From Methanosarcinaceae archaeon (GTDB lineage: Archaea > Halobacteriota > Methanosarcinia > Methanosarcinales > Methanosarcinaceae), in contig JAIPUR010000022.1 of NCBI GenBank assembly GCA_020055655.1, forward strand, positions 1-42,939: a DNA stretch of 42,939 nt. The letters run 5' to 3'. Below, one piece after another: positions 1-42,939 of this stretch (position 1 is the first letter of the stretch; each line of letters starts with the position of its first letter). Both the position numbers and the translations under genes were made by a program. Under the pieces are notes generated by a model. That model saw only the letters and a program-made list of their open reading frames with translations, was not told the DNA's origin and did not search any database.

Positions 1-488
1 GATATCTTGTATGCCTGTGCGGTCATGTCGGAGATCTCCTGGATGTTCTCAGCGTGCATCTGTATCCAGCCAGTGTCTCTCTGTGAGATCGAATCCTGCT
101 GATCGTTCCAGATACTGATAGGTGCACTAACTGCCCTGTTTGTGACGGTCATGACAACCGGCAATCTCATACCTGAGACGTTGAAAAGTACTTCGTGCAT
201 GAGTTCAAGACCCTGTGATGTGGTAGCTGAGTAACATCTTGCACCTACTGCTGCTGAACCAACCAGAGCTGAAAGCGCTGAGAACTCGGATTCTACATTC
301 AGGTACTCGCAGTTTGGGATCTCACCGTCTGCCATGAACTGGGAGAGGTCTTCCACGATGTGGGTCTGTGGTGTGATCGGGTATGCTGAGATAACATTTG
401 GCTTGCAGACCTTAACGGAATGAGCAACCGCATAGGATCCTTCGACAACGGTCATCTTGCTCTTGTCAATGTTCATTTCTCTTGACAT
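1..488 (-). CDS. porA: Pyruvate synthase (pyruvate:ferredoxin oxidoreductase) alpha subunit, 5' part only
   Basis: Reading the minus strand from the ATG at 488 gives 162 residues that run off the window at base 1, so the C-terminal part is missing. The sequence carries the PorA hallmark AYPITPQT near residue 36, followed by the VESEFSAL and [10 protein letters not shown] segments of the thiamine-diphosphate enzyme alpha chain. Family knowledge: PorABCD reversibly converts acetyl-CoA, CO2 and reduced ferredoxin to pyruvate, the entry from acetyl-CoA into biosynthesis. A strong ribosome-binding site (GGAGGAG, six bases before the ATG) fixes the start, and the ATG follows the porD stop directly, so porC, porD and porA are one operon. 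porB is expected just beyond the window edge. Confidence 0.95.
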
Positions 489-749
489 TTATTTCTCCTC
501 CAGGACCATTTCTATAGCGCTCTTTGGACATTCGTTCGCACAAATTCCACATCCCTTACAGAAATCATAGTTGAACTCGAAGAACCCATCATCTCTTGGG
601 TCTATGGATGCGTCAGGACAAAGCAGTTCACAGAGCTTGCATTTTACGCACTTGTCGTAATCATATACAGGCATGAAGGTTCTCCATCCGCCTGTCTTGT
701 TGACAACTGTGGTACTACCTCTGCAGATACCACCAGGTAGAAGAGTCAT
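489..749 (-). CDS. porD: Pyruvate synthase delta subunit (2x[4Fe-4S] ferredoxin)
   Basis: An 86-residue ferredoxin-like subunit. Two complete cluster motifs are visible: C34, C37, C40 with C44, and C64, C67, C70 with C74, each in CxxCxxCxxxCP form. Residues 1-26 form the short N-terminal arm found on PorD proteins (GGWR before the first motif). It passes electrons between the catalytic subunits and external ferredoxin. The start ATG overlaps the porC stop by four bases (ATGA), and a GGAGG lies in the end of porC at good spacing, so translation is coupled to porC. The downstream porA begins immediately after this stop codon. Confidence 0.95.
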
Positions 750-1291
750 TTGTTAGCCTCCATCATTTCATATGCCTTCATAATAGCTTCGGCATTTCTT
801 TCACCGATCTTTCCAGGGAACCTTTCCTTGACAGCTTCCATAATGGATTCCGGTTCTATCTCACCGGTTGCGCCTGCAAAAGCACCGAGCAGTACGGTAT
901 TGACGATCGGTCTTCCGATAATGTCCAGTGCGATCTTTGTAGCGTTCACTGTCATGATCTTTGCCTTTGTGTCAAAATTGAATTTGTCAGCGTCAAAGTC
1001 ACTGTTGATAATAAGCATTCCATCATCTTTCAAACCGCTTGCAACATCAACAACTTCAACTAATGTCGGGTCCTGAACAATTACAAAATCCGGTTCGTAT
1101 ATCTGGCTTCTAAGCCTGATCTGGGTATCATCCATTCTGGTGAAAGCCTGAACTGGTGCACCCCTTCTTTCGACACCGAAAGCCGGGAAAGCCTGACTGA
1201 ACTTACCATCAGCGAAAGCAGCGACGGCCAGTAGCTCTGCAGCAGTAACAGAACCCTGTCCACCTCGGCCGTGTATTCGTATTTCTTTCAT
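746..1291 (-). CDS. porC: Pyruvate synthase gamma subunit
   Basis: A 181-residue protein starting [19 protein letters not shown], the GRGGQG signature of the gamma (domain III) subunit of 2-oxoacid:ferredoxin oxidoreductases. Further family landmarks are the [13 protein letters not shown] stretch near residue 36 and the [14 protein letters not shown]-like segment near residue 130. It is first in the porC-porD-porA order seen here, which is the usual methanogen order. The following porD overlaps it by four bases. Length is normal for PorC. A TATA-like element lies about 85 bases upstream, so the operon probably starts here. Confidence 0.95.
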
Positions 1292-1372
1292 CTATAATTC
1301 TCCGTAATAGTTGGAATAACAAATATCAGTTTAATGATCAAAACATTTTAGTTAAATGCTTACATCTGAGTG

Positions 1373-1386
1373 TTTATTTAAAAGCA
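1373..1386 (-). promoter_or_regulatory. Likely TATA box of the por operon
   Basis: On the minus strand the sequence reads CTTTTAAATAAAC, close to the archaeal TATA consensus. It lies about 85 bases upstream of the porC start, predicting a leader of some 55-60 bases. The remaining 1292-1547 spacer is AT-rich and shows no other gene. The call rests on motif match and position only. Confidence 0.4.
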
Positions 1387-1547
1387 TGGCAACTGAGTGT
1401 GTATCCACTCATTTGCTAGTAAATGCAATGTTTAATTATGTTAAATCGATTTATTCTATTTATTCTTTTGGTAATTTGGATGCTATATTTTGTATTTATT
1501 AAAATTATTGACTCATAAAAAATAAAAACAAATAAGAGAAAACAACA

Positions 1548-2504
1548 TCAATCGACATTATCACACATCTCTTTGATATGATATGATATTTCATCAATAT
1601 TTTTGGAAGCTGCTATCTTTTCTCTGACACTGCGCCCTCCTCGGATCCCCCTTGTAAACCATTGTGCTTGAGCCTTCATATTGATAGTATCTGTAAGCCC
1701 ATATTCATCTAGCCGTTCGATGTAGTCACTAAAGTCTGCATATCTCTGTTGACAACTATTATACTCTAGTAACTCTCCAGTAGTCATATAATATGAGATC
1801 CTCTTGAAGAGAAACGGATTTCCCATTGCAGCCCTTCCAATCATGATGCCGTCACATTCTGTATATTCTAGTATTTTCTCAGCTGAATGTTCATCTACAA
1901 TATCTCCATTGGCAATGACAGGAATTGAGAGTTCCTGTTTGATCCTTTTTGCATAGTCCATATTGGATTTTCCGGAGTACTGTTGCTGCTGTGTGCGCCC
2001 ATGAACAGTTATAGCAGAAGCTCCGGCTTTTTCGATCAGTTCAGCTATCTTAATACTATCTTCCATATTCTCAAGGATGCGTATCTTGGCGGTTACAGGA
2101 GTTGAAAGATTATCTACCAGATCTTTCAGTATATCGAAAATAAGCTCCGGAGAACGCAGCAATGCAGAACCACATCCGTCTTTTGTAAGCAGTCTTGCAG
2201 GACAGCCAAAATTCACATCAATTATGTCAGGCCGGTAGCTTTCCTCTATCCTTTGGGCCGCTACAATCATAGTTTCAGGAGAATTGCCAAATATCTGTAT
2301 TCCAAAAGGTCTTTCAGAATCACAGCTAATTCCACGTCTAACGGTCTTTTTATTTTCATGAATAATAGCATCTGAGCTGATCATTTCCGTGTAGCTCATG
2401 GAAGCCCCGTATTCTCTGCACATAAGGCGGAATGGAAGATTTGTCACGTTGGACATCGGGGCAAGAAAGATATTTCCTTCAAGTTTTATATTTGCAATCC
2501 TCAT
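1548..2504 (-). CDS. tRNA-dihydrouridine synthase (Dus family)
   Basis: A 318-residue TIM-barrel flavoenzyme that reduces uridine to dihydrouridine in tRNA using FMN and NAD(P)H (family knowledge). The sequence shows the N-terminal FMN-binding motif APMSNVTNLPFR (15-26), the VNFGCPARLL motif with the catalytic cysteine C101, the ITVHGRT motif, and the IANGDI and IMIGRAAMGNP phosphate-binding segments in order. Length matches archaeal Dus proteins. The subfamily cannot be fixed by eye. It stands alone, divergent from the UPF0200 gene. A TATA-like TATATAATATAAAA on the minus strand around 2541-2555 suits a transcript starting just before the ATG. Bases 1511-1547 are T-rich on this strand and could terminate it. 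Confidence 0.93.
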   Translation of the reverse strand: MRIANIKLEGNIFLAPMSNVTNLPFRLMCREYGASMSYTEMISSDAIIHENKKTVRRGISCDSERPFGIQIFGNSPETMIVAAQRIEESYRPDIIDVNFGCPARLLTKDGCGSALLRSPELIFDILKDLVDNLSTPVTAKIRILENMEDSIKIAELIEKAGASAITVHGRTQQQQYSGKSNMDYAKRIKQELSIPVIANGDIVDEHSAEKILEYTECDGIMIGRAAMGNPFLFKRISYYMTTGELLEYNSCQQRYADFSDYIERLDEYGLTDTINMKAQAQWFTRGIRGGRSVREKIAASKNIDEISYHIKEMCDNVD

Positions 2505-2750
2505 GGTTTTTTCTCGTTGCCTGAGCTATTGCAGGAGATTTTATATTATATACATTTTTGCCGAAAAAAGAAAAGATAGTAATGAGCTAATTTGATGATC
2601 TCCATAGTCTGAGACATTAAAAACGAATCCTTTTTATTTTAAGGGAATTTAGCAATAATAGTGCCGGAATCTGAGGTATGCTAATATATAAGTAGAATGT
2701 ATGGAAAAACTATAATATCATACTTTTTACAAATTTAAATAGGTTAATCA

Positions 2751-3287
2751 ATGACAAAAATCTTAGCTTTTGTAGGTATGCCTGCCTCAGGCAAATCCGA
2801 GGCATCTTCGGTCCTTAAGAATCATGGTATAACAGTCATCAACATGGGTGACGTGATCAGGGAAGAGGTAGTTCGCAGAGGGCTGGAAGCGACCGATGCA
2901 AATACAGGTGGCGTTGGCACTGACCTGCGTGAAAATGAAGGTATGGATGCAGTTGCAAGGCGCTGTATTCCTAAAATAATAAATGCTGTAGATGACTTTA
3001 TAGCAATCGATGGTGTGCGCAGTGTGTCTGAAGTAGATCTCTTCAAGCAGGAATTCGGAGATGATTTCACGCTAGTCTCGATCGATTCGCCTCTGGAAAT
3101 CCGATTTGAACGTGTTGTGGCGCGCAAGAGAAGCGATGATATGAAGGATATCAGTGGCTTGAAAGTAAGAGACGAAAGAGAACTCGGATGGGGTATGGGT
3201 GAGGCAATGATAATTGCTGATGTGGTGATAACCAATAACGATACTCTTGAAGATTTCAGGAAGAAGATCACAGCTCTTGTGGAGTAA
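2751..3287 (+). CDS. UPF0200 family P-loop kinase-like protein (dephospho-CoA kinase-like)
   Basis: A 178-residue nucleotide kinase-like protein. The P-loop GMPASGKS (9-16) is intact and is followed by the conserved INMGDVIREE and GVGTDLRENEGMDAVARR segments typical of the archaeal UPF0200 family, which resembles dephospho-CoA kinase and AAA_18 kinases. The substrate is not established. The next gene, UPF0201, starts two bases after its stop. These two families occur adjacent or fused in other archaea (an Archaeoglobus protein carries both names), so a shared task is likely. It is the first gene of a plus-strand trio. Possible TATA boxes lie at 2680-2691 and 2709-2720. Confidence 0.88.
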   Translation: MTKILAFVGMPASGKSEASSVLKNHGITVINMGDVIREEVVRRGLEATDANTGGVGTDLRENEGMDAVARRCIPKIINAVDDFIAIDGVRSVSEVDLFKQEFGDDFTLVSIDSPLEIRFERVVARKRSDDMKDISGLKVRDERELGWGMGEAMIIADVVITNNDTLEDFRKKITALVE

Positions 3288-3289
3288 TA

Positions 3290-3730
3290 ATGCTAAAAGT
3301 TACAGTTTCTGCAGATGTTAATCCCACGGAAAATGAGGATAAGGTACGTGATGCCGTCAGTAATATCTTTCCTAATATCGATTTGGAAATAGAGAAATTC
3401 GGTAAGGTGCAGAGACTTACAGGGGAAGGCAATATTTCAAGTCTTGAGACCCTGCATTATTTAATCAGGGAAGAGGAGATAATCGACACAAGTCGGACAC
3501 GATTGAATGTGGGAATGGATGAAGAAGGAAAATTCACATATTTTATCATCAGCAAGCAGGTCGCCACTGTTGGTCGTCTGAATTACCCTGCACAGGATGA
3601 ACCATTGGGTTCTATTAAGGTTTTCATTGATGCCGATTCAGCAGATGAGATGGAAAGGCTTCTTGACTGGCTGACCCCGCCTACTGAAGATGGTGTATCT
3701 GAATTTGAAATGGAAATGAGTGAAGTTTAA
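3290..3730 (+). CDS. UPF0201 family protein (RNA-binding/exosome-associated type)
   Basis: A 146-residue protein matching the archaeal UPF0201 family. It opens with a beta strand (LKVTVSADVNPTE) and has the family-typical LHYLIREEEIIDTSRTRL stretch near residues 55-72. The C-terminal third is acidic. No catalytic motif is evident. Family annotation links it to RNA binding or the exosome neighbourhood, but that role is not shown by this sequence. It starts two bases after the UPF0200 stop and is followed 12 bases later by a TIM-barrel gene, so the three are probably cotranscribed. Confidence 0.85.
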   Translation: MLKVTVSADVNPTENEDKVRDAVSNIFPNIDLEIEKFGKVQRLTGEGNISSLETLHYLIREEEIIDTSRTRLNVGMDEEGKFTYFIISKQVATVGRLNYPAQDEPLGSIKVFIDADSADEMERLLDWLTPPTEDGVSEFEMEMSEV

Positions 3731-3742
3731 GGGAGTATTTTT

Positions 3743-4516
3743 ATGAAGATAGGTAAACTGAGTTTTTCATCACGGTTGGTGCTTGAAGATCCGTTTGAGT
3801 GGGCATATAAGCTTGAAGATATTGGATATGCCGGCTGGGAGTTGGTGCAGGAAGGCTTGCATTGCCTCAATGATGGAAATATCTCAAAGGTGAAAGATGT
3901 CAGGGATACAACCAATCTAAAAATCAGTATACATCTTCCTTTTTCTGATATGAATCTTGCAGGATTGAATCCGGGAATACATGGAGAAGTGTTACGCCAG
4001 ATGAAATATTATTTGCACATGGCATCTGATATTGTGGATGTGGCAGTATTGCATCCGGGATACCTTTCACCCTATGGCTCAAAAGTGCCTGAAAAAGCAT
4101 GGGATACATGTATATGGTCCCTTCAGGAATTGTGTGATGTAGCCGAAGATTGCGGCATAACCGTTTGTGCTGAGAACATGCCTAATTTCCCCAAGATATT
4201 CGGACGGTATCCCGATGAGATGCTGGATATTCTTGAACAGGTGGAAAGGAAGAACATTGGCATGACACTGGATACAGGACATGCCAACACCGTGGGACTT
4301 CTGGATGAGTTCGTGAAAAAGTGTAAAGCTAATATATCCCACATGCATATTCACGACAATCATGCTAAAAGAGATGAGCATCTTCCTATTGGCCAGGGAA
4401 CAATTGACTGGAAAAAACTCATGGATGGCCTTTCCGGTTACAAAGGACTCATGGTTACTGAAATGGCCACTATAGAAGAAGGACAGCAGTGTATAGAGTA
4501 CTTGAAAAGTCTCTGA
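3743..4516 (+). CDS. Sugar phosphate isomerase/epimerase-like TIM-barrel protein (AP endonuclease 2 fold)
   Basis: A 257-residue xylose-isomerase-like TIM barrel. Likely divalent-metal ligands are present in the expected order: H64 (SIHLPF), H104 (VLHPG), E144 (CAENMP), D177 and H180 (LDTGHA), H200/H204 (HMHIHDN), H213, and E240 (VTEM). The family includes sugar epimerases, myo-inosose dehydratases and endonuclease IV. The substrate cannot be assigned. It is third in the trio with UPF0200 and UPF0201. A T-run (TTTTTTTTTTTT at 4525-4534 region) directly after the stop could end the transcript. Confidence 0.85.
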   Translation: MKIGKLSFSSRLVLEDPFEWAYKLEDIGYAGWELVQEGLHCLNDGNISKVKDVRDTTNLKISIHLPFSDMNLAGLNPGIHGEVLRQMKYYLHMASDIVDVAVLHPGYLSPYGSKVPEKAWDTCIWSLQELCDVAEDCGITVCAENMPNFPKIFGRYPDEMLDILEQVERKNIGMTLDTGHANTVGLLDEFVKKCKANISHMHIHDNHAKRDEHLPIGQGTIDWKKLMDGLSGYKGLMVTEMATIEEGQQCIEYLKSL

Positions 4517-4551
4517 CAGTCAATTTTTTTTTTTACAATAAGGCAGAACTA

Positions 4552-4722
4552 TTATTCCTCAAACCGACCATGTCTGCGGTCGATATTATCCATTTGATCA
4601 AGTAATTTACGCACAGCTGTCCTGATCGCGTCAGCTTGGGTCACAAATTTCTTATTGTCTCCCACATGCCTGTTAAGGTCATTTAGAAGTTCCTGGGGTA
4701 TATCAACACTCACTTTTGGCAC
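4552..4722 (-). CDS. Small ribbon-helix-helix DNA-binding protein
   Basis: A 56-residue protein that is easily missed because it starts with GTG. It begins VPKVSVDIPQELLNDLNRHV and continues through a helix-rich FVTQADAIRTAVRKLLDQM region. The beta strand VSVDIP, helix, helix pattern with the conserved ADAIRTAVR is typical of RHH_1/CopG-type proteins, in which the strand pairs in a dimer to contact DNA. The GTG at 4722 is chosen because AGGTGA lies four bases upstream. It sits between the TIM-barrel gene (convergent) and tRNA-Lys. No partner toxin gene is next to it, so a stand-alone regulator is more likely than an antitoxin. Its target is unknown. Confidence 0.75.
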   Translation of the reverse strand: MPKVSVDIPQELLNDLNRHVGDNKKFVTQADAIRTAVRKLLDQMDNIDRRHGRFEE

Positions 4723-4817
4723 AGTTTCACCTTTTAAGAGAATAATATACAGATTAATCTAATGAGATTTAATCTTTTAGAACTGCTTAAAACAATTGAG
4801 AAAAGAATTGTAAGATG

Positions 4818-4891
4818 CGAGCCGGAAGGGAGTTGAACCCTTGGCCTACGGATTAAGAGTCCGTCGCTCTGCCTGGCTAAGCTACCGGCCC
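4818..4891 (-). tRNA. tRNA-Lys (anticodon CTT)
   Basis: The minus strand folds into a full cloverleaf of 74 bases. The acceptor stem is GGGCCGG paired with CCGGCTC (one G-U), the anticodon stem is ACGGA/TCCGT with loop CTCTTAA and anticodon CTT, and the T arm contains GGGTTCAACTCCC. The discriminator base is G and the 3' CCA is not encoded, so it must be added after transcription. No intron is seen in the anticodon loop. A TATA box lies about 35 bases upstream. Confidence 0.96.
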
Positions 4892-4924
4892 GCGCTGATT
4901 GAGCGAGCCACCATACGTATTAGC

Positions 4925-4935
4925 TTAATATATAC
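4925..4935 (-). promoter_or_regulatory. TATA box of tRNA-Lys
   Basis: The minus strand reads CGAAACGTATATATTAAGC, a purine-rich BRE-like segment followed by a TATATATTA box. It lies about 34-44 bases before the tRNA 5' end, giving a predicted start a few bases upstream of the mature tRNA. Confidence 0.6.
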
Positions 4936-4963
4936 GTTTCGGTAAAAGGTACCTGGGATGCTC

Positions 4964-6796
4964 TCAGACATGCTTCACAACACATCTTGAAAGCCCGCTT
5001 ATCTCAACCATATCACTGTTATCAGGACTCTGTATTATCATCTGTCCTTTCTTCAGATATGGAATACGCTTCTCAAATTCTTTTTTAACCTTCAGGGTAC
5101 TGATAGCTGCATCGTTGCTTAGATTTAGGATGATCCGTGTATTTATCTGTTTGAACACGGTGTCATCTATGTCCTGCGGGTCCTGTGTGATCAAAAAGAG
5201 ACCAAGTCCTTCCTTTCTTCCCTGGCGGGCTGCATCTGCAAATTTGGAGATGAGGCGTCTTGAATGTTCTCCACCTGCCTTTGCAAGATAGCGGTGGGCT
5301 TCATCAAGTCCCAGGATGATCGGAGTTCCCTTCACGGCCTTTTCTCCGGGACTATCAGCTGATGTTTTCAGCTTGTTATCTACTATCATGCTCATTAAAG
5401 TGAGAGTTATCAGGTCGCGAATACGGGAGTTTGTGATGTATTCCGTAGGGAAGACGCTGACCTGTCCGGGTTTGAATATTTGTTCGAGAATTTCAGTAAT
5501 TGGTTTTGCCGCCTGGTCAAACACTCTTGCAAGGGCACGGTTCTTTACCCTGCGACCAATTCCATCATATGAAGATTCATGTATCTTGCCACTTTCTACG
5601 TAGTGTTCCCTTGTGAGGTCATCCCCCACAAAGTCCACGAAACCGCGGTATGTGTGCGCTGCATTCTTTTTGAAATAATCATCAAGCAGAAGGTCAACAC
5701 CAACATACTGTAATTCTGTCATGCCCACGGGAGCTATAAGCCATGAGTTCTGACGTACCATTTCAAAGGGAATTGTGAACTCCACCTGCTCTGCCCTTGA
5801 TCTTCCGGTGTAGGCTTCCCCGTCAACCTTTGCCACAAAGGTCCGGGTATTCTTCCAGGCTCCGTAATTTACCTTCTCTGCACCAAAATTGAGTTCATCA
5901 TTGGAGCTAATTCCAGGATTGTCCTCGAATATCTGGGAGTACTCATCCTGCGGATCCATTATCACAAGACATGGATTCTTTCGCTCTTCCGAACCACGTA
6001 ATTTGTACCTGTTATCTTCGTCTATGAACTGGCGTACAATGTTCTTGGTGAGGAAGGTCTTTCCGGTACCTGTACTTCCACATACCAGCATGTGCCTGAA
6101 TATCAGAGGGTCGCCCATTGAGTAGTCGTTTCTAAGGTAGTATGGAACAGTGGGAGGTTGTGCATGTGTTCTTACAAGTTCTCCACCAACACTGAGATGT
6201 CCTAAGAATATACCCTCTTCCGGAATATTCAGGCCGGTCTGAATCTTTATTTTCTCAGTAACAGGGAGTATTGGTGTATTGGGACGGGGTATCCTGTCTC
6301 CCATTCTTCTTGCAAGCACAGTGCCCTTTGAGGTTTCCTGTTCGTAGAGTATGCAGATGGGGTCCAGATATGCAAGGAACTTGTAATCCACCTCATCGGT
6401 GGTGTTGGAGTGCAACATCCTGCGGGAATGTATCTCTGTAGCATCATCCACTGCATATTCCTGCAGGTATTGTAATTTCCATATTCGTGCAAAAAGATCC
6501 TCATCTCCGTATGGTACGATGACATAGGTTCCAAGTCTCACTTTCTGGCGATTCGGAGTTGTGATGTATCCTGTTATCCTTGCTCCAGATTCAGTTATTT
6601 CAAGAGGGTCTATGCCTGTGGTAATGATCCCGAAAGCTTCGGAGGTAGCAACATCTGTGGATGCCTTAATGTTCTCCGGCTCAAAATCCTCAAAACGATC
6701 CACATAGTCAATTTCCAACATGCTCTCTGAATGGAGCTCAGCATCCCTTTTCTCATTACCTCCGTTTGCAAAGGAAAGTATATCTTCATCTCTCAT
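4964..6796 (-). CDS. herA: HerA-type DNA translocase/helicase
   Basis: A 610-residue FtsK/HerA-superfamily ATPase. An N-terminal beta-barrel HAS-like region covers roughly residues 50-180, followed by Walker A GSTGTGKT (about 240-247), Walker B ILGLDEAH with D498/E499, and the arginine/sensor segment RQGRKEGLGLFLITQDPQD. HerA forms a hexameric ring that works with NurA nuclease in DNA end resection alongside Mre11-Rad50 (family knowledge). Its start overlaps the end of nurA, so the two are translationally coupled. Three possible starts exist (GTG 6805, ATG 6799, ATG 6796). The last is chosen because GGTGA sits five bases before it. Length and motifs are normal. Confidence 0.92.
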   Translation of the reverse strand: MRDEDILSFANGGNEKRDAELHSESMLEIDYVDRFEDFEPENIKASTDVATSEAFGIITTGIDPLEITESGARITGYITTPNRQKVRLGTYVIVPYGDEDLFARIWKLQYLQEYAVDDATEIHSRRMLHSNTTDEVDYKFLAYLDPICILYEQETSKGTVLARRMGDRIPRPNTPILPVTEKIKIQTGLNIPEEGIFLGHLSVGGELVRTHAQPPTVPYYLRNDYSMGDPLIFRHMLVCGSTGTGKTFLTKNIVRQFIDEDNRYKLRGSEERKNPCLVIMDPQDEYSQIFEDNPGISSNDELNFGAEKVNYGAWKNTRTFVAKVDGEAYTGRSRAEQVEFTIPFEMVRQNSWLIAPVGMTELQYVGVDLLLDDYFKKNAAHTYRGFVDFVGDDLTREHYVESGKIHESSYDGIGRRVKNRALARVFDQAAKPITEILEQIFKPGQVSVFPTEYITNSRIRDLITLTLMSMIVDNKLKTSADSPGEKAVKGTPIILGLDEAHRYLAKAGGEHSRRLISKFADAARQGRKEGLGLFLITQDPQDIDDTVFKQINTRIILNLSNDAAISTLKVKKEFEKRIPYLKKGQMIIQSPDNSDMVEISGLSRCVVKHV

Positions 6797-8066
6797 CATT
6801 TTCACCCCATCTTATATCGTTATAAGATGTATCTACTCTTGAATTCCTGAATTTACTGATAATCTGCTTTCTTTCTGAGAGCTGTATCTTTGCCACAGAA
6901 TCTGCTTTTGAAAGTGTTTTAGGTATGCCATTTAAGGCTATGTCGTAGAGTACCTTTCTTGTGATCTGCCATCTCATTTCATCATTCTTCACAAGACCAT
7001 AAGGTGCTTCCACTTTGAAGATGCTGTCCATTTTCGGGACAAATATCATGAAAAATGTCAGCGAATAATCCTCAGCTGGAAATTCATGCTTAACCCAGTC
7101 TCCAAGAAGAGGGTGCGTTGCATTTAGTGCTTTTTCATAGAACTGGTTTGGTTGCATGAACCAGTTAGTATATGTGATATACTTCCTGGAATCGTTTCTC
7201 TTAAGTCCGGCTTTTTCAAGGGATAGTGCATTTTTGAAGAACTGCGCATCCAGCATCCAGTGTAGATCGATAGCAATATCCTGTTTTTTCAGGGTCTGCA
7301 TTAGCTGCATATCCTCAGGATTTTTCACAAATCCCACCAATGCTTTTTGTTTCTTGATATGATGGTCCATTATGTCAATGTAATTCTGCAATATCTTTTT
7401 GCAGTGTGGTTCATTACGAACCTGTATTTCATCTGACTCCACAACCATCCAGTACATCAGACGCTTTGGATAAATGGGACCATCCATTATGAAAAAGCTG
7501 TCATCTTCCATTTGTTCAAGCAATTGAAGGATATGTTCTGATTCGCAGAGATAGAGTGCAATATCATGCAACATATCATTCACTTTCTTTTTGAGTAAGC
7601 CTGCCTGAATATTTATTATCTTCTTGCGTGACATACCCTCATCAAAAGATTCCCATTTGTCTCCCACACTGACCGATTTTTCTTTGCTGTCTATATAGGT
7701 GGCTGCCACTATTGTTCTAATGCTATGGAGATCAAGGTCAGTTGGAGTGGATGCCATGGCGCAATGGCAGAAATCCACGAAAAGTCCGTTGTCAAAGGTC
7801 TTTGCAGTGGTACTTCCGCTGTCGCATGAATAACTTATGTTGAAAAGATCATTACTTTGTATCATCTTTTCGATACTTACTTTTGCCCTTTTTACCGGTC
7901 CTATGGATCTGATAACTGTTTTTCCATTGTACTTTAGTTCCTTGAGCATATCCAGTATGTTCGAAACGTTATCCATATCATCGCCTGGATCATCTACTTT
8001 AAGGCAATTATCGATACGCTCGACCATATCGTGTATCTCTTTGATGTGAACCGGTTCAAGGGTCAT
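6786..8066 (-). CDS. nurA: NurA-type nuclease partner of HerA
   Basis: A 426-residue protein placed directly upstream of and overlapping herA, the conserved archaeal arrangement. NurA-domain residues are suggested by the SCDSGSTT motif (Asp near 82), corresponding to the first metal-binding aspartate of the family, then the VDFCHCAMAS strand. Divergence is high, so the call leans on context as well as motif. The ATG at 8066 is chosen because the further upstream ATG at 8156 would add a 30-residue asparagine-rich tail of non-coding character. A TATA-like AAAATAATAATAC at about 8090-8102 would place transcription start at this ATG, giving a leaderless mRNA. NurA supplies 5'-3' end-processing nuclease activity to the HerA ring. 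Confidence 0.85.
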   Translation of the reverse strand: MTLEPVHIKEIHDMVERIDNCLKVDDPGDDMDNVSNILDMLKELKYNGKTVIRSIGPVKRAKVSIEKMIQSNDLFNISYSCDSGSTTAKTFDNGLFVDFCHCAMASTPTDLDLHSIRTIVAATYIDSKEKSVSVGDKWESFDEGMSRKKIINIQAGLLKKKVNDMLHDIALYLCESEHILQLLEQMEDDSFFIMDGPIYPKRLMYWMVVESDEIQVRNEPHCKKILQNYIDIMDHHIKKQKALVGFVKNPEDMQLMQTLKKQDIAIDLHWMLDAQFFKNALSLEKAGLKRNDSRKYITYTNWFMQPNQFYEKALNATHPLLGDWVKHEFPAEDYSLTFFMIFVPKMDSIFKVEAPYGLVKNDEMRWQITRKVLYDIALNGIPKTLSKADSVAKIQLSERKQIISKFRNSRVDTSYNDIRWGENDER

Positions 8067-8237
8067 GGGGTATAATAGTATTTGGGTGGTATTATTATTT
8101 TGGATACTTGAATTCCTGTTATGGAATTTCCATGGTGATGTATGGCTGATCTGCATTATATCGGCAAATCAATTTTATTTTATTCAGGATTTTTGCCGAA
8201 AAATCCAGGGTAACATTAAGAGCCCCTTTGTTCACTC

Positions 8238-8259
8238 AGCAAAATCAATTTGATTTGCT
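8238..8259. promoter_or_regulatory. Near-palindrome in the nurA/symporter divergent spacer
   Basis: The gene-free stretch 8067-8384 separates divergent nurA and the symporter gene. It contains AGCAAAATCAATTTGATTTGCT, an inverted repeat with one unpaired base, which could bind a dimeric regulator. Downstream at 8318-8330 is TTATATATAA, a good TATA box for the symporter gene 55 bases further on. Nothing else is recognised here. Confidence 0.35.
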
Positions 8260-8317
8260 TTATACTAAACTTTATTTTCTGAAAATCCTTATATATTAAT
8301 TAAATATAAAACTAGCT

Positions 8318-8330
8318 TAGTTATATATAA
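8318..8330 (+). promoter_or_regulatory. TATA box of the sodium:solute symporter gene
   Basis: AGTTATATATAAG matches the archaeal TATA consensus. It is about 55 bases before the ATG at 8385, predicting a leader near 35 bases that contains AGAGGT as ribosome-binding site. Confidence 0.5.
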
Positions 8331-8384
8331 GCTTCGAATTTTTCGTATTCAGAAGCCACATTATTATGAAAAGAGGTTATCATT

Positions 8385-10316
8385 ATGCAAAATTATGGAT
8401 TATTCCTTATACTGATGGCGATTTATTTGTTATGTCTCATTGGTATCGGGGTTTACTTTACTAAACGTCAAAAATCAGTAACTGATTTCTGGCTTGCTGG
8501 GCGTAAGGTCAGCTCGCTTGGTATTGGAATGTCAGCAGCATCTTCGTGGATGACGGCAGGTGGGATCCTTGCTGTAATTGGATTTTATATGATACTTGGA
8601 ATGGGCTCCATCTGGGGATTCGTTGCACCAAACATTCTATCCTTGCTGCTGATCGCTTTGCTTGTAGGCAAGATCAAACATCTGCCTGCTATAACCCAGC
8701 CTGAACTTCTCGAACAGAGATACAGCAGTGCGTTACGTGGTCCTGTTGCTCTGATCATTGCTATTGTAATGGTACTTTTTGCTGTAGCTGATATCATTGG
8801 TTTTTCACTTGTACTTCAGATATTCTTCGGTATGCCACCAATATATGCAGTGATCATAGTCGCCCTTGCTATCTCACTTTACGTGACATTAGGTGGTTTT
8901 TCAGCGGTTATATGGACTGATATGATACAGTTCGTTCTGCTTGCAACTTTCTCACTTGTAATGGCAGTACTGGTTTTAAATGCTGCAACAGCAGGTTCAG
9001 CTGATGTAGCTTCAATCAGTGTTTCAGATCTTTTCGGTAATGTTTCATCATCCTGGTGGAATCCCTTCATCATAGGACTTCCAATGGTGATGATATTTGT
9101 TTTCGCTATCATTCCTGGATGGGTTACGGAACAGGATCCATGGCAGAGGATCTGGGCTGCAAGAGATGAAAAATCTGCACGTAATGGAATGATCCTTGCT
9201 TCTTTCCTTATATTCCTTGTATTCGGTGTGGCATGTAGCGTTATTGCCATTGGTCTGAATTATCTATATCCTGCTATTCCAGAGCTTTATAATCAGATCG
9301 GCATGGGAGCAATGGCAGAGGCAGAACCGGCTTTGCTTATATTCATTGAGCAGATGCTCTCTCCACTTGCACTGGCTCTGGCTGGTGTGGGCCTTGCTGC
9401 AGCTGCAATGTCCTCTGCAGATACATTTGCAACATCCGGTGGCTCATGTCTTTCTCGTGACATCTACCAGAGGTACATAAAACCAGATGCAACCATGAAG
9501 CAAATGATGGCTGTCAACAGGCTCAGTGTTCTTATTATAGTTGCAGCAGCTGCGATTTCTTCCTTTTACATAAAGGGAATTATCGAAGCTATTCACATTG
9601 CAACCTTTATTGCCAGTGCTTCCTACTTCTTCCCGCTAATGGGAGGACTTTTTTGGAAGCGTGCAACAAAAGAAGGAGCATTTGCAGGACTTGTTGTCGG
9701 TGCATTAGCGCAGATCAGCTTTACAATTATTGATATAATCAAGACTCCTCCCTTTGCACCTACATATCTTTCAGGTATTCACCCTGCACTTGATCATCAT
9801 GGTGTAATTCTGGGAATGATTCTTAGCGGACTTGCTTTCTTTTTAGTCTCCATTATGACAAAACCATCAGATACTGCAAATCTCGCACCGTTCTTTGCAG
9901 ATGAAGCAGAGAAACTAGAGAAGGAAGATATCAAGGTGGAGGAATCTGACAAGGACTTCCAGAAGATGCTTAAGGCAGTTGAAAAGGAAAGAACGGGTGA
10001 TCGTGCTGTTATCAAATTGAATCTGGAAGCATCTGCTACAATTAACTGGAACAGATTTGTCGGTGAGATAAAATCAATACACCCATCATGGATAACTCCA
10101 AGTGGAATTGATTCGGTTTACTGGCTCACAAAAGCGGATATGCTTGCCTGTGTATCACTTACCCGTGGTCACAATGAAAAGGAGATCTGGTTTAGCTGTG
10201 AGCCAAAGTCAGATGATCTGGATGATAGTGTAAAGGAATTATTTGTTGCTTTCAAACAGGTAGCGGAGGCACTTGAGAATATTGGTGTTCTGTTGTCTTT
10301 GCATGTTGCGGAATGA
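8385..10316 (+). CDS. Sodium:solute symporter (SSS/PutP family) with C-terminal soluble extension
   Basis: A 643-residue integral membrane transporter. Around 13 hydrophobic segments span residues 5-492, and SSS hallmarks are visible: DFWLAGRK (34-41), ASSWMTAGG (52-60), the GGFSAVIWTDMIQF stretch (170-183), and AAAMSSADTFATSGG (339-353), which contributes Na+-site serines. The substrate (amino acid, betaine, or carboxylate) cannot be read from sequence. Residues about 495-643 form a hydrophilic tail with a charged linker (EKLEKEDIKVEES) and a compact C-terminal domain (545-643) that I do not recognise. Ordinary SSS proteins of about 500 residues lack it. A strong terminator follows, so the gene is monocistronic. 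Confidence 0.88.
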   Translation: MQNYGLFLILMAIYLLCLIGIGVYFTKRQKSVTDFWLAGRKVSSLGIGMSAASSWMTAGGILAVIGFYMILGMGSIWGFVAPNILSLLLIALLVGKIKHLPAITQPELLEQRYSSALRGPVALIIAIVMVLFAVADIIGFSLVLQIFFGMPPIYAVIIVALAISLYVTLGGFSAVIWTDMIQFVLLATFSLVMAVLVLNAATAGSADVASISVSDLFGNVSSSWWNPFIIGLPMVMIFVFAIIPGWVTEQDPWQRIWAARDEKSARNGMILASFLIFLVFGVACSVIAIGLNYLYPAIPELYNQIGMGAMAEAEPALLIFIEQMLSPLALALAGVGLAAAAMSSADTFATSGGSCLSRDIYQRYIKPDATMKQMMAVNRLSVLIIVAAAAISSFYIKGIIEAIHIATFIASASYFFPLMGGLFWKRATKEGAFAGLVVGALAQISFTIIDIIKTPPFAPTYLSGIHPALDHHGVILGMILSGLAFFLVSIMTKPSDTANLAPFFADEAEKLEKEDIKVEESDKDFQKMLKAVEKERTGDRAVIKLNLEASATINWNRFVGEIKSIHPSWITPSGIDSVYWLTKADMLACVSLTRGHNEKEIWFSCEPKSDDLDDSVKELFVAFKQVAEALENIGVLLSLHVAE

Positions 10317-10330
10317 TCTGGGAAAATTAG

Positions 10331-10366
10331 TTACTTTGGATTGTTCCAAAGTAATTTATCTTTTTT
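10331..10366 (+). terminator. Hairpin plus T-run after the symporter gene
   Basis: A perfect 10-bp stem, TTACTTTGGA with TCCAAAGTAA around a TTGT loop, is followed by TTTATCTTTTTT. It lies 15 bases after the symporter stop codon. Confidence 0.75.
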
Positions 10367-10457
10367 ATTGATTTTTATTATTTTTTATTTATTGTATATA
10401 TTTTGATATGGAAAAAGCTTTAAGTAGATTACCTTTCTATATTTGTTCGTGGTACAG

Positions 10458-10748
10458 ATGAAATCAGGAAGTTCTATTTTTGATATTAAATCTACTAAGG
10501 AAAATAGAGGCAAGTTAGAGTCACTCAAGAATGATTTCAATAAGCTCTCCAGTCAGGAGAAGTTCGATGTCCTCGAGTTTCAAAATATAATGTTTGAATC
10601 ATTATCAAAATATAATGAGCTTTCGGGGATTGAAAGTGAAACAGATGTAAGTGGAATTATTTCCCGTATGTCTTCAAGATCGCTGGATCATTCCCAGCGC
10701 TGCATGTCTTACCTTAGATCAAATGTGGCATGCAAAAAAGATGAATAG
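10458..10748 (+). CDS. Small uncharacterised helical protein
   Basis: A 96-residue hydrophilic protein starting MKSGSSIFDIKST. It is mostly predicted helix (a lysine/leucine-rich first half, then SLSKYNELSGIE), with two cysteines near the C-terminus (QRCMSYLRSNVACKK). I do not recognise a family. The ATG at 10458 is preferred, although GTG (10449) and TTG (10443) lie in frame just upstream. There is no ribosome-binding site, but CTTTAAGTAG about 30-40 bases upstream could give a leaderless transcript. It is flanked by the symporter terminator and the promoter of the methionine synthase gene, so it is transcribed alone. Confidence 0.6.
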   Translation: MKSGSSIFDIKSTKENRGKLESLKNDFNKLSSQEKFDVLEFQNIMFESLSKYNELSGIESETDVSGIISRMSSRSLDHSQRCMSYLRSNVACKKDE

Positions 10749-10778
10749 GCATCTTAAAACAAACCTAATACGCAAAAC

Positions 10779-10788
10779 TTATAAGTTT
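10779..10788 (+). promoter_or_regulatory. TATA box of the MetE-type gene
   Basis: ACTTATAAGTTTA lies 21-30 bases upstream of the ATG at 10809, so transcription would begin at or very near the start codon (leaderless). A second CTTATAAAG at 10796-10804 is too close to serve that start. Confidence 0.45.
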
Positions 10789-10808
10789 AACCAATCTTAT
10801 AAAGACAT

Positions 10809-11843
10809 ATGACTGAGATTATTTTTGATGATATTGGAAGTTTCCCTCTACCGGACGATGTTTCAAAGGATTGGATCATGAACAAGTTTGCTGAGGGAAA
10901 AGATGATGATGAGCTGTCAGCACTTTTGAAAAATGCTTTTAGAATGAAAATTGATGCCGGTGTGCAAGTTCCAACATACCCTCAATATCAGGATATGAAC
11001 GAACAGTTCTTATCTGTAATTCGTGATCCTGAAAATTGTGATGACCCTTTTAAAGTCAAACAGGATGCTGCCCGCATAATGGAACTTGAATCAATTGAGC
11101 CGGTTGCAAAGGCCTATATGGAAGAAACTGGAGATAAACTGGATATTCGTGTATGTGTAACAGGTCCTCTTGAGCTTTATCTTAAAGAATTTGGTGGAAC
11201 CGAGTACGTTGATATTCTCAATATTTTCGGAGAAAGCATGGATAATTTTGTCAAGAATTCATTATCAAATGCCAAAAACTTCAACATAAGAACAGTTTCT
11301 ATTGATGAACCAAGTATAGGCATAAATCCTCAGGTCATGTTCGATGATGACCAGCTTATCACTGCAATGGATAAAGCGTGCCACTCAGCAAAGAAGAATG
11401 GCTGTGATGTTGAGATTCACTTACATTCACCTCTCCACTACACACTGGCAACCCAGGCAGAAAATATCAGTGTCATTGGTGTGGAATCTGCAGCAACTCC
11501 CTCATATCTTGAATTAATAGACAGGAAGGTACTTGAAGACTCAGATTCCTTCCTGCGTGTAGGGGTTGCAAGAACAGATATCTTCAATTTGGTAGCAACA
11601 CTTAATGAAAAGTACAACACCAATGTATGGAAAGAGACCCAGCATTTCCCTGAGATCATTAATGAGATGGAAACTCCTGCAGTCATATCCAAGAGGCTTG
11701 CAAATGCATACTCTATGTTTGATGAACGCATAAAATATGCAGGTCCTGATTGTGGTATTGGCTCTTGGCCATCACAGGAGATCGCAGCTCAGTTGCTCAG
11801 GAATACTGCAGAAGGTATCGCTGATTTTAAGAAAGGCATTTGA
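10809..11843 (+). CDS. Short archaeal MetE-type (core) methionine synthase homologue
   Basis: A 344-residue protein corresponding to the C-terminal catalytic half of cobalamin-independent methionine synthase. Archaeal enzymes of this size are thought to take the methyl group from a methylcorrinoid protein rather than a folate (family knowledge). Visible landmarks are GSFPLP at the N-terminus, SIDEPSIG (164-171, homocysteine pocket), the metal-ligand region IHLHSP (203-208), VESAA with E226, and AGPDCGIGSWPS with C315. The usual zinc ligands are His-x-Cys, Glu, Cys. Here the first pair reads H204-x-H206, so one cysteine ligand is replaced by histidine. It could therefore be a functional variant or a related alkyltransferase. 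It has its own promoter. Confidence 0.78.
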   Translation: MTEIIFDDIGSFPLPDDVSKDWIMNKFAEGKDDDELSALLKNAFRMKIDAGVQVPTYPQYQDMNEQFLSVIRDPENCDDPFKVKQDAARIMELESIEPVAKAYMEETGDKLDIRVCVTGPLELYLKEFGGTEYVDILNIFGESMDNFVKNSLSNAKNFNIRTVSIDEPSIGINPQVMFDDDQLITAMDKACHSAKKNGCDVEIHLHSPLHYTLATQAENISVIGVESAATPSYLELIDRKVLEDSDSFLRVGVARTDIFNLVATLNEKYNTNVWKETQHFPEIINEMETPAVISKRLANAYSMFDERIKYAGPDCGIGSWPSQEIAAQLLRNTAEGIADFKKGI

Positions 11844-12051
11844 GAGTGCCCAACTGGTTAATTTTCGCAAATTGATATGTTGAGATTAAAAAGGTATTTT
11901 TAATTTCACATTAATTTCTCTTTCAATTATTCTTACTTTTTTATTTTAATAGAAGCTCAGCAAAGCCTCATGATATTGTTTTGTCAGGTGTTATATTTTT
12001 TAAAAGCAAATAAACATCCTAAAATTTATATTCTTTCATGAGCATTTTCAA

Positions 12052-13245
12052 ATGGTTATTGTCAATTGGAAATATTTTTCCAATTTGAATTGGTGGTATC
12101 AATTGAAGAAGAAATTCATTTTGATAGCGGTTAGTCTATTCTATATAGCTGCGGTAATCATTGCAGCTGCAGCTGCCGGACAAGTGCTGGATGAAAAAAT
12201 TCCTGTCATCATTGGCTTTAGAAATAGTCCGGACGCTGAATTTGTGGAATCTTTGTCTGGAGAGATCAAATACCAGTATCATTCCATTCCTGCAATTGCA
12301 GCTAAAGTTTCCAGACATTCTATTAGTGATCTGAAAAACTGTCCAAATGTGGAATATGTGGAAATAGATTCAGAGGTCTGTATTGAGGAAAGATCTTTAC
12401 TGATCCCAAATGAGAAAGCAATGTGGGGTCTATCCAGAATTGAAGCTGGCACGGTGAATGAAAGTTTTAAGGGATCTGGAGTGAAGGTAGCTGTTATCGA
12501 CACTGGAATAGATTATACACATCCTGATCTTGCAGCCAATTACCATGGTGGATATGATTTTGTTAATGTTGATACCGATCCCATGGATGACTTTGGTCAC
12601 GGAACACATGTGGCTGGAACAATCGCTGCGGCGGATGATGGGACTGGGTTTATCGGTGTGGCACCGGATGCAAGCATATATGCACTCAAAGCCCTAGATA
12701 GCAATGGATGCGGATGGGCATCTGACATAAATGCTGCCATAGACTGGGCCATCGTTAATGAGATGGATATTGTCTCCATGAGCCTTGGGGGCAGTACTGA
12801 CTTTGTATCCATGCGAAAGTTGTGCCAGGAAGCTAATGATGAGGGTATTGTGCTTGTGGCAGCGTCAGGAAATGGTTATGGTTGCAGCGTCAGTTACCCC
12901 GCAGCCTACGGTACGGTGATCGCTGTCTCAGCAACCTCAGTAATTGACAATTGTGCCTCGTTTTCAAATATTGGAGAAGAGGTCGAGTTATCTGCACCAG
13001 GCGTCAATATCCGTTCAACGGCCCCTGGAGGGGGTTATGATTCCAAGAGCGGAACAAGTATGGCCGCACCCCATGTTTCAGGTCTTGCTGCTCTGCTCCT
13101 GAGTGCTGACAACACATTGGATACTCTGGAAGTACGCATAATACTTAGTAGCACATCCACAGATCTGGGCGATAAGGGAAAGGATGTCTATTTTGGTAAT
13201 GGTCTTATAAATGCAAGTGCAGCTTTGCAAGCGATAAGGAATTAA
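12052..13245 (+). CDS. Secreted subtilisin-like serine protease (S8)
   Basis: A 397-residue protease precursor. A hydrophobic signal or anchor segment (about 21-42) is followed by an I9-type inhibitory propeptide (48-110) and the S8 catalytic domain. The triad is complete: D150 in VIDTGID, H183 in GHGTHVAGT, S336 in SGTSMAAPH, with oxyanion-hole N274 in AASGNG. It is probably exported and self-processed at the cell surface. ATG 12052 lies 27 bases after a TATA-like AATTTATATTC, suiting a leaderless transcript. A TTG at 12103 preceded by GGTGGT would instead give a neat signal peptide starting MKKKFILIAV. A terminator hairpin follows the gene. Confidence 0.93.
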   Translation: MVIVNWKYFSNLNWWYQLKKKFILIAVSLFYIAAVIIAAAAAGQVLDEKIPVIIGFRNSPDAEFVESLSGEIKYQYHSIPAIAAKVSRHSISDLKNCPNVEYVEIDSEVCIEERSLLIPNEKAMWGLSRIEAGTVNESFKGSGVKVAVIDTGIDYTHPDLAANYHGGYDFVNVDTDPMDDFGHGTHVAGTIAAADDGTGFIGVAPDASIYALKALDSNGCGWASDINAAIDWAIVNEMDIVSMSLGGSTDFVSMRKLCQEANDEGIVLVAASGNGYGCSVSYPAAYGTVIAVSATSVIDNCASFSNIGEEVELSAPGVNIRSTAPGGGYDSKSGTSMAAPHVSGLAALLLSADNTLDTLEVRIILSSTSTDLGDKGKDVYFGNGLINASAALQAIRN

Positions 13246-13277
13246 TGTAGTTTCGAATAAAGGCAAAATATAGATTC

Positions 13278-13303
13278 ATGCTATTTTGTCATAGCATCTT
13301 TTT
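13278..13303 (+). terminator. Hairpin plus T-run after the protease gene
   Basis: Stem ATGCTAT/ATAGCAT with a six-base loop is followed by CTTTTT. It lies between the protease gene and the convergent SpoIIM-like gene. Confidence 0.65.
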
Positions 13304-13352
13304 GACTACAATGATATCATTGGCACCATAGTGATCATCGTATGGCCTGTGA

Positions 13353-14369
13353 TCAGACTATCCATTTTTCAACAAGATGATCAAGTGCAATCATTGTTTT
13401 TTCTGCGATGTTCCCCGTCATATTTATTTCAATATATGATGCAACAAGGAGCATTGAAATCATAATTATAAGCATCTTCCAGATATACAATGAGGATAGG
13501 TACTCTTTTGTTATATCAAGTATCCGGGTTACATCCTGCTTTGCTTCTTTGATATTATCTCCAAGGAAAAGCTCTTTATTTTTCACCTCATGGGACTGGA
13601 TGAATGCAAATCTGTATCCAAGTGCTGCAGCCAGGAGGATTGCAGGTAGTTCAATGATACCGTGGGGTATGATAGATATGAAGAAATAGGCCAAATTGTA
13701 AATAATCCCAACTAAAATGCCTTTTGTGCCAAAAATCTGAAATCCGGTTAGTGCACCATTGAAAGTAAAGAATGCAAGTAGTATTCCAAGCAGGAATCCA
13801 TTTACAAGTAGTATCATTACCGGTAACGTATATGGTAGCATATATGCGAATTTATGGTAATCGCTTTTTTCATAACCGCAGTACTGCCACATTGAATCAG
13901 AATCATTGCTCTTTTCTGTAGTTATGCCTGGAAAATCGCTGTCTATAAAAGTAAGCGATCTTTGCAGAAGCTTATTAAAAGGCATTAGTATTTTTTCCAT
14001 GGCAATAGAAATGCTAGCATAGGTCAGATACCTAGATCTTAATTCAATTTCACCTATCATTATAGGATGAACATAAATAAAAAGTGAAGAACCTATAACT
14101 GCAATTAATACGGCAATTGAGTTAAAGATAAAAACAGACCACACTGGGTTTATGTATTCTGCTGTTATCTCTACCTTGGCAACTGCAGCAGAAGCCGTTA
14201 CTACGATAGCCTCATCAACATGTGCAGGCTCCGAGATAAGAAACATCACTGAGTATACTAGTATGCTCAGAAAAAATGCTATGAGAATTGCAAAACTAAA
14301 GTATTTTGCAGACCATACTATCTCTTTCTTTTTAATTAGAAAGCAATATTGTTTTTTATTTGTGTGCAT
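13353..14369 (-). CDS. SpoIIM-like (DUF95) integral membrane protein
   Basis: A 338-residue membrane protein. Hydrophobic segments are near 23-46, 77-100, 178-202, 215-236, 238-257 and 295-315. The conserved SpoIIM/DUF95 signature is present: LLVNGFLLGI (187-196) followed by IPHGIIELPAI (234-244). In Bacillus SpoIIM works in septal wall remodelling. Archaeal homologues have no established function, so only membership of the family is claimed. It is convergent with the protease gene and divergent from the KaiC-like gene. Confidence 0.82.
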   Translation of the reverse strand: MHTNKKQYCFLIKKKEIVWSAKYFSFAILIAFFLSILVYSVMFLISEPAHVDEAIVVTASAAVAKVEITAEYINPVWSVFIFNSIAVLIAVIGSSLFIYVHPIMIGEIELRSRYLTYASISIAMEKILMPFNKLLQRSLTFIDSDFPGITTEKSNDSDSMWQYCGYEKSDYHKFAYMLPYTLPVMILLVNGFLLGILLAFFTFNGALTGFQIFGTKGILVGIIYNLAYFFISIIPHGIIELPAILLAAALGYRFAFIQSHEVKNKELFLGDNIKEAKQDVTRILDITKEYLSSLYIWKMLIIMISMLLVASYIEINMTGNIAEKTMIALDHLVEKWIV

Positions 14370-14423
14370 ATTTATTTATGGTTACTTTTATAAATATAAT
14401 GGATGTATAGCTGTATAGAGTGT

Positions 14424-14437
14424 AATTATATATAAAG
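14424..14437 (+). promoter_or_regulatory. TATA box of the KaiC-like gene
   Basis: AATTATATATAAAG lies about 35-45 bases before the chosen ATG at 14470, predicting transcription from about 14455-14460, with the GAGG ribosome-binding site inside a very short leader. Confidence 0.45.
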
Positions 14438-14469
14438 AAGTATATTAGTCTATGTTAAGAGGCGAAAAT

Positions 14470-15213
14470 ATGAGAATACCTACAGGAATTGAGGGTTTTG
14501 ATGAATTGGTTCAGGGTGGCTTCCTCGCAGACAGGGTGTATGTCCTTAGCGGTCCACCTGGAAGTGGAAAAACTACATTTGGTGTTCAGTTTTTAGCAGC
14601 AGGTGCTTCCAAGGGTCAGGTCGGGCTTTATGTGACATTACTTGAATGTCCTCAGAACATCATTAATGATATGTCTAATTATGAAATGAATGTAACTTCT
14701 CTGATCAAGATGCAGAAGCTTCTTTTTGCAGATCTGGGTCCAAGAATGGAATATGGTTACATGGATGAGCTGAGCGAATTCGTAACACCTGAATACAATG
14801 TTGGAAAAACTTCTGCTGAATCAGAAGCTCCGTCTCCAGCCATGGTATTTAAAGAAATAGCAGCTTACGTTTCTGAATATGATGTAAAACGCCTTGTAAT
14901 TGATTCAATTTCTGCTATCAGATTCACTTCAAGTGACTTTTCTTTGCAGGAAAAAGAAATGAGTCGCTTTATACGTAACCTCAAAAACCTTGGCTGCACA
15001 ACGGTAATACTATCAGAAATGACTGACCCAACTGCTTACTCTACTGAGCAATTTGCTGCACATGGTGTTATTTTTATGCATAATTTCCTTTATGACAAAA
15101 GCATGACTCGTGCAATTCAGGTCATAAAGATGCGTGGTACAAGACATGATTGTAATATGCGTTCAGTTGATTTTACAAATGCAGGGCTGAAAATTGGTGG
15201 CTATATAGAATAG
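14470..15213 (+). CDS. KaiC-like RecA-superfamily ATPase
   Basis: A 247-residue single-domain KaiC-type ATPase. Features are the PTGIEGFDELVQGG opening (4-17), Walker A GPPGSGKTT (28-36), the YVTLLECPQ strand with a catalytic-type glutamate near E59, and Walker B RLVIDSIS (141-148). Archaeal genomes carry many such proteins with roles in signalling or motility control. The specific role here is unknown. The ATG at 14470 is chosen because GAGGCG lies six to ten bases before it. The ATG at 14452 lacks a site. The downstream gene begins on the last base of this stop codon, so the two are translationally coupled and probably act together. Confidence 0.87.
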   Translation: MRIPTGIEGFDELVQGGFLADRVYVLSGPPGSGKTTFGVQFLAAGASKGQVGLYVTLLECPQNIINDMSNYEMNVTSLIKMQKLLFADLGPRMEYGYMDELSEFVTPEYNVGKTSAESEAPSPAMVFKEIAAYVSEYDVKRLVIDSISAIRFTSSDFSLQEKEMSRFIRNLKNLGCTTVILSEMTDPTAYSTEQFAAHGVIFMHNFLYDKSMTRAIQVIKMRGTRHDCNMRSVDFTNAGLKIGGYIE

Positions 15214-15731
15214 TGGTTATTCCCATGGTTGCGCTTTTCAAGAAAGAACGAGAGGTCAGATCGATCTCTGCTGAAGATAAAGGTAAGCTTGCGGAAGCTG
15301 CTAAAAATCTTGGATACGATGTTGGCTATCATCGACACTCTGAGATTGGCTGGGTCCAGGAAAGCCTTTCAAGACTTGATGAATTTGCAGCTCAGTATGA
15401 TCTGAAAGATTTTGCCCGGGAGCAATACCGGCTTGGAAAGGAAGAAGGCTCAATAACTAAGGATAGGGATACAAAAGGCGGATTCATCAAGGAATACAAT
15501 AAAGATGAGGAAGAAAGATATTCTATAGGCCCTGCAAGTGGCCCGGAAACGAATATATCTGAATCAAAAGTGAATTCCAGATACAGGAATATTTCATATG
15601 AGTTCGAAAACTCATCTGCTCCGATCCAAAAGCCAAGTATGTTTTTAATGCCTGGATCTGTAGAATTCCCAAGTGCAGTGAAAAGGCCTTCTATCCTTGA
15701 AGGCTCCAGACATCTGCTCCCTAAAAAATAG
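15213..15731 (+). CDS. Uncharacterised protein coupled to the KaiC-like ATPase
   Basis: A 172-residue hydrophilic protein of no family I recognise. It starts at GTG 15213, overlapping the KaiC-like stop by one base, or at ATG 15225 (MVALFKKERE). Residues about 18-85 look helical and conserved in character (KLAEAAKNLGYDVGYHRH, then a charged DFAREQYRLGKEEG). The last 80 residues are rich in Ser, Pro and charged residues and are probably disordered. The coupling suggests an adaptor or substrate of the ATPase. It ends one base away from the convergent SelB-like gene, leaving no room for a terminator. Confidence 0.7.
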   Translation: MVIPMVALFKKEREVRSISAEDKGKLAEAAKNLGYDVGYHRHSEIGWVQESLSRLDEFAAQYDLKDFAREQYRLGKEEGSITKDRDTKGGFIKEYNKDEEERYSIGPASGPETNISESKVNSRYRNISYEFENSSAPIQKPSMFLMPGSVEFPSAVKRPSILEGSRHLLPKK

Positions 15732-15732
15732 A

Positions 15733-16770
15733 TTACTGGCTATATCCGAAAGCAATGAATCTTTGTTTTCCATCAAGGTTTGTCAGGACAAACCTATCAT
15801 TTTTGGCATAGGATATTTCCTTTGTACCGGATAATTCAACGATATATGTTTGTCCAGGCTCTGCTTTTTCCATATTTTCGGCATTCTGGGTAATACTTTC
15901 CACTTTCATGGGCGCAGATTGCAGTCCTACGTAAACATGAAGCATATCTCCTACAGCAAATGGTTTTGCCAGTTGGGAAAGTGTAGATTCAAGTGTCACT
16001 CCTGTTGCAACGTTCTCATTTTCTGAGAGTACAAATCCTCTGTCAACATCCTTGGACTGTATACCTTTTAGTGCAAGTCCTACTCTTGCTCCGGTTGGAG
16101 CTGATTTTACATCTATATCATGCATTTGTATGGAGCGGATCTCCAGTGGTTTTTTGGTAGGATATGCCAGCATTTTATCTTTAGCATTAAGAGTTCCCTG
16201 TGCAACAACACCAAGGACCACACATCCAATTCCAGTAACATTGAATGACTGGTCAATGAGCACACGTGTTGGCATCTCATCCATTTCTCTAAGTTCAGTA
16301 TCTACCTTTTCACCCATGCTGGCTATCATTTCTTTTAGTTCTTCCATTCCTTCAAAAGAAGTAGTAGATATTGGGAGGTATTCCCAGTTCTCAAGTACGG
16401 TTCCAACAGTTATCTTCTGAAGTTTCTCTTTAAGCTCATCGAGAGCAAAAGGATAGGATGTATCGGATTTTGTAAGAGCTACAATTCCATGTTTGTATCC
16501 TAAAAGGTCCAGTGCGATGATACATTCTGCTGATACTGGATCAAGTCCCTCTGGTGGTATGCAAAGAACAGCAACATCTGAGAGATTAAGTGCAGTAACA
16601 AGTGATTTTACAGATACGGGATATCCTGTGGCATCAATGGTAGTGAGTATGTTGTCATTTTTAGCATAGTCGTACATTGTGATATCTGTCACATTACCTT
16701 TTTTGCCTAACTTTGCGGCAAGCGCGGTCTTTCCGCTTTTTTCACTTCCAATGATGGTTATTTTAGTCAT
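15733..16770 (-). CDS. Archaeal SelB-like translation-factor relative (aSelBL) with degenerate GTPase centre
   Basis: A 345-residue protein with an EF-Tu/SelB-like GTPase domain (about 1-165), a beta-barrel domain 2 (170-260) and a domain 3-like barrel (260-345). The SelB C-terminal mRNA-binding domain is absent. The P-loop GSEKSGKT (8-15) and the G4 element TKSD (100-103, for NKxD) are present. The G3 element reads DATGY (46-50) where EF-Tu has DCPGH, so the catalytic histidine is a tyrosine. This fits published descriptions of archaeal SelB-like proteins, which keep aminoacyl-tRNA and ribosome contacts but have disrupted GTPase motifs and were once proposed to serve pyrrolysine. The actual role is unsettled. 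It is convergent with the KaiC partner gene. Confidence 0.8.
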   Translation of the reverse strand: MTKITIIGSEKSGKTALAAKLGKKGNVTDITMYDYAKNDNILTTIDATGYPVSVKSLVTALNLSDVAVLCIPPEGLDPVSAECIIALDLLGYKHGIVALTKSDTSYPFALDELKEKLQKITVGTVLENWEYLPISTTSFEGMEELKEMIASMGEKVDTELREMDEMPTRVLIDQSFNVTGIGCVVLGVVAQGTLNAKDKMLAYPTKKPLEIRSIQMHDIDVKSAPTGARVGLALKGIQSKDVDRGFVLSENENVATGVTLESTLSQLAKPFAVGDMLHVYVGLQSAPMKVESITQNAENMEKAEPGQTYIVELSGTKEISYAKNDRFVLTNLDGKQRFIAFGYSQ

Positions 16771-16826
16771 GTAGACACCTTTTATTATGGTCTAACGAAT
16801 AATTCTTTTTAGATATATGTCTTATG

Positions 16827-18008
16827 TCAGGACCACAATTGTCCTTTAATAATTCCAAGTGTTTTATCACTTGTACTATTATTTATTTTCTTAATGTCCA
16901 CTATGTATTCATCTCCAACTTTGATCGCTGGACTGAAAACAACATCAAGGCCTAATCTTTCAAGGTAAGATTTAAACTCATCAATGACCTTTTTATCTTT
17001 CACCCTGATACGGGAATCATCAGCTATACGGGCTCCATCTTGCACTTCTTCTATGGATTTTCTCATAGGGCGAAGTATGCTCTCTCCAAGGCGAAGGCAG
17101 CGTTCCATCAATTCTTCCTCGCTTTCATTCCATTCTGCAGATTGGAATCCCTCTCTTACAACCCTTGAGAAAATATAGTCTCTTCCTGCTTCATTGTAGA
17201 ACTTGAATGCATGCTGCAGATCAGCACAATTACTTTCAGAACTGGTGTATTTTATTGGTTGCAATACCATATTAGGATCTTTTATGATCACACCCTCGTG
17301 TCCTTTATCCCCAAGATTTTTTATTATGTTCTTGATCTTTGATGCAGCTTCAGGAATGCTGAATTCTCCAAAGATTTCCACCTGTCTGAACCCATATTTT
17401 TCAGCCAGTGTCCTTCTCTCAGACACAGGTAAAGCTCCACCATCATTCTTTCTTCTCATATCAAAAACAAAGAAATCCAGTGAATCTATTTCATATATGT
17501 CCTTTCGAACATAGGGATTTTCGGGTCCTGCCATCTCCCCATATACAACAATATCCGGATATTCCTCGAAAAAGCACTTGTTGAGAAGATTTTGTGCCCG
17601 CTCAGTGGAATATGGACAAACATGCCCGCTTCGTGTCAAAGCTATGAGCTTTCCTTTATAATTCAAGATCCTGACATTGTATCCATTCATTTTTTCTTCC
17701 ACGACAACAGTTGAGTTATCCGAAAAATTTGCCTGGATAGCAGGTTCCAGTAACATTGCCCTTCTGATCTTTGGAAAGCCTTTCACCAGCTCAAAAGAGC
17801 CGTTATGATCTAGAAGAACACTCCCTGTATCTATATCAGAGATATGGTTTGTAAATCGAAAAAGATTATTGTACTGATCCCAGTTCTGTCTGATCAGTTT
17901 TTTATCGAGCAGCTCTGAAAATCTGGAAGGCGACAGGTCCAGGAAATCTGCCGCCTGTTCAATATCTATGTCTGTCTCATTTTTCATATCTTGTTCTCTA
18001 ATGATCAT
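16827..18008 (-). CDS. ATP-dependent RNA ligase, Rnl3 family
   Basis: A 393-residue nucleotidyltransferase-type ligase. Motif I EKMNGYN has the AMP-accepting lysine K106. Motif III is DFFVFDM (178-184), motif [12 protein letters not shown] (236-245) and motif V PIKYT (251-255), with GEMAG (157-161) between. The C-terminal 120 residues match the dimerisation and C-terminal domains of archaeal Rnl3, which joins 5'-phosphate and 3'-OH RNA ends and can circularise RNA. Its start overlaps the stop of the upstream CBS gene by ATGA, so it is translationally coupled to that sensor-like protein. An alternative start is M8. Confidence 0.88.
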
Positions 18009-18778
18009 GCAAGCCCATTTACAATATTTCTCCTTGTAATAATACCTACCATTTCATCCTCAAGGTTCATGACCGGGAATGCACCTATATCTTCCTCAAC
18101 CATCATTTTTGCAGCGTCATTGATGGCTGTATTAGTGTAAATGGTCTTGGCTCCCATCTTGAGAATATCTTCAACGATCAGGTTCTTTATCCTTGCATCC
18201 TGCTTACTTCCTTCAACCACATCCCTGAATGAACGCATAGCCTTTGCAATATCTCCTTCGGTTATCATTCCTATGAGCTTATCGTTTTCAACAATGGGCA
18301 CTCTTCCTATGTTATTGTCGATCATAAGGCGTCTGACATGTGTTACACGATCACCGGGACTTGCCATCACAGGCTCTTTATGCATGATCTCACCGACAAA
18401 TCCATCGATACTATTATTTTTAAGGATCTCAGCTGGTGTAACCCATCCGATAGGGGCATCATTTTCCATTACTATTATTAGTCCGCCATTTTTTGCCATA
18501 AGGGTGATAGCATCCCTTACTTTCGTATCTGGCAGTACTTTGACGAAGTTTTCTGAAATTGCAGTTGCAACATGAAGTGAGGATGCTGGCTTATTTCCCT
18601 TTTTGCGAGTACCAAGTTCTTCTGTAATGCTTCTCATGGTGAGTACTCCCAGCAATTTCCCATCATGTTTTACAAGAAGACGCCTTGTTCCCTTCTTCTC
18701 CATCACATCAAGTGCATGAGAGAGGGTGTCTGACTTGTCAATGCTAGTAGGTTCTGTCATTATATCTTTAACTTCCAT
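18005..18778 (-). CDS. Four-CBS-domain protein coupled to the RNA ligase
   Basis: A 257-residue protein made entirely of CBS motifs. Four units begin near residues 5 (VKDIMTEP), 72 ([10 protein letters not shown]), 128 (VGEIMHKEP) and 200 (VEDILKMGA), each ending in a GVLT, GWVT, GMIT or GIIT strand. Paired CBS motifs bind adenosyl ligands such as AMP, ATP or S-adenosylmethionine and act as sensors (family knowledge). No effector domain is attached. GGAGAG precedes the ATG. The last base run of the gene overlaps the RNA ligase start, which makes the ligase the obvious candidate partner. Confidence 0.88.
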
Positions 18779-18826
18779 TATTTTCTCTCCATGATCATTG
18801 TCTCAATATGCTTCTTTGAATTAGCT

Positions 18827-19666
18827 TCACTCCACTGTTTTAAGGACATGTTTCCTGCTGATCATACCGACTATTTCATTTCCGTTTATCACCGGCAGTC
18901 CGATCACATGTTCACTTATCATCATTTTTGCAGCATCCACAACAAGACTATCAACTCCGATTCCAGGCGGAAGTTCGGTCATAATATCTTCAGCTACAAG
19001 AGGTACTTCTTTCACATACCTGTAATTCTTTTCCCCGGCAGGTGTTGACCTGCGAGCCATCTTTATACTTTTGGAAGGCATTTTTCCTTCGTTATCGGAC
19101 ATTATGTTCAATGCCATGCTGGCCATGCTAATAAGCCCGACAGCCTCATCTGCATCATCAACTACTACTACCCTGTTTGTATCATTGAGTTCCATTTCAC
19201 TCATGACATGGTTTATGGTATGGTGGCGGTGTACAAATGCAACATCTTCGTTCATCACATCTGACACGATTGTATCAATGTCAAGACCTGATGCATATTT
19301 CATGATGTCTGTTCCTGTTATTATTCCGACAACAGAATTTTTAATAACAGTAAGGGTATTGATTCCGTTTTCCAGCATGAGTTCACTTGCCTGTGCAATC
19401 GAAGCTTCTGGATAGATCGTTATTGGAGCACCATTCATTACCATGTTAACCGGAATTTTGTCGATAGGTCTCCTGCGCCACATGGGTTCAGCCTGTGCAA
19501 GCCTTTTGCTAAGGTCGGTCTTTGTTATTATGCCAACCATGTTTTCATTTTCTGCAACCACAAGAGTGCTTATCTTGTGTTTCAGCATAAGTTTTCTTGC
19601 GTGTGCTACGTTCTCTTCCGGTGCTATAGTGTAAACCGGAGAGCTCATTATATCTCCAACATTCAT
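18827..19666 (-). CDS. Four-CBS-domain protein
   Basis: A 279-residue all-CBS protein. Units start near residues 3 (VGDIMSSPV), 73 (VNMVMNGAP), 138 (VSDVMNEDV) and 226 (AEDIMTELP), with GIITKTD, GIITGTD, GLISMAS and GMISRKH at their ends. A 30-residue basic linker rich in Lys, Ser and Arg (about 192-220) splits the last two. A clear GGAGG lies six bases before the ATG. It lies between two other CBS genes on the same strand, with gaps of 48 and 37 bases, so one transcript is likely. The ligand and target are unknown. Confidence 0.87.
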   Translation of the reverse strand: MNVGDIMSSPVYTIAPEENVAHARKLMLKHKISTLVVAENENMVGIITKTDLSKRLAQAEPMWRRRPIDKIPVNMVMNGAPITIYPEASIAQASELMLENGINTLTVIKNSVVGIITGTDIMKYASGLDIDTIVSDVMNEDVAFVHRHHTINHVMSEMELNDTNRVVVVDDADEAVGLISMASMALNIMSDNEGKMPSKSIKMARRSTPAGEKNYRYVKEVPLVAEDIMTELPPGIGVDSLVVDAAKMMISEHVIGLPVINGNEIVGMISRKHVLKTVE

Positions 19667-19703
19667 GGTGTTCCTCCATTTATCGAACTGTTTCTTAATC
19701 TAT

Positions 19704-20651
19704 TCATTCAGATATCGCACGAAGGATATCTCTCTCTGTAATTATTCCGCGTAGTACTCCATCATCCATGACAGGGAGGGAACTTACATCATCATTTCTC
19801 ATTATCTGTGCAGCTTCTGCAAGATCAGTTTCTGAAGATGCCCATGTTATGTCTCTATTGATCAGAGATCCGATGGGCGCACTAAAAGCTTCATGGAAGT
19901 TTCCAGTAACAACATTTTCAAATGCATGCTCGGCAATATACCCTACCATATTTGAGGCGGTAATCACTCCAAGAAGTATGCTGTCTTTTATTACAGGCAG
20001 ACGTCTGATCTTGTTATCGAACATGATCCTGGCTGCATTTTCAATTGTGGTTTTGGATTCTGCTTTTTTTACCCGTTTGCTCATATATTGAGAGACTGGT
20101 ATGTTTGTAGAAGTTGAGCTTACATATTTCAAAAAATCTTTTTCGGTGCATATTCCACATACACAGTTCTTTTCATCTACAATGGGAACAGATCCTATAT
20201 TTTCTGCTGTCATTATTTGTATTGCATCTTCTATCCGGGAATGTCTGCTCAGGGAAATTACGTTCTCTTGCATTATGTTACGTATTTCTGCATTAGCAGC
20301 TGCAAGAAAATTCCCTTTAAAGTGATTTTCAACGAGCTGGTTCTTTTCTCCGCCCATAAAACTGATTATATCCGTTGAAGTAACAATGGCTTCCAGGCGC
20401 TTTGTTCCGGGGTCTGCAATAATGAGCTTTTTGGAGCTGTTTCCTGCCATGTTTTTAATTGATTCTATAATAGTTGTTGTAGGGGCTGCAATTGCGGGTT
20501 CGTTGTTTGACACAGTCATGATATTTTTATAAACCATGCCTGAGACTTGCTTTTTCTCTACTTGCTTTTCTTTTATTGTCTCGGTTATATTTTGTGTTTT
20601 CAAATAAATCACCGGATCTTTATGTAATACATCAGCATGGAATAAGCTCAC
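19704..20651 (-). CDS. Four-CBS-domain protein
   Basis: A 315-residue CBS protein if the GTG at 20651 is the start. The ATG at 20537 (MVYKNIMTVS) would begin right at the first CBS unit and is a good alternative. Units start near residues 41, 122 (IRNIMQENV), 185 (VSQYMSKRV) and 259 (IGSLINRDI), with ends such as GICTEKD, GVITASN and GIITERD. No ribosome-binding site is strong at either start. It continues the run of CBS genes, 37 bases upstream of the next one. Confidence 0.82.
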   Translation of the reverse strand: MSLFHADVLHKDPVIYLKTQNITETIKEKQVEKKQVSGMVYKNIMTVSNNEPAIAAPTTTIIESIKNMAGNSSKKLIIADPGTKRLEAIVTSTDIISFMGGEKNQLVENHFKGNFLAAANAEIRNIMQENVISLSRHSRIEDAIQIMTAENIGSVPIVDEKNCVCGICTEKDFLKYVSSTSTNIPVSQYMSKRVKKAESKTTIENAARIMFDNKIRRLPVIKDSILLGVITASNMVGYIAEHAFENVVTGNFHEAFSAPIGSLINRDITWASSETDLAEAAQIMRNDDVSSLPVMDDGVLRGIITERDILRAISE

Positions 20652-20737
20652 GGATATTCCACTGTTCAGCTAGCATTAATCCATAAAAGTGCATTTTTTG
20701 CAATCTTTTTCGGTGGATTTTGCATTTGGCGAGAACA

Positions 20738-20890
20738 TTAGAAGGTAGATAATGTGCAATACCTGCCTGTTGAATGTATGCTTTTTGTGATCACAAAAAA
20801 TGCAGTTTTTTCTGCAAATTCATTAAAAGTACGTCCAATCACTTCTAAGGCCGATACATTTCTTTTTTTATCATATATCGAAACAGACAT
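20738..20890 (-). CDS. Possible 50-residue small protein between CBS genes
   Basis: In the 285-base gap between two CBS genes, the minus strand has an ATG at 20890 preceded by GGTGA five bases upstream. It opens a 50-codon frame ending TAA (starts MSVSIYDKKRNVSALEVIG). A run of mixed hydrophobic residues (FNEFAEKTAFFVITK) follows. No family is recognised. The only support is start-site quality and position, so this may be chance. The palindrome TTTTTGTGATCACAAAAA (20782-20799) lies inside this frame. Confidence 0.35.
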   Translation of the reverse strand: MSVSIYDKKRNVSALEVIGRTFNEFAEKTAFFVITKSIHSTGRYCTLSTF

Positions 20891-20936
20891 TTATTTCACC
20901 ATCTTTAGTGTTCTTTCCGTCAGCTGACAAGAAAAA

Positions 20937-21545
20937 CTAGTCATAGTATCCTTCATCTTCTCTACAATCTTCGCACATCATACGTCCATTCTGAAATAGC
21001 AGATCATCATTCAAAGCACCACAACGCTGACATATTCCACGTTCGCTTTGCTTCTCATCTATCAGATCTTCAGTACGATTCAGCTCGATCAGATCTTCCA
21101 GGATCGTGTTCAGGCCAGGAGCTATACCCATTATGTCCTTGTCTGTCAAGATCCCGACTATATGGTCATCTTCCATTACAGCAAGTCTTCGGATATTGCA
21201 TTTTACCATAAGTTCCATAGCTTCTATGATACCCATGGATGGTTTTGTTGATATGATCGGGCTTGACATAATATCTTTACATACCATGTCTCCGGGCAGG
21301 ACGTTCTTTACAACTGTTTTGAAAAGTATGTCTCTCTCGGTAATTATGCCAACACTTTCTGCTCCATGGCTGATTATAATGCTTCCCAGATCATGGCCGA
21401 CCATCTCCTTTGCGACCATAAGGACACTTGCATTTTGATCAATGGCAAAGATGTTCTTTGACATTAGTTCTTTGACCAGTATTCCATTATGAATTTCTTC
21501 AACTGAAATATTGGCTTTTAAATCCCTCTCTACATTTACGACCAT
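20937..21545 (-). CDS. Two-CBS-domain protein with C-terminal zinc ribbon
   Basis: A 202-residue protein. CBS units start near residues 23 (VKELMSKN) and 88 (VCKDIMSSP), ending GIITERD and GILTDKD. A zinc-ribbon follows: C172-x2-C175 (ICQRCG) and C191-x2-C194 (MCEDCR). Small CBS plus zinc-ribbon proteins are common in methanogens. The zinc ribbon may contact nucleic acid or protein. The ATG at 21545 is chosen because GGAAGGA lies about six bases upstream. A 15-residue extension to 21590 has no site. It is the first gene of the CBS run. Confidence 0.85.
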   Translation of the reverse strand: MVVNVERDLKANISVEEIHNGILVKELMSKNIFAIDQNASVLMVAKEMVGHDLGSIIISHGAESVGIITERDILFKTVVKNVLPGDMVCKDIMSSPIISTKPSMGIIEAMELMVKCNIRRLAVMEDDHIVGILTDKDIMGIAPGLNTILEDLIELNRTEDLIDEKQSERGICQRCGALNDDLLFQNGRMMCEDCREDEGYYD

Positions 21546-21773
21546 TAGATATCCTTCCAGACAACTGGGTATAAGGAATAGGCCACACATTCCACGGTTA
21601 AAATTCTCTCTTAATGGTATATATAGATATTCGTACTATTCTAATCTGCTATAAACAAGTGCATAAGCCTTATTTTTAGGCAAAATGGGCCAGTTGGATG
21701 AGAATGGAAATAATGTAAAGGAGATGGAATTAAGAAACGCAAGTTGAAATTGAACTAGTAGACAAAAGAAAAG

Positions 21774-21805
21774 AAAAGAAAAGAAAAGAAAAGAAAAGAA
21801 AAAAG
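21774..21805 (-). terminator. CTTTT tandem repeat, probable T-rich terminator of RPA gene
   Basis: On the plus strand AAAAG is repeated five times (21774-21798), followed by a longer A-run and G at 21805. On the coding strand of the RPA gene, which ends at 21808, this reads as repeated CTTTT directly after the stop codon. Archaeal RNA polymerase stops at T-rich tracts without needing a hairpin, so this repeat is a likely terminator. It is also a simple repeat prone to slippage. Confidence 0.6.
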
Positions 21806-21807
21806 GA

Positions 21808-22932
21808 TCAAAGGACTTTGATCTTGGTCCTGTTTCCTGCACTCAGTTCTATTTCATCATTGAATCCTGATTTTGAATATGCATCAATGATCTCAATATC
21901 AGTGTCTATATCCAGTTCATCCACAAGTGGTGCATGTTCTCCCCAGAGTGCGATCCTTATTCTTCCATGTTCATCAGAGACGTAGATGTTTGAGACCATG
22001 TTAATGGTTCCATCATCACGTGTGAACTCACGAAGTTCACCAAGGCCCGACACTGATCCCTTTATTGAATATGATTCTCCAGGTATTATGTCAGCAATTG
22101 GTGTGAAATTCTCAACGTATTCCACTTTTTCATCTGTCTTTTTAAGCACGCTTCGGTTTCCAACCTGCACTTCGACCTGCTGGTTGAAGTTGTTCTCTCT
22201 TGCGTAGCCGTTGATGATCTCTACAGAATCGTCAATATTGAGTTCTGCTGTTATATCAGTAGTTTCGTCCCAGAGTGTAACTCTTATCTTTCCTGTCTCG
22301 TCACCTATAGTTATGTTTCCAACTCTACCTGTAGTACCGTCCTTACGGTTGAATGTTTTGATGTCGGATATGTCCAGAATTCTGCCCTTGATGTTGAGAT
22401 CTCCCATTCCGTCCTTGACATCTCCAATTTCAGTAGTGGAAAGTGAAGCTTCAATATCCTCTTCTGTTTGAGAAAGTACTCCATTGTTACCAACATTGAC
22501 CTCTATGCCTGAGTATCCCTCTTTCACGTATCCGCTGATCTGGAATACCTGCCCTATCTCTATCTCACCATTCTTGACAAGATCAGCCCTGTCATCCCAC
22601 AATGTAATTCTAATGGATCCGGTTTCATCTGCAACCATCAGATTTGCAACCCTTCCGACAGTTCCATCATTGCGGTTGAATTCCTTTGCAGGGAAAACTG
22701 ACATCACTTTCGCAACAAATCCTACATTGCCGCTTTCCGGTGTGATGTCTCCTATTTTTTGTACGGATTTTCCTGTGTCACTGACTCCAAGATCGTGAGC
22801 TACCAGCATTGCAGCAGTCCGTGTGTCGCATAACCCACTCATCTGTTCAACCTTTTCATCAACCTTTTTGATGAAATCGTCTTTGCTGATTATGTCGCCA
22901 AGTTTTTCATAAATTTCAATAATTTCGTCCAT
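21808..22932 (-). CDS. Replication protein A (single-stranded DNA-binding, three OB folds)
   Basis: A 374-residue protein with an N-terminal helical region (1-50, EIYEKLGDIISKDDF then GLCDTRTAAMLVAHDLG) and three OB-fold repeats at about 65-155, 172-265 and 280-374. The repeats share a core. Compare EFNRNDGTVGRVANLMVADE, TFNRKDGTTGRVGNITIGDE and EFTRDDGTINMVSNIYVSDE, each followed by a (S/K/R)IRxxLW strand. It coats single-stranded DNA in replication and repair. Methanosarcina RPA1 has four OB folds by comparison, so this one has a different repeat number. No zinc finger is present. A CTTTT-repeat tract follows the stop. Confidence 0.92.
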   Translation of the reverse strand: MDEIIEIYEKLGDIISKDDFIKKVDEKVEQMSGLCDTRTAAMLVAHDLGVSDTGKSVQKIGDITPESGNVGFVAKVMSVFPAKEFNRNDGTVGRVANLMVADETGSIRITLWDDRADLVKNGEIEIGQVFQISGYVKEGYSGIEVNVGNNGVLSQTEEDIEASLSTTEIGDVKDGMGDLNIKGRILDISDIKTFNRKDGTTGRVGNITIGDETGKIRVTLWDETTDITAELNIDDSVEIINGYARENNFNQQVEVQVGNRSVLKKTDEKVEYVENFTPIADIIPGESYSIKGSVSGLGELREFTRDDGTINMVSNIYVSDEHGRIRIALWGEHAPLVDELDIDTDIEIIDAYSKSGFNDEIELSAGNRTKIKVL

Positions 22933-23047
22933 AGTTTCTACCTGCAGAATTAGATGTAATATGTCTCTTAAATCATTTGTTCTTGAATATGAAATGTAAG
23001 TTCTTCTTGATAAGCTATATTAATTATGAGATGTATCTCCAACTATC

Positions 23048-23677
23048 ATGATCCGTAAATGTAAAGAGCATGGGTACTTCAGAGGTGATGGCTGCTCTGA
23101 ATGTGGTAATGAAGGGCGTTATGTACTGGACGATGATCGTGAAGAGAGGCTTGGCCGCTTTGTTTCCGGTGCACTCAGACACTTCCCTGCAGATGTTGGC
23201 CTTGAAATGGATCAACAAGGTTGGGTAGATCTGGCTTTCCTTTATGATGCAATGAAGAAGCGTTACAGATGGGCTACAATGGAGCGTTTGATCTCTCTTG
23301 TTGAATCCGATAAGAAGGAACGCTATGAAATTGATGATTCTTTCATAAGGGCACGATACGGTCACTCAGTTGAAGTTGATCTTGTATCTGATTATTCTGA
23401 AAATGAGATTCCTTTCCTGTACTACGGTGTAAGCCAGGAAGAAGCTGATATGATCCTTGATAATGGAATAACTCCTATTAGGCAGTGTTATGTTCATTTG
23501 AGCACTTCGCTGGAAAAGGCAAAACAAGCAGCTTCAGTACATACAGAGAATCCTGTGATATTCGAGGTAGATGCACAGACAGCTCAGGATGAGGGCGTGG
23601 ATATTGTTACGGTAAATGATGATATTGTTCTTGCAAGAGGAATTCCTCCTGTATATATTCGCATAACTGTTGCGTAA
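23048..23677 (+). CDS. kptA: RNA 2'-phosphotransferase (Tpt1/KptA)
   Basis: A 209-residue enzyme that removes a 2'-phosphate from an RNA splice junction by transfer to NAD+ (family knowledge). Expected active-site residues are present: R44 in ALRH, H106 in ARYGHS, R145 in PIRQCYVHLS, and R197 in LARGIPP. Residues 5-19 carry a C-x2-H...C-x2-C pattern (C5, H8, C16, C19), the small zinc-binding start seen in archaeal members. TATATTAATT at 23013-23022 is about 26-35 bases upstream, suiting a nearly leaderless mRNA. It is convergent with the RNA cyclase gene. Confidence 0.93.
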   Translation: MIRKCKEHGYFRGDGCSECGNEGRYVLDDDREERLGRFVSGALRHFPADVGLEMDQQGWVDLAFLYDAMKKRYRWATMERLISLVESDKKERYEIDDSFIRARYGHSVEVDLVSDYSENEIPFLYYGVSQEEADMILDNGITPIRQCYVHLSTSLEKAKQAASVHTENPVIFEVDAQTAQDEGVDIVTVNDDIVLARGIPPVYIRITVA

Positions 23678-23721
23678 TAATAATATTAATTATAAATTTT
23701 ACATTCAGTCTTTTCAGATGT

Positions 23722-24717
23722 CTATTCAATAGATATCTTGAATCTTTTTTCCGATTCTTCAATCTCAAACTTTACATCAAGTATTTGCTCGGTAAGCCAG
23801 ATATTCGTTTTTAAATGTCCACTTAGCTGACTTGTTGTTAGCGATCCTTTTTCTGCAAGACCTAAAAATGGTATCAATTGGTCTGCAAGGTGAATATCAA
23901 CTGCAGATTCTGAATGCAGATTCTCCAGTAATCCATTGGCTGCGATTTGTCCAACTTTTTCAGATGCAAGCCCTTTTTTCCCCAGGGAAATGGAGCCTGC
24001 AAAACCTGACCAGAGTGTGATTCCACTGCCTCTTGATCTGTAATCTGCACAGTCAGTTATTATATCGCAATCAAATCCTTCCTTTTTCAGTACATCTGTT
24101 GCGGAGGATGCCTGCCTTTGTGCAACGTGTTCTGGCAGTTTTGAGCAATGGGACACCCCTGAAATATCCTCTCTCAGCTTCTCAAAATCATATCCTTTTA
24201 TTTTGGAAGGTTCTATCTCAATTTTTACCATTCCTCCGCCTTCAGGATAGTAGCCTCTGTCAATCATTTCCATATTGCTTTTGTACTTCATTTTCTGCAG
24301 TGCTTTGGATGTGACATTTTGAAGATAGTCTATTGATGGGGACCATGCAACATCCGTCCCACCTTTGACAATGAGCTTTACATTCTCTTTTGAATAGATT
24401 GCGGCAGGCATTATACATTGAAGAAGTAAAGTTATGCTTCCGGCAGTTCCAATGTCAATGCACAGATCGATCCCCCTTATTTCCATTGGAGAGTATGTTA
24501 TTTGTTTTGAACCTTTATGCAGGCCTTCTACATTTGCATCACACATCTTTGCTAATGTTTCAATGGATGCCAGATGTTGGGCTTTGATCCCGGGATTGGG
24601 CCGATTTGCCCGAATATTGCTAATGCTTATATCTGCACCAATAATACTTGCAAGAGCTAGTGCTGTTCTTAGTACCTGTCCGCCACCCTCACCGTAAGAA
24701 CCATCTATATCAATCAT
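23722..24717 (-). CDS. rtcA: RNA 3'-terminal phosphate cyclase
   Basis: A 331-residue RtcA. It converts an RNA 3'-phosphate to a 2',3'-cyclic phosphate through an enzyme-AMP intermediate (family knowledge). Signature elements are DGSYGEGGGQVLRTALALA (5-23), RPNPGIKAQHL (39-49), the GGTDVAWSPS segment (119-128) and the nucleotidyl-accepting histidine H276 in DIHLADQL. Length is typical. Its ATG overlaps the stop of the upstream flavoprotein gene by four bases. This is an unusual partner, so the two are cotranslated. Confidence 0.95.
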   Translation of the reverse strand: MIDIDGSYGEGGGQVLRTALALASIIGADISISNIRANRPNPGIKAQHLASIETLAKMCDANVEGLHKGSKQITYSPMEIRGIDLCIDIGTAGSITLLLQCIMPAAIYSKENVKLIVKGGTDVAWSPSIDYLQNVTSKALQKMKYKSNMEMIDRGYYPEGGGMVKIEIEPSKIKGYDFEKLREDISGVSHCSKLPEHVAQRQASSATDVLKKEGFDCDIITDCADYRSRGSGITLWSGFAGSISLGKKGLASEKVGQIAANGLLENLHSESAVDIHLADQLIPFLGLAEKGSLTTSQLSGHLKTNIWLTEQILDVKFEIEESEKRFKISIE

Positions 24718-26087
24718 TTTTCAGCTCTGCGCATCTTTTTGGATGCACCTTTTGCGGCAAAGGTGACAGGGTCAATTAGCATCGACATGGGTGGTGTATA
24801 TGATGTTTCCATATTCATGAGCTCATCAACAGTTGTTTTCTTTTTTATTGCAAGTGCCATCCCATCAATTCTTTCCTTCACACCTTCGCCTGCTATTATT
24901 TGCGCGCCTATCAGGTAACGCTCACTAAATATTAGCTTTATAAAAAGCTGGCTGCTCCCTGGGAAATACTCTGCATGGGTTGTGCCTGTGGCAATACCTG
25001 TTACTATTTCCATTCCATTTTTCTTTGCTTCCAGACTTGTAAGTCCTACAGTTCCTACCTGTAATTCTCCCACAAGTGCAACCCATGGATTTACAACAGC
25101 TTCAAAATCAGTATTCTCTGAGGTCAGATTATTGATAATAACTCCTGCCATTCTTCTGGAGGTGCTCGCAAGCTGACCGAGCATTGCTTTACCGGTTATG
25201 AAATTCTGTATTTGGGTGCATTCTCCACCACAATATACATCGGAAACATAGCTTTTTCCTATTTTTGGCTGAAGTTTGCTGTCTGTGACAATTCCGCCTG
25301 TAGGTCCTAGCTCAATTCCGGCATCCTCTGCCAGTTGGTTTTGTGGTATGACGCCTGTTGCAATGAAAACAATATCTGCAGGAATCTTTTCGCCCTCAAT
25401 ACTAACAGAGTCCACTTTTTCTTTTCCATTAATTGAACCTGGGGTCGTTCCTGTGATCACCCTGATTCCCAGTGATTCCAGATGTTCCTTGATAATATCT
25501 GCCATGTCAGGATCCATTATGTGTGAAAGTATGGATCCACTTCTGTTGACAAGAGTTGTATTCTTACCTCTTTTTGCAGATGCTACAGCAATTTCAATTC
25601 CAACTCCACCACCACCGATAACTACTGCATCCGATACTTCTTCCAATGATTTATCGATATCTATGGCGTTGCTCAATGTTCTGAGTGTGAATACATTTTG
25701 TAATCGAGCTGATCCCCTAAAATCTTCAGGAATAAATGCAGTACTGCCTGTGGCTATTACCAATTTATCAAAATGATGTATCTCTCCATTTGCGTGGATA
25801 TTGTGGTTTTCTATATCTATTTTATCTACTGTGCAGTTAAGTCTCACATCAATTCCCATGTTCTCGAAGAATTCAGCTTTCCGAAGTATGAGTGAATCAA
25901 AGTCTTTAATGTCTCCTGCAATTAGAAAGGGCATGCCACACTGGCTGTATGCTGTGTGCCTGTCTGAAGAGAATACGCTTATGTCAAAGTTACTGCGGCG
26001 CTTTACACTGGTGGCAACTGCCATACCAACTGCTCCGCCTCCGATAATGAGCAATTTTTCTTTTTGTGCAGCTTCTTTTTTTCTCAT
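24714..26087 (-). CDS. CoA-disulfide reductase/NADH oxidase-type flavoprotein
   Basis: A 457-residue pyridine nucleotide-disulfide oxidoreductase. It has an N-terminal FAD site IIGGGAVGMAVA (14-25), a single redox cysteine C50 in YSQCGMPF in place of the CxxxxC pair, the FAD-linked VIATGS segment, a second dinucleotide fold VVIGGGGVGIEIA, and the C-terminal dimerisation domain. The single-cysteine arrangement is that of CoA-disulfide reductases, NADH oxidases and NADH peroxidases. The exact substrate is not decidable. RtcA overlaps its end by ATGA. Promoter-like TATA elements lie upstream on this strand near 26140-26155 and 26190-26210. Confidence 0.88.
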   Translation of the reverse strand: MRKKEAAQKEKLLIIGGGAVGMAVATSVKRRSNFDISVFSSDRHTAYSQCGMPFLIAGDIKDFDSLILRKAEFFENMGIDVRLNCTVDKIDIENHNIHANGEIHHFDKLVIATGSTAFIPEDFRGSARLQNVFTLRTLSNAIDIDKSLEEVSDAVVIGGGGVGIEIAVASAKRGKNTTLVNRSGSILSHIMDPDMADIIKEHLESLGIRVITGTTPGSINGKEKVDSVSIEGEKIPADIVFIATGVIPQNQLAEDAGIELGPTGGIVTDSKLQPKIGKSYVSDVYCGGECTQIQNFITGKAMLGQLASTSRRMAGVIINNLTSENTDFEAVVNPWVALVGELQVGTVGLTSLEAKKNGMEIVTGIATGTTHAEYFPGSSQLFIKLIFSERYLIGAQIIAGEGVKERIDGMALAIKKKTTVDELMNMETSYTPPMSMLIDPVTFAAKGASKKMRRAEK

Positions 26088-26223
26088 GAGTATACAAAAG
26101 TACTTTATTTGTATTGATGATGTCGACTTGCAAACATTGGATCATTCTTATAAATGATGCAATGCCTGAGCTATGGGGTTTATTGGACAATTTAAAATAT
26201 ATAATAAACTGTATACCCATAAG

Positions 26224-26300
26224 TTTATAAGACTTTAAATTCTTGTAATAGCTGTAATAACCATATCCATGGTTTATACTCGTGCTCTAAGAGAGCATTT
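26224..26300 (+). ncRNA. Possible promoter plus two-hairpin RNA in the spacer before dnaG
   Basis: The stretch 26088-26721 has no gene that I can support. Within it, AGTTTATAAGAC (26222-26233) resembles a TATA box on the plus strand. The predicted start near 26252-26256 falls just before two perfect hairpins: AACCAT-ATCC-ATGGTT (26259-26274) and TGCTCT-AAG-AGAGCA (26283-26297), the second followed by TTT. A third small hairpin, CTAC-TGTA-GTAG, is at 26477-26488. This may be a small RNA or a long dnaG leader. Evidence is structural only. Confidence 0.25.
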
Positions 26301-26721
26301 CCATATAACGCATTATAGCTTAATCATAATTCATAATTCACGAAATGTTCAGTTTACAGGTACTCTTGAAAGGAAATAATAAACAAAGGGTGCTTAGGAA
26401 GGTTAAAATCAGGCAATTAAAGAGAATACGGGACTGCTTTTGATCTGTCCGAATGTTATGTAATTGCTACATAAGGCTACTGTAGTAGATTTATCCATTA
26501 CCTTGATTCGGATGGTAGAGTGGATAGTTTCATCAATATAGATGTAGTCACACGATAATTTTAAGATCCCGTAGTTCAAATGCAATAGGAAATCCCTAAA
26601 GCCTGATTATAGATCCTTCTTTTATTTGAACATGTAGTGTAACTGATTTTCTATTTTTGCATTGGAATTCGGGTATGATCCTGGAATTATATATGACATT
26701 ATAAAATTTCGGAGAATTCAT

Positions 26722-28080
26722 ATGCAAAATACAGATACTACTAAATATATCATTCATTCAAAAATCAGTGCCGATGGCATTATAGAACGCCCTGACATAG
26801 TAGGTGCGATATTCGGACAAACAGAAGGTCTTTTGGGCTCGGATCTTGATCTGCGCGATCTTCAGAAGACTGGCAGAATTGGCCGAATAGAAGTTATTGT
26901 TGCTGCAAAAAATGGTAAGACCAAGGGAACTATTCTAATTCCATCAAGTCTTGACAGGGTAGAAACTTCAATTCTGGCAGCATCACTGGAAACTATTGAC
27001 AGGGTAGGCCCATGCAGTGCTAAGATAGAAGTTGCTCAGGTAGAAGATGTCAGAGCAACTAAAAGACGTCAGATAATGGAGAGAGCTAAGTTCATACTTA
27101 CCGGGATGTTCGATGAGAATCTGCCAGAATCTCAGGAAATCGCTGATAAGGTTCGCCAGTCTGTGAGAATAGAAGAAATGCAGTACTATGGTAAGAACAA
27201 GATTCCCTGCGGCCCTGCAATACACGATTCTGACGCAATAATTGTTGTGGAAGGCAGAGCTGATGTTCTAAATCTCTTACGATATGGTATCAAGAATACC
27301 ATTTGTGTCGGTGGTACAAATGTTCCTCCTGAGGTTGTAGAATTCACTAAGAAGAAAGAAACTGTAACTGCGTTTACAGATGGTGACCGTGGTGGAGAAC
27401 TCATAATCAAGGAACTCATCCAGATAGCTAATATTGATTATATTGCCCGCGCTCCCGATGGAAAGAGTGTTGAAGACCTTGTCCAGAAGGAGATCATCAG
27501 ATCACTGAGGCAAAAGGTACCTGTTGAGCAGGTTATGGAAAAGTATTCCATAGGGGATTCCAAAGAATCCAAGGAAGATAATTCAGGCAGGTCTCCAAGA
27601 CTCCAGAAGAGGAAAGAAAGAAGGCCTTCAGATGTTGCAAGAGGCCCTGTTTCCAAGGTACAAAAGAGGGAAGTCAAAGAACGCCCTCAGCGTGGAAGCA
27701 GATCTGAGGAAATGCCAGAAAGTAAGTCTAATGCTAAGCCTGCAGCACCTGTTAAAAAAGCTACACCTTCAAAGGCAAAGAGACAATCACCTATGCGTAA
27801 CAGATTCAAGTCTCATGCAGATGATCTGATAGGTACTTTCAGTGCACGTTTTTTTGATAGTGGTGATAAGGTGGTCAATGAGATCCCTGTCAGGGACCTG
27901 GTAAACACTTTGAAGTCCTATGAAGATGAGATAAAGACAGTTGTCTTTGATGGTGTTGTGACTCAGAGAATACTGGACATTGCCGCAGACAAAGGTATAG
28001 AGAATCTGATCGGTGCTAAGGTTGGAAGCGTTAGCAAAAGACCTGCGGGCGTGAAAGTATTCACGGCTAAGGCGCTGTAA
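26722..28080 (+). CDS. dnaG: Archaeal DnaG-type primase
   Basis: A 452-residue archaeal DnaG. The Toprim domain shows VVEGRAD (175-181, catalytic glutamate) and the paired acidic motif TDGDRGGE (219-226). The N-terminal region (FGQTEGLLG, about 31-39) and the C-terminal conserved region (360-452) flank a basic low-complexity linker at about 280-360 rich in Lys, Arg, Ser and Pro. Archaeal DnaG has template-dependent RNA synthesis activity and is also found with the exosome (family knowledge). ATG 26722 is chosen because GGAG lies seven bases upstream. AATTATATATGA at about 26683-26694 is a fitting TATA box. A strong terminator follows. Confidence 0.95.
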
Positions 28081-28090
28081 TTTTTCCAAA

Positions 28091-28120
28091 ATGGTGCTCT
28101 GAATGAGTACCATCTTTTTT
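28091..28120 (+). terminator. Hairpin plus T-run after dnaG
   Basis: A nine-base stem ATGGTGCTC/GAGTACCAT (one G-T pair) with loop TGAAT is followed by CTTTTTT. It starts 10 bases after the dnaG stop. Confidence 0.75.
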
Positions 28121-28167
28121 AAATTTTATATTTTTTCTTATACATTTTAAAAATATCGATTGGATGT

Positions 28168-28189
28168 TCCTAATGATTAATCATTGGGA
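28168..28189. promoter_or_regulatory. 22-base palindrome upstream of the UPF0058 gene
   Basis: TCCTAATGATTAATCATTGGGA is a perfect inverted repeat apart from one T-G pairing. It sits just before an AT-rich TATATATA segment (28200-28217) that could be the UPF0058 promoter, which would leave a leader of about 100 bases. An operator for a dimeric regulator is plausible. No regulator is identified. Confidence 0.4.
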
Positions 28190-28332
28190 TATTTTAAAAA
28201 AATATATATACTATATACTCGGATTTCACTTCCGGGCGAAATGCCTTTATTATGAAGCATTGAAGTATTATTGTTCATTATTTTTGAACAGTATAGAATA
28301 TAGTATGTTTTATACAGGTTAGGTTGGTTGGT

Positions 28333-28617
28333 ATGCATAAAGATGAACTAATACAATTGCACACATTGATGGCGCAAATAAAGAAACATGTTGAAGGATT
28401 AAGTGAAGACACTAGCTTCCGGGACTACAATTCTCTTTCAATAAGTCCCCTGCACATTCACAGGAGCAAAGCCGAACATAAGCACGCAATTTTTGTGTTG
28501 GGCAATGATCTTGCATCTGTTCTTTCCAAGGATGATCTTTCAGGATTCGAGCATACATCTTCAAGGATGCAGGAACTTGCTGATCGTGCAAGCAACTATG
28601 TTATAAAAATGAATTAA
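28333..28617 (+). CDS. UPF0058 family protein
   Basis: A 94-residue archaeal conserved protein starting MHKDELIQLHTLMAQIKKHV, the family opening. It has several histidines (HIHRSKAEHKHA, about 38-49) that could bind a metal and a C-terminal helix. Function is unknown. ATG 28333 is preferred over the in-frame TTG at 28324. It stands alone behind a long AT-rich leader containing a palindrome. Confidence 0.85.
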   Translation: MHKDELIQLHTLMAQIKKHVEGLSEDTSFRDYNSLSISPLHIHRSKAEHKHAIFVLGNDLASVLSKDDLSGFEHTSSRMQELADRASNYVIKMN

Positions 28618-28685
28618 GATTTTTTTACTTGTGACAGCTAAATACCAGGGCTATTCTGGTTGGACAGTCTGTTACAATTGATATT

Positions 28686-29126
28686 TTATTGCAATAACAA
28701 CTGTTTTTTCATAATGATTCCATCTTCTCCGTCTGAGTAATAGCCATGCTCTATCCAGCATGCAATAAAATCCATACTCTTGTAAAGTTTTTGGGCTCCA
28801 TGATTGCTAATTCTTACTTCAAGACTGCTGTATTTCAGGGACATTGTGCGGAATACACCTATTATTGATTTTAGAAGCTGAGTACCTATTCCGTGGCTTT
28901 GGTACCCTTCTCGTACAGCAAGTGAGAATATACGGCCTTCTATGTCGGATACTTTATATCCCACTACAAATCCGACTATGTATCCTTTTTCTTCAGCAAC
29001 AAGGAATCCCTCATTGTTCATCTCATAGAAATTCATGTAAAGAAAAGGGTTATGTTCTGAAAATGCAACAGATTCTATTTCTAGGACCCCTTCAAAGTCC
29101 GCTGGCTCGAACTTACGAATTATCAT
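28686..29126 (-). CDS. GNAT acetyltransferase, RimI-like
   Basis: A 146-residue GNAT-fold N-acetyltransferase. The acetyl-CoA motif A reads YQSHGIGTQLL (75-85), preceded by the strand RIFSLAVREG, and motif B contains RISNHGAQKLYKSMDF. The length and pattern are those of archaeal N-terminal acetyltransferases related to RimI/Ard1. The protein substrate cannot be told. It starts 23 bases after the archaeosine synthase stop and is probably in its operon. Confidence 0.85.
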   Translation of the reverse strand: MIIRKFEPADFEGVLEIESVAFSEHNPFLYMNFYEMNNEGFLVAEEKGYIVGFVVGYKVSDIEGRIFSLAVREGYQSHGIGTQLLKSIIGVFRTMSLKYSSLEVRISNHGAQKLYKSMDFIACWIEHGYYSDGEDGIIMKKQLLLQ

Positions 29127-29149
29127 ATGGAAGATTCTCCATTCTCAGC

Positions 29150-30997
29150 TCATTTCTTGATCTTCTTTACATGGCGAAGATCGACTGCAACTCCTCTTGA
29201 AGACCCCTGCATTTCCGCTCCACTCATCATAGCTCTTCCTACACAAATTGCATTTTCTCCCTGTACAAAAACCTCATCGTTAGGTCTGATGTCCGGGTCA
29301 GCAGTAACAACTCCAGGTGCAAGCAGGGATCCCTTTGGGACAAAATCATCGATATTCACTAGGTATTTTCCAAAGTCTCGCATTAGCTCTGTACCTTCTA
29401 TAGTTACTGCGAGAATACCATATTGTGGAATAAGGGTAGCAAGCTGCGTTTTGCCAACAAATACCTGATGCTTTGGGAATGGACTCTTGATGATTGTTCC
29501 TTCTGGTACCAATATGTCTCCTGCACCCTTTCCAAACTGGTAGTTTGCAACAGACCGCATAACATCCTTTTTCCTTTCTTCAACATTACGTTTTTGTGTT
29601 CCACTAGAACATTGCTCTGCAGCATCTCTTAGATTTCTTAGAGATTCAGGAGATCCGATCCTTCCTGAGCTGGTAAATACCATCTCAATATCAAGTCTTT
29701 CACAGACCATTTCGCATATCTTTTTATATGCATCTTCGACATGGGCAATTATAGTCTTATATTTGTGTTTTTCCAGATATTTTTCGAGACAGGATGCAAC
29801 CCATTCATTTTCTTCAGCATCCCAATATCCGGTAACCGCAGTATCATAATGGGCAGCCGGGTATGTTAGCTCCAGTTCTCTTGGCACAATTCCCAGAGGT
29901 GATGTGATAATCATTTCCTGCACGAACTTTCTGTTCTTCCCCAGTGCATTGATGAATTTCCAGTGTGAATTGGATGTGGAATATGGCTTCTTTGCAGAGC
30001 ATGGAAGCAGTACCAGTATGTCGGAATTAGGCGGTTCATACCTTTCGATAACTCTTTTTGCAAACCTCACGACTTCCACCCTGCTAAGGGATTCTGTACT
30101 GTTTGCTATCATTCCATTTGATCTGACCACTGGATTCTTTTCTTCAAGATATTTATATTCATGATCTGCCAGTCTTAAAAGTGCGGTGAGCCATGGTCTG
30201 ACTCTGCATTGTCCTTCCATGTATTCCCGAAGCGTTCCAGCACGTATCTTTTCCCTAACGATGGCAAGTTCACTTTCCATTTCATTTATGTTGTGCCTTT
30301 CAATTATTGAAGCTCTGTCCTTTTTCTTCATTTTCCGAAGCTCATGAAGCTCTATGCCGGAGCAGGCATCGCATCTGCAAGGTAGCTCTGCAAGGGCATC
30401 CAGATAGTAACGACCGGACCTTGTGAGGAATATATCATTGTGTCCTGCTACAATGGCTCTTGTATTATCAAAAACATCAATTCCAAGATATGCAAGCATA
30501 GCAATGTTTTCAGGAGTGGCGATGTTCGGTACATAGACTGCATTATCCGGTGATATCTCTATTTTCATGTCCAGAAGGCTGTGGAAGAACTTTCTGGCAT
30601 TGTTCTCAAAGGAACCAGCTCCTTCCATAATGTACATATCACTTTTTTTGAGGTCCTGACCGTGCCTGTAAACTGTTCCTGTGGGCCCTTGAATATCAAA
30701 ATCAAGCTTGTTTGCAATGGATATTGCTACATCATTTGGTGCTTCAGGTGGGAATGACTGGTGAGGTAGAATGATCAGTTTTTTCTCTCCGCCATTATTG
30801 CGTATCTCCGAAATCCTCTCTTCAGCTAGTTTTGCTGATCCCATGCTCCATATAGATCCTGAATCAATAATAGTGCTGGTATTTGCTTTTAGAGATCTGG
30901 TATCTAAAATAAAAGGTGTCCTGATGGTCTTTTCAAGGATCAGTTTTCCTATTCTTGCCGCTCCGTCCCGCTGCTGTACCTCGAAGTATCTTGTCAT
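29150..30997 (-). CDS. arcS: Archaeosine synthase (TgtA2 paralogue of tRNA-guanine transglycosylase)
   Basis: A 615-residue protein with a TGT-like TIM barrel in the first half, a zinc site CRCDAC (C207, C209, C212), the ArcS-specific LPCSAKKPYSTSNSH region (331-345), and a C-terminal PUA RNA-binding domain (about 540-613). ArcS converts preQ0 at tRNA position 15 into the archaeosine pathway product (family knowledge). The LPCSAKKPY motif separates it from the true transglycosylase TgtA. A TATA-like element shared with the divergent glcD-like gene lies at 31046-31058 (reverse). RimI-like acetyltransferase follows. Confidence 0.93.
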   Translation of the reverse strand: MTRYFEVQQRDGAARIGKLILEKTIRTPFILDTRSLKANTSTIIDSGSIWSMGSAKLAEERISEIRNNGGEKKLIILPHQSFPPEAPNDVAISIANKLDFDIQGPTGTVYRHGQDLKKSDMYIMEGAGSFENNARKFFHSLLDMKIEISPDNAVYVPNIATPENIAMLAYLGIDVFDNTRAIVAGHNDIFLTRSGRYYLDALAELPCRCDACSGIELHELRKMKKKDRASIIERHNINEMESELAIVREKIRAGTLREYMEGQCRVRPWLTALLRLADHEYKYLEEKNPVVRSNGMIANSTESLSRVEVVRFAKRVIERYEPPNSDILVLLPCSAKKPYSTSNSHWKFINALGKNRKFVQEMIITSPLGIVPRELELTYPAAHYDTAVTGYWDAEENEWVASCLEKYLEKHKYKTIIAHVEDAYKKICEMVCERLDIEMVFTSSGRIGSPESLRNLRDAAEQCSSGTQKRNVEERKKDVMRSVANYQFGKGAGDILVPEGTIIKSPFPKHQVFVGKTQLATLIPQYGILAVTIEGTELMRDFGKYLVNIDDFVPKGSLLAPGVVTADPDIRPNDEVFVQGENAICVGRAMMSGAEMQGSSRGVAVDLRHVKKIKK

Positions 30998-31040
30998 TGC
31001 TGGGTAATAGGGTTGGTTAGATGTAAATGTTTTGCGTCAA

Positions 31041-31056
31041 CCAAACATTTTAAATA
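31041..31056 (+). promoter_or_regulatory. Promoter of the glcD-glcF pair
   Basis: CCAAACA (BRE-like) followed by TTTTAAATA lies 28-36 bases before the ATG at 31084, so the mRNA would have little or no leader. The reverse strand reads CTATTTAAAATG over the same bases and may serve arcS as well. Confidence 0.5.
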
Positions 31057-31083
31057 GCCCAATCTCACTTAAAAGTTAACTTA

Positions 31084-32466
31084 ATGCAAAAGACAGATAT
31101 TCTTGGTAAATTACAGGGGATAGTTGGTGACAGAAATGTGTCTACATCGTCTGCTGAACTTTATTGTTATTCATGTGACGCTTCCCAGATAAGAGGCATG
31201 CCTGATTATGTCATTCGCCCTGAAAACACAGAACAGGTATCAAAGGTAGTGAAAGTTGCCTATGATCATGAGATCCCTGTGACGGCCAGAGGTGCTGCTA
31301 CAGGCCTTGCCGGCGGTGCTGTTCCTGTTGAAGGTGGCATTGTACTTGACATGTCTTCCATGGATAAGATCGAAGAACTGGATCTTGACAACCTTCAGGT
31401 AGTAGTTGAATCTGGTGTTGTACAGGCAAAGCTCAATGCTGTACTCGAACCTTATGGTTTTTTCTTTCCACCTGACCCCGGCAGCTCAGCCATGTGTACA
31501 ATTGGCGGACTGATCGGAAACAATGGTAGTGGAATGCGCTCTGTCAAATACGGAACCACAAGAAGTTATGTTCTGGGTCTTGAGGTCGTAATGGCAGATG
31601 GTACTATAATAAACACCGGTTCCAAGGTAATGAAATCTGTGTCCGGTTATTCATTAACAGACCTCTACGTTGGCTCTGAGGGCACATTGGGCGTCATCAC
31701 AAAAGCAATTCTAAAAGTAATTGCACTCCCTAAGGAACGATCTGTGCTTCTTGCATCATTTGAAACTCCTGAACTTGCAGGACAGGCTGTAGTAAAAACC
31801 CTTGCTTCAGGAATTGTTCCGTCTGCATGTGAAATTCTTGACCGCAACATCATTGAAGCTATTAATACTTATGACCCGAGCATCGGAATCCCTGAAGCAG
31901 GTGCCATTTTGCTTTTTGAAGTTGATGGGACGGAAAATGCGGTGATAGAAGGCATTGGTATGGTCAGTGAAGTATGCAGATCACTGGCAACAAGTGTGAA
32001 AACCGCTTCCGATAAGGCTGAAAGGGATGAGATATGGGCTGCAAGAAAGATGGTTGGTGCAGCAATTTCACGCCTTGATCCAATGCGTACTCGCGTATAT
32101 GTCGGTGAGGATGTGGGTGTACCTATTAAGCAAATTCCTGCAATGTTGCATAAGGTCCGTGAGATCTCAAAGGAATTCGATTTACCTATTATGACATACG
32201 GTCACATCGGTGATGGAAATCTTCATACCGGTATGTGTATCGATGTAATGGAAGATGGCGACTGGGAAAAACTCAACAAAGCTGCTGATAAGATCCATCA
32301 TGAAGCTCTTGGGCTTGAAGGCACAGTTACAGCAGAACACGGTGTTGGCGGAGCAAGAGCAGATTTCATGGCACTGGAAGTAGGTAATGCCCTTGATCTA
32401 ATGGTAGCTATTAAGAAAGCACTTGATCCAAAGGGAATTATGAATCCCGGGAAAATGGGGTTATAA
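31084..32466 (+). CDS. GlcD-type FAD-linked 2-hydroxyacid (glycolate/D-lactate) dehydrogenase
   Basis: A 460-residue FAD_binding_4 flavoprotein. The PENTEQVSKVV segment (46-56), the FAD pyrophosphate motif GAATGLAGGAVP (70-81), the GGLIGNNGSGMRS region (142-154), the VGSEGTLGVIT segment and the C-terminal TVTAEHGVGGAR and DPKGIMNPGKM motifs are all present. These mark GlcD/D-lactate dehydrogenase proteins. It would oxidise a 2-hydroxyacid and pass electrons to the iron-sulfur partner encoded two bases downstream. Glycolate and D-lactate cannot be distinguished by sequence. Confidence 0.9.
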   Translation: MQKTDILGKLQGIVGDRNVSTSSAELYCYSCDASQIRGMPDYVIRPENTEQVSKVVKVAYDHEIPVTARGAATGLAGGAVPVEGGIVLDMSSMDKIEELDLDNLQVVVESGVVQAKLNAVLEPYGFFFPPDPGSSAMCTIGGLIGNNGSGMRSVKYGTTRSYVLGLEVVMADGTIINTGSKVMKSVSGYSLTDLYVGSEGTLGVITKAILKVIALPKERSVLLASFETPELAGQAVVKTLASGIVPSACEILDRNIIEAINTYDPSIGIPEAGAILLFEVDGTENAVIEGIGMVSEVCRSLATSVKTASDKAERDEIWAARKMVGAAISRLDPMRTRVYVGEDVGVPIKQIPAMLHKVREISKEFDLPIMTYGHIGDGNLHTGMCIDVMEDGDWEKLNKAADKIHHEALGLEGTVTAEHGVGGARADFMALEVGNALDLMVAIKKALDPKGIMNPGKMGL

Positions 32467-32468
32467 AA

Positions 32469-33524
32469 ATGACTGAAGATATGCGCTCAATTCTCAAGTG
32501 TGTCCGATGTGGAACATGCCGCTCTGTGTGTCCTGTTTTTGACGTACTTGGCTGGGAGTCAACGGGTGCACGTGGAAGAATGATGGTTGCACATGGTGTT
32601 TCTCAAGGGCTTGAAGTTGATAAGGATGTACTTGACAGCCTGAACACTTGTACCACTTGTGGTATGTGCAAAGAGATGTGCCCGTCTGGTGCTGCTCCTA
32701 CTAAAGTTGTGGAAAATACTAGGCATCAGCTTGTCTTACAGGGTAAGATGACCGATGCTCAGAAAGAGCTGCGTGGAAATGCAATTGAAACGGGTAATCC
32801 CCTTGGAGAGTCTGCCGAACGTATGGCATGGCTTGGCGATTCTCGCAAGGATGTAAAAGATAAGGCTGATTATGTTTATTTCTCGGGTTGCCTTGGTTCT
32901 TACAGATATCCTGATCTTGCAAAGAGGACCTTTGATATACTGAAGAAATTTGGTGTGACCGTCCTCAAAGATGAGGTATGCTGTGGTTCTCCACTTCTGA
33001 GAACTGGCTCTGACCCGTCTGAACTGATGGAAAAGAATCTTGATCAGATAAAGGAAATCGGTGCACACACCATAATCACAGGATGTGCAGGTTGTTTTTC
33101 AACTTTGAAGAATGATTATCCTGAAAAACTGAATGTGATGCATGTATCCCAGTTCCTTGCAGAACGTCTCGATGAGATGGATTTGAAGAAACTTGATCTT
33201 AAGGTGGCCTATCATGACCCATGTCACCTTGGAAGATGCAACGGTGTATTTGATGAACCTCGTCAGCTCATTACTGCAGTGTGTGAACTCGATGAAATGG
33301 AAAACATTCGCGAGAAATCCAAGTGCTGTGGGGCTGGTGGCGGAGTGCTCAAAGGTTATCCGGAACTTGCTCTTGAACTCTCAAAGAAACGGGCAGAAGA
33401 TATTCCTGAAGGTGTGGATTATCTTGTCACAGTATGCCCGCTTTGCAGAACAAATCTCCAGCGTGGTAGCGGTGATATAAAAGTGATAGATGTCCTTGAT
33501 CTATTGGAAATGGCTATGGTATAG
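32469..33524 (+). CDS. GlcF/HdrD-type iron-sulfur subunit with CCG domains
   Basis: A 351-residue protein with two [4Fe-4S] motifs (C11, C14, C17, C21 and C61, C64, C67, C71) and two CCG (DUF3483-type) cysteine domains, one near 144-185 (SGCLGS to VCCGSPLLRTG) and one near 245-295 (HDPCHLG to KCCGAGGG). This layout is shared by GlcF and HdrD. It starts two bases after the GlcD-like stop, so the two form one dehydrogenase complex. The electron acceptor is probably a membrane carrier or a disulfide, not resolved. The stop codon is inside a terminator hairpin. Confidence 0.9.
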   Translation: MTEDMRSILKCVRCGTCRSVCPVFDVLGWESTGARGRMMVAHGVSQGLEVDKDVLDSLNTCTTCGMCKEMCPSGAAPTKVVENTRHQLVLQGKMTDAQKELRGNAIETGNPLGESAERMAWLGDSRKDVKDKADYVYFSGCLGSYRYPDLAKRTFDILKKFGVTVLKDEVCCGSPLLRTGSDPSELMEKNLDQIKEIGAHTIITGCAGCFSTLKNDYPEKLNVMHVSQFLAERLDEMDLKKLDLKVAYHDPCHLGRCNGVFDEPRQLITAVCELDEMENIREKSKCCGAGGGVLKGYPELALELSKKRAEDIPEGVDYLVTVCPLCRTNLQRGSGDIKVIDVLDLLEMAMV

Positions 33525-33545
33525 CCATTTTAATTCTTTTTTGAT
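33508..33545 (+). terminator. Terminator hairpin overlapping the glcF-like stop codon
   Basis: AAATGGCTAT/ATAGCCATTT forms a perfect 10-bp stem around the loop GGT, followed by TAATTCTTTTTT. The stem spans the last codons and the TAG stop (33522-33524). A further T-rich run follows at about 33561-33580. Confidence 0.7.
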
Positions 33546-33623
33546 GCTATTTTATTATTGATTTTTTTTTGTTTTTTTCATTATTTTAAACTGCACCTGC
33601 ATAAAAAGTTGTGATTTATTTGG

Positions 33624-33825
33624 TCACATATATATATCATTAAAAAAATAATCCTATGTGCTTAAAGGAACCGTAAGGTTTAGCCAATCAGTGGGAGAGA
33701 GAAGGGACCATATCGGGATAACTGGGGTTTGAAGTTGTATTTTTGACAGCTTGTTTAGCGTTAGCTATGTACAGATTCCTGAATCTCGTTTTTACATGAT
33801 CTTTTCTCTATTTTAAAATGGGGGA
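33624..33825 (+). promoter_or_regulatory. Promoter and long structured leader of the large orphan gene
   Basis: TCACATATATATATC (about 33622-33636) is a TATA-like box predicting transcription from about 33655. The RNA would then open with a hairpin: outer GCT/AGC (33660-33662 with 33682-33684) and inner AACC/GGTT closing a GTAA tetraloop of the GNRA type (33669-33680). It continues through a purine-rich GTGGGAGAGAGAAGGGACC segment. There is no gene in 33525-33817. The leader is about 165 bases before translation, long for this window. Confidence 0.35.
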
Positions 33826-33918
33826 ATTAGTATAACCGAAAAAAAGAGAACAAAAAGGAAATCTAAAGGTGCTACAATAAAAGCGAAAGTAGGAGGGATC
33901 AAAAATTCAACACTACCT

Positions 33919-36129
33919 TTGAAGGCTGTGATCTATACCGAAGAAAAGGATGAGATGCGGATACTTTCCGAGACAAAACTCCAGGATGACGAATTTGAAA
34001 TGGAGCTCGGAACAGATGCTGATGACCTGCCTGGGAATACAAAAATGGCTATAGTGCCTGAGGAAGTTGAATCAACAAGTCATATCCGTAGAATTGCAGA
34101 ATCAGATGCATCCCCTTCAGTAAATATTGACAAAACAAGGCTTTTATCTAGGGAAGGTACCCTGTCAGCCGAAGATATGTCCATAAAGCCTGTGGATGGT
34201 ATTGTAAATCTTTGGAAGCTAAAACACAAGGTTTGTGGAAGAGTATTCAAACGGGACCCTGTGACTGGTGAGAAATGTCCTGTACCAGGTGCTATTGTAA
34301 GAGTGTTTGACGTTGATGTGAACCTGTTCTGGTGGCATCCTTATCCCGGACCATGGGGATGGTTGTATCCTCACAAGCCACACCGTAGGGAAGAGATATC
34401 TAAAGTCGCCACGGACAAATGTGGCTATTTCTGCCTGGAGATTCCGTATTTCGACATCGATGCAGTATTGCGCTGGAGACTACGTTTCCGTTGTATGTGG
34501 GAAATGCTGAAACCTCCGACAATACTGGATGCCCTGGATCTGGGTGTTAAACCGGATATCAGGCATTATCCCGAGCTTGAAAAACTCCCTGAAATGGAAA
34601 TTAAGCCAAGACCGGGACCCAGGCCAGACCCTGTATCAATCCCTGATCCAACGTTAATGCTTCATGATCTGGAATTCACAAGAGCAATGGAATGGAAGCT
34701 TCCCTCCGGGGATATGACGTCAATGGGTCTCAGGAATACCAGAACTTACATTGAAATGGGAGAAATGCTCAAGATGCCGAAATTTGATGAAGTAAATCAG
34801 GATATCTTTGAGAGAAAGGCTCTCTTTGACCCAATGGAAAATACTGAAATGTCCATCATGGAACAACCAGCTTTCCCGAACTCGATTGCTGCACCACAGC
34901 TTCCGGATGACGAGGTGTTCATGGAGATGGTTGGTGGCGATGACAAGGAATCGCTTGAAGCAATCGGGGATATCCGTATGGTAAAACCACTTGCAAGGCT
35001 CCTGCTCTGCTGGACAGAGGTCGTCCCGGAGTGGAAACTTTTCCTGGATGTGCCGGATATAGTTTTCAAGGTGGAACAGGACATTGATGACGATGGCAGC
35101 CTTGAAACCATTTATGACGGAAGTTTCTTTGATGTGAACTGGAATTTGAGCGAACCAACGACCAATGTTCAGATAGAAGCCTGGAAAAATGCTATTTGCG
35201 TCCCATGCGGACCCGGATACAAGCCATGTACCAAAGCAGGGTTCGTTGGTATCAATGACATCCCTCTTGATCATCTGTATCAGGATGCTGTGGGCTATGC
35301 TACACGCCCCAACCGACCACGTCAACCTATTCCACATCCACCGCATGTGATCAGACCATCGGCAGAGTCTCCTTTCTGCAAGACGCTGCGTATTGTCGGA
35401 TGCCCGGATTATGGCCATGCTGTCTACTACAAAGTATTCTACAAATATGAAGGTGGACCTGAAACCCATTTCACAGAATCGTGGCATGTGTATAATATCA
35501 GCGCAGGAGCATCTCATCATGTGGAACCTGATGCAAGCGGATTCTATCCGGTGCTAACGCCACCTGATAATTATTTCCCGTATCATACCCTGATGAACTG
35601 GCGCAGCCACAAGTATCCAGATGGTAAATATGAACTTAGGCTTGCTCTGTATGATGCTGCGTTCAATCCAATAGGTGCACCGCTGCCATCTGTGAAAGTG
35701 GTCATTGACAATAGTAAGCCGGCACCTGTGGATTTCCTTAAGCTGGAATACAGGGAAGGTGCAGGAGCCTGGAAGGAAGCAGCTCTGCATTGCCCGATAA
35801 TAAAGCGTAATGCAGGCGCTCATGTAGAACTCAGGGTAAAATATAATGTAGCAGCAACGCATCTGAGGGATATCCATATCAACTTCAGAGGTTGTGACGG
35901 GTACATCGGAAGCGGAGGCTACTGGCATCAGAATGTTGCAGACAATAATAAGGTTCTGAGCTGGACAACAACCCTGCCGGGAACGAAGCATGAAGGTGGG
36001 TATCACTTCTATCTTGAAGGACGCAGCCGTGCTTTCAATGCTACAGGGGGACTGGCTAGCAACTGGTACTTTGACCCGCTGAATATCTGGAGAGGAAAAG
36101 TGCTTAATGTGGTAATTCTGGATAAATGA
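33919..36129 (+). CDS. Large uncharacterised beta-rich protein
   Basis: At least 736 residues counted from the TTG at 33919; the true start is unclear. The frame stays open back to 33817 and encodes a basic stretch (TEKKRTKRKSKGA...KVGG) before any standard start. No signal peptide or membrane segment is visible. Residues about 104-176 resemble a carboxypeptidase-regulatory/transthyretin-like sandwich (VCGRVFKRDPVTG, PVPGAIVRVFDVD, then ATDKCGYFCLEIP). An aromatic loop WWHPYPGPWGW lies inside it. Residues 388-393 read DIDDDG, a calcium-loop-like motif. The last third (about 490-736) looks like two further beta-sandwich domains. I recognise no function. It is isolated, with its own promoter and long leader, and convergent with ygiQ. 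Confidence 0.75.
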   Translation: MKAVIYTEEKDEMRILSETKLQDDEFEMELGTDADDLPGNTKMAIVPEEVESTSHIRRIAESDASPSVNIDKTRLLSREGTLSAEDMSIKPVDGIVNLWKLKHKVCGRVFKRDPVTGEKCPVPGAIVRVFDVDVNLFWWHPYPGPWGWLYPHKPHRREEISKVATDKCGYFCLEIPYFDIDAVLRWRLRFRCMWEMLKPPTILDALDLGVKPDIRHYPELEKLPEMEIKPRPGPRPDPVSIPDPTLMLHDLEFTRAMEWKLPSGDMTSMGLRNTRTYIEMGEMLKMPKFDEVNQDIFERKALFDPMENTEMSIMEQPAFPNSIAAPQLPDDEVFMEMVGGDDKESLEAIGDIRMVKPLARLLLCWTEVVPEWKLFLDVPDIVFKVEQDIDDDGSLETIYDGSFFDVNWNLSEPTTNVQIEAWKNAICVPCGPGYKPCTKAGFVGINDIPLDHLYQDAVGYATRPNRPRQPIPHPPHVIRPSAESPFCKTLRIVGCPDYGHAVYYKVFYKYEGGPETHFTESWHVYNISAGASHHVEPDASGFYPVLTPPDNYFPYHTLMNWRSHKYPDGKYELRLALYDAAFNPIGAPLPSVKVVIDNSKPAPVDFLKLEYREGAGAWKEAALHCPIIKRNAGAHVELRVKYNVAATHLRDIHINFRGCDGYIGSGGYWHQNVADNNKVLSWTTTLPGTKHEGGYHFYLEGRSRAFNATGGLASNWYFDPLNIWRGKVLNVVILDK

Positions 36130-36213
36130 TCTCCATAAAGCTCATTTCTCTTTTTATTTTTATTGATGCTTCAGCGAAAAAATAGATAAAACAAATGATA
36201 GCTATAACCTGAA

Positions 36214-38073
36214 CTACCACCATCCATTCTTTCCACGCTTTTTTCTTGATACCAGAGAATTCCAGCTATTTCCAGCAAGGTCCATCCTGCCTGCCTGCTT
36301 TAAGCCTTCCATCACAAGAGCATGATTCTTTGTGTCCTTGTAGTGAAGCAGAGCTCTCTGTATGTTCTTATCTTTTGTACTTGTGGCAACGTATATTTTC
36401 TTACTTGAAAATGGGTCGATGCCTGTATGGAACATGCAGGTGGAAGCGGTCATAGGTGTAGGTGTGAAATCCTGTACCTGCTTTGTGTATTTGCCCGTGT
36501 CTCTGATGTACTCCGCGTTCTCTATCATGTCATCAAGGGTGCAGCCGGGGTGTCCTGACATAAGGAAGGCAACTAGATATTGGTCTTTGCCAAGCTTTTT
36601 GTTGATTTCTTTGAATTTCTCCTCGAACTTCTCGAAAGTTTCCCGATCAGGTTTCTTCATGGCTTTGGTAACATTATCGCAATAATGTTCAGGTGCAACC
36701 TTGAGTTGTCCACTGACGTGGTGTGCACAGAGCTCTTCCATGTAATTCTCATCCAGAAGTGCAAGGTCGTAACGTACCCCGTATCCTACAAATACCTTTG
36801 ATATGCCGGGCATTTCCCTGAGTCTCTTCATAAGTTCAGTGAGTTTGTCATGGCTGGTATTAAGTGAAGGACATGGCCTGGGGTAGATGCAATTCTTGCC
36901 TTTGCAGGCTCCTCGCTTTTCCCAGTTCTTGCAATCCATGCCATACATATTAGCGGAAGGGCCACCAAGTCCGTTAATAATACCTTTGAACCCTTTCATA
37001 TTCCTGAAGCGTTTTGCCTCTCTTAGAATTGATCCGATGCTGCGGCTTCTTATCATTCTTCCCTGATGCAGTACTATGGCACAGAACGAGCATGATCCAA
37101 AGCAGCCTCTATGGGTGTTTATGGAGAACCTTACCATGTCCAGTGCAGGAACTTTTTCCTTGTATGATGGATGGGTCCTTCTGGTAAATGGAAGTTCATA
37201 GACGTGGTCCAGCTCCTCCTGACTCAGGGGTCTCATTGGCTTGTTCTGTACAATAACTGTCTTTGGATGAACCTGAATGATACCTTTTCCACGCACTGGG
37301 TCCTGTTCATAGTAAGTGTCCCTGAAAGCTCTCGCGTAAAGTATCCTGTCCTTTGAGACTTCAATATAGGGTGATATCTCAATGTAATCTTCACTTTTGA
37401 GGATCTCTTCTTTGTTTTGTTTCCACTTTTTAACCTCCATTTTCCAGGAAGTTCCATCAATATCATTTATGTCTGAAACGGCTGCTCCTTTTTTCAGCCT
37501 GTCTGCAATTTCCAGTATCTGCAGTTCTCCCATTCCGTATACTAGTAGATTCGCAGGTGCGTCAGCTAGAATTGACTGGCGTACTTTGTCTGACCAATAG
37601 TCGTATTGTGCAAAACGGCGCAATGATGCTTCTATTCCGCCTATTACTATGGGTGAATCAGGGTAAGCTTCCTTTATCCTGTTGGAATAAACAACGGCTG
37701 CACGGTTTGGCCGCATTCCTTCTTTGTTGCCTGGTGAATATGCGTCTTCATGCCTCAATCTTTTTGATGGTGTGTAGTTGCTTACCATTGAGTCAGTGTT
37801 TCCTGCACTCACAGCAAAAAAGAGACGCGGTTTTCCGAGCTTTGTGAAATCATCGGCGCTTTCCCATTTTGGCTGTGCAATGACTCCTACTTTGTATCCG
37901 GCATCTTCCAGTACTCTGGCTATAATGCTTGTACCAAATCCGGGGTGATCAACGTATGCATCGCCTGTGACAACTATCACGTCGAGTTCATCCCAACCTT
38001 TTTCTTTGACCTCATCGAGGCTCATGGGGAGGAATTCGGATTTGTTTCGATGATTGCTCTTTTTCTTTATCAT
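36214..38073 (-). CDS. YgiQ family radical SAM protein
   Basis: A 619-residue radical SAM enzyme of the YgiQ/UPF0313 family. An N-terminal B12-binding-like region (about 30-200) is followed by the [4Fe-4S]-SAM motif GCFGSCSFC (C324, C328, C331), then a glycine-rich GIINGLGGPSANMYGMDC segment and a second cysteine-rich stretch (C381-type KNWEKRGACKGKNCIYPRPC, about 378-397). The family is widespread with unproven function. Length is normal. It begins five bases after the metallo-hydrolase stop, forming a two-gene unit. Confidence 0.9.
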   Translation of the reverse strand: MIKKKSNHRNKSEFLPMSLDEVKEKGWDELDVIVVTGDAYVDHPGFGTSIIARVLEDAGYKVGVIAQPKWESADDFTKLGKPRLFFAVSAGNTDSMVSNYTPSKRLRHEDAYSPGNKEGMRPNRAAVVYSNRIKEAYPDSPIVIGGIEASLRRFAQYDYWSDKVRQSILADAPANLLVYGMGELQILEIADRLKKGAAVSDINDIDGTSWKMEVKKWKQNKEEILKSEDYIEISPYIEVSKDRILYARAFRDTYYEQDPVRGKGIIQVHPKTVIVQNKPMRPLSQEELDHVYELPFTRRTHPSYKEKVPALDMVRFSINTHRGCFGSCSFCAIVLHQGRMIRSRSIGSILREAKRFRNMKGFKGIINGLGGPSANMYGMDCKNWEKRGACKGKNCIYPRPCPSLNTSHDKLTELMKRLREMPGISKVFVGYGVRYDLALLDENYMEELCAHHVSGQLKVAPEHYCDNVTKAMKKPDRETFEKFEEKFKEINKKLGKDQYLVAFLMSGHPGCTLDDMIENAEYIRDTGKYTKQVQDFTPTPMTASTCMFHTGIDPFSSKKIYVATSTKDKNIQRALLHYKDTKNHALVMEGLKQAGRMDLAGNSWNSLVSRKKRGKNGWW

Positions 38074-38078
38074 ATTGA

Positions 38079-38717
38079 TTATAAAAGGATGCTTCTGGAC
38101 ATCTTCAGGGATTGTTCTATCTGCATGTTGGCATTTTCGGAGCTTATCATTCCATGCCCTGGATACATTGTTTCAACGTCAAGTTGCACAAGCTTTTCAA
38201 TGGATGCTATGAGGTCTGAACGGTTACCGCCTTTAAAATCGGTACGTCCTATGCTTCCGCCTGTGAATACTGTATCTCCTGAAAAAAGACTCTTTGAAGT
38301 GGCTTCGTAAAGGCAGATACATCCCGGTGTGTGTCCTGGTGTGTGTATGACTTCGAGGGTCTCTTCATTTCCTAGTTCTATCTTTTCGCCTTCTTTAAGT
38401 AGCATATCAGGTTCAAAACCAGGAGATTTGTATCCGAATGCAGTTGAAGCACTTGCAGCGTCATCTTTCAGTAAAGGTGCATCATCCTGATGAATTGCTA
38501 TCTTTGCACCACTTTTCTCTGCAATTTCCAGTGCAGCAGCAGTATGGTCAAAATGACAATGGGTAAGAACTATTAATTCGAGTTCGTCGATGGGTATGTT
38601 CTTTTCTATCTCTGCCAGCAAAGCGGCGGTGTTTATTCCTGTATCAATGAGCACTTTGCCATTGATAAGGTATGATTCGGCATCATAAAGGCCTGCATTG
38701 AATTTTTTGACTTGCAT
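38079..38717 (-). CDS. Metallo-beta-lactamase-fold hydrolase (glyoxalase II-like)
   Basis: A 212-residue MBL-fold protein. The motif THCHFDH gives H53, H55, D57 and H58. H129 (HTPGHTPG), D148 (FSGDTVF) and H188 (YPGHG) complete the dinuclear metal site. Small proteins of this type include glyoxalase II-like thioester hydrolases. The substrate is unknown. A TATA-like AGTATATTTTAATA on this strand near 38748-38762 suits a promoter, and ygiQ follows five bases downstream. Confidence 0.9.
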   Translation of the reverse strand: MQVKKFNAGLYDAESYLINGKVLIDTGINTAALLAEIEKNIPIDELELIVLTHCHFDHTAAALEIAEKSGAKIAIHQDDAPLLKDDAASASTAFGYKSPGFEPDMLLKEGEKIELGNEETLEVIHTPGHTPGCICLYEATSKSLFSGDTVFTGGSIGRTDFKGGNRSDLIASIEKLVQLDVETMYPGHGMISSENANMQIEQSLKMSRSILL

Positions 38718-38817
38718 TTTAACTACCTTGTAATTGGGATTTGAATTTTATTAAAATATACTGGAATCTGTCGAAAATCAATTAAAATAATTGGTAAAAT
38801 TATAATTGAAATGGATC

Positions 38818-39576
38818 TCAGATGTCAAATACTCTGCGGGTATTCTGAACGGTGGCCTGTGCAATTTCGGATTCTTCTATTTGCTTAAGGGTGGCAATTA
38901 CTGGTACAGAATCAAGTACGAATGAAGGTTCATTTCTTCCTTTTCGGGGGGACAGGTATGGGCTGTCTGTTTCTATGAGCATGTTCTCAAGGGGGAGATG
39001 ATCTGCAATTTCCTTGTGATTTTCAGAAAAGCACACTAAGGTGGGTACGGACACAAAATGCCCTGCATCTATAATGTTCTTCATTGTTTCGAGGGATCCG
39101 CCGTAGCAGTGGAATACTACTGTTTTGAGGTGTTTGCTAAGTTCCAGTGCAAGATCTTCTGCTTCTCTTGCATGTATTACAAGTGGTTTGTTGTATTTGT
39201 CTGCAAGCTCGACGACCTGCTTGAATGCTGCTATTTGTTTTTCTTTTCCTTTTTCGGTCTTGCAGTAGTAATGGTCCAATCCTGCTTCCCCAATACCTAT
39301 GATCTTGTCCGTATTTCTTTCGATCTGATTGAGGACTTGTTTTATTTGCTCTTGGTCTGCATCTGCTGCCATGTGTGGGCTAAGTCCCAGTGTTGCGTGT
39401 ATTTGTGGGTACTTTTTAGCAAGCTCAAGACTTGTTCTGTTAGTTTTGTAATCTACTCCGGAGTTGATCATTTTGATAACTCCTGCTTCATTTGCCCTTT
39501 CTATGACTTCTGCCTGGTCCTTATTGAATTTAGGAAAATCCAGATGGCAATGGGAGTCAATTACTTGATATTTCAT
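38818..39576 (-). CDS. TatD family metal-dependent hydrolase
   Basis: A 252-residue amidohydrolase-fold protein with the TatD opening VIDSHCHLDFPKF (H9, H11), the GEAGLDHYY segment containing the bridging glutamate, PLVIHAREA, VFHCYGGS and the C-terminal IETDSPYLSP with its metal aspartate. TatD proteins are deoxyribonucleases or related phosphodiesterases (family knowledge). AGGGACC is seven to eight bases before the ATG. It lies in the same direction as the downstream metallo-hydrolase, about 100 bases away. Confidence 0.92.
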   Translation of the reverse strand: MKYQVIDSHCHLDFPKFNKDQAEVIERANEAGVIKMINSGVDYKTNRTSLELAKKYPQIHATLGLSPHMAADADQEQIKQVLNQIERNTDKIIGIGEAGLDHYYCKTEKGKEKQIAAFKQVVELADKYNKPLVIHAREAEDLALELSKHLKTVVFHCYGGSLETMKNIIDAGHFVSVPTLVCFSENHKEIADHLPLENMLIETDSPYLSPRKGRNEPSFVLDSVPVIATLKQIEESEIAQATVQNTRRVFDI

Positions 39577-39670
39577 TATAGGTCCCTCTTTGATAGGGTG
39601 TTATTAGAAAAAGTAAAATTAATTCTTTTCATGGAATAAATTGCATTTCTATTTAAGTTGTTATTGCTTT

Positions 39671-39709
39671 AAAAATAAGTAAAAAAGGGAGTTTCCAGTT
39701 TCTCCCTTT
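39671..39709 (-). terminator. Terminator hairpin after leuA
   Basis: On the minus strand AAAGGGAG pairs with CTCCCTTT (eight perfect pairs, ten-base loop), followed by TTTACTTATTTTT. It begins 12 bases after the leuA stop codon. Confidence 0.7.
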
Positions 39710-39720
39710 GAACAATTATT

Positions 39721-41284
39721 TTATTGCATGCTCCAGAGCTTCTTCTTTTCCAGAATAATATTTATTGCGGTTATGAGTGCGTCTACTGAGGCTGTTGCAA
39801 TGTCTGTACTTGCCGATTGTGCACTGACGACTCTCCCATCTGTGTCTTCTACTGAAATGGTTACTTCCGCAAGTGCATCACTTCCTCCGGTGATAGCTTC
39901 AAGTCTGTAGTCGCGTACTTTGATCTTGTCGTATCCGCCCATCATATCTTCTACAGCTTTGAGGGCTGCGTCAATTGGGCCGACTCCATAGTTTGATGCG
40001 ACGACTTCTTCTTCTCCGATCACGGCTCTGACAACTGCAGTTGGAGTTGTAAGGTTACCTGTCATCACAGAGAATTCCTTGAGTTTGATGGTCTCTTTCC
40101 CGAGGTTTCTTCCAAGCACTGAAGATGCCACAGCATAGAGGTCAGCATCACATATGCGCTTGCCTTTGTTTGCAATATCTTTGATCCTGGCTAGTATTAC
40201 TTCAAGCTGATCTACAGTTGGATGAATGTCCATTTCCTGAAGGGACTTTTCCACTGCATGGCTTCCTGCATGTTTCCCAATAACGATCCTTCTGCGGTGT
40301 CCTACCATTTCAGGGGTCATGATGCCTGGCTCAAATGTATCGGATTTTTCGAGTACTCCGTGTGTGTGAATGCCGGATTCGTGTGCAAATGCGTTATCGC
40401 CTACAATAGGCGTGTTTGGTGGGAAGTGAACTCCTGTGAATTTCTCCACCATCTTGGATGTCTCATGCAGATACTCTGTATTGATGTTGGTTTTTACGCC
40501 GTATATGGAATGCAGGCACATCACTACTTCTGCAAGGTTTGCATTTCCTGCACGCTCGCCTATTCCATTCACTGTAACCTGTACCTGGCTTGCGCCCGCT
40601 TCTACTGACATCAGGCTGTTGCCTACTGCAATTCCAAAGTCATTATGGCAGTGTACGTCAATAGGAATATTTACTTTTTGGTCAATGCTCTTGACCAGCT
40701 GGTACATTCCGGATGGGGATAGTACGCCTACGGTGTCCGGTACATTGATAATGTCGCAACCGGCCTTCTCAACCTCCTTGTAGATATCTATTAGATAGTC
40801 AAGCTCTGTTCTAGTTGCATCCATTGCAGAGAACATGCACTTTGCACCATGATCTTTGATGTATTCTACGGCATCAATGGCCATTGCAGTTACCTCTTCC
40901 CTGCTCTTTTTGATGGTGTGTATTCTCTGGATGTCGGAAGTGGATACGAATGTATGTATCATATCGACATCACAATCTATACAGGCGTCCAGATCTTTAT
41001 GGAGGACGCGAGCAAGACCACAGACATCAAGACTGAGCCCATCGTTGGCAATAGCTCTTACATTTTGTTTTTCGCCTTCGGATGATATGGGAAAGCCTGC
41101 TTCAATAACGTCGACACCTAGCTTGTCAATTTGTCTGGCTATCTGAAGCTTTTGTTCATTTGTAAGAGATACGCCTGGTGTCTGTTCACCATCGCGCAGT
41201 GTTGTGTCAAAAATAGTCTTGCTTTTACCTATGAGTGAATTATCGCCGTAAAAAGCGATCCCTCAGTTGTGCAGTTGAATTCAT
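39721..41284 (-). CDS. leuA: 2-isopropylmalate synthase-like enzyme with a one-base frame break near its 5' end
   Basis: The minus-strand frame from 41262 to 39721 encodes a DRE-TIM metallolyase: FDTTLRDGEQTPGVSL, EAGFPIS, NVPDTVGVL, metal motif DVHCHNDFG, VNGIGERAGN, and a C-terminal LeuA allosteric domain. EAGFPI, IHTF and HTHGVL segments favour LeuA over citramalate or homocitrate synthase. No ATG, GTG or TTG exists in this frame before 40962, although the conserved N-terminus clearly lies upstream of it. The ATG at 41284 opens a different frame (MNSTAQLRDRF). Removing one T from the T5 run (41250-41254) joins it in frame, giving about 520 residues. A TATA box (CCTATAAATAC) lies on this strand near 41387-41396. 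Catalyses acetyl-CoA plus 2-ketoisovalerate condensation in leucine synthesis. Confidence 0.82.
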
Positions 41285-41398
41285 GATAATCATTCTGATT
41301 TATCGGTAATAGCATAAATAAGTACTGTTTTCTTTGATCATTTTTTGCTATTATTTTATAAGCTAATTCGTAGTGTAGACGCAATGTATTTATAGGAG

Positions 41399-41415
41399 AC
41401 TCTCCATTGGAGAGT
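41399..41415. repeat. Perfect inverted repeat between leuA and the rRNA promoters
   Basis: ACTCTCC-ATT-GGAGAGT is a perfect seven-base stem with loop ATT. It directly adjoins a TATA-like GTATTTATAGG (41386-41396), which in reverse reads CCTATAAATAC and can serve leuA. It may be a regulatory site or an RNA hairpin. The spacer 41285-41957 contains only promoter and leader-like elements and no credible gene. Confidence 0.4.
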
Positions 41416-41545
41416 GCTCTCGCTGAGGTAGCTTGCTCAGGCTCTGCTTGCGTAAAATGCATTGATCAGTGAAAGCTTGTTGGGGTATCAAATATCTCAT
41501 CAGTATTTCTTCGCAAAGCTTCATCTTTGCCTTCAAAATCCTTCG

Positions 41546-41600
41546 GGTTCGGAAGGTATATATACGATGTCTGCCTTTGTAGGAGTCCGCGCAAATCGCG
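41546..41600 (+). promoter_or_regulatory. Upstream rRNA promoter module 1
   Basis: TATATATA (41557-41564) is followed 16 bases later by GCCTTT (41573-41578), AGTCC (41584-41588) and a small hairpin CGCG-CAAAT-CGCG (41588-41600). The same order recurs 131 bases downstream, arguing for duplicated promoter-leader units feeding the 16S gene. Confidence 0.5.
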
Positions 41601-41680
41601 TGCTGACGGGAGCTTTTTTTCGTCATGAAAAAACAATCATCAAGGCTTCCTTGGGAAGTGTTGGAAGTTCTTCCGAACAA

Positions 41681-41731
41681 CGAAACACTTATATACCAAC
41701 GTTGCCTTTAAAGAAGTCCTCGCATTGCGAG
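41681..41731 (+). promoter_or_regulatory. Upstream rRNA promoter module 2
   Basis: CGAAACA (BRE-like) and CTTATATACC (41681-41697) are followed by GCCTTT (41704-41709), AGTCC (41715-41719) and the hairpin CTCGC-ATT-GCGAG (41719-41731). GCCTTT and AGTCC are each exactly 131 bases after their copies in module 1. Confidence 0.55.
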
Positions 41732-41827
41732 TTCTTTTATCACCTTCATATCATAATAAGTGGAGGCCGGAGTTATTTCCGGTCTGACATTGGATTTGGC
41801 AGTTCGGTTAATTCTGACTGGTAGTGT

Positions 41828-41837
41828 AATTATATAC
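41828..41837 (+). promoter_or_regulatory. 16S-proximal promoter
   Basis: AATTATATAC is a TATA-type element about 120-130 bases before the mature 16S 5' end. It is followed by a short AACTC-TCTA-GAGTT hairpin (41879-41892) in the predicted leader. Confidence 0.45.
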
Positions 41838-41957
41838 TATCTTCTAAAGAATTAGCCAAACTATGTGCAAAGTGAATAAACTCTCTAGAGTTTTTCCGAT
41901 CGATTCTTTAAAAATACTTCCAAGTAAGTAGACTAAATTTATGTGTGTGGATCAGCA

Positions 41958-42939
<982 letters not shown>

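Follow-up and report, generated by a model that had tools for sequence, protein, structure and literature searches.

An unnamed family of multi-domain beta-sandwich proteins from Methanosarcinaceae with an apparently split transthyretin-like domain

Introduction

Two kinds of described protein come closest to the one considered here. The first comprises the transthyretin-like and CarboxypepD_reg domains (PF01060, PF13620), which include the N-terminal beta domain of the cyanobacterial lipoxygenase 5EK8. The beta-strand domain of the Cyanothece 9R-lipoxygenase is not required for membrane binding (review, PMC10889196), and thus no lipid function can be transferred from a likeness to 5EK8. The second is RbmA (4KKQ), a secreted, two-domain scaffold protein of Vibrio cholerae biofilms with an Ig/FnIII-like sandwich fold.

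The gene described here lies in a 42,939-nucleotide stretch of DNA from a Methanosarcinaceae archaeon (contig JAIPUR010000022.1, hereafter the window), and all features are on its forward strand. We favor, with a probability of about 0.5, a model where the product belongs to an unnamed family of beta-sandwich proteins with several domains and acts by binding or scaffolding rather than as an enzyme. This is the simplest reading because every recognizable module is a beta-sandwich of a binding type.

Results

The gene and its start codon. An open frame of 736 codons runs from a TTG at position 33919 to position 36129, in agreement with a preliminary description of the window that reported more than 700 residues from this position. 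However, this start yields too short a protein. The same frame is open upstream as far as 33820, and in an 11-sequence alignment the homologues' N-termini (M-x-R/K-rich) start at the codon that aligns with 33832. Because the orthologues all start upstream of 33919 and align to 33832, the protein is best read as approximately 765 amino acids long (33832..36129), with the called TTG 29 codons too late and positions 33919-36129 covering codon 30 onward. Codons 1-29 are conserved, with 52% identity to the copy in the metagenome-assembled genome (MAG) HMMV2 (dN 0.26, dS 0.74).

The codon at 33832..33834 reads ATA in the window, whereas both HMMV2 and locus L012 have ATG there, as judged from an alignment of upstream DNA, and no in-frame ATG, GTG or TTG precedes 33919 within the frame open from 33820. 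The ATA might serve as a non-standard start codon, reflect a recent change or result from a sequencing error. If the window copy were recently decaying through a change from ATG to ATA, its expression would be lost or its product truncated, and the nearest standard start (TTG 33919) would indeed truncate domain 1 in its first strand. However, the frame is intact over 765 codons with conserved positions kept, the sequence GGGGGA is found 6 bases upstream of the ATA, and a base-calling error is also possible. We consider decay very unlikely.

The upstream region. The gene is preceded (33627..33831) by a TATA-like stretch at approximately 33627-33638 and then by a leader of about 180 nucleotides; the promoter and transcription start are putative. 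This upstream region of its own, together with our failure to find an operon partner, agrees with the earlier proposal of an independently transcribed gene. The leader had also been called long and structured. Its length was confirmed, whereas its predicted folding energy (z -1.28, with 18 of 200 shuffles equally stable) is within the shuffled range, and an Rfam scan returned no family match even at E 5. The proximal part of the leader is conserved with the HMMV2 copy, though the genes beyond differ. Given these differing neighbors and the shared proximal leader, the gene probably moves together with its leader.

Orthologues and distribution. Full-length orthologues are present in 9 of the 27 genomes of the genus (Methanolobus by kinship), including the genome of the window, with the other eight sharing 60-70% identity. 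The gene is also found at full length in HMMV2, a Methanosarcinaceae MAG of another genus (77% identity), and in one MAG recorded as Deltaproteobacteria bacterium (48% identity). Records carrying orthologues include Methanolobus profundi, M. psychrotolerans, and the Methanosarcinaceae MAGs Zod_Metabat.1106 and HMMV2. Comparison of the whole gene with that of HMMV2 gives a dN of 0.134 and a dS of 1.024 (dN/dS of about 0.13), which indicates strong purifying selection. The gene is therefore real, conserved among orthologues and maintained by selection.

The genes surrounding the bacterial orthologue are clearly bacterial (hemA-, ccsA- and rpsT-like by reading), so its contig is not a stray archaeal one. 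In a midpoint-rooted tree with long branches, the bacterial copy is placed between the Methanosarcinaceae copies and L113, a partial archaeal orthologue (90/94 support). This position, combined with the bacterial contig, makes a transfer of the gene between archaea and bacteria likely. The family is present in HMMV2 and other Methanosarcinales and occurs at full length in one deltaproteobacterial MAG. One could imagine that methane-cycling archaea use it as an adhesion or matrix protein without an export signal, that it has passed between them and deltaproteobacteria, and that it brings the two into contact. We regard this idea as a long shot.

No match covering the protein was obtained in Pfam (E 1), NCBIfam, PHROGs or PDB sequences, and thus a full-length correspondence to a characterized family was not found in these libraries. 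A Pfam match to phage gp53 (E 0.05) was dropped as below the cut-off. Searches of plasmids and phages with tblastn yielded no relative, only matches to transthyretin-type domains, and the viral contigs searched likewise held no relative. The literature searched contains no paper describing the protein. The family is unnamed, being absent from the libraries and papers searched. It is not an orphan, because full-length orthologues exist and the C-terminal module is widespread. Profile searches also recover distant relatives, both archaeal and from the deltaproteobacterial phylum.

Domain organization. The modules are arranged in the order of a small beta domain, a transthyretin-like domain split by an insert of approximately 190 residues, a sandwich domain, and an Ig-like domain. 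The evidence supports the split transthyretin-like and the Ig-like assignments but does not prove them. Models of the whole protein (mean pLDDT 47.5) and of the C-terminal half alone (46.6, no improvement) are of low confidence, and were built from alignments that leave out the distant relatives found by genome search. Our statements on folds consequently rest mainly on sequence profiles.

Domain 1 (residues 14-100, 33871..34131) is a small beta domain with predicted strands and a model pLDDT of about 70-79. It is the least conserved domain outside the insert (66% identity to HMMV2), and its position suggests kinship with the N-terminal domain found in distant relatives.

The first half of domain 2 (residues 130-205, 34219..34446) carries the pattern CGRV...CPVPGA.V.V.DVD...TDKCGYFC, and the second half (residues 395-458, 35014..35205) carries PDIVFKVEQ...ETIYD...VNWN. 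In a distant relative of 686 amino acids (G762_686), hmmsearch places family-profile residues 177-204 and 404-461 side by side, at 249-274 and 284-341, so that the second half directly follows the first. These near-contiguous halves in distant relatives, together with the alignment, support a model where both halves form one transthyretin/CarboxypepD_reg-like domain. Relatives included in the corresponding alignment (A7) match PF13620 (E 2.7e-8 and 2.6e-7), PF01060 and TTR-52, and the two halves share a strand pattern with accepted transthyretin-like and CarboxypepD_reg members. The A7 profile matches residues 64-136 of the beta domain of 5EK8 (E 2.3e-4) and, weakly, Caenorhabditis elegans TTR-52. 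VIA-align superimposes model residues 130-452 on residues 51-162 of 5EK8 (Z 8.8, rmsd 3.3, 19% identity), in a region where the model pLDDT is low. The window sequence by itself gives no Pfam match at E 1 with the insert present, and none at E 0.1 with the halves joined. The regulatory-like sandwich, aromatic loop and calcium-loop motif listed separately in the preliminary description are all present, but on this evidence they belong to one split domain rather than to independent units.

Two very large archaeal ORFs (L068:517-11700 and L072) resemble components of Tc-type complexes by reading and are located in genomes that hold distant relatives; the L068 ORF has a transthyretin-like module near its N-terminus. 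Elsewhere, two different relatives of the family (686 and 870 amino acids) adjoin in a single archaeal genome (L066:7379-12440).

The insert (residues 206-394, 34447..35013) is rich in proline, partly helical, and modeled with low confidence (pLDDT of about 29-50). It is the least conserved part of the protein, with 64% identity to HMMV2 compared with 83-88% on either side. An enzyme of unrecognized type might have its catalytic site in this insert or between domains, as the protein is highly conserved, including at W, H, D and C residues, and transthyretin-like domains are often fused to enzymes (the 5EK8 lipoxygenase, and a carotenoid oxygenase among our matches, H4). However, poor conservation of the insert is not what such a site would lead one to expect, and no enzyme family matches the protein at E 1. 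We judge a catalytic function quite improbable, and the earlier statement that no catalytic motif is evident holds in that no catalytic family was matched.

The C-terminal 265 residues constitute a two-domain module. Domain 4 (residues 500-628, 35329..35715) is a putative sandwich-like domain, modeled with low confidence, and is common to secreted relatives, with profile matches in G755, G299 and G762 (alignment A8). Domain 5 (residues 629-765, 35716..36126) is the best modeled C-terminal part and is an Ig-like beta-sandwich that VIA-align superimposes on RbmA (Z 10.4, rmsd 2.4 over 101 residues). Foldseek with the model of the C-terminal half gave only weak sandwich matches (UNC119, RhoGDI and Wzt; E 0.002 or worse), and the C-terminal profile has no sequence match in the PDB. 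The profile of domains 4-5 finds proteins outside its building set (G546 at 4e-36 and G391 at 2e-30), compared with an E of 0.59 for the best shuffled control. The module is present in 38 of 238 genomes of the class, or about one in six, and in 6 of 395 genomes sampled from the deltaproteobacterial phylum. Several of the matching proteins begin with a signal-peptide-like sequence and differ in their N-terminal parts, G391 for instance having a beta-helix there.

Loops, cysteines and cellular location. Two loops of domain 2 stand out. The extended aromatic loop WWHPYPGPWGW (34330..34362) has W167, W168, P170, P172, P174 and W177 invariant in 11 orthologues, and is shortened or absent in distant relatives. 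In a hairpin of the second half, the turn DIDDDGSLE (35080..35106) has D417, I418, D419, D421 and G422 invariant, and DIDxDGxxE is found in all 11 orthologues, including the bacterial one. L113 keeps this loop as DVDGDGDEE, and outer relatives lack a DxDxDG loop. The DxDxDGxxE turn is thus specific to the family as aligned and is probably calcium-binding. All 13 cysteines are invariant in the archaeal copies, including the three of CVPCG..Y.PC (35197..35229).

If the binder or scaffold model is correct, the turn would bind Ca2+, the cysteines might stabilize the fold as disulfides or metal sites, and the fixed aromatic loop might form a binding or specificity surface with the variable insert. 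The protein would then act at or outside the cell envelope, since secreted proteins of relatives end in this C-terminal module. However, the signal peptide expected for such a location is missing. As previously stated, the protein has neither a signal peptide nor a membrane segment (highest 19-residue Kyte-Doolittle mean 1.04), and among the six orthologues checked the N-terminus is basic and no hydrophobic stretch occurs. Weighing these points, we give an envelope location little more than even odds.

The same observations can be accommodated by a protein of strict anaerobes that binds or scaffolds in the cytosol, with the invariant cysteines (for example those of CVPCG..Y.PC) binding metal rather than forming disulfides. 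The missing signal peptide, the basic N-terminus and the invariance of all 13 cysteines fit this proposal, as does the host, because the methanogen lineage is anaerobic. However, the module of domains 4-5 ends secreted proteins in relatives, and DxDxDG loops are found more often outside the cell. A cytosolic role therefore strikes us as doubtful, though it deserves serious attention.

Genomic context. The gene is solitary and occupies non-homologous sites in different genomes. Apart from vertical synteny, the archaeal loci compared share no conserved partner gene, which is in keeping with the preliminary description of a large, beta-rich, stand-alone protein. In other members of the genus, the junction between a glycolate-oxidase-like gene pair and a radical-SAM gene lacks this gene. 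A different ORF of about 290 amino acids takes its place in G042, G043 and G058, and only 71 bases are found there in G057. G043 and G058 carry their own copy of the family elsewhere. The ORF of about 290 amino acids at the gene's site appears exported in the three loci (L088, L089 and L091) whose junction matches window positions 33524-36214.

Some bacterial loci have more suggestive neighbors. In two genomes of the deltaproteobacterial phylum, papain-like C1 proteases without a signal peptide, 73% identical to one another, are encoded near family members at L016:7107-10319, where the protease gene lies 81 bp downstream, and at L086:7811-14150. In L086, a PF06841 (T4 gp19-like tube) protein (E 6.6e-41) is encoded directly upstream of a distant relative. 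These associations would suit an accessory or cargo protein of a phage-tail-like or proteolytic system. However, the genome of the window has no such papain-like protease, no sheath gene (PF04984) and no gp19 gene (PF06841), and thus the bacterial linkage cannot be carried over to the archaeal protein. Moreover, only one of the nine gene-bearing genomes of the genus has both sheath and gp19 genes, three gene-less genomes have a sheath gene, and the archaeal loci are without such partners. We consider an accessory or cargo role quite unlikely, and the narrower candidacy as cargo of a contractile injection system is not supported by the distribution of sheath and tube genes in the genus or by the window's own genome.

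In the L086 cluster (3209-10210), the distant relative has as neighbors two 'AARLNEIGFPEFTAKLI'-type proteins without a match, a lone T4 gp19-like tube protein and a peptidoglycan-binding M15 peptidase, and no sheath gene was seen in the 19 kb read. Two genomes of the genus, G046 and G047 (L094-L097, L073 and L074), have both sheath and gp19-like genes in a probable contractile tail-like locus.

Comparison with known systems

The preliminary description suggested a structural or binding protein of a novel kind. Structure or binding remains the preferred function, as only beta-sandwich modules and no catalytic family were recognized, whereas the claim of a novel kind goes too far, because the module types are known and the family is widespread. 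The protein belongs to an undescribed family assembled from known modules (transthyretin/CarboxypepD_reg-like and Ig-like), with a patchy distribution among methane-cycling archaea and in a few bacteria. Its domain order, invariant residues and distribution now define a family without an entry in the libraries searched. Two concrete points are open to testing: that a long, variable insert interrupts the transthyretin-like domain, and that archaea and a bacterium have a nearly identical architecture. The protein does not amount to a new kind of system, and for the present its importance is modest.

The closest counterparts are distant archaeal relatives of 897 (G278), 686 (G762), 711 (G799) and 646 (G299) amino acids, which have a transthyretin-like domain and the module of domains 4-5 in the same order and, like the window protein, are encoded by solitary genes with no signal peptide seen. 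They differ from it in sharing only 18-35% identity and in lacking the DxDxDG loop. Some have no long insert between the halves, and others carry an additional N-terminal transthyretin or HHH domain.

RbmA is the best structural match to domain 5, but it covers that one domain only and has no sequence relation to the window protein; sandwich folds of this kind are common, and the match says nothing about function. Likeness to the transthyretin-like and CarboxypepD_reg domains extends to the shared pattern G.V...PVPGA.V...D...TD..G.F...PDI.FKV and, in a low-confidence model, to the predicted fold. The domain in the window protein differs from these by its insert of approximately 190 residues, an extra aromatic loop, a DxDxDG turn, and four cysteines in its first half.
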